Below, in pieces: positions 1 through 64,000 of a DNA stretch of 64,000 nt. Source of the stretch: an uncultured Opitutia bacterium (lineage in GTDB: Bacteria; Verrucomicrobiota; Verrucomicrobiia; Opitutales; Opitutaceae); the NCBI GenBank assembly GCA_903881475.1, contig CAIRTK010000064.1:1-64000 (forward strand), written 5' to 3'. The position numbers and the translations under genes are program-made. Every line of letters begins with the position of its first letter. Within the stretch, counting starts at the first letter, position 1. The notes below the pieces were generated by a model that was not told where the DNA came from, did no database searches, and was given only the letters and a program-made list of their open reading frames with translations.

Positions 1-76
1 AAGGGGCGAAGGGGCGAAGGGGCGAAGGGGCGAAGGGGCGAAGGGGCGAAGGGGCGAAGGGGCGAAGGGGCGAAGG
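1..76. repeat. Tandem octamer repeat AAGGGGCG, cut by window edge
   Basis: Nine exact head-to-tail copies of AAGGGGCG fill positions 1-72, followed by a partial AAGG. The array probably continues upstream of the window. The copies have no spacers, so this is a simple microsatellite-like repeat and not a CRISPR array. It lies more than 100 bases beyond the stop codon of the TerC gene. Confidence 0.95.
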
Positions 77-188
77 CCGGAGTGAAGCGGGTGGGCCGTC
101 CCGTCCCGGCATGGGCTGGACGCAGCTGTCAATAGAAAATAAGCGCGAAGATCGGACGAATCAACTGAGGGCCCGGCTAGCTCCCGGC

Positions 189-1148
189 TCAGGGAATCTT
201 CTCCGCCCCCGGCTCCTTGATGAGGAGCGAAAGCAGGACTGACATCGTAAGCACGCTGCCGATGACCGCCAGGGAGATGGCCGTCGAAATGACGACCCAA
301 TGCACGATCAGCATCTTCACCCCGATGAAAACGAGGATGATGGCGAGGCCGACCCTGAGATAGCGGAAGAGCAGCATGACGCCGTTGAGGGCAAAGTAGA
401 GCGAGCGCAGCCCGAGGATCGCGAAGATATTCGACGTGAGCGCGATGAAGCCGTCCTTGGTGATGGCCAGCACGGCCGGCAGCGAATCGAGCGCGAAGAC
501 GAGGTCGGTCGTCTCGATGATGAGCAGCACGACGAACAGCGGGGTGGCCACGCGCCGGCCGCCCTCCCGCACGAAGAACGTGCCGGTGCCAGCCTGCGCC
601 GAGACCGGGAAGAAGCGGCGGAAAAGGCGCACCGCGAGGTTCCGGTCCGGGTTTAGCTCCTCCTCCGTCTTGGTGGGGAGGGCCATCTTCACGCCGGTGT
701 AGATGAGGAAGACACCGAACAGATAGAGCACCCAGTGGAAGCGCTGGATCACGCCCACGCCGACGAGGATGAACACGGCGCGCATCAGCACCGCCCCGAT
801 GATGCCCCAGAACAGCACGCGGTGCTGGTACCGGGCCTCGACCTTGAAAAAGGCGAACACCAGGATGAAGACGAAGACGTTGTCCACGCTCAGGCAGAGC
901 TCGACTAGGTAGGCGGCGAGAAATTCCTGCGCAGGCTCGGGGCCGCGCCAGGCGAGCAGGAGACCGTTGAAGCCGAGGGCGAGGACGAACCAGACCGCGC
1001 ACCACGCGAGCGCTTCTTTCATCGCCACGACATGCGAGTCGCGCTGCAGCACGCCTAGGTCCAGCGCCAGCATGGCGATGATGAAGGCAAAAAACGCCAC
1101 CCACGCCCACAGTGGCATGGCGGCGAGCAGGGCGAGGGGCGGCGTCAT
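189..1148 (-). CDS. TerC/Alx-family integral membrane protein
   Basis: A 319-residue polytopic inner-membrane protein of the TerC family, whose members (TerC, Alx) are linked to tellurite resistance, metal (Mn) homeostasis and alkaline stress. Family marks are acidic residues inside membrane segments: ELCLSVDNVFVF near residues 83-94 and IIETTDLVFALDSLPAV near 210-226, thought to form the metal pathway. Seven to nine hydrophobic stretches are visible and the length is normal for the family. The gene is divergent from the MscS gene, with a 140-base gap. I looked for a Mn or pH riboswitch upstream and found no convincing motif. The substrate cannot be read from sequence. Confidence 0.93.
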   Translation of the reverse strand: MTPPLALLAAMPLWAWVAFFAFIIAMLALDLGVLQRDSHVVAMKEALAWCAVWFVLALGFNGLLLAWRGPEPAQEFLAAYLVELCLSVDNVFVFILVFAFFKVEARYQHRVLFWGIIGAVLMRAVFILVGVGVIQRFHWVLYLFGVFLIYTGVKMALPTKTEEELNPDRNLAVRLFRRFFPVSAQAGTGTFFVREGGRRVATPLFVVLLIIETTDLVFALDSLPAVLAITKDGFIALTSNIFAILGLRSLYFALNGVMLLFRYLRVGLAIILVFIGVKMLIVHWVVISTAISLAVIGSVLTMSVLLSLLIKEPGAEKIP

Positions 1149-1288
1149 CTCCGCGCAGGATGGCGGGGCCGCCGCGCCGCGGGCAAGCGGGGAGTGACGC
1201 GGTGGAAAGACCCGCGAAATTTCCTCCGGCCCGCACGGACGGGAGGCTTTGACAACGTTTGCCGCGGCGTGTGGGTTCGCTGCCGGCC

Positions 1289-2605
1289 ATGAAACGATTA
1301 CTCCTCCTTTTTTCCTGCCTTCTCACCCTCGTGCTCGCGGGTCCGGCGGGCCGGGCCCAGTCACCGGCCCCGGCGCCGGCCGCGCAGGATGCGTCCAGAC
1401 AGGAGGCCGCCCGCGAGGCGGCGGATGAAGCCCAGACCGCCGTGCTGAAAACGGATGCCGCGGCCGTGACCGCCACGGCCGCGGGGGCGCCCGTCCGCTC
1501 GCCCGATTTTCTGGAGCACCTCGTGGATGAGATTCTCGGGCTCTTCAATGTCAGGAGCAGCGGCAACACGGCGACGCACTACGTCATCAGCATCCTGCTG
1601 CTCGTCGGCGCGCTGCTGCTGCGGCGCGTGGTGACGGGCATCATTTTCAAACGGCTCAAGAAACTCGCCGCGAAGACGGAGACGACCCTGGACGACAAGC
1701 TCTTTCCCGCCCTCGAGGCGCCGGTGGCCACGTTTGTCATGCTCGTGGGCATCTTTGCCGCCTTCAAGGTGCTCAAGCTTTCGGCCACCGCGGACCAGGC
1801 CGTCGGCTACGGCTCGACGGTCGCCTTTTCCCTCGTGCTGTTCTGGGGCCTGCTGCGGGCCTTCAACGCCGTGCTCGACCATGCGCACGAGATTGCGGTG
1901 CAGAAGCAGCTCGGGATCGCGGCCTTCATGCCGTGGATCAAGAAGTCGCTAGTCGTGATCTTCGTGGTCTTCGGCGTGCTGCTCACCGCCCAGAGCATGG
2001 GGGCCGACGTGAAGGCCTTCCTCGCCGGCCTCGGCATCGGCGGCCTGGCCTTCGCCCTGGCGGCGCAGGACACGATCGCGAATGTGTTCGGCTCGATCGT
2101 CGTGGCCATTGACCAGCCCTTCAAGCTGGGCGAGACGGTGAGGATCGGCGCCCAGACCGGCACGGTCGAGGACATCGGCCTGCGCTCCACGAAGCTCCGC
2201 CTCATCGACCGGTCGCTGGCGATCATCCCCAACAAGACCGTGGCCGCCGAGGCGATCGTCAACCTGTCGCGGTTCACGCAGCGCCGCGTCGAGCAGACCC
2301 TCGGGCTCACCTACGACACCACGCCGGAGCAGATGGAGGCGATCCTCGGCGATTTTCGCGAGCTCATCGGCCGGGAGCCGGAGGTCGATCCGGCCTCGGT
2401 CATCGTGACGTTCACCGCCCTTTCCTCCTCCTCGCTGGATATCTTCATCGTCTATGCGACCGTCAGCCCGGACGCGCCGGCCTCGCTGAAGCTCAAGGAG
2501 CGGCTGAATCTGGCGTTCATGCGGGCGGTGAACGCGCGGGGCCTCGCGTTCGCGTTCCCGACCCAGACCGTGCAGCTCATGGGTCCGGCGGCGAAAAGCG
2601 GCTAG
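1289..2605 (+). CDS. MscS-family mechanosensitive ion channel, exported N-terminus
   Basis: A 438-residue small-conductance mechanosensitive channel homologue. The N-terminus is a signal peptide (MKRLLLLFSCLLTLVLAG) followed by an Ala/Pro-rich periplasmic stretch of about 60 residues, then membrane helices. The pore helix and beta domain are recognisable: GLGIGGLAFALAAQDTIAN, then FGSIVVAIDQPFKLGETVRI, then the upper beta domain ending IIPNKTVAAEAIVNLSR. MscS channels open under membrane tension and release osmolytes on osmotic downshock. The ATG at 1289 is preferred over the in-frame TTG ten codons upstream because it directly starts the signal peptide. Confidence 0.92.
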   Translation: MKRLLLLFSCLLTLVLAGPAGRAQSPAPAPAAQDASRQEAAREAADEAQTAVLKTDAAAVTATAAGAPVRSPDFLEHLVDEILGLFNVRSSGNTATHYVISILLLVGALLLRRVVTGIIFKRLKKLAAKTETTLDDKLFPALEAPVATFVMLVGIFAAFKVLKLSATADQAVGYGSTVAFSLVLFWGLLRAFNAVLDHAHEIAVQKQLGIAAFMPWIKKSLVVIFVVFGVLLTAQSMGADVKAFLAGLGIGGLAFALAAQDTIANVFGSIVVAIDQPFKLGETVRIGAQTGTVEDIGLRSTKLRLIDRSLAIIPNKTVAAEAIVNLSRFTQRRVEQTLGLTYDTTPEQMEAILGDFRELIGREPEVDPASVIVTFTALSSSSLDIFIVYATVSPDAPASLKLKERLNLAFMRAVNARGLAFAFPTQTVQLMGPAAKSG

Positions 2606-2626
2606 GCGGGAGGCCGGATCCCCGGC

Positions 2627-3760
2627 TCAATCCAGCGTCTGCCGGTACCGCTTCACGCCAATCGTCATGGCCACGGCGAGGAAGAGCAGCAGCGGCCAGA
2701 GCTCGGGCGTGATTTCGGCGAGGCCGTTTCCCTTCAGCAGGATGCCGCGGACGATGCGCAGGAAATGGGTGTTGGGCAGGCACGAGCCCACGGCCTGCGC
2801 CCAGTCCGGCATGCCGCGGAACGGGAACATGAAGCCCGAGAGCAGGATCGACGGCAGGAAGAAGAAAAACGCCATCTGCACGGCCTGCAGCTGGTTCTTC
2901 GCGAGCGTCGAGAACGTGATGCCCACCGCCAGGTTGGCGCCGATGAAGAGCAGCGCGACGACGTAGAGCAGCAGGAGGCTCCCGACCATGGGCACGTTGA
3001 AGACAAAGCGCGCGGCGACGAGGATCAGGGTGACCTGGATGTAGCCCACGGCGATGTAGGGAAGGATCTTGCCGACGATCACCTCGAACGGCCGCACCGG
3101 CGTGGCCAGGAGATTTTCCATCGTGCCGCGCTCGCGTTCGCGGGTGATGGCGAGCGCGGTGATGATGACCATGGTCATCGTGAGCACGACGCCCATCAGG
3201 CCCGGCACGACGTTATACTGCGTGATGTTCTCCGGATTGTACTGCGCGTGGATCTCGAAGTCCACGGGCCCGGCCTTGCCCTGCAGCCGGGCGAGCGGTC
3301 CGGGCAGGTCGTGATTGAACACGCTGCCGGCGAGCGCATTCACGGCGGCGAGCGCGGGGCCGGTCGCCGCCGGATCGGTGGCGTCCGCCTCGATCAGCAC
3401 CGTCGGGCGCTCGCCGCGGAGCAGTTGATGGGAGAAATCCACGGGGATGTTGATGACGAACTGCACGTCGCCCAGCTGGAGCAGGCGCTGCGTCTCGGCC
3501 TCCGCCGCGGTTTCCCGCACAATGACGAAATAGTCGCTGGTGCGCATCGCCTGGATGAACGTGCGGGCGAACGGCCCCTGGTCGGCACAACGCAGCGCGG
3601 TCGGCAGGTGGCGCGGGTCGGAGTTGATGGCGAAGCCGAACATCATCAGCTGCAGCAGCGGGATGCCGACCATCATCGCGAAGGTCACGCGGTCGCGCTT
3701 CATCTGGATGAACTCCTTCAGCACCATCGCCCAGAGCCGGTGAAAGGTGAACCGCCTCAC
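2627..3760 (-). CDS. ABC-2 type transporter permease (YbhR/YhhJ-like)
   Basis: A 377-residue ABC-2 type permease. One N-terminal membrane helix (about residues 25-45) is followed by a large extracytoplasmic domain (about 46-175) and five to six C-terminal helices (about 180-375). The signature region TRERERGTMENLLATPVRP lies between the first two C-terminal helices. This YhhJ/YbhR layout is typical of drug or lipid efflux pumps that work with an HlyD-type adaptor. It is the last gene of the TetR-HlyD-ATPase-permease operon, 76 bases after the ATPase stop. The E. coli YbhGFSR pump has two permeases and only one is present here, so a homodimer is likely (inference). Confidence 0.93.
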   Translation of the reverse strand: MRRFTFHRLWAMVLKEFIQMKRDRVTFAMMVGIPLLQLMMFGFAINSDPRHLPTALRCADQGPFARTFIQAMRTSDYFVIVRETAAEAETQRLLQLGDVQFVINIPVDFSHQLLRGERPTVLIEADATDPAATGPALAAVNALAGSVFNHDLPGPLARLQGKAGPVDFEIHAQYNPENITQYNVVPGLMGVVLTMTMVIITALAITRERERGTMENLLATPVRPFEVIVGKILPYIAVGYIQVTLILVAARFVFNVPMVGSLLLLYVVALLFIGANLAVGITFSTLAKNQLQAVQMAFFFFLPSILLSGFMFPFRGMPDWAQAVGSCLPNTHFLRIVRGILLKGNGLAEITPELWPLLLFLAVAMTIGVKRYRQTLD

Positions 3761-3836
3761 GCGTCCCTCCTTTTTCCAGCCCGCCCCGGGGCAGGCAATA
3801 GGTCACAAATGGAACCTGGAGCTCGGGGCGGAAGGC

Positions 3837-4763
3837 TCATGCGAAATTGTCCTTGGCGCCGTCCATCAGGCTGATGAACACGTCCTCGAGGCTTGAGCGC
3901 GCCCGGGTCCATTCGTGTCGCGGGTCGCGGCAGGCGGCGATGGCGGCCTCGAGCTTGGCGGCATCGCGTCCGCTCACGTGCAGGGTGTTGCCGAAGGCCA
4001 CCACCTGCTCGACGCCCGGGCGCCCGCGCAGGGCCGCGGCCAACTCGAGCAACGCGGGGCCGGTCACGGTCCAGGTGCTCAGTTTGGCGGCGGCCAGCAC
4101 CTCGGCGAGCGTGCCGCGCGTGAGCAGGTTGCCGTAGGCCAGGTAGGCGAGCCGGTGGCAGCGCTCGGCCTCGTCCATGTAATGCGTGGTGATGAGCACG
4201 GTGAGCCCGTCGGCGGCGAGCTGGTGGATCTCATCCCAGAATTCCCGGCGGGCCTTCGGGTCGACCCCCGCCGTGGGCTCGTCGAGCAGCAGGAGCTTGG
4301 GCGAATGAATGAGGCAGGCGGCGAGCGCGAGGCGCTGCTTCCAGCCGCCGGAAAGCTGGCCCGCGAGCTGGCGGCTGCGATTCTGCAGGCCCAGCCGCAC
4401 GAGGCTGCGCTCCACCGCCGCGGCGCGGTCGGGCACGGCGTAGATGCGCGCGATGAAATCGAGGTTTTCCCGGATGCTGAGGTCCTCGTAGTAGCTGAAC
4501 CGCTGCGTCATGTAGCCGACCTGGCACTTGATCTCGGCCTGCTGCGTCAGGACGTCGTAACCCAGGCAGGTCCCGGTGCCGGCATCCGGCGTCAGCAGGC
4601 CGCAGAGCATGCGGATGAAGGTGGTCTTGCCGGAGCCGTTCGGCCCGAGGAAGCCGTAGATCTCGCCGCGCCGCACCGAGAGGTCGATGGCGTTGACCAC
4701 GGTCTTGTCGCCGAAGCGCTTGGTCACGCCCGTGACGTCGATGACGAGGTCGGTCGCGCTCAT
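3837..4763 (-). CDS. ABC transporter ATP-binding protein (YbhF-like)
   Basis: A 308-residue single-NBD ATPase that powers the neighbouring ABC-2 permease from the cytoplasmic side. Walker A GPNGSGKT is at residues 40-47, the signature LSGGW at 137-141, and Walker B LLLLDEPTAGVD has D161 and catalytic E162; the H-loop sits in LITTHYMDEAERC. All catalytic motifs are intact. The C-terminal 70 residues form the small extension common in CcmA/YbhF ATPases. The gene follows the HlyD gene after a 152-base gap that holds an inverted repeat (4806-4894), so this is the only loose joint in the operon. Confidence 0.95.
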   Translation of the reverse strand: MSATDLVIDVTGVTKRFGDKTVVNAIDLSVRRGEIYGFLGPNGSGKTTFIRMLCGLLTPDAGTGTCLGYDVLTQQAEIKCQVGYMTQRFSYYEDLSIRENLDFIARIYAVPDRAAAVERSLVRLGLQNRSRQLAGQLSGGWKQRLALAACLIHSPKLLLLDEPTAGVDPKARREFWDEIHQLAADGLTVLITTHYMDEAERCHRLAYLAYGNLLTRGTLAEVLAAAKLSTWTVTGPALLELAAALRGRPGVEQVVAFGNTLHVSGRDAAKLEAAIAACRDPRHEWTRARSSLEDVFISLMDGAKDNFA

Positions 4764-4805
4764 GGGGAATCAAGGAGGCTTTCCAGCCCGGTGTTTTCCG
4801 CGTTT

Positions 4806-4894
4806 GTCATTCTGGGCGTAGCGAAGAATCCGGCAAGATTCCGCCGCGGGCTTCGATGCCGATGAACTGGATTCTTCACTGCGTTCAGAATGAC
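4806..4894. repeat. Intergenic inverted repeat, GTCATTCTG...CAGAATGAC family
   Basis: Two 26-base arms (4806-4831 and 4869-4894) are inverted copies matching at 22 of 26 positions, with a 37-base loop. The arms follow a pattern known to me from intergenic regions of many unrelated bacterial genomes (GTCATTCTGAGCG-AGCGAAGAATC). It sits between the HlyD and ATPase genes of one operon, so transcripts would carry a long hairpin there. A related one-armed copy lies at 27305-27329. Confidence 0.85.
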
Positions 4895-4915
4895 CATCCG
4901 GGTCTGTGGCACTTC

Positions 4916-5881
4916 CTAGTTGGCGACGGTGACGTCCACCGGCTGGCCGGGATGAAGGTCGCGCGCGTCGCCGGCCGCGAACTCGGCCTCGACGAGGAAC
5001 ATGAGCTTGGACCGGTTCTCGCGGTTGTAGAGCACGGGCGGCGTGTATTCCGGCTGCGGCGAGAGGTAGCTGATGTGTGCCGTGAGCGGCGCGGCGCGCC
5101 CGGTGAGGCTGACCCGCAGGGTTTCGCCGGCCTTGAGCGCGGCAAAATCCGCCTCGGGCACGAAGAACCGCACCTTCACGTTTTCCGGCGGCAGCAGGAC
5201 CGCGACGGGATTGCCGGCGGCGACAAATTCCCCCGCGCGGTAGAGCGTGTCGAAGACGAGCCCGGCCTTGGGTGCGGCCTGGGTTTTCTGGTCCACGTTC
5301 CAGTCGGCGCGCGCCAGGGCGGCGGCGGCGGCGCTTACATCGGCGGCGGCGGCGGCGATGGCGTCCGCGCGGCCGCCGAGGCGGGCGGTGGCCAGCTGGC
5401 TGTCGAGATCCTCGACGGCGCGGACGCTCTCGTCGTAGGCGAGCCGGGCGCGGTCGAAATCGCTGACCGAAATGACCTGGGTCTTGAACAGGTTTTCCTG
5501 CCGCGTGAAGTCGAGGCGGGAAAGCTCCGCCGCGGCGCGGGCCTGGTCGCGCCGGGCCTCCAGCGCGGCGAGTTCGCTGGGCCGCGAGCCCTTCTTCAGG
5601 TCCTCGAGCCGGGCTTGGGTGGCGGCGAGCTGGTCGGCGGCCTGGTGCCGGGCGGCCAGCTCGGCGCTGCGTTCCAGCGTGAAGAGCACGGTGCCGGCCT
5701 GCACCCGGTCGCCCTTCTGCACCGCGAGGGTTTCCAGCTGCCCGGCGAGGGGTGAGGCGACGTATACAAAGTCACCCTCCAGATAGCCCTGCCAGCCGGC
5801 CGGGGCCGGGCGGGTGCAGCCCGCGATGGTCAGCAGGCTGGCGATCGCGATCAGGAGCCTAGCGGGAGAATAGTTTTTCAT
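4916..5881 (-). CDS. HlyD/YbhG-type membrane fusion lipoprotein
   Basis: A 321-residue periplasmic adaptor that would join the ABC pump to an outer-membrane exit duct. The N-terminus has a lipobox ending TIAGC with C22 as the lipidated cysteine. Next come the first half of the barrel-sandwich domain (VYVASPLAGQLETLAV and following, about 40-70), a long alanine-rich coiled-coil hairpin (about 75-185), and the second lipoyl half with a beta barrel ending LHPGQPVDVTVAN. The start overlaps the end of the tetR-type gene by 23 bases, showing co-transcription and likely translational coupling. No TolC-like gene is present in the window. Confidence 0.92.
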   Translation of the reverse strand: MKNYSPARLLIAIASLLTIAGCTRPAPAGWQGYLEGDFVYVASPLAGQLETLAVQKGDRVQAGTVLFTLERSAELAARHQAADQLAATQARLEDLKKGSRPSELAALEARRDQARAAAELSRLDFTRQENLFKTQVISVSDFDRARLAYDESVRAVEDLDSQLATARLGGRADAIAAAAADVSAAAAALARADWNVDQKTQAAPKAGLVFDTLYRAGEFVAAGNPVAVLLPPENVKVRFFVPEADFAALKAGETLRVSLTGRAAPLTAHISYLSPQPEYTPPVLYNRENRSKLMFLVEAEFAAGDARDLHPGQPVDVTVAN

Positions 5882-6503
5882 AGTCTTTGCGGCCGGCGGA
5901 GGTCAGCAGGCCGCCGGAAAAAAGGGCGAGGGCCTGTTCGAAGGTTTGCCTGGGCGTGAGATGGGTCGCGGCCAGGGTGTCGGGATGGGTGAGCCCCCGG
6001 ATCGCCTGCAGCCAGAACTGCGCGGCGAAGTCCGGGTCGAGGTCGGCGCGCACCGCGCCCTCGGCGATGCCGGCGCGGAAGAGCCGGCCGAAGACATACG
6101 GGATGTTCTTCTGGCGCAGCTCGTCGATCTTCCGGTGGATCCGGGGCGCATAGCGCTGGAGTTCGCGCAGCATGGCGGGGCTGGTCTGGGCGAGCCGCGG
6201 GGCGACCACATCGATGACCGCGCGCAGCTTCTGCACGAAGGAGAGGCCGGGATCGTTCAATACGGCCTCCATTTCCGCGCGGATGGTCCGGCCGATCCCG
6301 TCGATGATGGTGCCGATGATCGCATCCTTGCCCGGAAAGTGGAGGTAGAGCGTCTTCTTGCTCATGCCGAGCTCATGCGCGAGGTCGTCCATCGTCAGGG
6401 CATTGTAGCCGTAGGTGAAGAGGTGGCGGCCCGCGGTCGCAAGGATGCGCGCGGTGGCGGATTCTTCCGGCGGGGAAGCGAGCGTGGACAGGGTGGCCGG
6501 CAT
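5859..6503 (-). CDS. TetR-family transcriptional regulator (CecR-like context)
   Basis: A 214-residue TetR repressor. The N-terminal HTH is clear (LTMDDLAHELGMSKKTLYLHF, about residues 36-56), followed by an all-helical ligand domain of standard length. It is the first gene of the operon with the HlyD adaptor, ATPase and permease, the same order as E. coli cecR-ybhGFSR, so it very likely represses its own efflux operon. An inverted repeat 14 bases upstream of its start codon (6517-6544) is the obvious operator candidate. The ligand is unknown. Confidence 0.93.
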   Translation of the reverse strand: MPATLSTLASPPEESATARILATAGRHLFTYGYNALTMDDLAHELGMSKKTLYLHFPGKDAIIGTIIDGIGRTIRAEMEAVLNDPGLSFVQKLRAVIDVVAPRLAQTSPAMLRELQRYAPRIHRKIDELRQKNIPYVFGRLFRAGIAEGAVRADLDPDFAAQFWLQAIRGLTHPDTLAATHLTPRQTFEQALALFSGGLLTSAGRKDYEKLFSR

Positions 6504-6516
6504 GGTCGTAATCTCC

Positions 6517-6544
6517 GGAAACTACAAGGGTATTAAAAGTTTCC
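6517..6544. promoter_or_regulatory. Candidate TetR operator (GGAAACT-N14-AGTTTCC)
   Basis: A perfect 7-base inverted repeat, GGAAACT at 6517-6523 and AGTTTCC at 6538-6544, with an AT-rich 14-base centre, lies just upstream of the TetR gene start at 6503. A third GGAAAC half site follows near 6555. Size and location suit TetR autoregulation; binding is inferred. Confidence 0.45.
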
Positions 6545-6690
6545 ATGCGCAAGCCGGAAACGCCGGCCCGGCGGCGCGCATTTCACCGCCACGCTGGTCG
6601 GTGTGACGGGCCGCGTCATTTCGGCGTGGCGCTCCTGATCATGCGGGAGACGATGCTCTAAATTCGGGTAGGGCGCCGTTGCGGCGTCAC

Positions 6691-6717
6691 TTGACGCGGG
6701 TTTTGCCGTCTTATCAA
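6691..6717 (+). promoter_or_regulatory. Weak sigma70-like promoter candidate
   Basis: TTGACG at 6691-6696 and TATCAA at 6712-6717 lie 14 bases ahead of the ATG at 6731. The 15-base spacer is shorter than optimal, so this is tentative. Confidence 0.25.
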
Positions 6718-6730
6718 ATCCTGTTCCGTC

Positions 6731-7261
6731 ATGCGCCGTTTCCTCCGATCCGCCGGCCTGTCCCTCCTGTGCTGCCTCGCCTTGGGGCGCGAGGCGCGCG
6801 CGGCGAACGCCCTGGCGCCCACATCCCCGTTCCTGCCGCCGTCCGCGGTCGGGGCCGCCGCCACGGAAAACACCCCGCTGGAGCTGCGCGGGATCCTCGT
6901 CGACGAGGGGGGCTACCGCTTCAGCGTGTTTGACCCGGTGCGGCACACCGGCACGTGGGCGCGCCTCAACGAAACCGGGCATGATTTTGTCATCAAGGCC
7001 TACGACACCACGCGCGATTTGATCACTCTGGATTACCAGGGCCGCATCCTGACGGTGTCGCTGCGCACGGCCAAGGTCACGGCGGTGGCGCCGGCCGGAC
7101 CCGGGCCGACGGCCGGCGGGTCCGGGCTGAACGGGCCGGCGGTGCTGAACCCCACGCCGGCCGACGAGGTGGCGCGCTTCAACCGGGTGAAGGAGGAAAT
7201 CGCCCGCCGCCGCGCTTTGCGCGAGCAGGCCGCCAAGACGCCGCCGCCCGCACCAAAATAA
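6731..7261 (+). CDS. Exported protein of unknown function
   Basis: A 176-residue protein that I do not recognise. It has a Sec-type signal peptide (MRRFLRSAGLSLLCCLALG, cleavage probably after AREARA, residue 24). The mature part has a compact beta-rich stretch (ELRGILVDEGGYRFSVFDP to LITLDYQGRILTVSLRTAK, about residues 54-116), then a Pro/Gly-rich linker and a charged helix (ADEVARFNRVKEEIARRRAL). The middle loosely resembles small periplasmic domains of secretion pseudopilin-like accessory proteins, but this is not strong enough to name. It precedes the ABC exporter genes by 63 bases on the same strand and may be co-transcribed with them. Confidence 0.75.
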   Translation: MRRFLRSAGLSLLCCLALGREARAANALAPTSPFLPPSAVGAAATENTPLELRGILVDEGGYRFSVFDPVRHTGTWARLNETGHDFVIKAYDTTRDLITLDYQGRILTVSLRTAKVTAVAPAGPGPTAGGSGLNGPAVLNPTPADEVARFNRVKEEIARRRALREQAAKTPPPAPK

Positions 7262-7324
7262 GGCGGACCGCACAGTTGAAAAATTTCGTGTATTTGCGCC
7301 GGCCGGCCCTAGCGTGAGCGGCGT

Positions 7325-9193
7325 ATGTCCACCGCCACACCGCCCACCGCCGCACCGCTGTCCAATGGCGTGCTGATCCGGCGGCTGCTCGGCCTGACGT
7401 GGCGCTACCGGTTCGGCTGCATCAAGGTGCTGAGCATCCAGCTCGTGCTGCTGACGATGGGCTTGCTGGGCCTGAGCCTCACAGGCCTCGGCATTGATTA
7501 CATCCGCTACCACGTGCAGGGCGGCGCGTTCCCGCAGGCTAAGTTCGGCCTCGCGCTGCCCGCGGACTGGCCGCCGATGCAGGTGATCGCGATGCTGGCC
7601 GGGGTCATCCTGGTGCTGGCGCTCTGCCGCGCGCTGCTGAACTACACCTACCTCATCTCGATCAACATTCTCCTGCAGCAGGAGCTGGTGGTCGACCTGC
7701 GCGCCGTGATCTACGACAAGCTGCAGCAGCTCAGCTTCCGGTTCTTCGACGCCAACTCGACGGGCTCCATCATCACCCGGGTGACCGGCGACGTGCAGTC
7801 GGTGCGCATGTTTCTCGACCAGGTGCTATTCCAGAGCGTGATCATGCTGGTCTCGCTCACGGTCTACATTGTCTACATGGCCAGCCTGAGCCCCGGCCTC
7901 ACGCTGGCCTGCCTCGCGACGACCCCCGTGCTGGCCGCGATGTCCTTCTGGTTCTCCAAGAAAATCCAGCCGGCTTACGCGCAGAACCGCACGCTGGTGG
8001 AGAAGATGGTGCAGTTCCTCGCCGAGAGCATCCAGGGCATCGCCGTGACGAAGGGCTTCGGCCGCGAGGCGGAGAACCGCGCGCAATTCGACGCCGCCAA
8101 CCGCGCGGTCTACGACCAGCAGCTCGGGATCTTCTGGCGCGTGAGCCTGTTCTCGCCCGCCGTCGGCATCCTCACCCGCATCAACATGATCGTGCTGCTG
8201 AGTTATGGCGGCTGGCTGGTGATCCACGGCCGGCTGCCGCTCGGCACGGGCCTGGTCGTGTTCGCCGGCCTGCTCGAGCAGTTTTCCGGCCAGGTGAACA
8301 ACATCGCCGGCGTGGTGAACTCCGTGCAGCAGGCGCTGATCGGGGCCCGCCGCGTGTTCGAGGTGATGGACGCCCCTGTCGAGGTGAGGAGCGCGCCCGA
8401 CGCCATGCCGTGCCCGAAACTGCAGGGTGCGGTCCGGTTTGAACGCGTGGAGTTTTCCTACAGCGGCATCGATCCGGTGCTGCATGACATCAACCTCGAT
8501 GTGCGGCCCGGCCAGTGCGTGGCCATTCTGGGCGCCACCGGCGCGGGCAAGAGTGTCCTGATGAGTCTCATCCCGCGGTTTTACGACGTCACCGGCGGAC
8601 GCCTGCTGGTGGACGGCATCGACGTGCGGCACCTGCACCTCGACGACCTGCGCCGCAACATCGGCCTGGTGTTCCAGGAAAGCTTTCTCTTCTCCAACAC
8701 CGTGGCGGCCAACATCGCCTTCGGCCACCCCAGCGCGACGCAGGCGCAGATCGAGAAGGCGGCGCACATCGCCGCGGCGCACGATTTCATCATGCAGCTG
8801 CCGAAGGGCTACGAGACCGTGCTCGGCGAAAGCGGCAACACCCTCTCGGGCGGCCAGCGGCAGCGCCTCGCGATCGCGCGCGCCGTGCTGCTGGAGCCCG
8901 CCATCCTGCTGCTCGACGATCCGACCGCGGCAATCGACAGCGAGACGGAGCACGAGATCTTTGAGGCGCTCGACCGCGCCATCGCCGGCCGCACGACGTT
9001 CATCGTGGCGCACCGGCTCAGCACGCTGCGGCGCGCGGACTTCATCATCGTGATGGAGAACGGCCGCATCGTGCAACGGGGCGTGCACGAGGAGCTCATG
9101 CGCGTGCCGGGCCCGTACCGGCATGTGGCGAGCCTGCAGCTGGTCGACGGCCGCGAGCTGGAGCAGCTCAAGCCGAAGGAGGGCGCGCCGTGA
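7325..9193 (+). CDS. ABC exporter half-transporter, degenerate-site subunit
   Basis: A 622-residue half exporter: six-helix membrane domain (about 1-340) then an NBD. Walker A is GATGAGKS and the signature LSGGQ is canonical, but Walker B reads LLLDDP with D531 followed by D532 where the catalytic Glu should be. It overlaps the next gene by four bases (GTGA at 9190-9193), so the two are translationally coupled and should form a heterodimer of the LmrCD / TM287-288 / BmrCD type. In such pairs one ATP site is non-catalytic; the D532 substitution marks this subunit as the owner of that site. The substrate (drug, lipid or peptide) is not evident. Confidence 0.93.
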   Translation: MSTATPPTAAPLSNGVLIRRLLGLTWRYRFGCIKVLSIQLVLLTMGLLGLSLTGLGIDYIRYHVQGGAFPQAKFGLALPADWPPMQVIAMLAGVILVLALCRALLNYTYLISINILLQQELVVDLRAVIYDKLQQLSFRFFDANSTGSIITRVTGDVQSVRMFLDQVLFQSVIMLVSLTVYIVYMASLSPGLTLACLATTPVLAAMSFWFSKKIQPAYAQNRTLVEKMVQFLAESIQGIAVTKGFGREAENRAQFDAANRAVYDQQLGIFWRVSLFSPAVGILTRINMIVLLSYGGWLVIHGRLPLGTGLVVFAGLLEQFSGQVNNIAGVVNSVQQALIGARRVFEVMDAPVEVRSAPDAMPCPKLQGAVRFERVEFSYSGIDPVLHDINLDVRPGQCVAILGATGAGKSVLMSLIPRFYDVTGGRLLVDGIDVRHLHLDDLRRNIGLVFQESFLFSNTVAANIAFGHPSATQAQIEKAAHIAAAHDFIMQLPKGYETVLGESGNTLSGGQRQRLAIARAVLLEPAILLLDDPTAAIDSETEHEIFEALDRAIAGRTTFIVAHRLSTLRRADFIIVMENGRIVQRGVHEELMRVPGPYRHVASLQLVDGRELEQLKPKEGAP

Positions 9194-11046
9194 AGCCGTC
9201 CAAGCCGTCCCGCCACCTCGGCCCGCTCGTCCAGCGCGAGCGCGACGACGACGAGGATGAGGAGCAGTTCAAGCCGCTGGAATGGGGCCTGATCCGCCGC
9301 CTCTTTACCTACACGCGGCCGTTCGCGGCGAAGCGGAACGCGCTGATGGTCCTGAGCCTGATCCGCGCGATGCAACTTCCGGCCATCACCTGGGCGATGA
9401 GCCGGATCATCGCCGGTCCCATCACGCGGCTCGCGGGCCAGGGCGGCAATCCCAGCCTCGATGTCCTCGCCTGGGCGGTGCTCGGCTACGGGGTGCTGGC
9501 GATCGCCACGGACGGCATGTTCCATTTCCGCCAGCGCTACGCGCTCGAGCTGGGCGAGGAGGTCGTCTGCGCGCTGCGCGCCGCGATCTTCGCGCGCATG
9601 CAAAGCATGCCGATGAGTTTCTTCCACCGCACCAAGCTCGGCCGGATCATCGGCCGGGTGACGACGGATGTGGAGACGGTGCGCACGGGCATCCAGGACG
9701 TGCTGTTCGTCAGCGTCATCCAGTTTGGCAACATGGTCTTCGCCGCGGTCGTGATGGCGTGGTGCGACTGGGTGCTGTTCCTGGTGGTGCTCACGATGGC
9801 GCCGATCCTGTGGATGGTGAACAACCACTTCCGGATGCGGCTGAGCCGGCTCTCGCGCGCCGCGCAGGAGAGCTTCAGCCGCGTGACCTCCACGCTGGCG
9901 GAGTCGGTGAACGGCATGCGCGTGACGCAGGGCTTCGTCCGGCAGGAAACCAACCTCGGCCTGTTCCGCACGCTCCTGGCCGACCACTCGCGCTACAACA
10001 TCGAGCAGGCCCGCACCTCGGCGATCCTTACGCCGCTGCTGGAGCTGAACAGCCAGTTCTTCATCGCCGTGCTGCTGATGCTCGGCGGCTGGCGGACCCT
10101 GCACGGCGCCATGACGATCGGCGACCTCATCCAGTTCTTCTTTCTCGCCAACCTGTTCTTCTCGCCCATCGCTACCATCGGCAACCAGTACAACCAGGCG
10201 CTGATCGCGATGGCCGGCGCGGAACGCGTCTTCCGCCTGATCGATGCGAAGCCCGACTGGGAGGATGACCCGGCCGCGACGCCGCTGCCCGCCGTGCCCG
10301 GCACCGGCCTGCGCGTGGAATTCCGCGACATCACGTTCGGCTACGATCCCGCCCGGCCGGTGCTGCGGGACATCAATTTCACCGTCGCCCCCGGGCAGAC
10401 CGTCGCGCTCGTCGGCCACACCGGCAGCGGCAAGAGCTCGATCATCAACCTCGTGTCGAAGTTCTACCTGCCGACCGGCGGCGCCCTGCTCGTTGACGGC
10501 CGCGAGATCCGCATGGTCACGAGCCACTCGCTGCACCGGCAGATGGGCATGGTGCAGCAGCAGAACTTCCTCTTCACCGGCACGGTGATGGAGAACATCC
10601 GCCTCAGCAAACCCGGGGCGACCGAGGCGGAGGTGCGCGACGCCGCGCGCCAGCTCGACTGCCTCGACCTGTTCGACGCGCTGCCCCAGGGCTTCCAGAC
10701 GGAGATCGGCGAACGCGGCGCCGGCCTCTCGGTCGGCCAGCGCCAGCTTGTGTGCTTCACCCGGGCGCTGCTCGCGAACCCGCGGCTCGTCATCCTCGAC
10801 GAGGCCACGAGCGCGATCGACGCGCTCACCGAGGCGCGGCTGCAGCAGGCGCTCATCGCGCTGCTGCGCGGGCGCACCAGCTTCGTGGTGGCGCACCGCC
10901 TGAGCACGATCCGCCACGCGGACATCGTGCTCGTGCTCGACCAGGGCCGCATCGTCGAGCGCGGCACCCACCAGGAATTGCTCGCGCAGCGCGGCCATTA
11001 TGCGGCGCTGTACGAGCAATTCGTGCAGGTGGATGAAAATGCGTGA
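9190..11046 (+). CDS. ABC exporter half-transporter, catalytic subunit
   Basis: A 618-residue partner of the preceding half transporter. An acidic N-terminal tail (RDDDEDEEQF) precedes the six membrane helices; the NBD has Walker A GHTGSGKS, canonical Walker B VILDEATSAID with the catalytic Glu, and the H-loop VVAHRLSTIRHAD. Its signature motif is LSVGQ (residues 513-517) instead of LSGGQ. That altered signature would pack against the partner's Walker A/B, which also lacks its catalytic Glu, so both defects fall in the same composite ATP site. The GTG start at 9190 sits in the upstream stop codon overlap. Confidence 0.93.
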   Translation: MKPSKPSRHLGPLVQRERDDDEDEEQFKPLEWGLIRRLFTYTRPFAAKRNALMVLSLIRAMQLPAITWAMSRIIAGPITRLAGQGGNPSLDVLAWAVLGYGVLAIATDGMFHFRQRYALELGEEVVCALRAAIFARMQSMPMSFFHRTKLGRIIGRVTTDVETVRTGIQDVLFVSVIQFGNMVFAAVVMAWCDWVLFLVVLTMAPILWMVNNHFRMRLSRLSRAAQESFSRVTSTLAESVNGMRVTQGFVRQETNLGLFRTLLADHSRYNIEQARTSAILTPLLELNSQFFIAVLLMLGGWRTLHGAMTIGDLIQFFFLANLFFSPIATIGNQYNQALIAMAGAERVFRLIDAKPDWEDDPAATPLPAVPGTGLRVEFRDITFGYDPARPVLRDINFTVAPGQTVALVGHTGSGKSSIINLVSKFYLPTGGALLVDGREIRMVTSHSLHRQMGMVQQQNFLFTGTVMENIRLSKPGATEAEVRDAARQLDCLDLFDALPQGFQTEIGERGAGLSVGQRQLVCFTRALLANPRLVILDEATSAIDALTEARLQQALIALLRGRTSFVVAHRLSTIRHADIVLVLDQGRIVERGTHQELLAQRGHYAALYEQFVQVDENA

Positions 11047-11154
11047 GGGGCGGCGCGCCCGAGATTTCTCAAAATTCTCCTAGGCAAACCCCCGTTTTTC
11101 CCTCTAGAAAGACGTTGCTATCAACTGCACAGCACCCTAAACCCACAATCACAT

Positions 11155-11424
11155 ATGGCTAAAAAATCCGCCCGTAAACCGAACGCCGCGTTCATGAAAC
11201 CCGTCACGCCCGACGCCAAACTCGCCGCTGTGGTCGGCTCGTCGCCGTTGCCCCGCACGGAGCTCACCAAGAAGCTCTGGGCCTACATCAAGAAGAACGG
11301 CCTGCAGGACAAGAAGGTCCGCACGCAGATCAATGCCGACGACGCCCTCAAGGCCGTCTTCAACGGCAAGACCAAGGTCAGCATGTTCGAGATGACCAAG
11401 CTCGTCTCGGGCCACGTTTCGTAA
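11155..11424 (+). CDS. SWIB/MDM2 domain protein
   Basis: An 89-residue stand-alone SWIB domain with a basic N-terminal tail (MAKKSARKPNAAF). The fold signature is clear: PLPRTELTKKLWAYIKKNGLQD, then an NADDALKAVFNGKTKVSMFEM segment. In eukaryotes SWIB is a part of chromatin remodellers; in bacteria it is frequent in Chlamydiae and Verrucomicrobia, fused to topoisomerase or alone, and is assumed to act on the nucleoid. The gene is monocistronic, with its own terminator at 11442-11474. Its Lys-rich tail suggests nucleic acid binding (inference). Confidence 0.93.
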   Translation: MAKKSARKPNAAFMKPVTPDAKLAAVVGSSPLPRTELTKKLWAYIKKNGLQDKKVRTQINADDALKAVFNGKTKVSMFEMTKLVSGHVS

Positions 11425-11441
11425 ACGTCGTTTGCTTTTCC

Positions 11442-11474
11442 AAAACCGCCGCGAGCGATCGCGGCGGTTTTTTT
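11442..11474 (+). terminator. Rho-independent terminator of the SWIB gene
   Basis: A perfect 13-base-pair stem (11442-11454 with 11459-11471), a GCGA tetraloop and a run of seven T ending at 11474, starting 18 bases after the SWIB stop codon. Confidence 0.95.
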
Positions 11475-11566
11475 GTGCCCGGCGGGCGCGGCCGGCCGGC
11501 CCCTTCAGGGTTGCGCGCCCCGGCGGGCGCTCGTTTAGTGGCGCCCATTGTCCCTTTGAACCCCGC

Positions 11567-14149
11567 ATGCATTCGCGCCGCCTGAGAAAAATCAAAGACC
11601 GCCTGCTGATGGCCATCATCGCGCTGGCGGGCCTGGCCGCGGGTGGGCTGGGCTACCAGCAGGCGCGGGACGGCATCCTGGACGGCGTGCTCGAGGACGC
11701 GCGGCACAGCGCGGTGGCGTTTCAGTCCGCGGACTTGGCCGGGTTGACCGGCACGCCCGGTGATGTGGGCGGGGCGCCCTACGCCTCGCTCCGGAGCAGG
11801 CTGCGGCGGTTCCGGGAAACCGACGGCCGGGTGGCGTCCGTCTGGATCTTCCGCTATCTCCCGGCGCTGAACAAGGCGGTCATGCTCGCGGATTCCGCGC
11901 CGGAGGATGTCGCTGCCCCGGTGCGGCCGGGCGATGCCTTCACACTCCCGGACCTGCGGCCGGATTTGCAGACCCGGCTCCGCACCGGCGAGGCGGCGCT
12001 CGACGGACCCGGCCGGACGGACCAGGGCACCGTGCTGACCGGGTTCGCCCTCATTGGATCGAAGCCGCTGGCGGCCGTCCCGCGGGATTTTCTCGCGGTG
12101 AATTTCATCCTGCCCCACTGGCGCCGCGACCTGGCCATGGCCACGGTCGTTCCGATGGTGTTCGTGTGGGTGCTGCTGGGCCTGCCGCTGGCGGGCTTCT
12201 TCATCGTCCGCCGCGAGACCGAGCAGGGCGAGGCGATCCGCAACCTGTCCGAGGCCGTGGAGCAGAGCCGCGCCGCCGTCATGATCATCGACCTGAACGG
12301 CGACATCGAGTACGCGAACCGCGGACTCTGCGAGCAGATCGGCTGCAAGCGCCGCGACCTCATCGGGCACGGCTGGCGCAATTTCCAGGTGGCGGATGCG
12401 ACCTCGCAGGACCTCACCGACCTGGTGATGGCGGTCAAGACCGGGCGCGCCTGGTCCGGCGAGTGGTACAACCGCCGCAAGGACGGGAAGATCTATCCGG
12501 TGCGCGGTGCGTTCACCCCGGTGAAACGGCGCAACGGCAAGCTGGCCTGCTTCATCGCGACGTTCGACGACATGACCGAGATCAAGCGGACGGAAGCCGT
12601 GCTGCGCGAGTCGAAGGACCGGGCCGAGGCGGGCGAGACCGCGAAGAGCCAGTTTCTCGCGACGATGAGCCATGAGGTGCGCACACCGCTCAACGGCATC
12701 ATCGGATTCACCAGCCTCCTGCTCGACACGCCGCTCACGCCGGAACAGCGGGAATTCGTCCAGACCATCCAGCTCAGCAGCGAGGCCCTGATCCAGCTCA
12801 CCGGGGACATCCTGGATTTTGCGCGCATCGAGTCCGGCAAGCTCCAGCTCGATCCGCTGCCGTGCTCCCCGCGCGAGTGCGTCGAGGACGCGCTCGACCT
12901 GGTCGCGACGAAGGCGGGGGCCAAGGGCCTCGAGCTGCTCCACTGGGTCGACGACTCGGTGCCGGCGGTGATCTTTGCGGACGGCAACCGGCTGCGGCAG
13001 GTGCTGATCAACCTGGTGAAAAACGCCGTCACCTTCACGACCCAGGGCGAGGTCGAGGTGCGGGTCCGCGCCGAGCGCGGCCCAGTCGTCGATGCGCGCA
13101 GCCACACCCGCCTGATCTTCTCCGTGCGCGACACCGGCATCGGCATCCCGGCCGACCAGCACGCCAAGCTCTTCAAGCCCTTCACCCAGCTCGACCATGC
13201 GCTGACGCGCCGCCACGGCGGCACCGGGCTCGGCCTCGCGATCTGCAAGAACATTGTCGAGCTGATGGGCGGGCAGATTTTCCTGAAGAGCGAACCGGGC
13301 CAGGGCTCCATCTTTTCATTCACCATCGGCGTGGAGCCGAACCCCGTGGTGGCGGACCGCAAGCCGCTTGCCCCGCTGGAGAGCCTGCGGCTGGCCGTCG
13401 CCGCGCCCGAGGGCCCGCTGCGGGCCGAGCTGGCGCGGCTGGGCAAGCGCTTCGGCACGAGGCTGGTGGAGACGACTCCCGGACTCCTGGCCGCCACGCC
13501 CGACTGGGATGTCGCGCTGATGGATCTGGACCAGGCGCGGATCGCTGAACTGGCGGCCGAGACGCAGCCCTCGCCGGAGCTGCCCCCGGAGCGGGTGTTC
13601 GGGCTGGTGCCCCTCGCGATGCCGAGCGCGGCGCGCGCGGCGCTGCGGACCCATTTCCGGCTGCTGCTCAACAAGCCCCTCCACCATGACGCGCTGTACT
13701 CGGCGCTGGCCGCGGTGGCGGAGGCGCCGGTGGTGGCTCAGCCCAAGCGGAGCTCGACCGACCTGAGCGTGCTGCTCGTGGAGGACGATCCGGTGAACCG
13801 GCTGCTGATGCAGAAGCAGCTCACCGCGCTCGGCTGCCGCTGGACCAAGGCGGAAAACGGCCGGGTGGCCCTGCAGGAACTCGCCCGCAAGCCGTTCGAC
13901 CTCGTGCTCATGGACCTCTACATGCCGGAAGTGGACGGCGTGACCGCCATCAAGCAGATCCGGGCGGGTCGGGCCGGTGACGCCAGCAAGAACATCTGGA
14001 TCGCGGCCCTGACGGCGGACGCGCGCAACGACCAGAAGGAGCGCACCATCGAGATGGGGGCGAACGATTACCTCGTGAAGCCCGTGTCGATGCCGGAACT
14101 GCGCGTGGCGCTGGAAAAATTCGCGATCGCGCGCCGGGCCCGCGGGTGA
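11567..14149 (+). CDS. Hybrid sensor histidine kinase with PAS and receiver domains
   Basis: An 860-residue inner-membrane hybrid kinase. Membrane helix 1 (about 12-30) and helix 2 (about 191-214) flank a periplasmic sensor domain of about 160 residues. A PAS domain follows (about 225-345), then HisKA with phosphoacceptor H369 in SHEVRTPLNG, an HATPase with N, G1 (DTGIGIP) and G2 (GGTGLGLAI) boxes, a degenerate receiver-like stretch (about 605-710), and a full C-terminal receiver with E739/D740/D741, phosphoacceptor D783 and K838. The ATG at 11567 is chosen over longer in-frame options because it starts the basic leader of helix 1. No partner response regulator is adjacent; the signal is unknown. 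Confidence 0.93.
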   Translation: MHSRRLRKIKDRLLMAIIALAGLAAGGLGYQQARDGILDGVLEDARHSAVAFQSADLAGLTGTPGDVGGAPYASLRSRLRRFRETDGRVASVWIFRYLPALNKAVMLADSAPEDVAAPVRPGDAFTLPDLRPDLQTRLRTGEAALDGPGRTDQGTVLTGFALIGSKPLAAVPRDFLAVNFILPHWRRDLAMATVVPMVFVWVLLGLPLAGFFIVRRETEQGEAIRNLSEAVEQSRAAVMIIDLNGDIEYANRGLCEQIGCKRRDLIGHGWRNFQVADATSQDLTDLVMAVKTGRAWSGEWYNRRKDGKIYPVRGAFTPVKRRNGKLACFIATFDDMTEIKRTEAVLRESKDRAEAGETAKSQFLATMSHEVRTPLNGIIGFTSLLLDTPLTPEQREFVQTIQLSSEALIQLTGDILDFARIESGKLQLDPLPCSPRECVEDALDLVATKAGAKGLELLHWVDDSVPAVIFADGNRLRQVLINLVKNAVTFTTQGEVEVRVRAERGPVVDARSHTRLIFSVRDTGIGIPADQHAKLFKPFTQLDHALTRRHGGTGLGLAICKNIVELMGGQIFLKSEPGQGSIFSFTIGVEPNPVVADRKPLAPLESLRLAVAAPEGPLRAELARLGKRFGTRLVETTPGLLAATPDWDVALMDLDQARIAELAAETQPSPELPPERVFGLVPLAMPSAARAALRTHFRLLLNKPLHHDALYSALAAVAEAPVVAQPKRSSTDLSVLLVEDDPVNRLLMQKQLTALGCRWTKAENGRVALQELARKPFDLVLMDLYMPEVDGVTAIKQIRAGRAGDASKNIWIAALTADARNDQKERTIEMGANDYLVKPVSMPELRVALEKFAIARRARG

Positions 14150-14151
14150 GG

Positions 14152-15405
14152 CTAATTTTTTGACGGCAACCTGGGAGCCGGGCGCCGCGCCAGGTTGTTC
14201 AGCCACCAGCCGCCATAACTCTTGTACGCCTCGTAGCCACGCGCCCCCAAGGAGGAGGTCAGCGTTGCCTGGGCTTCCTGGGCGAGGGCGGCCAGCTGGC
14301 TGGCGCGGTCATCCGCGGAGAGCGTCTGGTCCTGCTGGATGACCGTGGCCCGCTGCTGGATGTCCTGCTGGACGGACACGATCTGGGGTGCGATCGAGGC
14401 GGGAAGCTCGAGCCGGGTCAGCAGTTGGTTGACCTGCTGGTAGGCGGGATTCATGGCCTGCTGGTACTCGGCGGCCCGGGCTGGCCCCAAAGCCGCAGCG
14501 ATGGCGGCCTGGAGTTGGTTCTGCTGGTTCGTATTGCCGGGACCGATCACCACGGCTCCCCCGGAGGTGCCATTCTGGGTTTGGGCGGCCTGCGTCAGAT
14601 CAAAGATGGCGCGAAATTCCTCCTCGCTCGGATTGAAGGCGGCGAGTTGGCGACGGAGACCTTGGGCCGTGTGGCTGTTCCGCAGATCGTAGTCCTCCAG
14701 TTCTTCGGGGGTGAAGAGTTTGACGATGTCGGCGCGCTGTTCCTGCTCAAGGAGGGCCATTTTCTGCTGGTCCTCCCGAAGAAAAATGCCGCGGGCGTCG
14801 CCCACAACCTGATTGCGCAGATCGGTGTAGTCGCTGGTGATGCTTTCCAAGCGGTCGATCTTATCCTGGGCCAGATCACCGTACTTGCGTTGCCGGATCA
14901 GTTGAGACCACGCGTCGGGCGCCGCCGCGTCGGGTCCGAGCAGCTCCTTGACCAACGCCGTCTGCTCCCGGCCCAACGCGGCGATTTCGTTGCCGGCCTT
15001 GGGGTCATAGGGGAACGAGCCGCTGGGCGAATATTTCCAATAAGGCACCGCCTCCTGGTGGGCGACCGCGGCCTTGCGGCGCAGGCCGAATTGCTGGGAC
15101 ACCTGGGCCATGATGATGCCGCGGACGATGGCCGGGGGAAATCCCGCGGCTCGCAGCCGGGCGACGAGGGTATGCAAGTCGCCGCCGGCGCTGATGAGTT
15201 CGCCACTTCGCCTGAGGGCGCCGGCGTCCGCCGGTGAAAGCCCGGTGCCCGGGACATCGGGAAGCGAAGCCGAAGCGGATCCCGCGCGGGTCAGGCCGGC
15301 CCCGTTCGCTGTGGCCGGAGTCCCTGCAGGCCGGAGGATGAACGTGACGACAAGGGCGGCATTGGCCGCGAGCGAGAAGCCGAGGATGACCAGCAGCTTT
15401 TTCAT
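14152..15405 (-). CDS. Membrane-anchored helical protein of unknown function
   Basis: A 417-residue protein that I cannot assign. An uncleaved signal-anchor (KLLVILGFSLAANAALVVTF, about residues 3-22) is followed by a largely alpha-helical extracytoplasmic part rich in Gln, Ala and Glu, with heptad-like stretches such as QQKMALLEQEQRADIVKLF and repeated QQ pairs in the last third. It converges on the hybrid kinase gene, with the two stop codons only two bases apart and no terminator between them. The style resembles large lineage-specific Verrucomicrobia envelope proteins, with no catalytic motif visible. Confidence 0.8.
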   Translation of the reverse strand: MKKLLVILGFSLAANAALVVTFILRPAGTPATANGAGLTRAGSASASLPDVPGTGLSPADAGALRRSGELISAGGDLHTLVARLRAAGFPPAIVRGIIMAQVSQQFGLRRKAAVAHQEAVPYWKYSPSGSFPYDPKAGNEIAALGREQTALVKELLGPDAAAPDAWSQLIRQRKYGDLAQDKIDRLESITSDYTDLRNQVVGDARGIFLREDQQKMALLEQEQRADIVKLFTPEELEDYDLRNSHTAQGLRRQLAAFNPSEEEFRAIFDLTQAAQTQNGTSGGAVVIGPGNTNQQNQLQAAIAAALGPARAAEYQQAMNPAYQQVNQLLTRLELPASIAPQIVSVQQDIQQRATVIQQDQTLSADDRASQLAALAQEAQATLTSSLGARGYEAYKSYGGWWLNNLARRPAPRLPSKN

Positions 15406-15506
15406 GGAGGGGTGAAGCCGATGCTGCCGAACCGGCCGGCCGGTGCAATCCCCTGCGCGCCAATTCGCTTGGCGACGCCCGGGGCGGCCACCACGCTGGA
15501 CGGTTC

Positions 15507-16490
15507 TTGATGAACCCCACCACTCCGGCGCAGCACCGACAGGCCCTCTGGATGCTGCTGCTGGCGAACCTGCTCTGGGGCGTGAGCTTCCCGCTGATCA
15601 AGACCATGGCGTTGCTGCAGGCGCGGCTGGTACCCGGCAGCGGCACGTGGTTCATCACCGCCTGCACGCTGCTGCCGCGCTTCGCGCTCGGCGCGCTGGT
15701 GCTGGCGGTCCTGTGCCACCGGATGCTGCGCCGGCTGACGCGGAGCGAATGGCGGCAGGGCCTCGGCCTGGGGTTGTTCGCCATGGCGGGCATGACGTTC
15801 CAGAATGACGGGCTGCAGCGCACCTCGGCCTCCACCTCGGCGTTCCTCACGCAGTTTTATGCGATCATGATCCCGGTCTGGCTCGCCCTGCGCGCCCGGC
15901 GGCTGCCGCCTTGGACGGTGTGGGTCAGCTGCGGACTCGTACTGGCCGGCGTGGCGGTGCTGGCGCGGCTGGACTGGCACGATCTGAAGCTCGGTCGCGG
16001 CGAACTGGAAACGCTGGTCGCCTCGGTCTTCTTCATGGGCCAGATCCTGTGGCTCGAGCGCGGCGAATTTTCCGGCAACCGCGCGCTGCCCGTCACGATC
16101 ATCATGTTTGCCGCCATGGCCGTGATGACGGCGGGGCTGGGCCTCCTCACCGCGCCGGCCGGGGTTAACCTGCGGCCGCTGTTGGCCAACGGTTCCTGGC
16201 TCGCGTACACCTTGGTGCTCACGACCCTGTGCACGCTCGGGTCCTTCACGATCATGAACGTGTGGCAGCCGCGGATGTCGGCAACGGAGGCGGGGCTGCT
16301 CTATTGCTCCGAGCCGGTGTTCACCGCGGTGATGGCGATGTTTCTGCCGGCGTGGTTTGCGGCGTGGAGCGCGGTCGGCTATGCCAACGAGCGCATGGGC
16401 GCGAATCTCCTGATCGGCGGCGGCCTCATCACCGCGGCCAATGTGCTCGTGCAACTGAAACCGGCCCGGGCCGCCGCCGTGCCGTCATGA
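15507..16490 (+). CDS. EamA-family (DMT) transporter, paralogue 1
   Basis: A 327-residue drug/metabolite transporter with about ten membrane helices in two EamA repeats (first repeat starts near LLLANLLWGVSFPLIK). These permeases export amino acids, nucleosides or other metabolites by proton exchange; the substrate cannot be read. It shares distinctive stretches with the next gene (NDGLQRT-A-T-AFLTQFY and VLARLDWH----GRGE), so the two are tandem paralogues. Its stop overlaps the next start as ATGA (16487-16490). Confidence 0.92.
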   Translation: MMNPTTPAQHRQALWMLLLANLLWGVSFPLIKTMALLQARLVPGSGTWFITACTLLPRFALGALVLAVLCHRMLRRLTRSEWRQGLGLGLFAMAGMTFQNDGLQRTSASTSAFLTQFYAIMIPVWLALRARRLPPWTVWVSCGLVLAGVAVLARLDWHDLKLGRGELETLVASVFFMGQILWLERGEFSGNRALPVTIIMFAAMAVMTAGLGLLTAPAGVNLRPLLANGSWLAYTLVLTTLCTLGSFTIMNVWQPRMSATEAGLLYCSEPVFTAVMAMFLPAWFAAWSAVGYANERMGANLLIGGGLITAANVLVQLKPARAAAVPS

Positions 16491-17449
16491 ATCCCCGCGC
16501 CCGCCACTGGACCGCCTTCACGATCCTGGCCGCCAGCACGCTGGCCACCGGGACCGGCTTTGTCCTGTTCAAGGCGTCGGTGCTCGCCCAGCTGCCCTTT
16601 GCCGCCGGCGAGAGCACCTGGTTCATCTCGGCGCACAACCTCGTGCCGCGGTTCGCGGTCGGGGTGCTGCTGCTCGTCGCGCTGCAGGGCGGCCGGGTGC
16701 TGCAGCTGACCCGCCGGGAATGGGCGCAGGCCGTCTTCATGGCCGTGACCTCGTTCGCCGGCTGCCTGCTGCAGAACGATGGGCTGCAGCGCACGACGGC
16801 CGCGACCACGGCGTTCCTCACGCAGTTCTATGTGATCCTGATCCCCCTGTGGTGGGCGCTGCTGCACCGGAAGCGACCGTCGCTGCTCATGCTGCTGGCG
16901 AGCCTGCTCGTGGTGGCGGGCGTGGCGATCCTGGCCCGCCTGGACTGGCACACGTTCCGGATCGGGCGGGGCGAGGCGGAGGTGCTGCTCGCGACGGTGT
17001 TCTTTTCGGCGCTGCTCTGCTCGCTCAACTGGCCGGCGTTCCACGACAACCGGTCCGAGCGCACGTCCGCGGCCATGTTCCTGGTCGAGGGCGGGCTCTT
17101 TGCCGCGGTCAGCGTGCTGGCCTGCCGGGATCCGGTGCACCTGCTGGCCCCGTACCACTCACCCAGCTGGATTTGGATCATGCTGGCGGCGGCGCTGCTG
17201 GGCACCGTCGGGCCGTTCATCTTCATGAACCGGTGGCAGCGCTTCGTGCCGGCCGCCGAGGCGGGCCTGCTCTACAGCTTCAGCCCGGTCATCGCCGCGC
17301 TCGCGGAGATCGCCCTGCCGGCACCGCTGTCGCGCTGGGCGGGGATTGACTATCCGAATCAGCCGCTGACGTCCGCGCTGGTGATCGGCGGCGCGCTCAT
17401 CCTTGCGGCGAACGTGCTCATCCAGCTGAAGTCTCCGGCGGCGGAGTGA
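16487..17449 (+). CDS. EamA-family (DMT) transporter, paralogue 2
   Basis: A 320-residue, ten-helix DMT permease starting at the ATG that overlaps the preceding gene's TGA, so translation is coupled. It matches paralogue 1 over much of its length, including NDGLQRTTAATTAFLTQFY and ILARLDWHTFRIGRGE. Coupling and shared origin raise the possibility of a paired (heteromeric) transporter, as in small SMR pairs, though full-length EamA proteins usually work alone. Its 3' end overlaps the convergent hydrolase gene by 32 bases (17418-17449). Confidence 0.92.
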   Translation: MNPRARHWTAFTILAASTLATGTGFVLFKASVLAQLPFAAGESTWFISAHNLVPRFAVGVLLLVALQGGRVLQLTRREWAQAVFMAVTSFAGCLLQNDGLQRTTAATTAFLTQFYVILIPLWWALLHRKRPSLLMLLASLLVVAGVAILARLDWHTFRIGRGEAEVLLATVFFSALLCSLNWPAFHDNRSERTSAAMFLVEGGLFAAVSVLACRDPVHLLAPYHSPSWIWIMLAAALLGTVGPFIFMNRWQRFVPAAEAGLLYSFSPVIAALAEIALPAPLSRWAGIDYPNQPLTSALVIGGALILAANVLIQLKSPAAE

Positions 17450-18164
17450 CGCGCGCAAATTTCCCTTCGCGGAGGAAAGCCAGCACCTGCGCGGAGGTGT
17501 CGCGGCACCAGACCAGCCAGGTATGTGAGTGCGGGAGCACGATGAAGTCGGTCATGCCCTCGAGCTGGGCGCGGGACACCGCAACCTTGCCGTCGTTGGG
17601 CCCGTCGATCCAGGCGGAGAACAGCGGGTTGAAGGAACGGTCGCCCGCGATGATGCCGAGTTCGCCGGCGCCCGCGGGCCACGGGCCCAGCGCCAGCGGG
17701 GCGGACGCCGCATCCGTGCCGAGCCGCCCGCCATTCACGCCGGTGAACCAGCGGAACGGCGGGAAATCCCGCAGGTGGTTGACCACCTCGCTGCCCTGGT
17801 TGGGCGGGGCCAGCATGACGACGCGGCCGGGTGGATGCGCCCGATGATCGCGCAGGTAGAAGCGCACCAGGATGCCGCCCATCGAGTGCGTGACAAAGTT
17901 GACCCTGGTCCCGGTATCGAGCCCGGCGGCCTGCAGTTGCCGCGGCAGCCAGTCGGCGGCGAGCTCCTCGAGCGGCCGGGTGCGCGAGGGATAGCTGAGG
18001 TTGACCACCCGGTAACCGGCGGCGCGCAGGTCGCGCGCGAGCCGTGCCATGGCCCAGCGGTGGAGGCCGAGGCCGTGAAGCAGCACGACCGGCTCACCCG
18101 CGACGGTGTCGGCCACGGGCAGGGCGGCGGGAAAGAAGGCGGGTGCGAAGGCGGGGGAGTTCAT
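17418..18164 (-). CDS. Lipase/esterase-like alpha/beta hydrolase
   Basis: A 248-residue alpha/beta hydrolase. The oxyanion region is VVLLHGLGLHRW (about 26-37) and the nucleophile S94 lies in THSMGG, a lipase-class elbow. The catalytic His is probably in LPHSHTWLVW near the C-terminus. The layout resembles short triacylglycerol lipase / PGAP1-like proteins of Proteobacteria. There is no signal peptide, so it is likely cytoplasmic. It starts within the stop of the upstream EamA gene (ATGA at 18161-18164). A longer in-frame extension exists upstream, but it would lie on top of that transporter and is rejected. Confidence 0.88.
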   Translation of the reverse strand: MNSPAFAPAFFPAALPVADTVAGEPVVLLHGLGLHRWAMARLARDLRAAGYRVVNLSYPSRTRPLEELAADWLPRQLQAAGLDTGTRVNFVTHSMGGILVRFYLRDHRAHPPGRVVMLAPPNQGSEVVNHLRDFPPFRWFTGVNGGRLGTDAASAPLALGPWPAGAGELGIIAGDRSFNPLFSAWIDGPNDGKVAVSRAQLEGMTDFIVLPHSHTWLVWCRDTSAQVLAFLREGKFARVTPPPETSAG

Positions 18165-19006
18165 GCCGGGCGCGGCGCGCGGATCGAGGTGACGGCCCGC
18201 AGGGTGACGGCGCCGAGGACAATCACTCCGCCCACCAAGGCGAGCGGACCGGGGCGTTCGCCGACAAACAGCAGGACCCAGACGGGATTGAGGATGGGCT
18301 CGACGACCGGGATGAGCACGGCCTCGAGGGCGGTGACATGGCGGATGGCGCGGCTGTAAAGCCGGTACGAGAGGCCGAGCTGCACCACGCCGAGCACGAG
18401 CAGCATGACCCAGCCGCGGCCCGGCAGGGCGGGAGCCGTGGCCATGAAGGGCAGGCCGATCACGAAGGCGAAGAGGTTGCCGAGGATGATGGACTCGACC
18501 ACCGACGAATCCTTTTGCTTCCGCATCAGGAGCGCCATCGCGGCAAAGCATACGCCGCTCAGGAGGCCGATGAGGTTGCCGACAATGCTGGTGAGGCGGA
18601 GTTCGTCCGCGAAAAACATACCCATGCCGACGAACGTGGCGGCGATCGCCCACCAATCGGCGCGGGTGGTACGCTCGCCGAGAAACCACGCCCCGGCCAG
18701 TGCGACCCAGACCGGCGCGGTGTACTGGAGCAGGATGGCGTTGGCGGCGGTGGTCAGGCGGTTGGCGACGACGAAGGTGACGGTGCACGCCACGTAGGCG
18801 AGGGCGGCGCCGAGCTGCACGCGCGACCACGTGAATTTCAGGCCGCGGCTGGTCGCGAGGAGAAAAAGCGCGGCAATGATCCCGCGTCCGCCGGCGACGG
18901 CCAGCGGCGGCCAGGCAATGCCCTTGATCAGCACGCCGGCGAGGCTCCACAACAGCGCCGCGCCAAGCAACTGGCCGACGGCGCGCGTGTGATCAGGGTT
19001 TTTCAC
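18161..19006 (-). CDS. EamA-family (DMT) transporter
   Basis: A 281-residue DMT permease with about ten helices in two EamA repeats; motifs such as LLWSLAGVLIKGIAWPPL at the N-terminus and QYTAPVWVALAGAWFLGE in the first repeat are typical of the RhaT/YdcZ-like group. It is less like the other two EamA proteins nearby (15507-17449) than they are to each other. It is coupled by ATGA to the downstream hydrolase gene, forming a two-gene minus-strand operon. Confidence 0.92.
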   Translation of the reverse strand: MKNPDHTRAVGQLLGAALLWSLAGVLIKGIAWPPLAVAGGRGIIAALFLLATSRGLKFTWSRVQLGAALAYVACTVTFVVANRLTTAANAILLQYTAPVWVALAGAWFLGERTTRADWWAIAATFVGMGMFFADELRLTSIVGNLIGLLSGVCFAAMALLMRKQKDSSVVESIILGNLFAFVIGLPFMATAPALPGRGWVMLLVLGVVQLGLSYRLYSRAIRHVTALEAVLIPVVEPILNPVWVLLFVGERPGPLALVGGVIVLGAVTLRAVTSIRAPRPA

Positions 19007-19410
19007 GGCTCAACCGGATGCCCGCCACGCGCCCTGGGCGCACGAATAAAATTTCGGGCGGGATTATCCACCTTCGACTGGCACGGCGTGACAAGTTGCC
19101 CGCTCGTTTGGAAAATAGCCGACAGAAGTTATAACTACTCGCCGTGAAGAAATTATGTACCGCGGACACTTCCTGTGGGATAGGGCATCACTGCCTGCTC
19201 TCACAGATCGAAAGTTTGGCCTGCTGCCAAACCAACCAGGGCCCGAAGAAAGTACGTTAAGAGTGGTCCGCCCGAGGAGCCCGAGGCGCGGACTTGCAGA
19301 GTCTGTTACGGTGGCTCACCATGATTGTCTGGCCTCCCCCATAGCCTGGCAACCCCCGCTGCGGATTCCAGCGGGAGGCTACAACCTTTCACCTCAAACC
19401 AGGGAAAAGA
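19007..19410. other. Non-coding region with several small hairpins, lower GC
   Basis: About 400 bases without a convincing gene, visibly less GC-rich than the flanks. Hairpins seen: GTTTGGC/GCCAAAC at 19214-19232 (5-base loop) and CCCGCTG/CAGCGGG at 19355-19375 (7-base loop), the latter 35 bases before the lipoprotein start at 19411. GCCTCCC near 19332 could alternatively pair with GGGAGGC at 19373-19379, giving two exclusive folds. It may be the leader of the downstream gene; it matches no riboswitch class that I recognise. Confidence 0.4.
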
Positions 19411-19803
19411 ATGAAGCGATCGATCATCACCTCCATGCTGCTCGTTGTCTTTCTTGCCGGCTGTGCAAGCCATGGCGTGACCTACATCGACGAGACCCAT
19501 GGCGGACCCAAATTGCCGAATGGCGGCTCTCGAAAAATTCTGGTGATGGTACCTCCCGAATATCCCTCCTACCTAAGAATGAAGCGGATTGCCGGGATAG
19601 TCATCGTGCGCCTCTGGGTCCGCCCGGACGGGAAGGTGGAGCGAGCCGAGGCCAGGTATTCCAGCTACCCCGACCTAATTCCGCTCGCGACCGACGCCGT
19701 TTACCAATGGGTGTTTGAGCCGGCCGCGGCTGCCGACAAGCGATTCATGGTCCTCGAGATGCCAGTGACGTTTGCCCTGCGCGAGGCCGATAAAACAAAC
19801 TGA
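19411..19803 (+). CDS. Small lipoprotein with TonB C-terminal-like domain
   Basis: A 130-residue lipoprotein: the signal MKRSIITSMLLVVFLAGC ends in lipobox FLAGC with C18 lipidated. Residues about 50-125 match the TonB C-terminal fold as found in energy-transducer-like proteins: PPEYPSYLRMKRIAGIVIVR, then VRPDGKVERAEARYSSYPDL and AVYQWVFEPA. There is no membrane anchor or Pro-rich spanner, so it is not a true TonB; it may be a periplasmic scaffold. It is followed by an exported hydrolase gene after 172 bases, on the same strand. Both genes look lower in GC than their neighbours. Confidence 0.85.
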   Translation: MKRSIITSMLLVVFLAGCASHGVTYIDETHGGPKLPNGGSRKILVMVPPEYPSYLRMKRIAGIVIVRLWVRPDGKVERAEARYSSYPDLIPLATDAVYQWVFEPAAAADKRFMVLEMPVTFALREADKTN

Positions 19804-19975
19804 GCAAGTACACGACCGCACACGCTCCTCGCCCTTGCATTCCTGCGGCCGCATCACGCGACGCATACTTTTCGACGGAACGGTGCGTCGGTCGGTCGAT
19901 GAAAAGAGGTGCGCGCCCGCGCTAATGACTAGCCGCAAAGATTGGCAAGACGCGGGCCACGCTGTTTATAGGCGC

Positions 19976-21304
19976 ATGAAATCAATCGCAGCAATTGCCC
20001 TGGTTTGTCTCACTCCAATTTTCGCCGCTCACCGTGCCGGAGCAACCGAGACCTCGCCGGAGGGAATCTGGCGCGGCGAGTGGGTTCGTGAAGGTTCGAC
20101 CGTCGATATCACGATGCGGATAGGAAAATCCCGGAACGGATATGAAGGCAGTTTTGACTCAGATGGTTTGCGGGTGACTCGCATACCGATGCAAAAAATC
20201 ACATGGAACCCACCGAAGCTTGCTTGGGAAGTGGCCAGTGATTCGGGCCCACAGACCTACGCCGGAGTGCTGCAAGGGGAGGCCTTGACCGGCCAGTTTG
20301 TGCAGGGCGAGACAAAGGGGAGTTTTTCCTACGCGCGTTCCGTCGAACAAGAGCCCTCCCCGATTACGGAGGATATCACCTTTATGAGCGGCGGTGTTAA
20401 GCTAGCAGGGACGATATTCATTCCCGCCGGGCCCGGCAAACATCCCGGCATTGTGTTTCTGCACGGCTCAGGTGCCGAGGGACGCTGGGCCTCAAATTAC
20501 CTGGCGGATCATTTTGCGCGCCACGGCTTCGCGGCGATGACATTCGATAAACGCGGCGTGGGTGCATCCGGCGGAGACTGGCGGAGCGCCGGGTTTGACG
20601 AGCTTGCCTTGGATGATGCGGCTGCGGTCGCGGCATTGGCACGGAAACCCTATGTGGCTGCCGATCAGGTGGGCATTCATGGGCACAGTCAGGGTGGTAC
20701 GCTGGCGCCGATGGTTGCGATCCGTATTGGTCATCCTGCATTTGTCATCGCCTCCGCGGCCACCGGTCTATCGATGCGGGAGACCGAGATTTACAGCGTC
20801 GAAAACTCGATTGGCGTAAACAGCCTGCCCCCGGGAGATGCGAATGCAGCTCGAGCCTTTGTAGCTGCCATTGTCGCTACTGCGTATGACGGCAAACCGT
20901 ACGACACTGCGATGAAGGCCTGGCTCGCAGTCCGGGACAGACCTTGGGCATTTGTCCTTCCTCCCCAGTCGGATCACTACTGGAGCTTGGCAAGGACAAC
21001 GGCGGCCTACGACCCCATCTTCTACTGGCGCCAAGTCTCCGCGCCGATACTGCTGGTGTATGGGGAAGCAGACGAGCGCATACCACCCCACGCCAGCGCG
21101 GCACGCATTGCGGATGCTTACTTGAGTGGAAAGGGCACGGCGTTCACTGCAATATTCTTCCCCGGAGCCGATCACACTTTCCGTATTCATACAGAGGCAG
21201 GAAGGGCCTTTTCCTGGCCGAAAACGGCCCCGGGCTATCCGGAGGCCCTGATCAATTGGGCGGCAAATGCAATCAATCCTCCCAGCGGCCGAGTCCATCC
21301 CTAG
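19976..21304 (+). CDS. Exported alpha/beta hydrolase (esterase/peptidase-like)
   Basis: A 442-residue secreted hydrolase: signal peptide MKSIAAIALVCLTPIFAAHR, an N-terminal beta domain (about 28-125) like those preceding COG1073-type hydrolases, then an alpha/beta fold. FLHGSGAEGRW (about 161-171) gives the oxyanion loop, S238 in GHSQGG is the nucleophile, and the acid and base are probably in YGEADERIPP and PGADHTF. Similar proteins act on small esters or as acyl-peptidases; the substrate is unknown. The ATG at 19976 is preferred because it begins the signal peptide. Base composition is less GC-rich than the genome around it, which could mean transfer. Confidence 0.87.
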   Translation: MKSIAAIALVCLTPIFAAHRAGATETSPEGIWRGEWVREGSTVDITMRIGKSRNGYEGSFDSDGLRVTRIPMQKITWNPPKLAWEVASDSGPQTYAGVLQGEALTGQFVQGETKGSFSYARSVEQEPSPITEDITFMSGGVKLAGTIFIPAGPGKHPGIVFLHGSGAEGRWASNYLADHFARHGFAAMTFDKRGVGASGGDWRSAGFDELALDDAAAVAALARKPYVAADQVGIHGHSQGGTLAPMVAIRIGHPAFVIASAATGLSMRETEIYSVENSIGVNSLPPGDANAARAFVAAIVATAYDGKPYDTAMKAWLAVRDRPWAFVLPPQSDHYWSLARTTAAYDPIFYWRQVSAPILLVYGEADERIPPHASAARIADAYLSGKGTAFTAIFFPGADHTFRIHTEAGRAFSWPKTAPGYPEALINWAANAINPPSGRVHP

Positions 21305-21411
21305 AACCTATGTCAGCTCACTGAAAAGTAACGCCGAAGAAAACATCCGTTCGCTCCGAAGACTCTAGTGCATGGCCAGGATTACTGCGAAGGAGTCCAG
21401 AATCCTGTCGA

Positions 21412-23535
21412 TCACTTGCGCAGCGCGTCGAGCACCGTGCCCGGCGTGAGCAGTTCGGGGAGGATCACCGGGTTGGCTTTGCCGGGCAGCCAGATCACGT
21501 TGAAGGGAACGGCGCTGCGCTGGTATTTGGCCAGCTCGGCGGTGATCTGCGGGTCCTGGTTCGTCCAGTCGCCGCGCAGCGTCGCGATCTGGTGGTCGCG
21601 GAAATAGCCCAGGACTTCCTGGTCGTGGAACACGAGTTTCTTGTTGGCCTGGCAGGTCGCGCACCAGCGCGCGGTGAAGTCCACGTACACGATGCGGCCG
21701 TCGGCGCGGAGCTGCGCGACCGTCTCGGGGCTCCATTTCTCCCAGGTAATGTCGTTGGCGGCGGGCGCCTGCGGCCAGCCGGTCCAGCCGCCGAGTGCGA
21801 GCACCGCCACGCCGGCGACGAGGCCGAAGCGGGCGCGGCCGGCGGAGGCGCCCGGGGCGTTCCAGCGGCCGTAGAACCACACGCCCATCGCGACGAGCAC
21901 GAGCCCGAAGAGTGCCATGAGCAGGCCGCTCTCCGAGGTCTGGCCGGCGAGGACCCACACCAGGTAGCCGACGGTTGCATAGAGCGGGAAGGCCATGAAC
22001 TGCTTGAAGGTCTCCATCCACGCGCCGGGCCGCGGCAGCACCTTCACCGCCTGCGGGAAGATCGAGAGCAGCAGGTAGGGCAGCGCGAGGCCGACGGCGA
22101 TGGCGGTGAAGATGAGGAAGGACTCGCCGACCGACAGCGCCAGCGCGGCGCCGAGTGCGGGCGCGAGGAACGGCGCGGAGCACGGCGTGGCGACGACGGT
22201 CGCAAGCACGCCGGTGAAGAACGAGCCGGCCAGGCCGGACTTGGACTGAAGGTTCGAGCCGACGCCGGTGGCCGAAAGACCGAACTCAAACAGACCGCTC
22301 ATGTTGAGGGCGAAGACGAGCATGAGCGCCGCGAGGGAAAACACGAAGGCGGGCGACTGCAGCTGGAACCCCCAGCCGATCTTGTCACCGCCCGCGCGCA
22401 GCACCGCGAGCACGCTGGCGAGCGCCCAGAACGAGAGCAGTACGCCAAGCGCGAAGACCAGCCCGTGCGCGACGACCTTCTTCTTGTCCTGACCGGACTG
22501 GTTCACGAAACCGAGGATCTTGATGCCGAGCACGGGGAAGACGCAGGGCATCAGGTTGAGGATGAGCCCGCCGATGAAGGCGAGGGCGAGCGTACCGATC
22601 AGGCTGGTGGGGCCGGGCGGCGTGACTTGGGTCGCGGGGTTGGAGGCAGGCGGGGCGGCGGGGGCCGCGGAGCCGAAGGGAACCTCGACGCGCAGGCCCC
22701 TAAACGAACCGTCGGCGAGCCAGCCGTTCTCGGCGGTGAGCACGCCGAGGAGTTTTTTGGCGTCGGCCGGGCCGTCGGGGGAGATCGGCAAGGTGAGGAC
22801 GAATCCACCATGGCCGTCGGCCTTGATGATCTGCGGCAGTTCGTAGGCGACGAGATTGTCGTCGGCGAAGAAATGGAGTTCGGCGGGGACGTGGCGGCCG
22901 GCACCAGTGGGCGTCACAGCGAGCGCGATCGTCTTGGCGTCGCGCGTGGCCGAGACCTTCCACGCGGCATCCATGCGCGGCAGCGCAGCGACCGTGGCGG
23001 AGACCTTGGCCCCCCATTCGGCATCGGGCGCGGGGGTGTCGGCGGAAACGGGCAGGGTGAGTGAGACCTTGGCGGCGCCGGGCATGCAGACCTCCTCGCA
23101 CATCAGCCACTCGGCGGCGGCGGCGAGCGTGACGCTCGTGCCGGGCTTGAGGTCGGCGGGGGGCGTGATGGTCACGGGCAGGAAAAGTTCACCCTCGTAG
23201 CCGTTGCCGATGACGGTGCCGGTGTGGTCCGTGAGCACGTGCGGCGCGGGCCACTGGATGTCGCTGGCGGTGAAACCTGGTGGCAGGGTCCAAGTGAGCG
23301 ACGTGGCGAGACCCGTGCCGGGATTGGTCCAGTAGGTATGCCAGTGTGGGTCGTGCACGAAGCGGAGCGCGACCGTGAACGGCTTGCCGGGCTGGATGGA
23401 CGCGCTGGCGGCCACCAGCGAGGCCTGGACATGGGAGGCGGCCCGCACCTGCGCCGGCAGAAACGCGGCGAGCGCGAGAGCGCAAAGGCCGAGGAAAGCG
23501 TTCGGCCGGCTCAGCGTAAAACGGGACAGCATCAT
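21412..23535 (-). CDS. DsbD-like thiol:disulfide interchange protein
   Basis: A 707-residue electron-transfer protein that carries cytoplasmic reductant to the periplasm. In order: signal peptide (about 1-33), N-terminal DsbD alpha-type domain with a Cys pair in WLMCEEVCMPG, a linker, an eight-helix DsbD/CcdA domain (about 320-580) with Cys in LMPCVFPVLGIK and ATPCSAPFLAP, and a C-terminal thioredoxin domain with WCATC. All three redox modules are therefore present. It would serve cytochrome c maturation or periplasmic disulfide isomerases. The start at 23535 (or the next Met) is chosen over an upstream TTG since it leads directly into the signal peptide. Confidence 0.92.
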   Translation of the reverse strand: MMLSRFTLSRPNAFLGLCALALAAFLPAQVRAASHVQASLVAASASIQPGKPFTVALRFVHDPHWHTYWTNPGTGLATSLTWTLPPGFTASDIQWPAPHVLTDHTGTVIGNGYEGELFLPVTITPPADLKPGTSVTLAAAAEWLMCEEVCMPGAAKVSLTLPVSADTPAPDAEWGAKVSATVAALPRMDAAWKVSATRDAKTIALAVTPTGAGRHVPAELHFFADDNLVAYELPQIIKADGHGGFVLTLPISPDGPADAKKLLGVLTAENGWLADGSFRGLRVEVPFGSAAPAAPPASNPATQVTPPGPTSLIGTLALAFIGGLILNLMPCVFPVLGIKILGFVNQSGQDKKKVVAHGLVFALGVLLSFWALASVLAVLRAGGDKIGWGFQLQSPAFVFSLAALMLVFALNMSGLFEFGLSATGVGSNLQSKSGLAGSFFTGVLATVVATPCSAPFLAPALGAALALSVGESFLIFTAIAVGLALPYLLLSIFPQAVKVLPRPGAWMETFKQFMAFPLYATVGYLVWVLAGQTSESGLLMALFGLVLVAMGVWFYGRWNAPGASAGRARFGLVAGVAVLALGGWTGWPQAPAANDITWEKWSPETVAQLRADGRIVYVDFTARWCATCQANKKLVFHDQEVLGYFRDHQIATLRGDWTNQDPQITAELAKYQRSAVPFNVIWLPGKANPVILPELLTPGTVLDALRK

Positions 23536-23684
23536 GGAGGGGGAGTGTGTAAGAGGCGGGAGGGAACGCAAAGATTCCCGTTGAAATCCGGCAAGCGGGC
23601 GAAGGTAACGGGAATGAAGGATATTACGCGAAACCGCGCCGGCGGGATATGGACCGAAAGAGCGAAAGCGGCCGTCCGCGATTC

Positions 23685-23928
23685 AAACCCTGAACTACAA
23701 ACCTATTTTACAGGAGGTAACGGAGAGAACGGAGCGGTAAACCCGGGTTTGGAATATTTAACCACGGATTTTATGGATGCGATCCGGATAAGACCTGCGG
23801 CTCGGATCCATGCCTTGAGTTTGATTTCCCATCCGTGTATATCCGTGAAATCCGTGGTTAAAACTTCCGAGGTTTGCTCCTCTTCTCTGTTCGCTTCGTT
23901 ACCTCTTGTAAAATCCGGTTCAGGGTTT
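23685..23928. repeat. Nested composite inverted repeat (244 bases)
   Basis: Two inverted repeats are nested. The outer arms (about 23685-23737 and 23876-23928) begin AAACCCTGAAC and end with its complement GTTCAGGGTTT, and share blocks such as ATTTTACA-GAGGTAACG. The inner arms are a perfect 14-base pair, TTAACCACGGATTT (23758-23771) and AAATCCGTGGTTAA (23848-23861). The 3' outer arm runs into the membrane protein gene at 23920 and supplies its last codons and stop. The ACCACGGATTTCACGGAT type is a familiar intergenic repeat in several phyla. Confidence 0.88.
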
Positions 23929-24621
23929 CCGACGCGTGATATGCGCGACCATCAGGATGCAGAAGCAGAGCACGAGATCGAAGAGGAGGGTCTGGAGCGC
24001 CAGGGGCAGGGCGTAGACCAGGCAGACCGTCGGGATCCAGAGGGCTGCGTTGGCGACGACTGTCGGCAGGATGTGGCGGCGATACCAGCCGCCGGCCCGC
24101 AGGTCGGCGAGGACCGGGGCGAAGCGCAGGCCGGCATGGTTGAAGGCGAAGACCAGCACGGTCACAGGCACCGCAAACAGCGGGGAATAGAGGAACTGAT
24201 CCAGCGCGCCCTTGAGCGCGATGGTCCGGACGTCATTGCCGGGTCCGACGACATGCGTGAGCAGGCGGTACCACAGTTCAACCTCGACGCCCTTGTAGGC
24301 CCAGAACAACAGCAGAAAGACGCAGTTTTTCAGCTGATAATCAGCCCGGGCGGCAGGATCGGTGCGCAGATAAAGAATGGGCAGGGCTCCGCCGCAGATC
24401 AGGGTGCCGACGATGGGAAAAAGCAGGCCCGAACGGGCCCGCAGGGCGGTCAGGCGTTCCAGCGCCGCATGGGTCGGGGCGTGGTAATAATAGGCGGTGA
24501 CAAGGGCGAGGCCGACCAGCCACAGCACGAGACCCGGCACCAGGTTGGCCCGGCCGGCCCGCCAGCCCGCGCGCCACGGGGCCTCGAGTGCGGGGGAGGA
24601 AAGGGATGAAATCTCGGACAT
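23920..24621 (-). CDS. Polytopic membrane protein, weakly Mpv17-like
   Basis: A 233-residue protein with about five hydrophobic helices (first near LVPGLVLWLVGLALVTAYYY, residues 26-45). The stretch LKGALDQFLYSPLFAVPVTV resembles the DQ-P signature of Mpv17/PMP22 family membrane proteins, but the rest is not close enough to be sure. The ATG at 24621 is preferred over a 25-codon upstream extension of low-complexity sequence. The final residues (RKP) and the TGA lie inside a repeated element (23685-23928), so the C-terminus may have been shaped by repeat insertion. Confidence 0.75.
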   Translation of the reverse strand: MSEISSLSSPALEAPWRAGWRAGRANLVPGLVLWLVGLALVTAYYYHAPTHAALERLTALRARSGLLFPIVGTLICGGALPILYLRTDPAARADYQLKNCVFLLLFWAYKGVEVELWYRLLTHVVGPGNDVRTIALKGALDQFLYSPLFAVPVTVLVFAFNHAGLRFAPVLADLRAGGWYRRHILPTVVANAALWIPTVCLVYALPLALQTLLFDLVLCFCILMVAHITRRKP

Positions 24622-24684
24622 GGGCGGACCAGCGTGCAGGGCGCGCCCAAGTGCGCCAGCGCCTTTTGGCTGATATCGGGCTGG

Positions 24685-24762
24685 GGTAGGGCGCATTATC
24701 CTTAATGCGCCGGTTGGGTCCGTCGAAGCAACCGCGGCGGATTAGGGATAATCTGCCCTACC
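24685..24762. repeat. Intergenic inverted repeat, GGTAGGGC family
   Basis: Arms at 24685-24716 and 24729-24762 pair almost throughout: GGTAGGGC-ATTATCC-TAAT-CGCC...GGTTG against its complement, around a 12-base loop. It lies between the MFS gene and the downstream membrane gene on the minus strand. A fragment GGTAGGGCGCCG also occurs at 6668-6679. Confidence 0.85.
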
Positions 24763-24779
24763 TTTGAACGCATCTGTCT

Positions 24780-26024
24780 TCACTCCGGCAGGGGATGGCC
24801 CTTGGTCTCGGGGGAGAACCAGATGAGGACCAGGCCGACGGCGTAGACGAGCGTTATGACGGCGCCGGCTCGAGCGTAACTGCCGTCGAACTGGCGCATC
24901 AATGCGCCCATCTGCAGCGCGCCGATCGCCGCGAGCACGCGGCCGGCGTTGTAGGCGAGGCCCTGCGCGGTGGCGCGCACGCGCGTGGGGAAAAGCTCCG
25001 GCAGGTAAAGCGGGAGCCAGCCGAAGAAGGAGGCGGTCATCGCACCGACGAGGAAGGTCAGCGCCAGGAATCCCGGGCCGTAGCCGAGCCCGCCGCGAAA
25101 CAGCAACGCGCAGCTGAGGAACGAACCCAGGCACATGCCGAAATAGGTGAGGCGCCGGCCGAAGCGCCCGCCCGCCCAGGCGCCGGCGAGACAGCCCGCG
25201 ATGGCGCCGAGCCCGGCAAGCAGGCCGGTCCACGCCTTGGCCTGCGGCTGCGTGCCGCCGGTGAGCTGGTCGGCCCAGAGCGGGATCCACTGCACCGTGC
25301 CCCAGGTGCCGATCAGCACAATGGCGGTGAGCCCCGTCGCCAGCAGCGTGAGGCGGCGCAATCCCGGGGCGAAGATTTCCCGCATCGGCTGCGCCGGCGC
25401 GGCCGCGGCGGCATGCTGCCAGCGTTCCGACTCGGGTACAAACTGCCGGATGAACAGTGTGAGCAGCGCCGGCAGCGTGCCCACGAGCACGACCCAGCGC
25501 CAGGAGTGTACGGTCACCGAGAAGAACAGCCCGATGATCGCAATGAGGGCGAAACCGACGTTGGCCGCCGCGCCAATGATGCCGGCGAGCATCGGGCGGA
25601 AACGCTCCGGCCAGACTTCCATCACGAGCGCCACACCCAGCGACCATTCGCCACCCATGCCGAGTGCCGCGCAGAACCGCGTGAGCGCGAGGTGCCAGGG
25701 CGTCTGGGCGAAGTAGGTGAGCCCGGTGAAGAGCGAGTACGTGAGCACGCTCAGGCTCAGCGCCCGCACGCGGCCCACGCGGTCGCCAAGCCAGCCGAAG
25801 GCCAGGCCGCCCGCAGCGGCCCCGAGCAGGAACGCCGCGGTGATGATCCCCATCCAATGGCCGATGAAGGCGTCGCTCACCTGCGTGCCCGTCTGCATTT
25901 GCTGCAGGGCCGGCCGCGCCACGAGGGGAAACAGCCCCATCTCAAGCCCGTCAAACATCCAGCCGAGCAGCGCGGCGGCCAGCGTGAGGCGGAGCCGGCG
26001 GCGGATTGAGAAGTCAAGATTCAA
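24780..26024 (-). CDS. MFS transporter (sugar/organic acid:proton symporter type)
   Basis: A 414-residue, twelve-helix major facilitator. N-terminal features are typical of the metabolite:H+ symporter / SHS group: GWMFDGLEMGLFPLVARPAL in helix 1, and the A-like motif GWLGDRVGRVRAL between helices 2 and 3. R-GMGGEWSLG-ALV in helix 4 is the hallmark of MhpT/PcaK/JEN1-like carriers of aromatic or monocarboxylic acids. The only upstream start that keeps helix 1 is a TTG at 26024, with no clear ribosome site. The N-terminal codons fall within a short repeat (TTCAAGATTC type, near 26014-26108), so the start is uncertain. Confidence 0.9.
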   Translation of the reverse strand: MNLDFSIRRRLRLTLAAALLGWMFDGLEMGLFPLVARPALQQMQTGTQVSDAFIGHWMGIITAAFLLGAAAGGLAFGWLGDRVGRVRALSLSVLTYSLFTGLTYFAQTPWHLALTRFCAALGMGGEWSLGVALVMEVWPERFRPMLAGIIGAAANVGFALIAIIGLFFSVTVHSWRWVVLVGTLPALLTLFIRQFVPESERWQHAAAAAPAQPMREIFAPGLRRLTLLATGLTAIVLIGTWGTVQWIPLWADQLTGGTQPQAKAWTGLLAGLGAIAGCLAGAWAGGRFGRRLTYFGMCLGSFLSCALLFRGGLGYGPGFLALTFLVGAMTASFFGWLPLYLPELFPTRVRATAQGLAYNAGRVLAAIGALQMGALMRQFDGSYARAGAVITLVYAVGLVLIWFSPETKGHPLPE

Positions 26025-26194
26025 GACGGAAGAGGATTAACCGCACGCAATCGCACCGCGGAATTTGCCGTCGGGCACTCTTGGTTCTTGAATCCGGAAT
26101 CTTGAATCGCGTCGAACGGACATCGTCGGCGATGAACCAAGCCAGAGCCGCCGAAGGCGCGCAAGCCTGCGGGCCGCGGTCTCCGCCGGCAGGC

Positions 26195-27214
26195 CTATGG
26201 CTGCACGACGAGCACGCCGAACGTGCCGGGCTTGATGGCGGGCCGCGCCTTCGGTTGGCCGGGTGCAGCCGGAGGCGCCGCTTCAAACTGGGCTGAGGCC
26301 AGGAAAACCCGGCCGGTTTTCAGATCGACGGCATGGGTCCGCGCGCCCGGTGCGGTGGCCACGGTTTCCACGAGGGTGTAATGGTCGGCGTCGGCTTGGT
26401 GGAAGACATTCAGCGTGCCGTCGCCATTCGACACCCGGACGAGCGCGCGGACCGGATCGTACGTGGCCGCATCCACGCCCTTGCCGATGGGCAGCGTGGC
26501 GACGATCGCACCCGTGTCGGAATTCAGCACGACCAGGGTCTGGCTGCGGCAGCCGACAAACAGGCGGTGATGGGCGCGATCGATGGCGAGGGCGCTGGGC
26601 GCGTGGGCGGAAGCCAGCGGCCAGCGCGCGGTGACCGCCAGCGAGCGGGCATCCAGCCGCAAGGTTTCGTCCTTGTCCTCGATGTTCACAAAAACGTGCC
26701 CCGCGGCATCGGTCGCGGCGAACTCCGGCCCGCCCCCCAGCTTGACAGTGCCCGCCAGCGCGCCGGTGACGGCGTCGAAAACCGTGGCGTTTTCCGATTC
26801 GCCGTTGAAGGAGAAGAGCTGCCGGGTGGCCGGATCATAGAGGACGGCATCGGGCTTGTTCCCGCCGGTCTGCCACAGGGCGAGGATGGCCAGGGTCTTG
26901 AGATCAAAGACCGTGATAAAACCCGTCTTGCCGTTGCTGATGAACCCGCGGCCCAGTTCCGGGGCGAGGGCCACGCCGTGCGCGCCGGAGAGCGGGGCGA
27001 CTTCCCCGACCGCGGTGTCGGTGTCGAGGTTCACCACGTTGACGCGATCACCGTGGGTGATGTAGAGCCGCCGGGCTTCGGCATCCACGCTGAGGTAGTC
27101 CCAGCCGCCATCGCCCGGGAGGAGAATTTTTTCCGCGGCCGCCGGGCTGGCGGAAACCGCGGTCAGGAGACCGGCGCCCAGCAGCGCAATGAAGAGGGGA
27201 AGAGGGTTTTTCAT
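26195..27214 (-). CDS. Exported YncE-like beta-propeller protein
   Basis: A 339-residue secreted seven-bladed propeller: signal peptide MKNPLPLFIALLGAGLLTAV with cleavage near ASPAAA, then repeated blades of the type LYITHGDRVNVVNLDT, GFITVFDLKTLAILALW and LFVGCRSQTLVVLNSDTG. This is the YVTN/YncE class; some bind DNA or metals and others are electron-transfer or surface proteins. No heme motif is present. It lies 170 bases upstream of the MFS gene on the same strand. The function is unknown. Confidence 0.88.
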   Translation of the reverse strand: MKNPLPLFIALLGAGLLTAVSASPAAAEKILLPGDGGWDYLSVDAEARRLYITHGDRVNVVNLDTDTAVGEVAPLSGAHGVALAPELGRGFISNGKTGFITVFDLKTLAILALWQTGGNKPDAVLYDPATRQLFSFNGESENATVFDAVTGALAGTVKLGGGPEFAATDAAGHVFVNIEDKDETLRLDARSLAVTARWPLASAHAPSALAIDRAHHRLFVGCRSQTLVVLNSDTGAIVATLPIGKGVDAATYDPVRALVRVSNGDGTLNVFHQADADHYTLVETVATAPGARTHAVDLKTGRVFLASAQFEAAPPAAPGQPKARPAIKPGTFGVLVVQP

Positions 27215-27304
27215 GGGTGGATTCCAAGCCAGCCGCTTCCGGCGCCGGAGGCAAGTTCGGGCCGCGGATGGACGGTTACAATTGGTAATCCCTTCCCTTT
27301 TGTC

Positions 27305-27329
27305 GTCCTTCGGCTTCGCTCAGGATGAC
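27305..27329. repeat. Single-arm intergenic repeat (GTCATCCTGAGCGAAGCCGAAGGAC)
   Basis: On the minus strand positions 27329-27305 read GTCATCCTGAGCG followed by AAGCCGAAGGAC, the same family as the arms at 4806-4894. Only one arm is present, 30 bases after the phhA stop codon. It could be a decayed copy. Confidence 0.6.
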
Positions 27330-27359
27330 GTGTCGCCGTAATTTTTTTGGGTTCCGCAC

Positions 27360-28169
27360 TCAGAGCAGCCGGTGCTCCCGGGCCCAGCGGACGAACTCAC
27401 ATTCGAGCTGGTCGAACGAGTCCACCACCCAGAGGACTTCCTGAAAGTGCCAGATATCGTAGGGCTGGGCAGCGGCTTTCTCCGGCGCGAAGGGGCGCTT
27501 TTCCACCCGGTCCGTGAGGGCATGCAGGGTTTCGCCGGAGCTGGAGAGAAGGCCGTTGCCGAAGAGCCGCAGGCCGCCGGGATTTTTCACGAGGCCGAAC
27601 TCGACCGTGAACCAGTAGATCCGCGTGAGGCCCTCCTCCAGCTGCGGATCCCGGCAGGCCAGCGCGGCCTGGCCGATCTTCTGGTAAAAATCGGCGAAGC
27701 GCGGATGCGTGATCATCGGCGTGTGGCCGAAGATGTCGTGGAAGCAGTCGGGCGCGGGCGTGTAGTCGAGCTCATGCCGGCCGCGTATGTAGTCGGTGCA
27801 GGGAAAAATGCGCCGGGCAAGATAGCCGAAGAAATCGTGCGCCGCCAGCAGGCCGGGCGTGCGGGCGATCTGCCAGCCGGTGGTTCCTTGAAGCCGGCGC
27901 GAGACGGCGGCGAGCGCGGGAATCTTGTCGCGGTCGAGCTGGAGGGAGGCGAGCCCGGTCAGGAATTCGTCCGCCGCCCGGCCGGGCAGCAGCTCCGCCA
28001 TGCGGGTGGAAAGCGTCCGCCAGACCGCGTGCTCCTCGGCGGAATAGTCCGGGTAGGTGCACGAATCGCCGACGGGCAGCGGCGCAGTCAGACGGTGGGG
28101 AATGCAGCGCGGGTCACTGCTGTCCGGCGGGATGGTTTCCGGGCAGGTCGTAGCGGGGGTGGAAGGCAT
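27360..28169 (-). CDS. phhA: Phenylalanine-4-hydroxylase
   Basis: A 269-residue iron- and pterin-dependent monooxygenase converting phenylalanine to tyrosine. The iron ligands are H144 and H149 in CFHDIFGHTPM and E190 in YWFTVEFGL; YPDYSAEEHAVWRTL at the N-terminus and the length match the single-domain bacterial enzymes, with no ACT regulatory domain. The ATG at 28169 has AGGAG six bases upstream, the clearest ribosome site in this area, and is chosen over a 41-codon extension. It faces away from hpd and hmgA, with two regulators between, and feeds tyrosine into that pathway after a transamination not encoded here. No pterin carbinolamine dehydratase is nearby. Confidence 0.96.
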   Translation of the reverse strand: MPSTPATTCPETIPPDSSDPRCIPHRLTAPLPVGDSCTYPDYSAEEHAVWRTLSTRMAELLPGRAADEFLTGLASLQLDRDKIPALAAVSRRLQGTTGWQIARTPGLLAAHDFFGYLARRIFPCTDYIRGRHELDYTPAPDCFHDIFGHTPMITHPRFADFYQKIGQAALACRDPQLEEGLTRIYWFTVEFGLVKNPGGLRLFGNGLLSSSGETLHALTDRVEKRPFAPEKAAAQPYDIWHFQEVLWVVDSFDQLECEFVRWAREHRLL

Positions 28170-28463
28170 GGGGGCTCCTGGTTCATGGGGTCGGAGGCCG
28201 GGGCGCGCGCGGCGCGTGGCGGGCCCGGTGGATTTGCGATGAGGCGAATGTAGCATCCGTGTCGAAGCGCCGCCATACGCCAAACGAATCAAAGTCCCGC
28301 AGGTCGGGATGGAGATTCATCTCGGGGCTTATTAACGCAGTTCGCCGGAAAGTCTGAAGTCCTTGGTGGAACGAATTGCCACCCAATGCGTGCGTCGGCT
28401 CCGGTCTCGAATCAATCAAGGCTGCGACTTTCAGCGCGTTGGGGACAACGTGCTCCACCCCGG

Positions 28464-28871
28464 TCAGCCGGCTGGCTTCGGGGTGTCGCCCGCTGCCGGC
28501 GGGACGTAGTCGGCCATCACCAGGCCGATCGCTTCCTTCAGCTGTTGCAGTGTGAAGGGTTTTGAAAGCGTGTACGCCGCGCCGAGACGCTTGGTCAGAT
28601 CAAGGTAGAGTTCGGAACCTTCCAGGCCGCCGGACATGGCGATGATCCGCAGCTGCGGATATTCGCGGTGGAGGATCTTGATCGTTTCCATGCCTTCCTG
28701 TTCCGGCATGACCATGTCGGTGATGACCAGGTCGGTGGGATCGCTCCGGAAGAGTTCCACGCCCTTCCGGCCGTTGTTCGTGTGGGTGACCTGATGGCCG
28801 GCGAAGGTCAGGCTCTTCACGATGATGCCGCGAAGGGTGTCGTCGTCGTCGATGATCAGGATACGGGCCAT
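28464..28871 (-). CDS. Single-domain response regulator (CheY-like)
   Basis: A 135-residue stand-alone receiver: acidic cluster D8-D10, phosphoacceptor D52 in LVITDMVMP, Ser at 80 (AMSGG) and K104 in LSKPF are all present, so it should be phosphorylatable. There is no output domain; the last 17 residues are a Pro-rich tail. No kinase is adjacent. It lies between phhA (294 bases away) and the LuxR-type regulator (116 bases) on the same strand, and could be part of a phosphorelay with an unlinked hybrid kinase such as the one at 11567. Confidence 0.93.
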   Translation of the reverse strand: MARILIIDDDDTLRGIIVKSLTFAGHQVTHTNNGRKGVELFRSDPTDLVITDMVMPEQEGMETIKILHREYPQLRIIAMSGGLEGSELYLDLTKRLGAAYTLSKPFTLQQLKEAIGLVMADYVPPAAGDTPKPAG

Positions 28872-28987
28872 GGGGCGGGATGCGCGGGTAAAATCAGGCT
28901 GCGGCGAACTTCTCCGGCGAAAGCCCTTTGGGCAATGTCCAAAAGCGTCCGCGCCGCCTCATTTTCAGGGCCGGCGCCCCGACCTGC

Positions 28988-29602
28988 CTAGCGGTTGAGC
29001 AGGGCGGCGACGCGGGTGCGTCCGCGCACGCCGAGCTTGGCGAAAATGGCGGCGAGCTGGGTCTTGATCGTGAGCGGGCTGCGGCGCAGCTCGGCGGCGA
29101 TCTCCGTGGTGCGCAGCCCCTCGCGGACCCGCATCGCTACCTCCCGCTCGCGCTCGGTGAGCCGGGCGAGCAGGGCGACGGCGCCCGGCGAAAGCGGGCG
29201 GTGCCGGTCGCCGCGCGGCCGGCGGTAGTCCAGGTGGATGTGAAACGCCGGCGGCTGGCCGGCCCCGGGGGTATGCAGCCGGACCCGCGCGTGCAGGCCG
29301 AGCGCATGATCGCTCACCACCTGCGGGTGGAGGGCGCGGCCGGCGGTGGCCGCCTGTAGGCTGCGGCAGGCTTCGACGAGCGGCAACGGCACGCGGAAGG
29401 CGCTGCGGGCGCGCAGCGCGGCGGCCTTGCGCTCGCCATGGTTCCAGACCGCGCAAGCGCGGGCGGCCTCGGCGTTGCACCATAGGGGCTGGAATGCGGC
29501 ATCGAGCAGCAGCAGGCCGACGGGCACCTCCTCAAGCATGGCCAGGGTGTGGGCGAGGAGCGCGGCGCTGTCGGACGGCAGGGGCGGGGAGCGGCCGGGC
29601 AT
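28988..29602 (-). CDS. PAS-like / LuxR-type HTH transcription regulator
   Basis: A 204-residue regulator. The N-terminal half resembles a PAS domain (LAMLEEVPVGLLLLDAAFQPLW, about 20-41), and the C-terminal 60 residues are a LuxR HTH (LTEREREVAMRVREGLRTTE, then KTQLAAIFAKLGVRGRTRVA). No receiver domain is present, so it probably senses a ligand or redox state directly. It is divergent from hpd with a 128-base gap, which makes it the best candidate for control of the tyrosine catabolic operon (inference from context). The ATG at 29602 is chosen because upstream codons are low-complexity and lie in the promoter gap. Confidence 0.82.
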   Translation of the reverse strand: MPGRSPPLPSDSAALLAHTLAMLEEVPVGLLLLDAAFQPLWCNAEAARACAVWNHGERKAAALRARSAFRVPLPLVEACRSLQAATAGRALHPQVVSDHALGLHARVRLHTPGAGQPPAFHIHLDYRRPRGDRHRPLSPGAVALLARLTEREREVAMRVREGLRTTEIAAELRRSPLTIKTQLAAIFAKLGVRGRTRVAALLNR

Positions 29603-29730
29603 GGCGCACCCTGACGCGGCCGCCGCCGCGGGGCAAGGCGGCGGTTTACGCCATTTGGCCGATGGACCCATGCCGGGGCGGGGAGTAGATTGGCGCCCGC
29701 CCCAACACCCGCGTCCGCGGGCCCTCCCCC

Positions 29731-30849
29731 ATGAGCACGACATACTTCGAAAAACCGGCCGAGCGCACGACCGTGGCGAATCCGCTGGGCGTGAAAGGCA
29801 TCGACCACATCGAGTTCATCGTCGACGACGCCGACCAATGGCGCGACTTCTTCGTCCAGAAATACGGCATGGCCGGACGTTTTTATGCGGATGAGTCAAC
29901 CGGCGTACACGGCCGGCGGGCGCATGTGGTGGGGCAGGGCCGGATCAACTTCATCGTGGCCGAGCCGCAGGGCCGCGGGTCCGAGGCGGATTTCCTGCGC
30001 TGGCACTTGGAGAAGCACGGCTGCGGGGTGCGCGATGTGGCGTTCCGCGTGAAAAGCGCGGCCCACGCGCTGGACGAGGCGGCCCGCCGCGGTGCGACCG
30101 TGGTGCGCGCGCTGGACGAGCACGACCAGTTCATCGGCGGCACGATCGCTGCGTACGGTGACACGGTGCACACGTTCATCGAGCGCAAGCCGCACACCGA
30201 CTTCGCGCCCGGCTACAAGCCGGTGCCCGGCGGTTTCGAGGACGGCGACATCCATTTCGCGATGATCGACCACGTCGTCGCCAACGTGGAGCACATGGAG
30301 CCGTGGGTGAAATATTACTCGGCCATCTTCGGCTTCGATCTCTTCATGCACTTCGACATCAACACCGGCCGCAGCGCGCTGATGTCGAAGGTGGTCAGCT
30401 CGACGGACGGCTGGGTGAAGATGCCGATCAACGAGCCGTCGTCGGCCAACTCGCAGATCCAGGAATTCCTCGACCGCTACAACGGCCCCGGCGTCCAGCA
30501 CATCGCGCTGCTCACGCCCGACATCGTCTCGACCGTGGCGGAGATGCGCCGGATGGGGCAGGAGTTCCTCGACGTGCCGGAGACTTATTATGACGCCGCG
30601 TTCGACGCGCGCGTCGGCGAGATCGAGGAGGACAAGGAGCTCCTGAAGCAGCTGCGCATCCTGGTGGACCGCGACGAGGGCGACGACGGGTACCTGCTGC
30701 AGCTGTTCACGAAGTGCGTGTTCGCGCGGCCCACGCTGTTCTTCGAGGTGATCCAGCGCCGCGGCCGGGCCCGCGGGTTCGGCGAGGGCAACTTCCGCGC
30801 CCTGTTCGAGGCGATCGAGCGCGAGCAGGCGAAGAGGGGATCGCTATGA
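29731..30849 (+). CDS. hpd: 4-hydroxyphenylpyruvate dioxygenase
   Basis: A 372-residue non-heme iron enzyme turning 4-hydroxyphenylpyruvate into homogentisate. Two vicinal-oxygen-chelate halves are visible, DHIEFIVDDADQW (N half) and DHVVANVEHMEPWVKYY (C half). The iron ligands are H181, H257 (VQHIALLT) and E339 (LFFEVIQR), all present. It is the first gene of a plus-strand operon with hmgA, a flavin-binding protein, thiolase and acyl-CoA synthetase. Gap to hmgA is 171 bases, most of it a hairpin repeat. Confidence 0.96.
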   Translation: MSTTYFEKPAERTTVANPLGVKGIDHIEFIVDDADQWRDFFVQKYGMAGRFYADESTGVHGRRAHVVGQGRINFIVAEPQGRGSEADFLRWHLEKHGCGVRDVAFRVKSAAHALDEAARRGATVVRALDEHDQFIGGTIAAYGDTVHTFIERKPHTDFAPGYKPVPGGFEDGDIHFAMIDHVVANVEHMEPWVKYYSAIFGFDLFMHFDINTGRSALMSKVVSSTDGWVKMPINEPSSANSQIQEFLDRYNGPGVQHIALLTPDIVSTVAEMRRMGQEFLDVPETYYDAAFDARVGEIEEDKELLKQLRILVDRDEGDDGYLLQLFTKCVFARPTLFFEVIQRRGRARGFGEGNFRALFEAIEREQAKRGSL

Positions 30850-30866
30850 GAAGCCCGACTATTGAA

Positions 30867-31009
30867 GCTCGAAGGTTGAAGTTCGAAATCCGAAGGAAGT
30901 CCGAATTCCTCAAGCAACCCAACGAACGGACGGAATAATCGTTTCTGGTTTTTTGGAATCTGCGCCCTGATTGAAGCTTCTTTCGGATTTCGAACTTCAA
31001 TCTTCGAAT
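30867..31009. repeat. Long hairpin repeat in the hpd-hmgA gap (GAAGCTCGAAG family)
   Basis: Inverted arms of 33 bases, 30867-30899 and 30977-31009, pair with very few mismatches (shared core TTGAAGTTCGAAATCCGAA), around a 77-base loop. The left arm begins 17 bases after the hpd stop, and the right arm ends 11 bases before the hmgA ATG. The same arms recur at 32211-32470 and 33095-33213. Confidence 0.92.
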
Positions 31010-31020
31010 TTTGCTCCATC

Positions 31021-32205
31021 ATGCCCCACTACCTCAAACTCGGAGAGACGCCGCGGAAGCATCACATCACGTTCCCACGGGACCCAGCGGCGAGTTTCAA
31101 GAATGAGGGGCTGCACTATGAGCACGTCATCACCACGGAGGGTTTTGATCGCGCCTACTCGATCCTCTACCACCTGAAGCCGCCGACCCGGGTGAAACGC
31201 GTGGAGCTGGTCCGCGAGTTCGCGCCCCGGCCCGCCGCACCCTCGCCGCTGCGGCATCATCACCTGAAATCCTTCCAGCTGCCGCGCCGCGGCGATCCGT
31301 ACACGGGCCGCGTGCCACTGATGTTCAACCAGGATATCACGTGCTCGCGCTGCCGGCCGGCGACGACGATGGCAGCGGGCTATGACTTCTACCGCAACGG
31401 CCAGAGCGACGACATCATCTTCGTCTGGGGCGGCGGCGGCTGGCTCGAGACGAATTTCGGCCGGCTCCGCTACCGGCAGGATGACTACATCGTCATCCCG
31501 CGCGGCACGATTTACCGGCTCGTGCCCGACGACATCGCCAAGGAGGACTACCTCATCCTTGAGTCGGCACATCCCGTACGGATTCCCGCACGGTACCTGC
31601 ATCCCGAGGGGCAAATCCGGATGGGCGCGCCGTACAGCGAGCGCGATTTTCACGGTCCCAGCGAACTCGCGCCCAACGAGCAGGAAGGCGACTTTGCGAT
31701 CCTCCTGAAGGACCGCGCGCGGCTGACGAAAGTCGTGATGGCGAGCCACCCCTTCGACGTCGTCGGCTGGGACGGCTATCTTTACCCGTTTACGTTCAAC
31801 GCGAATGATTTCGAGCCGATCACCGGCACCGTCCATCTGCCGCCGCCGATCCACCAGACCTTCGAGATCCGCGGTTACGTTGTGTGCACGTTCGCGCCGC
31901 GCTGGCTCGACCACCATCCCGAGGCGGTGAAGGTTCCGTGGGCGCACGACAACACCGAGGCGGACGAGGTGCTGTTCTATGTGCGCGGCCAGTTCGGCTC
32001 GCGCAAGGGCGTCGAGCCCGGCTCGTTCACGCTGCACCCGCAGGGCATCCCGCACGGCCCGCATCCGGGCACCACGCTCAAGAGCTTCGACGCCCAGCGG
32101 ACCGAGGAGCTCGCCGTGATGTTCGACACGCAGTATCCGCTCCAGCTGACGGAGGAGGCGCTCGCCCTCGATGATCCGGATTACCCGCTGAGCTGGATGG
32201 GATGA
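31021..32205 (+). CDS. hmgA: Homogentisate 1,2-dioxygenase
   Basis: A 394-residue iron dioxygenase opening the homogentisate ring to maleylacetoacetate. Family marks are MPHYLKLGETPRKHHITFPR at the N-terminus, the cupin half with DDIIFVWGGGGWLETNFGRL, and the C-terminal ligand region around HDNTEADEVLFYVRG and TLHPQGIPHGPHPG, which supplies the His and Glu ligands. It is somewhat shorter than the roughly 430-450-residue proteobacterial and human forms. The ATG follows a hairpin repeat and has no Shine-Dalgarno sequence. The next enzymes, maleylacetoacetate isomerase and fumarylacetoacetase, are absent from the window. Confidence 0.95.
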   Translation: MPHYLKLGETPRKHHITFPRDPAASFKNEGLHYEHVITTEGFDRAYSILYHLKPPTRVKRVELVREFAPRPAAPSPLRHHHLKSFQLPRRGDPYTGRVPLMFNQDITCSRCRPATTMAAGYDFYRNGQSDDIIFVWGGGGWLETNFGRLRYRQDDYIVIPRGTIYRLVPDDIAKEDYLILESAHPVRIPARYLHPEGQIRMGAPYSERDFHGPSELAPNEQEGDFAILLKDRARLTKVVMASHPFDVVGWDGYLYPFTFNANDFEPITGTVHLPPPIHQTFEIRGYVVCTFAPRWLDHHPEAVKVPWAHDNTEADEVLFYVRGQFGSRKGVEPGSFTLHPQGIPHGPHPGTTLKSFDAQRTEELAVMFDTQYPLQLTEEALALDDPDYPLSWMG

Positions 32206-32210
32206 GGACT

Positions 32211-32470
32211 GAAGCTCGAAGATTGAAACCCGAAATCCGAAGGAACCGTGCACGCCTGACGGCGGAAGCTCAAAGGTCGAAGCTCGAAATCCGTAAAATC
32301 TGCCGGCCTTGGCGGCCTTTGAACTGGAGCGACTCGCGTGGCTCCATCTGGCTCGCGATAGTAAAGCCTACTGCATCATCCCCCTGTCACCCGAGGGTTG
32401 CCCGGGGTGATGAACTGAATATTGCTTCCTAAGATTTCCTTCGAGTTTCGAACTTCGATCTTCGAGCTTC
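32211..32470. repeat. Long hairpin repeat in the hmgA-flavin protein gap
   Basis: Arms at 32211-32242 and 32439-32470 are inverted copies of the same GAAGCTCGAAGATTGAA...CGAAATCCGAAG unit found in the preceding gap. An extra direct copy of the left arm lies at about 32265-32296, and a smaller hairpin (TCATCCCCC/GGGGTGATGA) near 32371-32414. The left arm starts 5 bases after the hmgA stop; the right arm ends 7 bases before the next ATG. Confidence 0.9.
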
Positions 32471-32477
32471 TCCACCC

Positions 32478-33086
32478 ATGCATCTCGACTTCACCTCCCT
32501 TGCCCCGCGCGACGCCTACCAATGGATGGTGACCACGATCCTGCCGCGGCCCATTGCGTGGGTCTCGACGATTTCGGCCGACGGCAAGACCAACCTTGCG
32601 CCCTTCAGCTTCTTCCAGGGAATCTGCGCCAATCCGCCGACGCTGATGTTCGTCCCGGTCAACAACCGCCAGGGCGGGAAAAAGGACACGGTGCGCAACA
32701 TCGAGGCGGTCCCGGAGTTTGTCGTGAACCTCGTCTCGCATGCCTTGGCGGAGGAGATGAACGCCACCTCGGCCTTGCTGCCCTACGGCGAGAGTGAGTT
32801 TGAAAAGTTTGGCGTGGCGTCCGCGCGATCGGATCACGTCCGTCCGCTGCGGGTGGCCGCCGCACCGGTGGCGTTCGAGTGCCGCCTGGACCGGATCGTC
32901 CACCTCGGCGAGGGTCCGCTGGCGGCCAACGTGATCTTTGGCCGCATTCTGGCTGCGCATATCCGCGACGACGTGCTTGGAGCCGACGGCAAGCCGGACT
33001 CGCGCAAACTGGATCTTGTGGGACGTCTCGGCGGCGAGGATTACACGACCACGCGCGACGTTTTTTCCCTCATCCGGCCGGACTAG
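32478..33086 (+). CDS. Flavin reductase-like (FMN-binding split barrel) protein
   Basis: A 202-residue protein of the DIM6/NTAB flavin reductase-like family. The FMN-binding start is typical: ILPRPIAWVSTISADGKTNL, then APFSFFQGICANPPTLMFVP. The C-terminal part (HLGEGPLAANVIFGRI) carries the conserved strand that closes the barrel. Such proteins reduce FMN or use it in unknown reactions. It is placed between hmgA and a thiolase in the operon. A role in homogentisate catabolism is not known for the family, so its job here (cofactor regeneration or an alternative step) is open. Confidence 0.9.
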   Translation: MHLDFTSLAPRDAYQWMVTTILPRPIAWVSTISADGKTNLAPFSFFQGICANPPTLMFVPVNNRQGGKKDTVRNIEAVPEFVVNLVSHALAEEMNATSALLPYGESEFEKFGVASARSDHVRPLRVAAAPVAFECRLDRIVHLGEGPLAANVIFGRILAAHIRDDVLGADGKPDSRKLDLVGRLGGEDYTTTRDVFSLIRPD

Positions 33087-33094
33087 CGGCAACT

Positions 33095-33213
33095 GGAAGC
33101 TCGAAGATCCAAACCCGAAATCCGAAAGAAATTTGAGCAACCAACCTTCAATTCTTCAAAGATTCCATCTATAGTTCTTTATTCGGATTTCGAACTTTGA
33201 CCTTCGAGCTTCC
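33095..33213. repeat. Long hairpin repeat in the flavin protein-thiolase gap
   Basis: Arms 33095-33130 and 33175-33213 pair as inverted copies of the GAAGCTCGAAGAT...CGAAATCCGAA unit, loop about 44 bases. The left arm begins 8 bases after the upstream stop and the right arm ends 8 bases before the thiolase ATG at 33222. Confidence 0.9.
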
Positions 33214-33221
33214 CGCACCCC

Positions 33222-34406
33222 ATGTCCTCCCCTGAAATCGTCATCCTTTCCGCCACGCGCACGCCGCTCGGCTCGTTCCAAGGTGCGCTCGCTTCCGTCC
33301 CGGCAGCCCGGCTCGGCGCGACGGCCATCAAGGGCGCGGTTGCGCAGGCGGGCGTCAGTCCCGCAGACATCACGGATTGCCTGATGGGCAATGTCCTTCA
33401 GGCCGGTCAGGGCCAGGCGCCCGCGCGTCAGGCGGCGCTTTACGCCGGCCTGCCGTCGTCGGTGCGCTGCATCACGGTGCACAAGGTCTGCGGCTCCGGG
33501 ATGCAGACCATCATGGGCGCGGCGCATTTTCTCGCCGGCGGGATGGGCACGATCGCGGTCGCCGGCGGCATGGAGAACATGTCGCTCGCGCCCTACCTGC
33601 TGCCGAAGGCGCGCGACGGCTACCGGCTCGGCCACCAGCAGGTCGTCGACTCGATCATCAATGACGGACTGTGGGACCCATATAACAACCTCCACATGGG
33701 CAGCTGCGCGGAACAGTGCGCCACCAAGTACGCGTTCACACGCGAGCAGCAGGATGCCTACGCCATCGCGAGTTTCCAGCGGGCCAACGCCGCGCAGCAG
33801 GACGGACGGTTCGCGGCGGAAATCACACCGGTTGAGATCGCCGATGCCAAGGGCAACGTCACGAGGGTCGAGCTCGACGAGGGCCCGGCAAAGGTGAAGT
33901 ACGACAAACTCCCGACGCTGCGCCCCGTTTTTGAAAAGACGGGCACCATCACCGCGGCCAACGCCTCCACGCTGAACGACGGCGCCGCCGCCCTCCTGCT
34001 TGCAACCGCTGACACCGCGAAAGCCAAAGCCCTGAAGCCCCTCGCCCGGATCGTCGCCTTCGGCAGCTACGCCCAGGATCCACTGTGGTTCACCACGGCG
34101 CCGGTGCAGGCCGCGCAGAACGCACTGGCCCGCGCCGGCTGGAAGGTGGGCGATGTCGACCTGTGGGAAGTGAACGAAGCCTTCGCCGTCGTGCCGATGG
34201 CGTTCATGCAGGAACTCGGAATCCCGCACGAGAAGCTCAACGTCCGCGGCGGAGCGATCTCACTGGGCCATCCGATCGGCGCGAGTGGCGCACGCATCGT
34301 GGTGACATTGCTCGCGGCACTGAAGGAACGCGGCCTGCGTCGCGGTGTCGCCGCCATCTGCATCGGCGGCGGCGAGGGTTTGGCGGTGTGCGTCGAGCTG
34401 GTTTAA
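33222..34406 (+). CDS. Acetyl-CoA acetyltransferase (thiolase)
   Basis: A 394-residue type II thiolase interconverting acetoacetyl-CoA and two acetyl-CoA. The acyl-accepting Cys is C90 in VHKVCGSGMQ; the C-terminal His is in LGHPIGASGAR and the second Cys in ICIGGGEGLAV (GEG in place of the commoner GQG). Length and motifs match AtoB/PhaA enzymes. In this operon it would split acetoacetyl-CoA formed from acetoacetate, the expected end product of tyrosine degradation, or work in reverse toward polyhydroxybutyrate. No phaB or phaC is in the window. Confidence 0.95.
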   Translation: MSSPEIVILSATRTPLGSFQGALASVPAARLGATAIKGAVAQAGVSPADITDCLMGNVLQAGQGQAPARQAALYAGLPSSVRCITVHKVCGSGMQTIMGAAHFLAGGMGTIAVAGGMENMSLAPYLLPKARDGYRLGHQQVVDSIINDGLWDPYNNLHMGSCAEQCATKYAFTREQQDAYAIASFQRANAAQQDGRFAAEITPVEIADAKGNVTRVELDEGPAKVKYDKLPTLRPVFEKTGTITAANASTLNDGAAALLLATADTAKAKALKPLARIVAFGSYAQDPLWFTTAPVQAAQNALARAGWKVGDVDLWEVNEAFAVVPMAFMQELGIPHEKLNVRGGAISLGHPIGASGARIVVTLLAALKERGLRRGVAAICIGGGEGLAVCVELV

Positions 34407-34480
34407 CCACGAAGCGCACGAAGAGCACGAACTCGGATTTCGGCTCGTCCTTCGTGGGCTTCGTGACCTTCGTGGTAAAC
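34401..34480. repeat. Hairpin repeat spanning the thiolase stop codon (ACCACGAAG family)
   Basis: The left arm GTTTAACCACGAAG (34401-34414) includes the thiolase TAA stop, and pairs with CTTCGTGGTAAAC (34468-34480) with one bulged base; both arms continue in CACGAAG units toward the centre. It ends 5 bases before the synthetase ATG. Relatives are at 51379-51440 and, degraded, at 36418-36554. Confidence 0.88.
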
Positions 34481-34485
34481 TCAAG

Positions 34486-36420
34486 ATGTCCCCCTTCATC
34501 TGGCACCCCGACGATCATGCCTGGACGCGCGACTCCCATGTCGCCCGGTTCATGGCGAAACACGGCTTCGTCACCTTTGACGAACTCCACGCGGCCTCGG
34601 TCCGCGACACCGCGTGGTTCTGGGACGCGGCGATGCAGGACATGGGCCTCGAGTGGTTCAAGCCCTACACTCAGGTGAAGGATGAGTCCCGCGGGTTTCC
34701 GTGGACGAAGTGGTTTCTCAGCGGTGAGGTGAACATCACGCACAACTGCATCGACCGCCATGTGCGCGACGGCCATGGCGACGAGGTCGCGCTGTACTGC
34801 GAGGCCGACTCGGGCCGGCCGGACAGCCGGCATGCCTTTACGTATGCGCAGCTCAGCCGGACGATCGATGCGTGCGCGCGAAAACTCCGCGAACTGGGCG
34901 TGGGTCCGGGTGACAGCGTCGCGCTGTATGCGCCGATGTGCGTGCAGACCGTCGAGATCCTGTTTGCGGCGTGCAAGCTGGGCGCGCGGTTTGTCCCGAT
35001 TTTCTGCGGCTACGGCGAGACGGCGCTGGTGGAGCGGCTCGCCTCGTGCGAGGCGAAGGTGCTGTTCGGCGTCGAGCAGCTGCACCGCCGTGGCAAGGCC
35101 ATCGCGACCGGCGGGATCGTCCGGGCGGCGGCGGCAAAGGTGCCCAGCATCCGGGCTGTGGTCATGTTCGATACGCCGCAGTGGCCGGAATTCGTCTACA
35201 GCGGTGGCTATGGCACACCGCTCGACTGCGTACACACCGCGGCCGAGGAACCGGCGCTGCTGATCTACACCAGCGGCACGACCGGGCGGCCGAAGGGCAC
35301 CGTCCACACGCATGCCGGCTGTCTCGCGCAGATGGGCAAGGAGCTGCGCTATGCTTTCAATGTGCAGCCGGGTGAACCGTTCTTCTGGTTCACGGACATC
35401 GGCTGGATGATGGGACCGTGGGAGATCATCGGGTGCCTGCTGTACCGCACGCCCATCGTGCTCTTCGACGGCGCGCCGGATTTCCCGAATAGCGACCGGC
35501 TGTGGGAAACCGTGTCCCGGCTCGGGGTGGTGACGTTTGCCTGCTCACCGACGCTTATCCGACTTTTGATGCGCGCAACCGACGGCACGGGTCCGCGGGA
35601 ATACGACTTGTCGCGGCTGCGCGTGCTCGGCTCGACGGGCGAGGTTTGGGATGAGGCGAGTTACCTGTGGTACTTTGAAAATGTCGGCGGACGCCGCTGC
35701 CCGATCATCAACATCTCCGGCGGCACCGAGATCGTGGGCAGCCATGTCTGCCCGACGCCGCTCACGCCGCTCAAGGCCTGCACCGTCGGCGGACCGAGCC
35801 TCGGCATGGACGTCGCGGTGTACACCGACGAGGGCCAGCCGGCGCCGCGCGGCACAATGGGGCACCTCGTTTGCCGTCAGCCCGCGCCTTCGATGACGAA
35901 GAGCTTTCTCCACGACGACGCGCGCTACCTTGAGACGTACTTCCAGAAATTTCCCGGCGTGTGGTATCACGGCGACTGGGCGAAGGTGGACGAGAACGGC
36001 CGGTGGTTCCTGTTTGGCCGCACGGACGACACGATGAAGGTGGCGGGCAAGCGCGTCGGCCCGGGCGAGGTGGAAAGCGCGCTGACCGCGCATCCGGCGG
36101 TGAGCGAGGCCGCGGTCATCGGCGTGCCCGATGACCTGAAGGGCACGGCGCTGGTGTGCTTCGTGGTCCTGAAGCCCGGCATCGCAGTCCCAACGGAGGG
36201 CGAACTCGTTGCCCAGGTGGCCCAGCAGCTCGGCAAGCCGCTCGCCCCGAAGCAGGTCCTCGTCCTGCCCGCGCTGCCCAAGACCCGCAGCGGCAAGATC
36301 GTCCGCGCCGCGATCACCCGCGTGTTCCTCGGCCAGCCCGCCGGCGACCTCACGAGCATCGACAACCCGGCGGCGTTCGAGGCGATCGCGGCGTTGGCGA
36401 AGGCTCAGTCAAAGGATTGA
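34486..36420 (+). CDS. Acyl-CoA synthetase, acetyl/acetoacetyl-CoA synthetase type
   Basis: A 644-residue AMP-forming CoA ligase. The ATP-binding loop is YTSGTTGRPKG (about 261-271), the adenylate motif is INISGGTEIVGSH, the hinge region is YHGDWAKVDENGRWFLFGR, and the acylated/catalytic Lys lies in KTRSGKIVRA near the C-terminus. The N-terminal extension is of the acetyl-CoA/acetoacetyl-CoA synthetase class. Its place right after the thiolase in a homogentisate operon favours activation of acetoacetate to acetoacetyl-CoA, but acetate or propionate cannot be excluded. The ATG at 34486 is chosen because the upstream frame runs back into thiolase and repeat. Confidence 0.88.
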   Translation: MSPFIWHPDDHAWTRDSHVARFMAKHGFVTFDELHAASVRDTAWFWDAAMQDMGLEWFKPYTQVKDESRGFPWTKWFLSGEVNITHNCIDRHVRDGHGDEVALYCEADSGRPDSRHAFTYAQLSRTIDACARKLRELGVGPGDSVALYAPMCVQTVEILFAACKLGARFVPIFCGYGETALVERLASCEAKVLFGVEQLHRRGKAIATGGIVRAAAAKVPSIRAVVMFDTPQWPEFVYSGGYGTPLDCVHTAAEEPALLIYTSGTTGRPKGTVHTHAGCLAQMGKELRYAFNVQPGEPFFWFTDIGWMMGPWEIIGCLLYRTPIVLFDGAPDFPNSDRLWETVSRLGVVTFACSPTLIRLLMRATDGTGPREYDLSRLRVLGSTGEVWDEASYLWYFENVGGRRCPIINISGGTEIVGSHVCPTPLTPLKACTVGGPSLGMDVAVYTDEGQPAPRGTMGHLVCRQPAPSMTKSFLHDDARYLETYFQKFPGVWYHGDWAKVDENGRWFLFGRTDDTMKVAGKRVGPGEVESALTAHPAVSEAAVIGVPDDLKGTALVCFVVLKPGIAVPTEGELVAQVAQQLGKPLAPKQVLVLPALPKTRSGKIVRAAITRVFLGQPAGDLTSIDNPAAFEAIAALAKAQSKD

Positions 36421-36554
36421 ACCGCCAAGAGCGCAAAGGGTCCGACAGGTGGACGACGAGAAGAAATTTTGCCCACGAATGGACGCGAATTCACACGAAT
36501 GTAGGATTCGCCTTACCTTTCAAATGTCCGGCCTTCGTGAGCTTCATGGTGAAA
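36418..36554. repeat. Degraded hairpin repeat and CGAAT units after the operon
   Basis: The gap 36421-36621 has a weak inverted match between about 36418-36439 (overlapping the synthetase stop) and 36532-36554, resembling the ACCACGAAG family, plus three spaced units ending CGAAT at 36474-36500 (CACGAAT, CGCGAAT, CACGAAT). Similar CGCGAAT units recur at about 39077-39107. Nothing else is seen in the gap. Confidence 0.5.
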
Positions 36555-36621
36555 ATTGGGACCAGCGCCGCGCCGGAGGCGGACTAGACAACACGCGCAG
36601 TTCGCGCCAGCGTCGGCGGCG

Positions 36622-38127
36622 ATGCACTTTCTTACCCCGGCAGGGTGGCGTGGACTGGCTTCGTTTCTGACCCTGATCATGGTCGTGCCGCTGGGTGCGG
36701 CGGAGGCCCCGGTCCGGCCGCGGCGGCTGCTCGTCGATCACGACGGGCACCTGCTGTTTTCAACGCTTACAACGGACTACCGCGCGGACATCGACGAGGA
36801 GGTCCGCGAGATCCCGGCCAATGTCACGACGTTCCTGCTCTGCTGCGGCGCGGGGCGGATGTATTATCCCACGAAAGTCGGACTGGTGGACCCGAACCTG
36901 AAGCAGTTGATCGCGGAGCATGCCAGGGGCAACGATCCGTTCGGCTATTTCCTGGAAAAACTGAAGGCGTCGGGCCGCGAGACGTTCGTCGAGTTCCGGA
37001 TGAACGACGTGCACAACCCCACGGCGGACAACCACTGGAACACGCCGCGGGTGCGCGAGCAGCATCCCGAGGCCATCGCCCGGCCCGAGGCGGCGGCGCG
37101 CGGCGATCCGGAGTGGATGAACTGGAGCCTGGATTTTTCCAATCCGCAGGCGAACGCCTACGTCACGGCCCTGCTGCGCGAGGTCGTGGCGCGGTACGCG
37201 CCGGTGATGGACGGGCTGCAGATGGACTGGATGCGTTTTCCGCGCCACCTCTCCGGCGTTGGCGACGAGGTGTGGGCGAAGCGGGCGGTGCTCACGCGGA
37301 TCGTCGAGCAAACCCGCGAGCTGACCAAGGCGCACGGGCTGAAGCTCGCGGTGCGCGTGCCCAGCACGCTGCGCGGCTGCCGGGTGCTGGGTCTCGACGT
37401 GGAGGACTGGGTGAGGCGCGGGCTGGTGGATTTTGTGGTGGTGTCGGAGTTTCTCGACACGGACTACACCATGCCGATCGCCGGATTCCGCGCGAAGTTC
37501 GGCGCGGCGATGCCGATTTATGCCTCGGTGGAGATCGAGCACGGGTGGCAGTTCCACTGCCCCGAGTCGCTGCGCGCGGCCGCGACGGGGCTGTATGACT
37601 GCGGGGCGGACGGGATCAGCCTGTTCAACTTCGTCGGGCGCTACGCCTTTGGCGCAGTGCCCTATGACTGGCTGGCGGGCTTGGAGTCGCCGGCGACGGC
37701 GGCGCGCAAGCCGCTGCTGTTTTCCCTGCCCGAGATGAAATACCGCAAGGAGATGGACCAGCCGGCGGTGCTGCCGGTGTCGGTGCCCGCGCACAGTGCG
37801 GTGACACTGCCGCTGCCCGTCCCGGAACCGGCGCTGCCGGCGTGGCGGGCGCGGCTGCTGATCGCGGCGGATGCACCGCTGGCGGTGGTGCTGGACGGGC
37901 ATGCGGTCGAGCTGGTCGCGCCGCTGCACCCGACGGAGATGTTTGCCGAGTACATTCCGCCCTCGAACAACGCTTCCAACATCGGCAGCCACCGTCCGAC
38001 ACGCGAACAGTCGCATTTCTACCGCTTCGACGCGGCGTGGCTGCAGGCGGGGGCAAACACGCTCGAACTGCGGAACGACACCGACACCCCGGTCGAGGTC
38101 ACGCGGGTCAATCTCGGGCTGTGGTGA
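36622..38127 (+). CDS. Exported glycosidase-like TIM-barrel protein (COG1649-like)
   Basis: A 501-residue secreted protein with signal peptide ending LGAAEA (about residue 28). The core reads as a TIM barrel of the COG1649 / GH10-like hydrolase type: strand motif DGLQMDWMRFP (acidic pair and YP-like turn) and LAVRVPSTLRGCRVLGLDVE downstream. The last 130 residues look like a beta-sandwich (PEPALPAWRARLLIAADAPL). The substrate is unknown; similar proteins are predicted polysaccharide hydrolases. The CCGAGRMYY loop near residue 60 contains two adjacent Cys. It follows the ketone-body operon but after a repeat-filled gap, so it is probably separate. Confidence 0.72.
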   Translation: MHFLTPAGWRGLASFLTLIMVVPLGAAEAPVRPRRLLVDHDGHLLFSTLTTDYRADIDEEVREIPANVTTFLLCCGAGRMYYPTKVGLVDPNLKQLIAEHARGNDPFGYFLEKLKASGRETFVEFRMNDVHNPTADNHWNTPRVREQHPEAIARPEAAARGDPEWMNWSLDFSNPQANAYVTALLREVVARYAPVMDGLQMDWMRFPRHLSGVGDEVWAKRAVLTRIVEQTRELTKAHGLKLAVRVPSTLRGCRVLGLDVEDWVRRGLVDFVVVSEFLDTDYTMPIAGFRAKFGAAMPIYASVEIEHGWQFHCPESLRAAATGLYDCGADGISLFNFVGRYAFGAVPYDWLAGLESPATAARKPLLFSLPEMKYRKEMDQPAVLPVSVPAHSAVTLPLPVPEPALPAWRARLLIAADAPLAVVLDGHAVELVAPLHPTEMFAEYIPPSNNASNIGSHRPTREQSHFYRFDAAWLQAGANTLELRNDTDTPVEVTRVNLGLW

Positions 38128-38140
38128 ACCCGGGAACCGG

Positions 38141-38259
38141 GCGAACGTCCAACGTTCAACGCTGAACAGCGAACGTCGAAGTCAGCCTCCTCAAGTCGGC
38201 CGCTACACGACTCCGTCGTTCGACGTTGGAAGTTCGACGTTCAATGTTCGAAGTTCGCC
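38141..38259. repeat. Hairpin repeat between convergent genes (ACGTTCAACG family)
   Basis: Arms 38141-38180 and 38219-38259 form a long imperfect hairpin built of GAACGTC/TTCAACG units. The loop holds GCCTCCTCAAGTCGGCCGCTAC (38185-38206), which matches the arms of the repeat at 41328-41392. It fills the space between two convergent stop codons and may act as a bidirectional terminator, though no T run is present. Confidence 0.8.
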
Positions 38260-38270
38260 AATCGTCTTCC

Positions 38271-39053
38271 TCACCGTGCGGTCCAGCCGCCGTCGATGGG
38301 GATGGAGGCGCCGGTGATCGATTTCGCGGTTTCGCCGCAGAGGAAAAGGACCAGGGCGGCGATGTCGTCGATCTCGACAAACCGCTTTGACGGCTGGGAA
38401 GCCAGGATGACCTCGCGGATCACCCGGTCGCGGGGCAGTTGGTGCGCCTGGGCCTGACCCTCGATCTGGTTCTCGACCAGGGGCGTCAGGACGTAGCCGG
38501 GGCAGATCGCATTGCAGGTGATGCCGGTCTCCGCAACCTCGAGGGCGACGGTCTTGGTCAGGCCGACCTGGCCGTGCTTGGCGGCGACGTAGGCGGACTT
38601 GAAGGGCGAGGCGACGAGCCCGTGGGCGGACACGAGGTTGACGATGCGGCCCCAGTTGCGCCGCTTCATGCCCGGCAGCGCGGCTTTGATCGCGTAGAAA
38701 CTGGAGTTGAGCACGATGTCCTGCACGGCATGCCAGCGCTCCTCCGGAAACTCCTCGACGGGCGAGACGAACTGGATGCCGGCATTGTTGACGAGGATGT
38801 CCACGGCGCCGAAGGCCGTTTCCGTCGCGGCGACCAGTGCGGCCACCTCGGCGGCCCGGCTGACATCGGCCGCATGATAAAGCACGCGGACGCCGGTTTC
38901 GGCGGCGAGGTCGGCGCGCAATTTCTCGATGACCGCGGCCTCGCCAAAACCATTGAGCATCACCTGGGCGCCACCGCGCGCCAGGGCCCGGGCGATGCCC
39001 AGCCCGATGCCGCTGGTGGAGCCGGTGACGAGAGCGGATTTGTTTTTCAGCAT
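38271..39053 (-). CDS. D-3-hydroxybutyrate dehydrogenase (SDR)
   Basis: A 260-residue short-chain dehydrogenase of the 3-hydroxybutyrate dehydrogenase subfamily, oxidising D-3-hydroxybutyrate to acetoacetate with NAD. Cofactor motif GSTSGIG at 11-17, NNAG at 89-92, catalytic S142, Y155 and K159, with the family-typical VSAHGLVASPFKSAYVAAKHG-like active-site segment and PGYVLTPLVENQI specificity loop. It is convergent with the preceding gene but functionally linked to the thiolase and synthetase at 33222-36420: together they interconvert 3-hydroxybutyrate, acetoacetate and acetyl-CoA. General SDR activity on another substrate is the alternative. Confidence 0.92.
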   Translation of the reverse strand: MLKNKSALVTGSTSGIGLGIARALARGGAQVMLNGFGEAAVIEKLRADLAAETGVRVLYHAADVSRAAEVAALVAATETAFGAVDILVNNAGIQFVSPVEEFPEERWHAVQDIVLNSSFYAIKAALPGMKRRNWGRIVNLVSAHGLVASPFKSAYVAAKHGQVGLTKTVALEVAETGITCNAICPGYVLTPLVENQIEGQAQAHQLPRDRVIREVILASQPSKRFVEIDDIAALVLFLCGETAKSITGASIPIDGGWTAR

Positions 39054-39155
39054 GGGGATTTTAAAACCGTGGCCCGCGAATTTACGCGAATGAACGCCAT
39101 TCGGGAGGGATGGTATTCGGGTTTCTGCGCGAGATTGGCGGGCAACCGGGTTTGA

Positions 39156-40187
39156 TCAGGGTTTTACCTGTGCGAGCCATTGCTCCAGTTTCGGCCAGAC
39201 CGTCTCGACGTCGATGCCGGTCAGGCAGAAGGGTTCGGCGTAACGGCAGCGGTCGTAGCAGGGTTTATAGCGGCAGGGCCGGCCCTCGATCCATGCGGCT
39301 TGCGGGTGGCCAGGGGCGAACAGTTCCGGGACCTGCGGGCCGAAGATCGTGAAGGTGGCGACGCCGCACAATGCGGCGATGTGGCCGGGCCCCGAGTCGT
39401 TGCCGAAAAAGGCCGCGGCTTCGGCAATCGGGTCCACGAGTTCATTCATCCCGCCGGCCGCGCGTGCCTGCGGTTCGCCGAGTCCGCGCCAGGCGGCCAG
39501 TTGATCGCGATCGCACAGCACGACGGGATCCCAGCCCTGGGCGCGCAGCCGGCGTAGGAGCTCGGCGTAGCGGGCGAGCGGCCAGACGCGCAGCGGCTGG
39601 GAAGCGCCGGAGTGCAGCACCACGCGCCGGGCGGACACCGGCAGCTGCAGGCGCGGCTGGGCCATGGTGAGAGCCGGCAGGCGCAGTTTCTCCGCGAGCC
39701 GCCGCCAGGCTTCGGGGCGGTGGATGTGGCCCTGGTCCGCGAGATTGTCGTCAAGCAGCCAGCCGGCGCCGGGCCGGCCATAGCCGAGCAGTTTTCCGGG
39801 CCGCGCCAGCCGCAGAAAGAGATGGTCCGAGGCGAGCGGCCAGATGGACACCGCGGCGGCAAAACGTCGGGAACGCAGCTCCCGCAGCACACGCGCGAGG
39901 GTGCGCCAGGGCCAGCGGGGCAGGTTCCGTCCGCCCGAGAACAGCGCCCACGGCGCGACGCAGGGAATCAGCTCGACCTCCGGCGCGAAGCGCTGGAGCA
40001 GGCCCGCGGCGTTGGGCACGGCGAGGAGCGTGACATCATAGTGGGTGAGCGCGGCGCGCAGAAACGGGATGAGGATCGCGATGTCCCCGGTGCCGCGGAA
40101 CTCCGCGACCAGCAGCGCGGGGCGGGTGCCGCTGCGCACGCGGTGGACCGGTGGGCTGAACGTGACGGGGAGCGCGGCGGTGCTCAT
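39156..40187 (-). CDS. Glycosyltransferase family 9 (heptosyltransferase-like)
   Basis: A 343-residue GT9 protein, as in LPS heptosyltransferases WaaC/WaaF. The N-terminal Rossmann half starts RPALLVAEFRGTGDIAILIP, and the donor-site motif is FFGNDSGPGHIAALCGVATF with TIFGP following. A C-terminal Cys cluster (four Cys between about residues 307 and 323) is like that in some GT9 proteins. It should act on lipid A-core or another surface glycan at the inner face of the membrane. It is coupled by ATGA (40184-40187) to a PfkB kinase, which fits a nucleotide-heptose pathway, though no epimerase or phosphatase gene is nearby. Confidence 0.92.
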   Translation of the reverse strand: MSTAALPVTFSPPVHRVRSGTRPALLVAEFRGTGDIAILIPFLRAALTHYDVTLLAVPNAAGLLQRFAPEVELIPCVAPWALFSGGRNLPRWPWRTLARVLRELRSRRFAAAVSIWPLASDHLFLRLARPGKLLGYGRPGAGWLLDDNLADQGHIHRPEAWRRLAEKLRLPALTMAQPRLQLPVSARRVVLHSGASQPLRVWPLARYAELLRRLRAQGWDPVVLCDRDQLAAWRGLGEPQARAAGGMNELVDPIAEAAAFFGNDSGPGHIAALCGVATFTIFGPQVPELFAPGHPQAAWIEGRPCRYKPCYDRCRYAEPFCLTGIDVETVWPKLEQWLAQVKP

Positions 40188-41245
40188 GGGAACAGCAGCG
40201 CGCGCAATTCCAGGCCGCGGGCCGTGCCGGTCGTGCCCAGTTGGTGGATGACCACCGACGCGGCGGCCTGCGCCAGTGTCATCGCCTCGTCGAGCTGCGC
40301 GCCGGCGGCCAGGGCCAGTGTGAGGGCGGCGGTCACCGCGTCCCCGGCGCCGACGATGTCGATCTCGCCGCGCACGGGCAGGGCGGCCACATGGATCGCG
40401 GGCCCGCCGGGCGCCACGCCAACGATGCCGCGTTCGGCGAGCGTGATGAACACGGGCCGCCCGCCCGTCTCGGCGATCCGTTCCGCCCCCGCCAGGATCT
40501 CCTCCACCAGTACCTCGCGCGGCTCAGCCCGTTTGTCACCTAGTGGGTGACAAACGGATTCGCCGCGGTGGGTGAAGGCCAGGAATTCGGCGGCGTTCAT
40601 CTTGAAGATCAGCGGGGGGAACCGGCCGAGGCTGTGGCGGCTGTCGGCGAGCACGACGAGCTTCGGATGGGCGAGCGTGAGTTCGTGGACGGCGTGCAGG
40701 ATCGCCGGGGAGATGACCCCGGCGCCGGGCACGCCGGCCTGGTCCATCACGATGAGGGCGTCGAGTTCCGGGCCAAGGTTGCGCAAGGCGAGGTCCAGTT
40801 GGTTCTCAATCTCGGCCGGCGTGGGCACCCAGTTCTTGATGTCGAGCCGGGAGAGTTCGACCGGCGCCTTGGGCGGGGAGTGGAGGAGGGGCTTGGTGTA
40901 GGTGAAGGTGCGGCGGTCGGGCGTGCGCAGGAAATGGTCGAGCGACGCCCCGGGCACGGCGCGCAGGGCCTTGAGCAGTTCGAAGCCCTCGCCGTCGTCA
41001 CCGCAGAAGCCCACGGGCCAGAGCGTGCCGGCGCCGAGGGCGCCGAGGTTCTGGACGATGTTGCCCGCGGCGCCGGGGGAGCAGCGGACGCCCGTGACAT
41101 TGTGCACGGGCAGGCCGGTCTCGAGGGACGTCTCGACGCGCGCCGGGTCGATGTCGAAGTACCGGTCGAGCGAGAAATCGCCCACGACGCCGAGGCGCAG
41201 CCGGCCGAAGCTTGAAAGGAGGGCATCGAAGCGCGCCGGGGTCAT
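40184..41245 (-). CDS. PfkB-family carbohydrate kinase (RfaE/HldE kinase-like)
   Basis: A 353-residue ribokinase-fold kinase. The start LRLGVVGDFSLDRYFDIDP and GAAGNIVQNLGALGAG align with heptose-7-phosphate kinase (HldE/RfaE domain I), and the catalytic-site motif is DIVGAGDAVTAAL near residue 305. The usual RfaE SPEAPVPV stretch is changed (SLETGLPVHNV), so the substrate may be another sugar. The cytidylyltransferase domain of HldE is missing. It overlaps the GT9 gene by ATGA. The ATG at 41245 is chosen because the frame upstream crosses the inverted repeat in the divergent promoter region. Confidence 0.88.
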   Translation of the reverse strand: MTPARFDALLSSFGRLRLGVVGDFSLDRYFDIDPARVETSLETGLPVHNVTGVRCSPGAAGNIVQNLGALGAGTLWPVGFCGDDGEGFELLKALRAVPGASLDHFLRTPDRRTFTYTKPLLHSPPKAPVELSRLDIKNWVPTPAEIENQLDLALRNLGPELDALIVMDQAGVPGAGVISPAILHAVHELTLAHPKLVVLADSRHSLGRFPPLIFKMNAAEFLAFTHRGESVCHPLGDKRAEPREVLVEEILAGAERIAETGGRPVFITLAERGIVGVAPGGPAIHVAALPVRGEIDIVGAGDAVTAALTLALAAGAQLDEAMTLAQAAASVVIHQLGTTGTARGLELRALLFP

Positions 41246-41327
41246 GGGCGCTGGATCAAAACCATTCGGCGGCGCGCAGCAACCACGCGCTGAATACCGG
41301 AGGGCGGAGATGGGTCGCTGTCGCCTG

Positions 41328-41392
41328 GTAGGAGTCGACGTGAGGAGGTTTTCAGAGCGCCCCAAACCCAGCCTCCTTACGTCGGCTGCTAC
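41328..41392. repeat. Inverted repeat, GTAGGAGTCGACGT family, in a divergent promoter gap
   Basis: Arms 41328-41348 and 41372-41392 match at 18 of 21 positions (GTAGNAGNCGACGTNAGGAGG). They flank a 23-base loop in the gap between the divergent PfkB and glycosidase-like genes. A single arm of the same family is inside the repeat at 38141-38259. Confidence 0.85.
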
Positions 41393-41440
41393 TTGGGCGG
41401 GCTCTTGCTTTTGCGCCGCTGTCGGCCAGCCTCGCGGCCC

Positions 41441-42631
41441 ATGGCGCAACCCAGCGAGGCCCCGGCGGTGTTCAAGCCCGAGACGATGCGCGGCACCGCG
41501 GGTTATTTCCGGCTCGGACAGACCCCCGAAGGCGCGTGGAGGCTGGTCGACCCGGCGGGCCGGCCGTTTTTCCTGCGGGCGGTGAACGGGGTGGACGGGG
41601 CGGAGGATTCACCGCACGACCCCGGGGCGCGGCTGCGGACGTGGGGATTCAACGCGCTGGGAGTGGGGACCGGGGCCGCGCTGCACGGGGAGAGGCTGCC
41701 ATTCGTGGGGACGGTGGATTTTTGCGCGGCGGGGGCGTTGATCCACGCGGCCGGGGCACGGCTGCCGGATGTGTTCGACCCGGAGTGGCCGAAGGCGGCG
41801 GCGGTGCGGGCGGGCGAAATCTGCCTGCCGCTCTGCGAGCGGCGCGATGTGATCGGGTGGATCACAGACGACCTGCCCGGCTGGGCGCAACCGGGCCCGG
41901 CCGGCCGGCCCGCGCTGCTGCAAATCTGCCTGAGCCTCGAGCCGGGGTTCGCGGCCTACCACGCGGCGTGGGAATTTGTGCTCGCGCTGCACGGCGGCCG
42001 GCTCGAGGCGCTGGCGAAGGCGTGGGCGCAGCCGATCACGAACAAGGAGGTGGTGCGCGAGCTGACGCGCACGGAGCAGGGCATTGTCACCCGCGGCTAC
42101 CTGCGCGACGACGCCCGGTGGTCGCGGGAGTTTGCGCGGCGGTATTTTGCGCTCACGGCCGCGGCCATCCGGGCGCACGATCACAACCATCTGGTCTTCG
42201 GCTGCCGGTTCGGCGGGCGGGCGGGCGCGGCGGTGCTGGCCGAGGACGTCTATCCCGCCGTCGATGCGCCCTGGATCGACCTCGACGACGTGGCGGTGGT
42301 CCCGCCGGGCCCGGTCGTCGCAGGCGACTTCACCTGGGTGGATCCGCGTTTCCTGGGTGCTCCCGGGGTACGGCTGAAACGCAGCCTGACCTCGGTGGAA
42401 CGCATGCTGCGCCGCGGCCGCACCGTGCTGGAGCGGGCGGCCCGCCACCCGGCGGTGACCGGCTATGCCTGGAGCCGGTGGCGGGACCGGCCCGGCGAGC
42501 AGCCGCCGTTCGCGGGCGGGCTGGTGCATGAAAACGACGCCGAGGCGCGCGAGCACACGGAGTTGCTTGCCGACCTCAACGCCCGCGTGCACCTTCTGCG
42601 GGATTCGGCGCCCCCGCTTTCCCCTCCATGA
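41441..42631 (+). CDS. Glycoside hydrolase-like protein, agarase-type N-terminus
   Basis: A 396-residue protein. The opening GYFRLGQTPEGAWRLVDPAG and PFFLRAVNGVDG resemble the start of agarase and related (beta/alpha)8 hydrolases, in which a dG-WwlvtPdGkpFf motif precedes the barrel. Later segments (VIGWITDDLPGW, FARRYFALTAAAIRAHDHNH, IDLDDVAV) fit strands of the barrel but I cannot identify the catalytic acids with certainty. No signal peptide, so it is probably cytoplasmic. Start at 41441 avoids an upstream stretch inside the repeat. It is coupled by ATGA to the next lipoprotein gene. Confidence 0.68.
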   Translation: MAQPSEAPAVFKPETMRGTAGYFRLGQTPEGAWRLVDPAGRPFFLRAVNGVDGAEDSPHDPGARLRTWGFNALGVGTGAALHGERLPFVGTVDFCAAGALIHAAGARLPDVFDPEWPKAAAVRAGEICLPLCERRDVIGWITDDLPGWAQPGPAGRPALLQICLSLEPGFAAYHAAWEFVLALHGGRLEALAKAWAQPITNKEVVRELTRTEQGIVTRGYLRDDARWSREFARRYFALTAAAIRAHDHNHLVFGCRFGGRAGAAVLAEDVYPAVDAPWIDLDDVAVVPPGPVVAGDFTWVDPRFLGAPGVRLKRSLTSVERMLRRGRTVLERAARHPAVTGYAWSRWRDRPGEQPPFAGGLVHENDAEAREHTELLADLNARVHLLRDSAPPLSPP

Positions 42632-43047
42632 AAATCCCGCTTTTCTCCGGCCTCGCCCTGGGCTTCGCCCTGCTTGCCGCCGGGTGCAATCATCTCGATG
42701 TGACGCCGCCGGGCGCGGAAGACCGCGTGCTGACCGGCCTCGTAACCTACGACCTGGACATGCCGCTGCCGGACGATGCGGTGGTCACGGTGCGGGTCAT
42801 CGATGCATCGAATGCGGCGGCGCCCATGGTGCTGGGCGAGACCACGATCACGCGGCCGGGGCATCCCCCGGTTCCCTTCCGCATCGAGTACCGGGCGGAC
42901 GACGAGTTGCTGATGCACGAGGTCCGGGTGGAGGCCCGGATTTCCATCGGCGGAAAATTGCGCTTTTATTCCGTCGCCGGCCACCCGGTGACCTTGGGCA
43001 ACGTCAACGACACGCACGTCGTGAAAGTCGAGCCGACGGACAGGTAG
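42628..43047 (+). CDS. YbaY/YscW-type lipoprotein
   Basis: A 139-residue lipoprotein: signal MKIPLFSGLALGFALLAAGC with lipobox LAAGC and C20. The mature part is the YbaY/YscW beta-sandwich: VLTGLVTYDLDMPLPDDAVV, then VTVRVIDASNAAAPMVLGE and PFRIEYRADDEL. In Yersinia YscW is a secretin pilotin; YbaY is an outer-membrane lipoprotein of unknown role. No secretion genes are nearby. Its ATG overlaps the upstream stop (ATGA, 42628-42631). Confidence 0.88.
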   Translation: MKIPLFSGLALGFALLAAGCNHLDVTPPGAEDRVLTGLVTYDLDMPLPDDAVVTVRVIDASNAAAPMVLGETTITRPGHPPVPFRIEYRADDELLMHEVRVEARISIGGKLRFYSVAGHPVTLGNVNDTHVVKVEPTDR

Positions 43048-43166
43048 GCGGCGGGACGCCGCCATTGCTGATACCGGAAACCGGATGGACGGCCGGCAGC
43101 GGGCGCCCGGGCGCCAGATTTGCTTGCGGCCGCAAGGGCGGGGCGGCGTCATCGGCCACCGATCCC

Positions 43167-44138
43167 ATGAGCCTGACCATCTGGTGCAATGCCAAGTTCA
43201 ACGAAGCGGTCACCCGCCAGCTGACCGAGGGCACGCAGGCGCACCGGCTCATCTTCTCGGCGAAGGCCTCGGCCAATGTCCTCACGGCTGGCGGCGCGGA
43301 CCCGGCGCTGGCCACGGCCGACATCGCGTTTGGCCAGCCGGACGCGGCCGACTGCCTCCGCAGTCCCCGGCTCCGCTGGACGGAGGTGACGACCGCGGGC
43401 TACACCCGCTACGACACGCCGGAATTCCGGGAGGCCTTCCGCGCCCGCGGCTCGCGGCTCACGACGGCGTCGGGGGTGTTCGCCGACCCGTGCGCGCAGC
43501 ATGTGCTCGCCATGATGCTGGCGCTGGGCCGCCAGCTCCTGCCGTCGCATCACGACCAGCTCACGGATCATGCCTGGCATTATGAAAAGCGCCGCTACGA
43601 CTCGCGCCTGCTGACGGGCCAGACGGTGGTGCTGCTCGGGTTCGGGGCCATCGGGCGGCGGCTGACGGAGCTGCTCGCGCCCTTTGGCATGAAGATTTAC
43701 GCGGTGCGCCGCTCGGTGCATAGCGAGACCGGGGTGCACATCATCCCCGAGGAGAAGATCAGCGCGGTGCTGCCGCTGGCAGACCATGTGGTGAACATCC
43801 TGCCCGACAACGCCGGCACGCGGAACTACGTGAACGCCCGGCGGCTCGCCTGCTTCAAGCCGGGCGCGCGCTTCTACAATGTCGGCCGCGGCACGACCGT
43901 GGACCAGGCCGCGCTGCTGGAGGCGCTGAACTCGGGCCGGCTGGGTGCGGCGTACCTGGATGTGTTCGATCCCGAGCCGCTGCCGCCGGAGCACCCGCTG
44001 TGGACGGCGCCGCGGTGTTATGTGACGCCGCACACGGCCGGCGGGCGGTTCGACCAGGACGAGGCCATCGTGAAGCATTTCCTGGTCAATCTCGCGCGGT
44101 TCGAGCGCGGCGAGACGCTGCTGGACCAGGTGATTTGA
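43167..44138 (+). CDS. D-2-hydroxyacid dehydrogenase
   Basis: A 323-residue NAD(P)-dependent dehydrogenase. The Rossmann motif is VVLLGFGAIGRRL (about 153-165), the catalytic Arg is in NVGRGTTVD, Glu in DVFDPEPLP and His in TPHTAGG. This is the glyoxylate/hydroxypyruvate reductase-like branch of the family; the oxidised substrate is uncertain. The start at 43167 is used since the frame upstream runs through the YbaY gene in another phase. The 119-base gap from the previous gene contains no clear feature. The bufferin-type operon follows 164 bases downstream. Confidence 0.9.
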   Translation: MSLTIWCNAKFNEAVTRQLTEGTQAHRLIFSAKASANVLTAGGADPALATADIAFGQPDAADCLRSPRLRWTEVTTAGYTRYDTPEFREAFRARGSRLTTASGVFADPCAQHVLAMMLALGRQLLPSHHDQLTDHAWHYEKRRYDSRLLTGQTVVLLGFGAIGRRLTELLAPFGMKIYAVRRSVHSETGVHIIPEEKISAVLPLADHVVNILPDNAGTRNYVNARRLACFKPGARFYNVGRGTTVDQAALLEALNSGRLGAAYLDVFDPEPLPPEHPLWTAPRCYVTPHTAGGRFDQDEAIVKHFLVNLARFERGETLLDQVI

Positions 44139-44202
44139 GCCACCGGGCAGCAGCCGGAGCGGGGCCCGTCCGGCAAAATCCCGTTGCGCCCCTTTTGAAT
44201 CC

Positions 44203-44235
44203 GGGGAATAAACCTGCGCGTAGTTACTCCTATCC
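44203..44235 (+). promoter_or_regulatory. ECF-sigma-like promoter candidate for the bufferin operon
   Basis: GGGGAATAAACC at 44203-44214 resembles an ECF -35 element (GGAAT core), and CCTATCC at 44229-44235 could be the -10 region, with spacing near that of ECF promoters. It lies 67 bases upstream of the precursor start. Other bufferin-type operons are commonly under stress or metal control; that link is an inference here. Confidence 0.35.
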
Positions 44236-44302
44236 CCGACCACACTGAGCCGGCCAGGCGGCCGAGCCCGGCGGTCAATCAACCCAAAAACCAGTCACAG
44301 AC

Positions 44303-44608
44303 ATGAACAAATCCACCCGCCTCATCATCACCGCCGCCGCCATGGCCGGCCTCTATGCCGGTTCGCTCGCCCTCCGCGCGCATGCCGAGGATCCCGCCGG
44401 CACGCCGGCCACCAAGGACGCCTCCAAGGACAAGAGCTCCTGTAAAGGCAAGGACGGCTGCAAGGGCGCCGCCTCGTGCAAGGGCCAGAACTCCTGCAAG
44501 GGCCAGGGCGGCTGCAAGACCGGTGACAACGGCTGCAAGGGCAAGAACTCCTGCAAGGGCAAGGGCGGCTGCGCCCCGGCGGCCGACGCCACCCCCGACA
44601 AGAAGTAA
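44303..44608 (+). CDS. bufA2: Bufferin-type (BufA2/HvfA-like) Cys-rich RiPP precursor
   Basis: A 101-residue exported precursor. A Sec-type signal (about 1-28, ending RAHA) precedes a core region with eight cysteines at 47, 53, 59, 65, 71, 78, 84 and 90, spaced six residues apart except one interval of seven. Units are CKGKDG, CKGAAS, CKGQNS, CKGQGG, CKTGDNG, CKGKNS and CKGKGG. This is the pattern of bufferin precursors, whose cysteines are modified by an MNIO enzyme to bind copper in the periplasm. The MNIO, partner and DoxX genes follow directly. A terminator-like hairpin after the gene would favour high precursor expression. Lys is very frequent, giving a basic core. Confidence 0.9.
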   Translation: MNKSTRLIITAAAMAGLYAGSLALRAHAEDPAGTPATKDASKDKSSCKGKDGCKGAASCKGQNSCKGQGGCKTGDNGCKGKNSCKGKGGCAPAADATPDKK

Positions 44609-44620
44609 TTCCTTCGCTGC

Positions 44621-44657
44621 GACGCGGCCGGCGCCTGGCGTCGGCCGCGTTTTTTTT
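44621..44657 (+). terminator. Intra-operon terminator/attenuator after the precursor gene
   Basis: ACGCGGCCG (44622-44630) pairs perfectly with CGGCCGCGT (44642-44650), loop 11 bases, followed by a run of eight T ending at 44657. It sits between the precursor and enzyme genes and would stop most transcripts, giving a precursor excess as usual in RiPP operons (inference). Confidence 0.82.
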
Positions 44658-44699
44658 CGCCGCTCGCCGGCGCGACCTCCTCCCGCTTAATTTTCCGCC

Positions 44700-45578
44700 A
44701 TGCCCGCCAATGCCTTCAACGGCCAGACCGACTATGGCATCGGGCTGGGCCTGCGGGTGCCGCATTACGTGCACATCCTGGAGAAAAAGCCGGACGTCGC
44801 CTGGTTCGAGATCATCTCGGAGAATTTCATGTGCGGCGGCGGGCGGCCGCTGGAGGTGCTGGACCGGATCATGGAGCAGTACCGCGTGGTGCAGCACGGC
44901 GTCTCGCTGTATTTCGGCTCGGCGGACAAGCCCGACCGCGAGCACCTGCGGCGGCTCAAGGCGCTGGTGAAGCGCACGCACACGCCCTGGCTCTCGGACC
45001 ACCTCTGCTGGGGCAGCGTCGACGGCACCTACACGCACGACCTGCTGCCGATGCCATACACGTTCGCCGCGGCCAGGACCACCGCCGCCAAGATCCGGAT
45101 GGTGCGAGATTTCCTCGAGGTGCCGATCTGCGTGGAAAATGTCAGCAGCTACGCCGAGTTCCACGCCTCGGAGATGACGGAGTGGGAGTTCCTCAGCGAG
45201 GTCGTCGAGCTCGCCGACTGCGGAATTCTCCTCGACGTGAACAACATCTACGTCTCGTCGCGGAACCACGGGTTCAATCCCTACGACTACCTCGACCACG
45301 TGCCGCACCACCGGGTCGGCCAGATGCACATCGCGGGGCACACCAAGTTCGAGAAGTACATCCTGGACACGCACGACCACCCGGTGCTCGACCCGGTGTG
45401 GAAACTGTACGCGCACGCCACCCGGCGGTGCGGCGTGACCGCCACGCTGCTGGAATGGGACGACCGCATCCCGTCGTTCGACGAGGTGCATGCCGAGGCG
45501 CTCAAGGCCAACGAATTCATCGCCGATGCGAAAAACGCCCGGAAAAAACCCGCCCCGCCGCGCCCCCGCGCGGCCTGA
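44700..45578 (+). CDS. bufB: MNIO (DUF692) RiPP-modifying oxygenase, BufB-like
   Basis: A 292-residue multinuclear non-heme iron-dependent oxidative enzyme with a TIM-barrel fold. Candidate iron ligands are distributed as in the family: WFEIISENFM, QHGVSLYFGSADKP, LSDHLCWGS, PICVENVSSY, ILLDVNNIYVSSRNHGFNP, GQMHIAGHT, DTHDHPVL and LLEWDDRIP. All key positions look intact. It should convert precursor cysteines in the cytoplasm before export, using the following DUF2063 protein for substrate recognition. The length is typical. It overlaps that gene by 53 bases. Confidence 0.93.
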   Translation: MPANAFNGQTDYGIGLGLRVPHYVHILEKKPDVAWFEIISENFMCGGGRPLEVLDRIMEQYRVVQHGVSLYFGSADKPDREHLRRLKALVKRTHTPWLSDHLCWGSVDGTYTHDLLPMPYTFAAARTTAAKIRMVRDFLEVPICVENVSSYAEFHASEMTEWEFLSEVVELADCGILLDVNNIYVSSRNHGFNPYDYLDHVPHHRVGQMHIAGHTKFEKYILDTHDHPVLDPVWKLYAHATRRCGVTATLLEWDDRIPSFDEVHAEALKANEFIADAKNARKKPAPPRPRAA

Positions 45579-46449
45579 CTCGGCGCGGGCCCTGCTCGCC
45601 TTCCAGCGCCTGATGCACGGCGCGCTGGTGCGGCCGCTCGCGCCCGGCGACCGCATGCAGTCCCGCTGGACCGACGGCCGCCCGATGGCGGAGGTCGTGG
45701 CGGAGTTCATCAAGCCCAACGACCGGCTGACGTCCTTCGACCGGCTCGAGATCTACAACCGGATGTACTGGTTTCGGATCATCGACTCCTTTTACGACGA
45801 CAACCCCGGGCTGCGCGCGGCGCTCGGCGACCGGAAGTTCAACCGGCTCGCCCTGGCCTACCTGGCGAAGCATCCGTCGCGCTCCTTCACCCTGCGCAAC
45901 CTCTGCGTGCAGCTGGAGGCCTTCATCCGGCGGGAACCCCGCTGGACGGCGCCGCACACGGCGCTGGCGCTCGACCTCGCGCGCTTTGAATGGGCGCAGA
46001 CCGTGGCCTTCGACGAGGCGGCGCAGCCCGTGCTGACCGCAGCCGAAGTGGGCCGCGCGGATCCTGCGCGCCTCCGGCTGGACCTGCAGCCCTATGTGAC
46101 GCTGCTGGCGCTCCGGCATCCGGTGGACACCTACATGCTCGCGGTCAAGAAGCGCGATTCCCTCCGGTCCGAGGCCAGCAACGCCACGGCCTCCGCGCGG
46201 CCGGCCGGGCGGACCCGGAAAGTGCCGCGGCCGCGGCGCGAACGCATCTGGGTCGCCGTGCACCGCGTGGACAACCGGCTGTATTACAAGCGGCTCGAGG
46301 CGCCGGCCTTCAGGATCCTGACGGCGCTGCGGGCGGGCCGGCCGCTGGCCCGTGCGGTGGCCGCAGCCGGCCGCGGGGTGACCCCGGCGCAGGTGCAGGA
46401 CTGGTTTGCCCTGTGGATGCAGCTCGGCTGGATTTGCCGCCGGAAATAA
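45526..46449 (+). CDS. bufC: DUF2063 partner protein of the MNIO enzyme, BufC-like
   Basis: A 307-residue protein with the N-terminal DUF2063 domain (about 10-110, ALLAFQRLMHGALVRPL, then SFDRLEIYNRMYWFRIID and SDDNP-like FYDDNPGLRAALG) and a C-terminal winged-helix-like part ending VQDWFALWMQLGWICRRK. In bufferin and HvfABC systems this protein binds the MNIO and the precursor leader. A Lys/Arg-rich linker lies near residues 215-240. The ATG at 45526 is inside bufB, giving tight coupling; the next Met (45613) would still keep most of the domain, so the start is not certain. Confidence 0.9.
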   Translation: MRKTPGKNPPRRAPARPDSARALLAFQRLMHGALVRPLAPGDRMQSRWTDGRPMAEVVAEFIKPNDRLTSFDRLEIYNRMYWFRIIDSFYDDNPGLRAALGDRKFNRLALAYLAKHPSRSFTLRNLCVQLEAFIRREPRWTAPHTALALDLARFEWAQTVAFDEAAQPVLTAAEVGRADPARLRLDLQPYVTLLALRHPVDTYMLAVKKRDSLRSEASNATASARPAGRTRKVPRPRRERIWVAVHRVDNRLYYKRLEAPAFRILTALRAGRPLARAVAAAGRGVTPAQVQDWFALWMQLGWICRRK

Positions 46450-46475
46450 AAGCCCGCGTTCGCGCTCTCATCTTC

Positions 46476-46949
46476 ATGAACCCCGCCTCCCTGTATCATA
46501 AACTGAATGGTCTCCTCGCCACCCTCGCCGGCTGGCTGCGCCCGCTTTTCCTGCTCATCATCCGGCTTTACTGGGGCTGGAGCTTCTTCCAGACGGGGAA
46601 AGGCAAGCTCATGCACCTCGACCGCACGGCGGGTTTTTTCGAAAGCCTCCACATCCCGGCGCCCAAGCTGAACGCCCTGGCCGCCGGCACGACGGAGTGC
46701 GTCGGCGGCCTGCTGCTGCTGCTCGGGCTGGGCGGCCGGGTCGTTCCGGTGCCACTCATCTTTTGCCTGTTTGTCGCCTACCTGACGGCGGAGAGCGACG
46801 CGCTGCACGCGATTTTTTCCGACCCGGACAAGTTCACCGGCGCCGACCCGTTTCTCTTCCTGTTCGCGGCGGTGATCGTCTTCATCTTCGGACCGGGCAG
46901 GCTGTCGCTCGACGCCTTGTTCTTCAAGAAAGCCGCGGCGGACAAATAA
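46476..46949 (+). CDS. DoxX-family membrane protein of the bufferin operon
   Basis: A 157-residue DoxX protein with four membrane helices (first near FLLIIRLYWGWSFFQTGKGK). The family motif around RLYWGWSFFQTGKGKL and the ECVGGLLLLLGLG helix are clear. DoxX genes are regular companions of MNIO-RiPP clusters and are thought to take part in redox or membrane functions of the metallophore. It begins 26 bases after bufC. Gly/Lys in the first helix match the group found in bufferin operons. Confidence 0.92.
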   Translation: MNPASLYHKLNGLLATLAGWLRPLFLLIIRLYWGWSFFQTGKGKLMHLDRTAGFFESLHIPAPKLNALAAGTTECVGGLLLLLGLGGRVVPVPLIFCLFVAYLTAESDALHAIFSDPDKFTGADPFLFLFAAVIVFIFGPGRLSLDALFFKKAAADK

Positions 46950-46989
46950 GGGCGGCGTCCACCGAGGCCCGCACAACGTAACAGAGGAT

Positions 46990-48777
46990 ATGCGCGCGGG
47001 CCGTTATTCGTTCATTGCCCTGGTGCTGGCCGCTTCCGTGGCGGTTTCAAGGCTCGCCGCGGCGGACACCCCGGCGGCGCCGGTCGCCTGGCAGGCGTGG
47101 TCGCCGGAGGTTTTTGCTCAGGCAAAGCGGGAGAACAAATTCGTGCTCCTCGACCTGCAGGCGGTGTGGTGCCACTGGTGCCATGTCATGGAGGAGACGA
47201 CCTACCGCGATCCCGCGGTCGGCCGCCTGCTGGCGTCGCGATATATCGCGGTGCGGGTGGACCAGGATTCCCGGCCGGACCTAGCCAACCGCTACGAGGA
47301 CTACGGCTGGCCCGCAACCGTGATCTACGGACCGGATGGCCGCGAGCTGGTGAAGCGCCAGGGCTACCTGCCCCCCAAGGAGATGGCCGGGCTGCTGCAG
47401 GCCGTGATCGACGATCCGACCCCCGGGCCGTCGGTTCGTCCCGAGCCCGCGGTCACCGCGGCGACGGCGACCGTGCTGGGCGACGAGCGCCGCGCGGCGC
47501 TGCTGCGCACATGGAGCGAGGGCTACGACGACAAGGCCGGTGGCTGGGGCTTCAGCCACAAGTTTCTCGACTGGGACAGCGTGGAGCTGGCGATGCGGCT
47601 GGCCGGGCGCGGCGACGAGACCGCGGCGCGGCGCGCGCGCGCCACGCTCCGGCTGCAACACAGGCTCCTCGATCCGGTGTGGGGCGGTGTTTACCAGTAT
47701 TCCGCCGGCGGGGACTGGAACGAACCGCATTTCGAGAAGCTTGCGCAGATGCAGGCGGAGAACCTGCGGATCTACGCGCAGGCCTATGCCCGCTGGCAGG
47801 ATCCGGCCGACTGGGAAATGCTCCGGGCGCTCCGGCTGTACCTGCGCGGATTTCTCACCACCCGCGACGGCGTGGTGCAGGCGAGCCAGGACGCGGACCT
47901 CGTGCCGGGCGAGCACAGCGCCGGCTACTATGCGCTGGATGACGACGGACGCCGGGCCCGCGGCATCCCGCGGATCGATCCGCATGTCTATGCGCGGGAA
48001 AACGGCTGGGTGATCGCGGCGGTCTGCCAGTTCGCCGCCACGACGGGCCAGGCGACGTACCGCACCGAAGCCGAGCGGGCGGCGCGGTGGGTGCTGGCGC
48101 ACCGCGCCCTGCCGGGCGGCGGGTTCCGGCACGACGAGCACGATGCGGCGGGGCCGTACCTCGGTGACACGCTGGCGATGGGCCGCGCGTTTCTCGCGCT
48201 ACACCAGTTGACGCAGGACCGGGCGTGGCTCGACCACGCGGCGGCAGCCGCGGAATTCCTGGCGGCGCATTTTGGCCGGGGTGCGGAGGCGGGCTTTGCC
48301 AGCAGCGACACGACGGTGAACGCCTTTCCGGCGCCGCGGCCGCAGTTTGACGAAAACGTCGGCGTGGCACGCTTTGGCACCGCCTTGGCGGAGGTCACGG
48401 GCCGCGCGGAGTTCCGCGCCATGGCGGCGACGGCACTGCGCTGGCTGCTGGCCCCGGGACAGACGGACGGGCGCGGTTTTTATGTCGCGGGACTGTTGCT
48501 GGCCGAGGAGGAGGCGCGGACGGACCCGATCCATATCGCGATCGTGGGCCGGCGGGACGATCCGGTGGCGCAGGCCATGTTTGCAGCCGCGCTGCGCGTG
48601 CCGGAAGCGCACAAGCTCGTCGAATGGTGGGACCGGCGCGACGGCCCGGCGCCGCGCGGCGAGGACATCTATCCCGTGCTGGACCACGCGGCGGCCTTCC
48701 TTTGCGCGAACGGTGCATGCTCCTCGCCGATCCCGGACGCGGCGGCGCTCACGGCGCGGCTCGCCAAGGTGAAGTAA
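46990..48777 (+). CDS. Exported DUF255 thioredoxin-fold / six-hairpin protein (YyaL/SPATA20-like)
   Basis: A 595-residue secreted protein. Signal peptide (about 1-25, SRLAAA), then a thioredoxin-like domain with WCHWCHVMEETTYRDP (about 60-75), then an alpha/alpha barrel (about 165-580) with GGWGFSHKFLDWDSVELA and GGVYQYSAGGDWNEPHFEKLAQMQ-like segments as in the YyaL family. Most YyaL proteins are cytoplasmic; this one is exported and starts 40 bases after the DoxX gene on the same strand. Its CxxC motif and place suggest a reductase or folding role for Cys-rich bufferin or its metal-loaded form (inference). No gene overlap is seen. Confidence 0.85.
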   Translation: MRAGRYSFIALVLAASVAVSRLAAADTPAAPVAWQAWSPEVFAQAKRENKFVLLDLQAVWCHWCHVMEETTYRDPAVGRLLASRYIAVRVDQDSRPDLANRYEDYGWPATVIYGPDGRELVKRQGYLPPKEMAGLLQAVIDDPTPGPSVRPEPAVTAATATVLGDERRAALLRTWSEGYDDKAGGWGFSHKFLDWDSVELAMRLAGRGDETAARRARATLRLQHRLLDPVWGGVYQYSAGGDWNEPHFEKLAQMQAENLRIYAQAYARWQDPADWEMLRALRLYLRGFLTTRDGVVQASQDADLVPGEHSAGYYALDDDGRRARGIPRIDPHVYARENGWVIAAVCQFAATTGQATYRTEAERAARWVLAHRALPGGGFRHDEHDAAGPYLGDTLAMGRAFLALHQLTQDRAWLDHAAAAAEFLAAHFGRGAEAGFASSDTTVNAFPAPRPQFDENVGVARFGTALAEVTGRAEFRAMAATALRWLLAPGQTDGRGFYVAGLLLAEEEARTDPIHIAIVGRRDDPVAQAMFAAALRVPEAHKLVEWWDRRDGPAPRGEDIYPVLDHAAAFLCANGACSSPIPDAAALTARLAKVK

Positions 48778-48788
48778 CGCGGGCCCGC

Positions 48789-49622
48789 TCAGGCCCGGGG
48801 CGGCGGATTGCAGAGGCTCTCATAGGCGTAGACCAGCGCGCCAATGAAGATCGGCACGGTGATGAAGAGGCCGACGAACAAGCCGAGCACGCCCAGCACC
48901 GCGATGATGAAGCCGAGGATGAGCAACCCCAGCATCCGCCACCATTGCGCGGTGATCACCCGCCGGCTCACTTCCATCGCTGCCCAGAATTCCATCTTGC
49001 GGTCGATGACCAGCAGGTAGGCGAAGGAATAGGACACCGCGAGGTAGATGCCCGGCAGGATCAGGCAGACAAAGCCCACCATCGTCAGCAGGGTGACCAG
49101 CAGGGTGGTGAGCACGAGCGGCCCAAGGGCAAGGCTGAATCCGCTGAAGGCATCGCCCAGCTCGGCCGGCTGGCCGCGGATTTTCTTGAGGTAGTAAAAA
49201 TAGAGGCCGCCGTAGAACACGCCGGAGAGCAGCAGCGAGACCAGGTAGCCCAAGAAGGGGATCGCCCCCGCCACCACCATGATGACGATCACGACGAAAG
49301 AGACGCCAACGATCGCCCAGAAATCAGACTTCAGCAGTTCCCAGCTGCGGGAAATGCAGCCGCTGATGTCGAGCGGCGCCGCCCGGGCGATGAGATCGTC
49401 GGCGAAGGTCTTCGGGTCGATCTCCCCGGTCTCCACGGGCGGCGGAGTGGCAACACCGTTGGCGCTGAATTCCGCAAAGTCACCGAGCCGGCGCCATTCG
49501 TCGGTGCCGACCGCCTTGGCCTTCGTGTCGAGGTTGGCCCGTCCGCCTGCCAGCCAGGCCCGGATCTGTTCCACCGTGACCGGCCCGTATTCCTTACCGT
49601 CGCCACCAATGATGATGAACAT
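48789..49622 (-). CDS. GYF_2-domain integral membrane protein
   Basis: A 277-residue protein. An N-terminal GYF_2 domain (IGGDGKEYGPVTVEQIRAWL, about 5-60) is followed by a short linker and about five helices (about 95-265) of the YciC/DUF975-like kind, with PGIYLAVSYSFAYLLVIDR as a typical amphipathic loop. Many such proteins occur in Bacteroidetes and Verrucomicrobia; the function is unknown. It converges with the preceding thioredoxin-fold gene, with 11 bases between the stops. The GYF-type domain may recruit Pro-rich partners. Confidence 0.87.
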   Translation of the reverse strand: MFIIIGGDGKEYGPVTVEQIRAWLAGGRANLDTKAKAVGTDEWRRLGDFAEFSANGVATPPPVETGEIDPKTFADDLIARAAPLDISGCISRSWELLKSDFWAIVGVSFVVIVIMVVAGAIPFLGYLVSLLLSGVFYGGLYFYYLKKIRGQPAELGDAFSGFSLALGPLVLTTLLVTLLTMVGFVCLILPGIYLAVSYSFAYLLVIDRKMEFWAAMEVSRRVITAQWWRMLGLLILGFIIAVLGVLGLFVGLFITVPIFIGALVYAYESLCNPPPRA

Positions 49623-49670
49623 GCGGCGAGAAATACCGGGCGGGTGGGCGGGGTCAACGATACACCGGCG

Positions 49671-50954
49671 CTAGGGCCGGTAGACCACGCCGCCCTTCAT
49701 CACGAAGGAGACCTTGGACACCAGCTTGATGTCGGCCAGCACGTCGCCGGGCACGGCGGTGAGGTCGGCGAACTTGCCGGCCTCGACCGTGCCGAGGCTT
49801 TTTTCCACGCCGATCAGCTTCGCCGCCTCGAGGGTGGCGCATTGGATGGCCTGCATCGGCGGCATGCCGGCCTCGACCATGTAGACAAACTCCAGCGCGT
49901 TGTCGCCGTGCGCCGCGACCCCCTGGTCGGTGCCGAACGCGATCTTCACGCCGGCCTGGTAGGCCCGCTGAAACGTCCCCTGCATGATGGGCCCGATCAT
50001 CAGCGCCTTCGGCACCACGATGGCGGGCAGGAAGCCCGGCACCCGGGCCTTTTCCATCACCCACCGGCCGGCGCTCAGCGTCGGCACGTAGTAGGTGCCG
50101 TGCTGCTTCATCAGCGCCACGACTTCGTCGGTCATGAACGTGCCATGCTCGATCGAGTCCACGCCCGCTTCGACCGCGCGCTTCATGCCCTCGGTGCCGT
50201 GGGCGTGGGCCGCGACCTTGAGGCCGTATTCATGCGCGGTCTCGACCAGGGCGCGCATCTCCTCGGGCGTGAACTGGGCGTTCTGGCCGTTGGCCGACAG
50301 GTCGAGGACACCGCCGGTGGCGGTGATCTTGATCAGGTCCACGCCCTCCTTGTAGTGCTGCCGGACGGCCTTGCGGGCCTCGTCGGGGCCGTTGATGACG
50401 CTGTCAAGCGGGCCGGGATCGCCCATCAGTTTCCGGCTCGCGCCATTCGTCCAGTCCGCGTGGCCGCCCGTGGTGGCAATGGTTTTTCCCGCGGTATAGA
50501 TCCGCGGGCCCACCACCCATCCGGCGGCGATCGCGTTGCGCAGGGCGATCGTGGAGTTCTCCGTGTCGCCGAGGTTGCGGACCGTGGTGAAGCCGGCGAG
50601 GAGGGTCTTCCGGGCGTTGAAGGCCGCGCGCAGCGCGTAGTCCCCCGGGTTCATGGTGAACCGCTCGGAATACGTCGTGGCCGACTGGACGTAGTCGAGG
50701 TGGACGTGGGTATCGATCCACCCGGGCATGACCGTGGCGGAGGTGAGATCGATGACGGTGTCACCGGCCGCCGGGGCCGTGTAGCCCGCCTGCACGGCGG
50801 TGATGCGGTCGCCGTCGACCACGACGGTCATGGCTTTCTTCGGCGTGGCGGAGACGCCGTCAATCAATAGGCCCGCGTGGACGAGGGTGCGGGCAGGAGA
50901 GAGGACGGCGGTGGTGAAAAACACCAGCGCCGCCAGCAGGGGTAGGCGGTTCAT
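49671..50954 (-). CDS. Exported amidohydrolase (imidazolonepropionase/prolidase-like)
   Basis: A 427-residue binuclear metal amidohydrolase with a signal peptide (about 1-21). Metal-site motifs: H83 and H85 in DTHVHLD, Lys in [26 protein letters not shown], and the Asp in [15 protein letters not shown]. This is the subgroup of Sgx9260-type Xaa-Arg/Xaa-Pro dipeptidases. The substrate is likely a dipeptide or small cyclic amide in the periplasm, but cannot be fixed. The ATG at 50954 gives the signal peptide; a longer frame reaches into the YhbY gene and is rejected. Confidence 0.9.
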
Positions 50955-51015
50955 GGCCGCAGTGTGGCTGCCCGGCGGACGCGGGCAATCGTGGAGTGCC
51001 CGGGATGCCCGGCCA

Positions 51016-51324
51016 TTAAGGCAGGACGATTTGCCGTCCGTCCGGCTCGGGGTGCTGGCGGTAGAACAGCGCGGTGTGACCGACCGCGCCCACCAGCACG
51101 CAGCGGCCCTCGTCGGCGATCCGGGTGCACAGGGCGGCGCGCTCATCGCGTTCGGCGCCGAGGAAGCGCAGCTTCACGAGTTCATGGCTGCGCAGGTATT
51201 TGTTCAGCTCGGCGAAGAAGGCGGGAGTGAGCCCGCCCTTGCCGAGTTTCAGCGCCGGCTCGAGGGTCTGGCCGAGCCCGCGGAGGTGCGATTTCTGGGC
51301 GCCGGTGAGGGGAAAGTCATACAT
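51016..51324 (-). CDS. yhbY: YhbY-family CRM-domain RNA-binding protein
   Basis: A 102-residue stand-alone CRM domain. It opens [20 protein letters not shown], and carries the GxxG-type loop [11 protein letters not shown] (about 27-37), with a C-terminal [16 protein letters not shown] strand. YhbY associates with pre-50S ribosomal particles in E. coli. Length is standard. It is 61 bases upstream of the amidohydrolase on the same strand and downstream of the pseudouridine synthase gene across a hairpin repeat. Confidence 0.93.
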
Positions 51325-51378
51325 ACGGGGTCAATGATGACAGGATAGGCCCGGAGGTGGAAACCTATTTACCGGCCA

Positions 51379-51440
51379 TTTGACCACGAAGGACACAAAG
51401 CCGGTTAACCGGATTGGACTTCGTGCGCTTCATGGTCAAA
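51379..51440. repeat. Hairpin repeat, ACCACGAAG family, with a 12-base palindrome
   Basis: Arms 51379-51400 and 51419-51440 match at 18 of 22 positions (TTTGACCA-GAAG). The centre is the perfect palindrome CCGGTTAACCGG (51401-51412). The element lies between the pseudouridine synthase stop and the yhbY start on the minus strand; sister copy at 34401-34480. Confidence 0.85.
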
Positions 51441-51456
51441 GCCGGTCGTGGCTCGG

Positions 51457-52152
51457 TTAGGCGCCGAAACAATCCAGCGGCAGCTCGCGCCACTGGCCCG
51501 CCGGCAGGTCGCCGAGTTCGAGGTCGCCGAACCGGGTGCGATGCAGCGTGAGCACGGTGGATCCGGTGGCGGCGAACATGCGGCGCACCTGGTGATAGCG
51601 GCCCTCGGTGAGGATCAGCTCGGCCTCGCGCGGGCCGAGCGCCTTGAATTCCGCCGGGGCGCAGGGTTCCTTTTCTCCGTCCAGCAGGAGGGTGCCGCTG
51701 GCAAACCGGGCGGCCAGGTCGGGCGCGAGGTCGGAGTCGAGCGTGGCGCGATAGACTTTCGGCACCTTGTGCTTCGGTGACGTTAGCCGGTGGACCAGCG
51801 GGGAAATGTCCGTGAGCAGCAGCAGGCCGCTGGTGTCCTTGTCGAGCCGGCCGATGCTGGTGACCGCCGGATTGCGCCGCCGCCAGCGCTCGGGCAGCAG
51901 CGAATAGACGTTGGGCCCCTCGCGGTCCTCGTGGGAGCAGACGAGGCCGGTGGGCTTGTGCAGGAGGAGCAGCAGGCTGCCGGGATGGTCCAGCGGCTCG
52001 CCGTCCACGAGGACGTCAGCCTCGTCGGCCTTGGCCCCGAAATTGTCCACGGGCCGGCCGGCGACCGTGACGCGGCCGGCCTCGACCCATTCGCGGGCCT
52101 GGCGGCGGCTGCAGTAGCCAAGGTTGGCGAGGAGCTGGTCGAGACGGCGCAT
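51457..52152 (-). CDS. RsuA/RluE-family pseudouridine synthase
   Basis: A 231-residue enzyme converting uridine to pseudouridine in rRNA. An S4 RNA-binding domain (LDQLLANLGYCSRRQAREWV, about 4-23) is followed by the catalytic domain with GRLDKDTSGLLLLT, where the Asp is the catalytic residue, and EGRYHQVRRMFAATG near 190. This matches the RsuA (16S U516) branch, though RluE/F are close relatives. The ATG at 52152 precedes the S4 domain directly; longer frames are not supported. The gene is divergent from the hydrolase at 52233. Confidence 0.93.
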   Translation of the reverse strand: MRRLDQLLANLGYCSRRQAREWVEAGRVTVAGRPVDNFGAKADEADVLVDGEPLDHPGSLLLLLHKPTGLVCSHEDREGPNVYSLLPERWRRRNPAVTSIGRLDKDTSGLLLLTDISPLVHRLTSPKHKVPKVYRATLDSDLAPDLAARFASGTLLLDGEKEPCAPAEFKALGPREAELILTEGRYHQVRRMFAATGSTVLTLHRTRFGDLELGDLPAGQWRELPLDCFGA

Positions 52153-52232
52153 GGCGGCACTCAACCATGAAGGCGGCGCAAAACACGAAGAAATTGATTC
52201 TCCTTGGGCGGAGCTCGCGCGTAGTAGGAGGC

Positions 52233-53402
52233 ATGAAGTTCCTGTTCCCGCTGCTGGCGCTGCTGCTGGTCGCCGTCTCTTTGCTGACAATGGTCCGAGC
52301 GCCCGACTGGATGTGGGCGTGGAAGCTGACGATCCTCGCCGGTGAATTCGGCCACTGGCTGCTCATCCTGCCGCTGGTGCTGGCATTGCTGAATGCGGCG
52401 CGCCCGTTGGGCGATGGACGGACGCTCACCCTCGGCCTGTGCGCCATCGCCTTCGGCTGCCTGTTGCGGCCGGTTTACAGTGCGTACTGGCTGAGTGAAA
52501 ACCTGCCGGCGGAACTGACCGTGGCTTTCGGTGGCAAGACGCCGCCGGACACGGTGTTTGAATTCAGCCGGCTTTACAGTCGCGGCCGCATGCCGCGCGC
52601 CGCGATGACGACCGAAGTTTTTTCCCGGCCGCAAGGTGTGGAGTTGCCACTCGATTTTTATGCGCCGGTGCGTCGCGTGATATCATCGAGCCCGGTGGTG
52701 GCCCCGCGCGGCGCCCCGTGCATCGTGATGATCCACGGCGGAGGCTGGGATGGCGGGGACAGCACCGAACTCGCAGGCTGGGATGCGCGGTGGGCGTCGC
52801 GCGGTTATGCCGTGGCGGCCATCAACTACCGGCTCGCGCCTAATGCGATCTGGCCGGCGCAACGCGAGGATGTACTGGCGGCAATCGCTTGGCTGAAAGC
52901 GAATGCGGCACGGCTTGGACTCGATCCGACGCGCATCGTTCTGATCGGGCGCTCGGCAGGCGGACAACTCGCTGCGGCGGTCGGTTATGGCGCGCGGGAT
53001 CCGGCGATTCGCGGCGTGGTCGCGCTTTATGCGCCGCAGGATATGCCGTTTGTGTGGTCGGTGTCGCGGGAAGACGACGCGCTCAATTCCGTCAAGCTGA
53101 TGCGGCAGTATTTCGGCGGTCCGCTGACCGACCAGAATCGCGAGTTGTATGTCTCGGCCAGCGGCCAGTGGCTGGCGCGGGCGGATTCGCCGCCAACGCT
53201 GCTAATTCATGGCCAACTCGACACGCTGTCGTGGGACCGGCACAGCGAACGACTCGCCGTGCGCCTCGCTGAGCTGGGGGTCCCGCATTATTACCTGCAC
53301 CTGCCTTGGGCAACGCACGGCTTTGACTACAATCCCGATGGGCCGGGCGGGCAGCTGGCCGACTACGCCATCGACCGTTTTCTCACGATGGTGATGCGCT
53401 AG
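52233..53402 (+). CDS. Membrane-anchored alpha/beta hydrolase (BD-FAE/HSL-like)
   Basis: A 389-residue hydrolase. Three hydrophobic helices cover about residues 1-95 (FLFPLLALLLVAVSLLTMV first), then the catalytic domain: oxyanion HGGGWDGGD (about 169-177) and nucleophile elbow GRSAGG near 250, with Asp in HGQLDTLS and His in THGF. This is the arrangement of BD-FAE / hormone-sensitive-lipase type esterases fused to an N-terminal membrane domain. The ATG at 52233 has AGGAGG only one base upstream, which is too close to serve it; a start at 52167 would put that motif inside the gene. The start is therefore uncertain. Confidence 0.85.
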   Translation: MKFLFPLLALLLVAVSLLTMVRAPDWMWAWKLTILAGEFGHWLLILPLVLALLNAARPLGDGRTLTLGLCAIAFGCLLRPVYSAYWLSENLPAELTVAFGGKTPPDTVFEFSRLYSRGRMPRAAMTTEVFSRPQGVELPLDFYAPVRRVISSSPVVAPRGAPCIVMIHGGGWDGGDSTELAGWDARWASRGYAVAAINYRLAPNAIWPAQREDVLAAIAWLKANAARLGLDPTRIVLIGRSAGGQLAAAVGYGARDPAIRGVVALYAPQDMPFVWSVSREDDALNSVKLMRQYFGGPLTDQNRELYVSASGQWLARADSPPTLLIHGQLDTLSWDRHSERLAVRLAELGVPHYYLHLPWATHGFDYNPDGPGGQLADYAIDRFLTMVMR

Positions 53403-53476
53403 GGACGCGCGATTTGGCTCGGCAACGCCCCCGGCATTTGGGATGCCTTGGTTTCCAGCGCATCACCTCCATTTTT

Positions 53477-55066
53477 ATGTCACTTTGGGAATACAAGGTC
53501 ATCACCAGCGGCAAGGGCGGCTTCGCCAGCCCCGCGCTGCTGGAAAAGTTTCTGAACGATCTCGGCCGCGACGAGTGGGAGATTGTCCATTTCCAGTCCG
53601 CGGCGGACAACCTGCTGGCCTTCACCGGCCTGGCGCGCCGCTCGACGCAGCGCGACTGGTCGCTCCAGGATGCGGCTGCCGCGGCGGCGAAGGCCGAGGC
53701 GGACAAGCTGCGCGCGGAGTTCGCCGCCAAGTTCCAGGCGGCCACGTCAACGGCGGCGCCGGAGGAGAAGTCGGCGAGCTTCATTGAGGAAAAGACCGCG
53801 CCGCAGGACGACTTCCGCAAGCCGGTCGACACCTCGCGCGACAGCGATCCCGATTCCGGCGACGACGAGGCGGAGAAGGACGACTGGGACAAGCTCAACG
53901 AGGAAAATGAGCTGCCGACGTTTTTCGATGCGCTCAAGCCGCACATGCGCCGCAACCAGCGCGGGCCGGGCATGTCCGTGGGCGTCGACTACCTGGCGAA
54001 AAAATGGGATCTCTCCGAGGAGGACGTGAAGGGTGCGCTGGTGGAGTGCGGCCTGCAGATCGCCGCGGACGAAAATGCGAAGCCGGTTTACGTGGAATAT
54101 GACGGCGACCTGTTCTGGGTGAACATCAACCGGCGCGGCGAACTGTGGATCAACACGCGCGAGAAGCCGCGCCCGGTGTTCCGGGTGGTGCAGGGTACAC
54201 GTGTCGCGGACGAGGCGATCCCGGAGACCGGCAACCGGCCGGCCGAAAGCGAAGCACGGAGGCCCGCCAGCGAGGTCCCGGCCAGCCGGCCGGAACGGCC
54301 TGAAACCGCGGCCGAGCCGAAGGCAGCCGACCAGTCCGGCCACCGGAATCCACCATCCGAAACCGCCGCGTCCGTCGCACTCCCGGCCGGCCCGGCGCTG
54401 CTGGAACGGGTGCGTCCGCAGATGCGGCGCAACCGGCGCGGTCCCGGCGGCTCGGGCAGCACAAGTTTTCTCTCGCGAGCGCTCAAGTGCAGTGAGGCCG
54501 ACCTCGTCGCGGCGTTCCGGACCCTCGGTCTCGTGGTGCCGGAAAAGGCGGAGGACAAGCCGGTGTTCATCGAGGTGGGCACGGATCTCTGGTGGCTGAA
54601 CCTGGATTCACGGGGCGGCCTGTGGATCAATGGCCGGGAGAAGGAGCCCGGCGAGGTCATCGCGGCGCCGTTGGCCGCAGCCGCGACGGAGCCCGCCCCG
54701 GCGGCCCCGACGCCCGCCGCACCCGTGCCGGGTGCCGTGCTGGCGGCGGTGCGATTGCTGCTCAAGGAGACCAAGACGGGTGCAGTGGCCGGAAAGGCGG
54801 ACCGGCTGGCCGAGGAACTGGGCAAGGCGCCGGATGAGTTCGTTTCCGCCCTGGTCGGGTCGGGGCTCAAGGTGCCGGAGAAGGCGCGGGAGAAACCGGT
54901 CTTCGTGGAGCACGCCGGGGAAATCTTCTGGCTCAACAAGAACGCCAAGGACGAGCTCTGGCTCAACGCCAAGGCGTCGAAGTATACCGACAAGGGCGCA
55001 GGGGCGGCCGAAGGGGAAAAGAAACACGCGCGGCGCGGACGGAAAAAAGCGGACGGGGAAAGCTGA
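53477..55066 (+). CDS. DUF4177-like protein with three winged-helix-like repeats
   Basis: A 529-residue cytoplasmic protein. The N-terminus (MSLWEYKVITSGKGGFASPA to WEIVHFQ, 1-40) resembles DUF4177. An Ala/Glu-rich coiled coil and acidic linker follow (60-145). Three copies of an 80-residue unit come next, at about 147-228, 307-387 and 418-500. Units one and two open MRRN-RGPG; all carry a GL-VPE type turn, KPVF-E, a LWWLN-like strand and a closing GLWIN. Units are joined by Pro/Ala/Glu linkers, and the tail is basic (KKHARRGRKK). The tail and MRRN motifs suggest nucleic acid or acidic partner binding. I know no function for it. Confidence 0.8.
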   Translation: MSLWEYKVITSGKGGFASPALLEKFLNDLGRDEWEIVHFQSAADNLLAFTGLARRSTQRDWSLQDAAAAAAKAEADKLRAEFAAKFQAATSTAAPEEKSASFIEEKTAPQDDFRKPVDTSRDSDPDSGDDEAEKDDWDKLNEENELPTFFDALKPHMRRNQRGPGMSVGVDYLAKKWDLSEEDVKGALVECGLQIAADENAKPVYVEYDGDLFWVNINRRGELWINTREKPRPVFRVVQGTRVADEAIPETGNRPAESEARRPASEVPASRPERPETAAEPKAADQSGHRNPPSETAASVALPAGPALLERVRPQMRRNRRGPGGSGSTSFLSRALKCSEADLVAAFRTLGLVVPEKAEDKPVFIEVGTDLWWLNLDSRGGLWINGREKEPGEVIAAPLAAAATEPAPAAPTPAAPVPGAVLAAVRLLLKETKTGAVAGKADRLAEELGKAPDEFVSALVGSGLKVPEKAREKPVFVEHAGEIFWLNKNAKDELWLNAKASKYTDKGAGAAEGEKKHARRGRKKADGES

Positions 55067-55129
55067 GCCCCGGGCCGCGCGGCGGGAGTTTCCGGAGTCG
55101 AGGCGAGGGCGCCGCGGCTCCAGCCCGCG

Positions 55130-55771
55130 CTAGGCCTGGATCAGGCCCTTGCGGATGGCGAACCGCACCAGGTCGGTCTGCGTCTGCAGGTTCAACTTGC
55201 GCATGAGGTTGGTGCGGTGCGTCTCCGTGGTGCGCGGACTGAGGAAAAGCTTCTCGGCAATCTCGGTGTTGGCCAGGCCCTCGGCGGCATACTGCAGCAC
55301 CTCGCGTTCGCGGGGCGACAGGGTGGCGAGCGGGTCGGTTGATTCGGCGGGCTTGCTGACCAGGGCGCTGATGGCCCAGTCGGACAGCGGCGCGCTCAGG
55401 AACCGGCGGCCGGCCACCACCTCGCGGGCCGCGTGCAGGATTTCGGCGGTGTCGGAGCCCTTGAGCAGGTACGCCATCGCGCCGCCCCGCAGCGCCTCGA
55501 TGACGTAGGGTTCGTCGTTGTGCATCGAAAGGATGACCACGCGGGTGGACGGACTCACGGTCCGCACCTGGCGAAGCACCTCGATGCCATGCAGCCGGGG
55601 CAGGCTCAGGTCAAGGAAGAGCAGGCCCGGCTGGTACTTCTCCACGGCCTGGACCGCGGCTAGGCCATCCGCGACCTCGGCCAGCACGGTGAATTTTTTT
55701 TCGGCCTCGAGGACGCTGCGCACGCCCTTGCGCACGATTTCGTGGTCGTCGGCCAGCACCACGGTCGTCAT
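55130..55771 (-). CDS. NarL/LuxR-type response regulator
   Basis: A 213-residue regulator: receiver with D8-D9, phosphoacceptor D54 in LLFLDLSLPRLHG, Ser/Thr in ILSMHND and Lys in YLLKGSD, followed by a C-terminal LuxR HTH (LSPREREVLQYAAEGLANTE, then SPRTTETHRTNLMRKLN). All receiver residues are present. Its ATG overlaps the kinase stop (ATGA, 55768-55771), so the two form a HisKA_3 two-component pair. The target genes are not apparent. Confidence 0.95.
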   Translation of the reverse strand: MTTVVLADDHEIVRKGVRSVLEAEKKFTVLAEVADGLAAVQAVEKYQPGLLFLDLSLPRLHGIEVLRQVRTVSPSTRVVILSMHNDEPYVIEALRGGAMAYLLKGSDTAEILHAAREVVAGRRFLSAPLSDWAISALVSKPAESTDPLATLSPREREVLQYAAEGLANTEIAEKLFLSPRTTETHRTNLMRKLNLQTQTDLVRFAIRKGLIQA

Positions 55772-57432
55772 GGGCGGACTCCGGACGCGGAGATTTCCAA
55801 TCCGGCCCTGGCCTCGGGCACGGGCTCGATCGGAAACTCCGCGTGGATGCGCGTGCCCTGGCCAAGCCGGGAAAAGATTTCCACGGTGCCGCCGGCGAGG
55901 GTCACGCGCTCGGTCAGGCTGGTGAGTCCGATGGAATTGCGCGACGCCAGCACGGTCTCGAGGTCAAAACCGCGCCCGCGGTCCGTGATTTCCACGAGCA
56001 GGCGGGCCCCGCCCTCCGCGGGTCCGGCGCCGCTGGCATGGGTCACGGTGACGGAGGCCTCGCTGCAGCCGGCATGGCGCGCGATGTTGGTGAGCGCTTC
56101 CTGGACGACGCGGAAGACGGCGATCTGGAGCTCGATGGGCAGGGCCTGATCAGGCAGGGAAACTTCCACGGTGGCCGTGAGGCCCGTCTGGCGCTGGAAC
56201 AGCCGGGCGTGCCACTCCAGGGCGGCGCGCAGGCCGAGGTCGTCCAGGATGCGCGGGCGAAACTGCTGCGTGAGCTCGCGGACATGGCCCATGAGCTCCG
56301 TGCCGAGGGTGAGGGACTCCACCAGCTTTTCCCGCAGGTCCGCGGGTTGGGCGCCGGCATCCGTGGCCCGGACCATCGCCTCGAGCTGAAACTTGAGGCC
56401 GGTGAGCATCTGGCCGACCTGGTCGTGCAGCTCGCGGGCGATGGCGCGGCGCTCGTCCTCCTGAATCTTGAACAGCTGCTTGGAGAGGGTTTGCAGCCGC
56501 ACGGCATGCTCGGCGGCGGCGGTTTCGGCCTTTTGCCGCACCGCGATCTCGGCCTGCAGCTCCTCGGTGCGGCTCGCGACCTTGGCCTCGAGGGAATGGT
56601 TGAGCTCCGCCAGTTCGCGGCTGAGCCGCTGGTTGAGCCGGTCGGTGTCGGCCCGGCGAAGCAGGCTGTTGAGCGAGAAGACCAGCTCCGAGAGATAGCC
56701 CTCCTGCTGCAGGATGTAATCCTGCGCGCCGAGCTTGAACGCAGCGACCGCGGTCTCGCCGTCATTGCGCGCGGAGAGGAGGATCACGGGCGCGTCGGCG
56801 AAGAGGGAATGGAGCTGGCGCAGGGCATCGAGCGGTCCCGTTTCGCCGGGATGGGGTCCGAGGATCACGGCGTCGAACCTCGGGTGGCCGGGCTCGAGCC
56901 GGTCAAGGCGGGAGATGGACGTGAGCAGGAGCCGCGAGGCATTCCGGGAAAAAAAGTCGGCGAGGGTGAGAGGCAGGTCCTCCGAATCCTCGAGGAGGAG
57001 CACCCGGTAGCTTTCAGTGACGGCGGGCGGCCGGCGCTGGCCGGGGAATTTTTCCTGCTGCCGCGCGTAGATTTTTTTGACGAGGGCGGGCAGCTCGAGG
57101 AATTGCGGGGAAGCCTTGTCGACGCAGTCGACCGCGCCGGCGCGCAGGGCCTTCACGGCCAGCGGGGTCTGGCCGCGCGCGCTGACCATGACGACCGGGG
57201 TCGAGTCGCCGCGCGAAGCGAGCTCACTGAGGATGTTCAGGCCGTTGATGTCCGGGAGTTCGAGATCGAGCAGTAGGACGTCGATGCCGCCGCGGAGCAT
57301 GCGGGCGAGGCAGGAACGGCCGTCAGTCACGACCTCGAGCGCGCACTCCGGCGCAAAATGCGCGAAGTAGGTCTGCACCACCGCGGTGATCTGGGGATCG
57401 TCGTCGGTGTAGAGAACACGAATCATCGGCAA
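55768..57432 (-). CDS. Soluble HisKA_3 kinase with receiver and pseudo-receiver
   Basis: A 554-residue cytoplasmic kinase without membrane helices. Domain order: receiver 1 (5-125; D10-D12, D56 in DVLLLDLELP, K106), receiver 2 (142-260) in which the phosphoacceptor is replaced by G192 (VILGPHPGE) and the Lys by Q, a coiled coil (265-325), HisKA_3 with H336 in RELHDQVGQ, and an HATPase ending near 535 (DRGRGFD G1 box). It is coupled to the NarL-type regulator, its obvious partner. The in-line receivers upstream of the kinase core suggest control by another kinase. No sensory domain is present. Confidence 0.92.
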   Translation of the reverse strand: MPMIRVLYTDDDPQITAVVQTYFAHFAPECALEVVTDGRSCLARMLRGGIDVLLLDLELPDINGLNILSELASRGDSTPVVMVSARGQTPLAVKALRAGAVDCVDKASPQFLELPALVKKIYARQQEKFPGQRRPPAVTESYRVLLLEDSEDLPLTLADFFSRNASRLLLTSISRLDRLEPGHPRFDAVILGPHPGETGPLDALRQLHSLFADAPVILLSARNDGETAVAAFKLGAQDYILQQEGYLSELVFSLNSLLRRADTDRLNQRLSRELAELNHSLEAKVASRTEELQAEIAVRQKAETAAAEHAVRLQTLSKQLFKIQEDERRAIARELHDQVGQMLTGLKFQLEAMVRATDAGAQPADLREKLVESLTLGTELMGHVRELTQQFRPRILDDLGLRAALEWHARLFQRQTGLTATVEVSLPDQALPIELQIAVFRVVQEALTNIARHAGCSEASVTVTHASGAGPAEGGARLLVEITDRGRGFDLETVLASRNSIGLTSLTERVTLAGGTVEIFSRLGQGTRIHAEFPIEPVPEARAGLEISASGVRP

Positions 57433-57664
57433 GCGGATGCCGGTATCATTGGGCGAAACGAAGGAAGGTGAACACTATTTGTGGGGATTTTTGGGGAACG
57501 ATTGCGTGTTGGTATCAGACTTGGCCGCAAAATCTTAGATAACTTCCCGATCAACGGTGGAATTTCACCCAGATGGAAAGGTAAACACCCCAGCGGAATT
57601 AACGAAGGATGAACGCGGGGTTATCCGGATAGTTGGACTTCCCGGATAAGAATAGAGTGGGCGC

Positions 57665-58306
57665 ATGAAATTCACCGCCCCCGCCCTCCAGCCCCGCACT
57701 TCGTCAGGCGTTTCCCGCCTCGCCGTTGCACTGACGCTCGCCTTCGGCGCGCTGGGGCTCGGCGGATGCACCTCGCTGTCCGTGCAGCGCGACATCGAGA
57801 CGATCGTTACGATGGCGCCCGAGCCGGTGATGGTGAAGCAGGGCCAGGAGTTTCGCGCGGCCGAAGCGGCGGCGCAGCACCTCGCGGGTGCCCAGGCGTT
57901 TCGCGGCGTCGGCGACTCGATGGAGCCGCTGTATGTGAGCGGCACGGCGATCGTGGTCATGCCCTGCGAGTATTCCCAGCTGCGCGCCGGCATGTCGGTG
58001 GTCTATGTGAACCACAACGGCCGCGGCGTCGCGCATGTCCTCACCAATGAAATGCCTGGCGGCTGGATCGCCCAGGGAGTCAACAACCGGGACGAAGATC
58101 CCGATCTGGTCACGGCCAACAACCTGGTCGGCGTGATCACGCAGGCCTACGCTTCCGCCGACACGCCGATGCGCCGCGAGATCGCCAGCCGTGCGGCCCT
58201 CAAGGCCACCGGCCGGCTCGGCGCCGCCCGCACGCAGCTGGCGCTCAATCTTCCCAAGGCCGCGGCCGCCGATATGGTCGTGGCCCTGCAGGACGGCACG
58301 CGCTGA
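57665..58306 (+). CDS. Lipoprotein with S24/S26 peptidase-like domain
   Basis: A 213-residue lipoprotein with a signal ending GLGGC (C35). Residues about 78-150 resemble the LexA/signal-peptidase fold: GVGDSMEPLYVSGTAIVVMP has the Ser nucleophile equivalent (S85), but the general-base Lys that normally follows in the next strand is not found (NGRGVAHVLTNE instead). It is probably an inactive or modified relative, unless another Lys serves. The C-terminal part is Ala-rich helices. It is divergent from the kinase gene; the 230-base gap has no clear hairpin. Confidence 0.72.
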   Translation: MKFTAPALQPRTSSGVSRLAVALTLAFGALGLGGCTSLSVQRDIETIVTMAPEPVMVKQGQEFRAAEAAAQHLAGAQAFRGVGDSMEPLYVSGTAIVVMPCEYSQLRAGMSVVYVNHNGRGVAHVLTNEMPGGWIAQGVNNRDEDPDLVTANNLVGVITQAYASADTPMRREIASRAALKATGRLGAARTQLALNLPKAAAADMVVALQDGTR

Positions 58307-58312
58307 TCCGGG

Positions 58313-60058
58313 TCAGACCATCGGCCGGAATTTTCCGACGACGTCCGCCAGGCAGGCGGTGATCTGGCCGAGGGAACAGACTTCCACGGTGTCCACCAGC
58401 TCGGCGAAGACGTTGCCGCCGCCACGGGCGACGTGGGCGAGGCGCTGGAGGGCGGCAGGGGCGGTTTTCGCATGCCGTCGCTTGAAGGCGCGCAGGCGCT
58501 CGACCTGGAGGCGCTGCTTTTTCGGCGAGGTGCGGGCGAGCGGCACGCTGGGCATCGGCTCGTCGGAGACGTACTTATTGAGCCCGATCACCGGGCGTTC
58601 GCCGGAATAGATCTGCGTCTCGATGCGGTGGCCGGATTCCTGGATCTGGCTGCGCTGGTAGCGCTGTTCCATCGCGGCGATGACGCCCCCGAGGGTGTCC
58701 ATCTCGCGGAAGACACTGAGGATGCGCTGCTCGACCTGCCGCTCGAGGGCGAGCAGCCCGGGGGCGCCGCCGAAGAGGTTCATGGTGTGCTTGAAGAGGC
58801 CCGATTCCTCGAGGAGGATCGACTGGCCGTGCGAGGCAAGGAGCGCGTATTTTTCCGTGGGCGTGGTGAAGGGCTCGTCGGCGGAGTTGGAGTGGCACGA
58901 ATTGGTGTAATTCATGTAGGCCAGCATCAGCTCGACGGCGGTGCGCGTGAGATTGTTCTGGAACTCGGCGGCGATGAGCGAGCGGCCGGAGGTCTGGGTA
59001 TGGAGCTTCAGGATCTGGGCCTTCGGCCCGGCGCCGAAGACGTCGCGCAGGCCGATGGCCCAGATGCGCCGGCAGACGCGGCCGAGGACGAGGTATTCGA
59101 CGTCGAGGCTGCAATCCAGGAAGAAGGAAAGGCGCGGGCCGAAGGCGTTGATGTCGGCCCCGCGGGCCTGCAGCAGCCCCGCGTAGGTGAAGCCGTTGGA
59201 AAGGGTGAACGCGGCCTGCTGCACCGGCGTCGCCCCGGCCTCGGCGATGTGGTAGCCGGAGATGGAAACGGGATACCAGCGCGGCATGTTCGGCACGCAC
59301 CACTCGATCATGTCGCAGAGGAAGCGGAGCGAAGCGTCGACGGGGAAGATGACTTCGTTCTGTGCCTGCACTTCCTTGAGCATGTCGGCCTGGATGGTGC
59401 CGCGGAGATTCGGCACGCAGCCGGCGCCGAAGCGGCGCTTGGCGGCGGCGATGAACATGGCGAGGATGACCGGCGCGGGGGCGTTCATTGTCATCGAGAC
59501 GGAGGCGTCCTTGCGCGTAAGGTCGAAGCCGGCGAAGAGCCGGCCCATGTCCTCGACGGTATCGATGGCGACGCCGCCCTCCCCGACCTTGCCCAGCACG
59601 CCGGCATGATCCGAATCAAGGCCGTAGAGGGTGGGCCCGTCGAAGGCGGTGGAAAGGCGCAGGCTCTTCTGGTGGCGGGAAAGATACTTGAACCGGGCGT
59701 TGGTGTCCTCGGCGAGGCCGAGCCCGGCAAAGAGGCGCATTGGCTCCTCGCCGGTGCCGGTCTCGTGGTCGAGGTACATCTCGCGGTAGGCGGCGGTGGC
59801 GTAGGGAAACTGGCCGGGAAACCCCTGGCCGAAAAGATACTCGGCGATGGCGCCGGGCTCGTCGGTGTCGGGGAGCGCGAGCCGGGGCAGCGGCGTGCCC
59901 GTGGGGGAACGGGTCATCGTGACCGAGGCGCGCAGGGCGGCCCACCGGGCGCGCAGCTCGGCGGCGAATTTCCGGTCGGAGCGGGCCCGCGCCACCTCCG
60001 CGGCCACGAACCGATTGTACCGGTCGACGGAATCGGCGATTTTTCCGAGCTGGCTCAT
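58313..60058 (-). CDS. Adenosylcobalamin acyl-CoA mutase, catalytic subunit (IcmF-type)
   Basis: A 581-residue mutase TIM-barrel subunit without a B12 domain. Conserved segments include LFAGLGLAEDTN, LSTAFDGPTLYGLDSDH, GVAIDTVEDM, VSISGYHIAEAGATPVQQ and HTQTSGRSL. Two specificity positions match the isobutyryl-CoA mutase group rather than methylmalonyl-CoA mutase: F110 in place of the MCM Tyr and Q233 (KEVQAQNEV) in place of the MCM Arg. The MCM small-subunit fusion is missing. Its start overlaps the stop of the B12/GTPase gene (ATGA, 60055-60058), so both products must work together. It rearranges carbon skeletons of branched acyl-CoA in the cytoplasm. Confidence 0.92.
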   Translation of the reverse strand: MSQLGKIADSVDRYNRFVAAEVARARSDRKFAAELRARWAALRASVTMTRSPTGTPLPRLALPDTDEPGAIAEYLFGQGFPGQFPYATAAYREMYLDHETGTGEEPMRLFAGLGLAEDTNARFKYLSRHQKSLRLSTAFDGPTLYGLDSDHAGVLGKVGEGGVAIDTVEDMGRLFAGFDLTRKDASVSMTMNAPAPVILAMFIAAAKRRFGAGCVPNLRGTIQADMLKEVQAQNEVIFPVDASLRFLCDMIEWCVPNMPRWYPVSISGYHIAEAGATPVQQAAFTLSNGFTYAGLLQARGADINAFGPRLSFFLDCSLDVEYLVLGRVCRRIWAIGLRDVFGAGPKAQILKLHTQTSGRSLIAAEFQNNLTRTAVELMLAYMNYTNSCHSNSADEPFTTPTEKYALLASHGQSILLEESGLFKHTMNLFGGAPGLLALERQVEQRILSVFREMDTLGGVIAAMEQRYQRSQIQESGHRIETQIYSGERPVIGLNKYVSDEPMPSVPLARTSPKKQRLQVERLRAFKRRHAKTAPAALQRLAHVARGGGNVFAELVDTVEVCSLGQITACLADVVGKFRPMV

Positions 60059-61275
60059 CGGGCGCCTCCGGTGCGGCCGCGGGCCGAACCCAGGGCCTGG
60101 ATGGCGGCGAAGAGGGCATCCACGCCGGGATCGAAGTGCCGGGCGGCGGTGGTGGAGTGAAGGACCTGGCCGCGGCCGTTCTGGTTGAGCCGCGCCTGGA
60201 TCTCGGCCTGCGCGGTGCGGGCCATGGGGTGGTCGCACTTGTTCAGGGCGACGAGGTCGGCGCCATTCAGCAGGGCGATCTTCTGGAGCTGGATGAGGCC
60301 GCCATAATGCGGGGCGAGCACGAACAGCACGGCGTCGGTCAGGCGGCGGCTCTGGCCAAAACTGCCGAACGGATCGCTCTCCTGGCCGACGCCGACGGAC
60401 TCGACGAGGATGAGGTCGAACTCGCCGGATTGCTGCAGGATCCCGATGGCGGCGGGAGTGGCGGCGGACAGGCCGGTCAGGCTGCCGCGCGTGGCAAGGG
60501 AGCGGAAGAACACGCGGTCATCCTGCGCGTAAATGGCGGACACGCGGTCGCCAAGGATGGCGCCGCCGGTGTCCGGGTGGGACGGATCATTGGCCAGGAT
60601 GGCGATCCGGCCGGTCGGATGCTGGCGGAGAAAGCGCGAGGTCAGCTCATCAATCAGCGTGGATTTTCCCGCCCCGCCAGGGCCGGCGATGCCGACAACG
60701 AAGCCGCGGCCTTGCCGGCGAGCAGGGATAACGCGCGGTGGGCGACGCGCGGAGAGATTCTGCTCAACCAGCGTGATGGCGCGGGCGAGGGAGCGATCAC
60801 CCTTGAATTTCGCGTTGGGCTTCGCCGTCCGGGCATAATCACGCTGGATGATGGTCATGATGTCCTTGAGCGGCGTACCCGCGAAAAAGATGCGGTCGGT
60901 GCCCTGGCGCCGCATGATCCGCTCATCGGCCTTGGTGATGGTGCCACCACCACCGCCGAAGACGGGGATGTCGCCGTTGCCGCTGTGCCGGAGCTGGTCG
61001 GCGACCTCCTTGAAGAAGATGATGTGGCCGCCGTTGTAGGACGAGAGTCCGACGACATTGACGTCCTCCTGGACGGCGGCCCGCGCGATGGCCGAGACCG
61101 ACTGGTGGTAGCCGAGGTAGATGACCTCGATGCCATGGCGGGCGAGCTCGATGTTGATCGTGGTGACGGCACTGTCATGGCCGTCGCAGATCGGCACGGC
61201 CGTGAGGATGCGCAGGGGGACGCGCGGAGCCCGGGCGGGGTGGGCGGCGCGGCGTGGGTTGAGGGCAACGGCCAT
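60055..61275 (-). CDS. B12-binding domain fused to MeaB-type GTPase chaperone
   Basis: A 406-residue protein with two modules. The N-terminal cobalamin domain (20-145) carries DGHDSAV (D31, H33) in the lower-ligand motif and LSSYNGGH (78-84). The GTPase domain (190-390) has a P-loop GPGGAGKST (198-206), VGVGQESDPFG and ALNKCDH (NKxD). IcmF enzymes fuse these two modules with the mutase domain in one chain; here the mutase is a separate, coupled gene. The GTPase would load and protect AdoCbl on the mutase, as in IcmF and MeaB. Its N-terminus starts with a 20-residue basic stretch. Confidence 0.93.
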   Translation of the reverse strand: MAVALNPRRAAHPARAPRVPLRILTAVPICDGHDSAVTTINIELARHGIEVIYLGYHQSVSAIARAAVQEDVNVVGLSSYNGGHIIFFKEVADQLRHSGNGDIPVFGGGGGTITKADERIMRRQGTDRIFFAGTPLKDIMTIIQRDYARTAKPNAKFKGDRSLARAITLVEQNLSARRPPRVIPARRQGRGFVVGIAGPGGAGKSTLIDELTSRFLRQHPTGRIAILANDPSHPDTGGAILGDRVSAIYAQDDRVFFRSLATRGSLTGLSAATPAAIGILQQSGEFDLILVESVGVGQESDPFGSFGQSRRLTDAVLFVLAPHYGGLIQLQKIALLNGADLVALNKCDHPMARTAQAEIQARLNQNGRGQVLHSTTAARHFDPGVDALFAAIQALGSARGRTGGAR

Positions 61276-61390
61276 GACAGAGGCGTACGCATTTATTCAA
61301 CCGGGGCAAATCGCAAACCTCTCCGGTCGGAGAGAGTGAGGAATTGTATCTTCCGAAGAAACCTGGGCCGGACTGTGCCGTCTAGTGAGC

Positions 61391-61819
61391 ATGATCAATT
61401 CCCTAATCAAATCCTCCCGCCCGACCCGCGTGGTCATCAGTTCCGCCGCCCTCGGCCTGATCGCGGTTTCCTTCTCCGGCTGTGTGGTCGAGGAAGTTCA
61501 TCGCCGGCCGCCGGAGCGCGTCACCGTCATCGAGACAGCGCCCCCGCCGCCGCCCGTCGTCTATGCCGAGGCGCCGCCGGCCCCGCCGGAAACCGTGGTG
61601 ATCCAGATGGCGCCGCCTCCGCCGCGCCAGGAAGTGATCATCGTGCGGCCTTCGCCGCGTCACGTGTGGATTGCCGGCTACTGGGGCTGGCGGGGCGGCC
61701 GCCATGTCTGGCTGGCCGGCCACTGGGAGCTGCCGCCGCGCGGCCGCACGGTGTGGATCCAGCCGCGCTGGGAGCACCGGGGCGGAAATTACGTGTTCGT
61801 CGCTGGCTTCTGGCACTGA
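61391..61819 (+). CDS. WXXGXW-repeat lipoprotein
   Basis: A 142-residue lipoprotein. Signal with lipobox SFSGC (cysteine near residue 31), then a Pro-rich linker (about 45-90), then WXXGXW-type repeats: WIAGYWGWRGG, WLAGHWELPPRG, WIQPRWEHRGG and VFVAGFWH. Such proteins are surface lipoproteins of unknown function, frequent in Verrucomicrobia and Betaproteobacteria. The ATG at 61391 is preferred over a GTG two codons upstream. The gene ends in a strong terminator and is divergent from the B12 GTPase gene. Confidence 0.9.
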   Translation: MINSLIKSSRPTRVVISSAALGLIAVSFSGCVVEEVHRRPPERVTVIETAPPPPPVVYAEAPPAPPETVVIQMAPPPPRQEVIIVRPSPRHVWIAGYWGWRGGRHVWLAGHWELPPRGRTVWIQPRWEHRGGNYVFVAGFWH

Positions 61820-61850
61820 GCCCGGCTCGCGGAACAGATCTCAACGAAGC

Positions 61851-61882
61851 AACGGCGCGGATTGTTCCGCGCCGTTTTTTTT
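61851..61882 (+). terminator. Rho-independent terminator of the WXXGXW gene
   Basis: Stem AACGGCGCGGA (61851-61861) with TCCGCGCCGTT (61866-61876), tetraloop TTGT, then a T run to 61882. It also stands at the end of the convergent asnS gene and may serve both strands, as its 5' flank has an A pair only. Confidence 0.93.
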
Positions 61883-61903
61883 GCGCCGTGAATCCGGCGA
61901 GGC

Positions 61904-63289
<1,386 letters not shown>

Positions 63290-63454
63290 GGGGTGGAAGG
63301 GAAGCGAAGCCGCCGGCACGGCGCGTGGCAAATCAGGAAACCGCGCGGGCCAAGGCAATGACTGACGCATCGGTTTCTCGGTTCTGGCCAAACTTTGCGT
63401 CCCAGGCTTCGACATAACGCCGCCCGCGCTTATCGGGCTCGCCGCTGTCCCAGT

Positions 63455-63649
63455 GTGTTCACGTTCTACAGTACCTCTACGAAGATTTCCGGTTATGGAC
63501 TGGGTTATTGGCTTTGGCTGTCCAGCGCCGTCGTTGTCGTGCTCGGAGCATGCCTGGCACTTCGAACTACTCCAAAGACTGCTCCAATGCCGGACCCGAC
63601 TCCTGCGCAAGGCACGTCGCCTACGGGACAGGAGCCGCGCCTTCCTTAG
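63455..63649 (+). CDS. Small single-helix membrane protein, possible (GTG start)
   Basis: A tentative 64-residue product: one hydrophobic helix ([20 protein letters not shown], about residues 14-33) and a Pro/Thr-rich C-terminal tail ([20 protein letters not shown]). The layout suits a bitopic assembly protein, and it lies 30 bases before the next exported gene. Start by GTG; no ribosome site was seen, so it could also begin further upstream. The region is less GC-rich than asnS. Confidence 0.45.
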
Positions 63650-63679
63650 GGCGGTTCAACTCAACGTCCGGCAAAATCG

Positions 63680-64000
63680 ATGAGAAGAGTTTCGCTGCTT
63701 TTCTTACTGTTCTGGGCGCATGGGGCATCTGGACAGAAACCCGTGTTGCAGGGGCTCATGGGAGGCCCGAAACAGTTTATGGTGTTTGTTACGGCAAACG
63801 GCTCCAAAGTGACGAGCCTTGATGCGGTTGGGCAGAAAGTCGGTCTCTATGAGCTAGTGGCGGTCGATGTCGCTCAAGGTTATGCCGATTTTAAGAACGA
63901 CGGCAAAACGTCGAGGGTTTGGCTGGGTGAGGGACATACCAAGCCGCTCGGTCCAGCAGGGCCGAGTAACTTTGTTCGGATTCCACTTCCCGAGATCAGC
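63680..64000 (+). CDS. Exported protein of unknown function, cut by window end
   Basis: An open frame from ATG at 63680 runs to the window end without a stop (107 codons seen). The N-terminus is a signal peptide (MRRVSLLFLLFWAHGASG), followed by a beta-rich stretch (QFMVFVTANGSKVTSL, then VGLYELVAVDVAQGYADFKN, RVWLGEGHTK). It has the look of small periplasmic parts of pilus or type II secretion systems (GspC/PilP-like), but this is only impression. The small membrane protein before it may belong to the same operon. Confidence 0.7.
   Translation, partial: MRRVSLLFLLFWAHGASGQKPVLQGLMGGPKQFMVFVTANGSKVTSLDAVGQKVGLYELVAVDVAQGYADFKNDGKTSRVWLGEGHTKPLGPAGPSNFVRIPLPEIS

Follow-up and report, generated by a model that had tools for sequence, protein, structure and literature searches.

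The window, a 64,000-nucleotide stretch of Opitutaceae DNA, carries a five-gene operon that we read, with a probability of about one-half, as a bufferin operon of the Buf2-like kind to which an optional redox accessory, an exported DUF255 protein named T, is attached. The link of T to MNIO and bufferin genes is well supported, and T is best read as a thiol reductase of the envelope that acts on behalf of Buf2-type bufferins, a chemistry that we infer.

Results

The operon spans positions 44303 to 48777 of the forward strand in the order bufA, MNIO gene (bufB), DUF2063 gene (bufC), doxX, and T gene. The original prediction had listed these five genes with 40 bases between doxX and the DUF255 gene, and all of them, and the 40-base gap, lie where it had them. 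It had also proposed a bufferin-type operon, which is supported by an MNIO above the bufferin-maturase cut-off and by the A-B-C order conserved among host-family (Opitutaceae) clusters, mostly with DoxX. The layout is that of bufferin clusters, the precursor gene lying directly 5' of the MNIO and DUF2063 genes, with DoxX. As 73 homologous precursors adjoin MNIO genes, nearly all in the host family and in the same gene order, the operon is not a chance arrangement.

The first gene, bufA (44303 to 44608, forward strand; P0001), encodes a Cys-rich precursor of 101 amino acids with eight Cys, read as exported from its N terminus, which is conserved and, as judged by eye, is basic and hydrophobic and ends in AHA. 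This putative signal-peptide region (residues 1 to 28; 44303 to 44386) is unusually constant, with a mean identity of 72% over the first 23 residues of 71 sequences; where a locus has both genes (11 loci), the signal region of bufA is 79% identical versus 26% for that of T. The Cys were first described as eight in CKG units at six-residue spacing; the number stands, but CKG holds six of them, CKT one, and CAP one, and the spacing is 6,6,6,6,7,6,6. A six-Cys core runs from C59 to C90 (44477 to 44572), after two additional CKG units at C47 and C53, and its 6,6,7,6,6 spacing includes the 6,6,7,6 expected of the six conserved Cys of Buf2. The seven-residue interval, initially taken as a peculiarity, is rather a signature, since 50/71 full-length host-family precursors have the 6,6,7,6,6 block and proteobacterial Buf2 peptides have 6,6,7,6; those above the BufA2 cut-off are spaced 6,6,7,6,13. 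By its sequence the precursor is Buf2-like, although it scores 48.1 bits against the BufA2 profile (NCBIfam NF050166), below the cut-off of 60, as do two other host-family precursors (45.3 and 49.9 bits). Its basic core and lack of EGKCG do set it apart from the acidic EGKCG type, as predicted, but its net charge of +7 equals the host-family median, so that the Lys-rich core is typical of the family. Pfam gave no DUF2282 match to bufA at E values up to 1.

Upstream, 98 bases 5' of the bufA start, lies an ECF-like promoter, GGGAATA-N16-CTCCTA (44204 to 44232, forward strand), which we take to be of the ECF type. GGAATA..CTCCTA, with up to two mismatches in the second half, occurs in 65 of 72 bufA upstream regions, against a mean of 1.2 and a maximum of 6 in shuffles that keep non-overlapping dinucleotides only, and the spacer is 16 or 17 in 59 of these 65. 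The strict pattern has a single exact match in its own genome, the bufA site, and occurs twice in one of five relatives' genomes scanned; with up to two mismatches, the window holds four matches versus 1.0 expected, the only exact one being at bufA. Gap comparison revealed a terminator-like hairpin with a T-run between bufA and bufB (44620 to 44657, forward strand). Such hairpins occur in 47 of 72 bufA-bufB gaps (mean 7.7, maximum 13 under the same shuffling), and 31 gaps share the stem (shuffled, 0.0).

The maturase gene bufB (44700 to 45578, forward strand) matches DUF692 (PF05114, 351.5 bits) and exceeds the equivalog cut-off of NCBIfam MNIO_BufB (340.6 versus 310 bits); His, Asp, Glu, and Asn residues, presumably the MNIO metal-site motifs, are near-invariant in 72 rows. 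The gene of the DUF2063 partner protein, bufC (45490 to 46449, forward strand; PF09836, 42.7 bits, cut-off 27.2), scores 37.1 bits against the HvfC equivalog of NCBIfam, under its cut-off of 142; its annotated ATG (45490) falls inside the MNIO gene, and the true start is probably further downstream. The HvfX-like membrane protein encoded by doxX (46476 to 46949, forward strand; PF07681, 70.1 bits, cut-off 23.6) reaches 63.7 bits against the HvfX family of NCBIfam (cut-off 80). An unmodified, metallothionein-like action of the precursor would fit a modification invisible in sequence and the variable CKG number of host-family precursors (3 to 14 Cys, most with at least 6), as in a metal sponge, yet MNIO and DUF2063 genes are conserved 3' of the precursor in family clusters and related MNIO-PME1 products are modified according to excerpts of PMC13097082, which makes this explanation very improbable.

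T itself (46990 to 48777, forward strand; P0005) is a DUF255 (Thioredox_DsbH) protein of 595 amino acids combining a thioredoxin domain with an alpha/alpha barrel (PF03190, 97.8 bits, cut-off 27), and its N-terminal sequence reads as that of an exported protein; against the DsbH equivalog NF043050 of NCBIfam it scores 18.8 bits, under the cut-off of 190. Within its WCHWCHVM motif, CHWC is invariant in 19 sequences together with a second pair, C572 and C577. The predicted structure (pLDDT 82.6, pTM 0.83) matches 7tkv_A with a Z of 36.6, an rmsd of 4.4 over 501 residues, and 22% identity. Residues about 158 to 513 align with sugar 2-epimerases at a Z of about 29 and an rmsd of 3.0 to 3.3 over 325 to 334 residues, and many polar residues of this half are invariant; hence the barrel could be the working part, modifying a sugar or glycan, with the thioredoxin domain as sensor or anchor only. 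Such a common fold at 9 to 13% identity shows no function, however, the thioredoxin site is invariant, and CcdA-type neighbors point to thiol chemistry, leaving that role improbable. Because the barrel fills the list of structure matches, the list is hardly informative on the thioredoxin half; that half is supported by PF03190 and phmmer.

Constant linkage of the DUF255 gene, for which a survey of the host family had been suggested, is rejected. The first tally over 73 clusters gave T present in 11, absent in 55, and unresolved in 7; G392 and G468 were then moved to T-present because T sits on a contig continuing the operon (the contig appears to begin inside bufB in G392 and at bufC in G468), with five clusters still unresolved, so that T stands at 13/68 resolvable clusters, always 3' of DoxX. 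Four distant MNIOs (L055, L064, L133, and L134) were excluded before the count, as was L077, a further piece of G392. In 55/73 clusters at least 3.5 kb 3' of bufB is free of T, and T is thus dispensable there. Its presence is patchy, forcing at least 7 changes on the BufB-BufC tree. A tie of T to one precursor type in the host family was likewise rejected, T being present with both 6-Cys and long-repeat precursors. All 19 T-bearing host-family genomes hold an MNIO, against a background of 77/252, counts not corrected for kinship. In G196 the DoxX-T pair is intact 28 kb from bufABC, and five second-clade copies of T lie away from buf genes.

As a companion, the exported DUF255 protein proved real and recurring: an MNIO lies within 8 kb at 22/80 named T loci, where roughly 0.4 of 80 would be expected by chance from rough arithmetic. 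Outside the host family the count is 19/77, in five phyla and several gene orders, and is independent of the family survey because L135, L136, and L202 are presumed to be the same records as G281, G427, and G418. With bufA as query, a precursor was found at 21 of the 22 linked loci, and a CcdA-type gene is also close by at nine, which favors the reducing direction for T; the window operon has no CcdA gene. Bradyrhizobium accounts for 7 of the 22, again without correction for kinship. No MNIO was found in 5 of 80 named T genomes searched, whose completeness is not given; G491 has a distant MNIO only, and the MNIO background reached 93/200 in the one order sampled outside the window's phylum. 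Cultured genera in the survey include Granulicella, Methylobacterium, and Bradyrhizobium. Plasmids yielded one distant T relative (38% identical).

These surveys bear on whether T is simply a housekeeping envelope protein whose position beside the operon reflects nothing but the chance history of an old locus. Its patchiness would suit this explanation, as would the locus being syntenic in many host-family members, so that neighbors persist, and the case of G375, where T lies near old flanking genes and bufABC on another contig; but the MNIO flanks in five phyla outside the host family and the fact that T never occurs within the family without an MNIO render it unlikely. More weight, although still a doubtful case, belongs to T serving copper tolerance and being merely coregulated with the bufferin, through ScsC-like repair of copper-damaged envelope disulfides or Cu(I) carriage. 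Periplasmic thioredoxin folds are known in copper tolerance, as for ScsC (PMC8900818). The histidines in and after CHWC, the second invariant Cys pair, and the T copies away from buf genes agree with such a role, which is at odds with the Buf2-like precursor being the flank partner at nearly all linked loci. Moreover, T is to our knowledge not an Scs protein, and its copper role is putative.

Discussion

Our reading of a Buf2-like bufferin operon with T as an optional redox accessory rests, for the operon, on the MNIO score, the conserved order, and the precursor core common to BufA2 peptides and, for T, on its complete co-occurrence with MNIO in the host family, the 22/80 flanks, the G196 pair, the CcdA genes, and the invariant CHWC. 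Two published observations are also counted in its favor: a 5-thiooxazole peptide aggregated, its authors suspecting disulfides (excerpts of PMC13097082), and a related product held a disulfide opened by TCEP (excerpts of PMC12538549). Counted against it are the absence of T at most clusters, the precursor, HvfC, and HvfX scores under cut-off, the T genomes lacking an MNIO, the distant MNIO of G491, the 93/200 background, the window operon without CcdA, and the five second-clade copies away from buf.

Judging from the genes present, the operon most likely makes an exported, modified, Cys-rich copper-binding peptide, and keeping or editing its thiols is the likeliest role of T. We propose a model whose first steps follow from family membership: an ECF-like promoter would drive bufA transcription, and a partial terminator would leave bufA mRNA in excess over enzyme mRNA. 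In the cytoplasm, BufB with its partner BufC, probably recognizing the unusually conserved bufA signal peptide, would modify precursor Cys, presumably to 5-thiooxazoles; the product would be exported by Sec and bind copper in the envelope. There, T could get electrons through a DsbD/CcdA-type membrane protein and, with DoxX working beside it at the membrane, hold thiol(ate)s and unmodified Cys out of disulfides, thus making Cu(I) binding possible. A tentative extension, which we regard as possible at best, is that T-type DUF255 proteins are dedicated Buf2 redox partners across phyla, a relay of CcdA/DsbD, DoxX, and T bringing cytoplasmic electrons to the exported thiooxazole peptide and switching it between a reduced copper-binding and an oxidized copper-releasing state, as a rechargeable buffer rather than a one-way sink.

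The bufferins, copper-binding peptides described only recently, form a large class. If the model is true, the T-type companion explains what keeps thiol-based buffers reduced although their compartment is oxidizing, short DUF255 proteins receive their first proposed role, and DoxX gains a setting. The presence of T beside such operons in unrelated bacteria suggests an unreported helper for peptide sulfur groups; searches of the open-licence PMC literature found no link of a thioredoxin or DUF255 protein to MNIO clusters.

Among known systems, ScsB/ScsC offers an analogy in copper tolerance, an envelope thioredoxin fold supplied with electrons by a DsbD-type membrane protein, ScsC being a disulfide isomerase that forms trimers and binds Cu(I) tightly; its thioredoxin subfamily differs from T, and we know of no bufferin there. 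Long-form DUF255 proteins such as PDB 7tkv, presumably of the YyaL/SPATA20 type, share the two-domain fold of T, whereas T is shorter and, by its sequence, exported; other DUF255 proteins of the order and phylum, with frames mostly of 670 to 880 amino acids, match T over residues 30 to 130 or 30 to 310 only. HvfA/oxazolin (EGKCG) clusters have the same MNIO, DUF2063, and DoxX partners and a signal peptide, putative in the window, but the window precursor has basic CKG units at six-residue spacing in place of EGKCG. The bufferin survey, in excerpts of PMC12452194, gives precursor, MNIO, DUF2063, and DoxX as core genes and further conserved genes in extremely low proportions. Buf1 (DUF2282) shares the bufABC-DoxX order and a related MNIO and has four conserved Cys (same excerpts), versus at least six in most host-family precursors. 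In Buf2 (BufA2, formerly Buf_6/12Cys; e.g., Caulobacter), again from PMC12452194 in part, a Cys-rich exported precursor is followed by MNIO, DUF2063, and often DoxX, and the window precursor shares the 6,6,7,6 spacing; unlike proteobacterial Buf2, the window precursor has its last core Cys at +6 instead of +13, falls under the profile cut-off, and carries the extra CKG units, and its operon adds the attached T.

Operon and precursor

The window operon is one more bufferin-type cluster, as the original prediction had proposed from its parts. The window comes from an assembly of 83 contigs totalling 3.2 Mb. Within the window, bufA (44303-44608) encodes the Cys-rich precursor, scoring 48.1 bits and thus below the BufA2 cut-off of 60, and is followed by bufB (44700-45578), whose MNIO lies above the curated MNIO_BufB cut-off. 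The products of bufC (DUF2063, ending at 46449), doxX (46476-46949) and the gene of T, a putatively exported DUF255 protein of 595 residues (46990-48777; Thioredox_DsbH), are all above the Pfam cut-offs. This genome holds a single MNIO and a single full-length T, together with two weaker DUF255 or DsbD relatives.

An MNIO match was found in 77 of 252 genomes of the family Opitutaceae (76 above the cut-off), and 73 precursors were recovered from the fetched stretches, the gene order being bufA-bufB-bufC with DoxX mostly present. Many members share a 2-hydroxyacid dehydrogenase gene before the locus and GYF-domain, YhbY and RluB genes after it (the latter two identified by eye), marking the buf locus as old. 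Opitutaceae also contain a different MNIO (L055:6300-7100; 48% identical); the ORF in front of it contains Cys but is longer than bufA and dissimilar to it, and may represent another type of precursor.

The seven-residue Cys interval, initially noted as a difference from the acidic EGKCG type, proved widespread: a 6,6,7,6,6 block occurs in 50 of 71 full-length family precursors, and the window precursor adds two CKG units to this core. Exactly six Cys beyond residue 24 are found in 32 of the 71 (range, 3 to 14). The block recurs next to T in one acidobacterium, two Verrucomicrobiota MAGs and one planctomycete (twice over), and T-adjacent Pseudomonadota precursors share its 6,6,7,6 part, their spacing being 6,6,7,6,13 or 14; deviating forms are 6,14,6 in Granulicella and 6,8,8,11,6 in Bdellovibrionales. 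Ten precursors were tested against NCBIfam: scores exceeded the BufA2 cut-off for all five from Pseudomonadota (78.9-86.2) but not for the other five (39.4-55.3), of which three come from Verrucomicrobiota, including two family members, and the rest from Acidobacteriota and Planctomycetota. The seven-residue interval thus ties the window precursor to Buf2; it is called Buf2-like here and kept out of NCBI's BufA2.

Distribution of T

T was present in 19 of 252 family genomes (20 copies; E at most 1e-60), all among the 77 with an MNIO match. Thirteen copies come after DoxX in the operon, 0 to 134 bases away; two of the thirteen sit on split contigs. In one further genome a DoxX-T pair lies 28 kb away from a bufABC cluster that lacks DoxX (G196), and in another T and bufABC are on different contigs (G375). 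Five copies, 55-59% identical to the window T and away from buf genes, form a second clade; the surroundings of these (L067, L068, L069, L070 and L071, one genus code), judged by eye, include genes for Nramp-type transporters, MntR-like proteins and error-prone polymerases. The constant linkage of T that the original prediction put up for checking did not hold across the family: 55 clusters whose sequence extends 3.5 kb or more past bufB carry no T. On the BufB-BufC tree, the distribution of T takes 9 changes, 7 of them forced by well-supported branches, and T is barely clustered (35 of 500 shuffles equally low). Over 13 loci, T distances correlate with those of DoxX (r 0.66; 0/5000 permutations), BufC (r 0.56; 0/5000) and BufB (r 0.41; 13/5000), the reference correlation of BufB with BufC being 0.85. 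T has thus descended in part together with the operon, with frequent loss or regain.

Among named genomes, the best 80 of 584 confirmed T loci, ranked by similarity and not by neighbourhood, included 22 with an MNIO within a flank of up to 8 kb; rough arithmetic (~1.6 MNIO genes per 5-Mb genome) gives a chance expectation of ~0.4 of 80. These 22 belong to Verrucomicrobiota (5, three of them family loci already surveyed), Acidobacteriota (3, two of them Granulicella), Planctomycetota (1), Bdellovibrionota (1) and Pseudomonadota (12, including seven Bradyrhizobium, one Methylobacterium and one Burkholderiaceae). With bufA as query, a precursor was detected in 21 of the 22, and none in L167, whose MNIO is on the other strand. 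Of the remaining 58 genomes, examined as sets of 50 and 8, an MNIO occurred elsewhere in 46 and 7, hence anywhere in 75 of the 80. The MNIO background can be high, however: it reached 93 of 200 genomes in the order to which one acidobacterial member belongs. In a draw of 213 genomes from the window's phylum, MNIO matched in 20 (19 above the cut-off): all 3 with T, 15 of 73 with weaker DUF255 relatives only and 2 of 137 with none. Because this background can be high, adjacency in several orders (A-B-C-T, A-B-C-DoxX-T, T-A-B-C-DoxX and DoxX-T-A-B-C) is stronger evidence than co-occurrence. A Steroidobacter MAG has a Buf2-like precursor near T (L160:5431-5709, minus strand), with no MNIO found in that genome.

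Structure and neighbours of T

The predicted T model (pLDDT 82.6, pTM 0.83) aligns over 501 residues with 7tkv, a full-length DUF255 structure (Z 36.6, rmsd 4.4, 22% identity), and its residues ~158-513 resemble sugar 2-epimerases (Z ~29). W60, C61, H62, W63, C64, H65, C572 and C577 are unchanged across 19 sequences.

CcdA/DsbD proteins hand electrons to envelope thioredoxin folds. In the Bradyrhizobium locus L171 and in L206, a CcdA-type gene, DoxX, T, bufA copies and bufB follow in order, with a bufC relative in L206, and the Methylobacterium locus L176 has thioredoxin and CcdA-type genes downstream of bufB. A CcdA-like protein cluster (three members verified by Pfam) covers 9 of the 22 MNIO-linked loci among the best 80, all Hyphomicrobiales. 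The window operon contains no CcdA-type gene; a DsbD gene at 21412-23571 (minus strand; DsbD_N, DsbD_TM and thioredoxin domains) may supply T with electrons here.

Near T or buf genes, 13 of the best 80 loci, from three phyla, encode an exported-looking protein of ~300-330 residues; three examples (L171:13434-14420, L141:4580-5563 and L144:3601-4506) had no hit in Pfam with an E-value limit of 0.01. Downstream of bufB in L171 lies a creatininase-family gene (12649-13434), whose cluster covers eight loci.

Control elements and leader

GGAATA-N-CTCCTA, presumably an ECF-type promoter, precedes bufA in 65 of 72 upstreams (200 shuffles: mean 1.2, maximum 6) when the second half may carry up to two mismatches and the spacer may be anything from 8 to 27; the spacer is 16 or 17 in 59 of the 65, and the window's genome has a single strict copy, at 44204-44232. 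The Caulobacter SigF promoter differs from this motif. SigF, an ECF factor, controls Caulobacter bufferin operons (PMC3511200, PMC8224329). Directly before the T/buf genes of L176, a sigma factor of the ECF type and an anti-sigma factor of the RskA type are encoded (5467-6770, minus strand). Of 72 bufA-bufB gaps, 47 contain a hairpin with a run of T's behind it (shuffles: mean 7.7, maximum 13), and 31 gaps share the stem CGCGGCCG/CGGCCGCG; the hairpin would reduce bufB mRNA relative to bufA.

Residues 1-23 of bufA average 72% identity (71 sequences). At 11 loci with both genes, N-terminal identity is 79% for bufA versus 26% for T (75% versus 29% with gaps allowed). This conservation fits a second role of the leader, which may be recognized by BufB-BufC; the Buf1 authors mention preliminary results on leader recognition by maturation enzymes (PMC12452194).

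Proposed role and comparison with known bufferins

At the level of sequence, our study establishes which parts the operon has, that they are conserved and that T turns up repeatedly with Buf2-like clusters. The precursor would be modified here and the product exported, with T as a proposed thiol reductase acting on it. Among relatives, the characterized MNIO-PME1 pairs form 5-thiooxazoles in products most of which bind copper (PMC13097082); for Buf2, the reported data are limited to a mass loss per Cys, the UV maximum and a similar function (PMC12452194). One 5-thiooxazole peptide carrying free thiols tended to aggregate, which its authors ascribe to possible disulfides (PMC13097082), and a related product contained a disulfide opened by TCEP (PMC12538549); both make the need for a thiol reductase plausible. 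Thioredoxin and DUF255 have zero occurrences in the main text of the bufferin landscape paper (PMC12452194), and no mention of T attached to bufferin clusters was found in the open-licence PMC literature searched. The cluster itself is a further one of the bufferin type; what appears to be new is T beside it, which recurs across five phyla.
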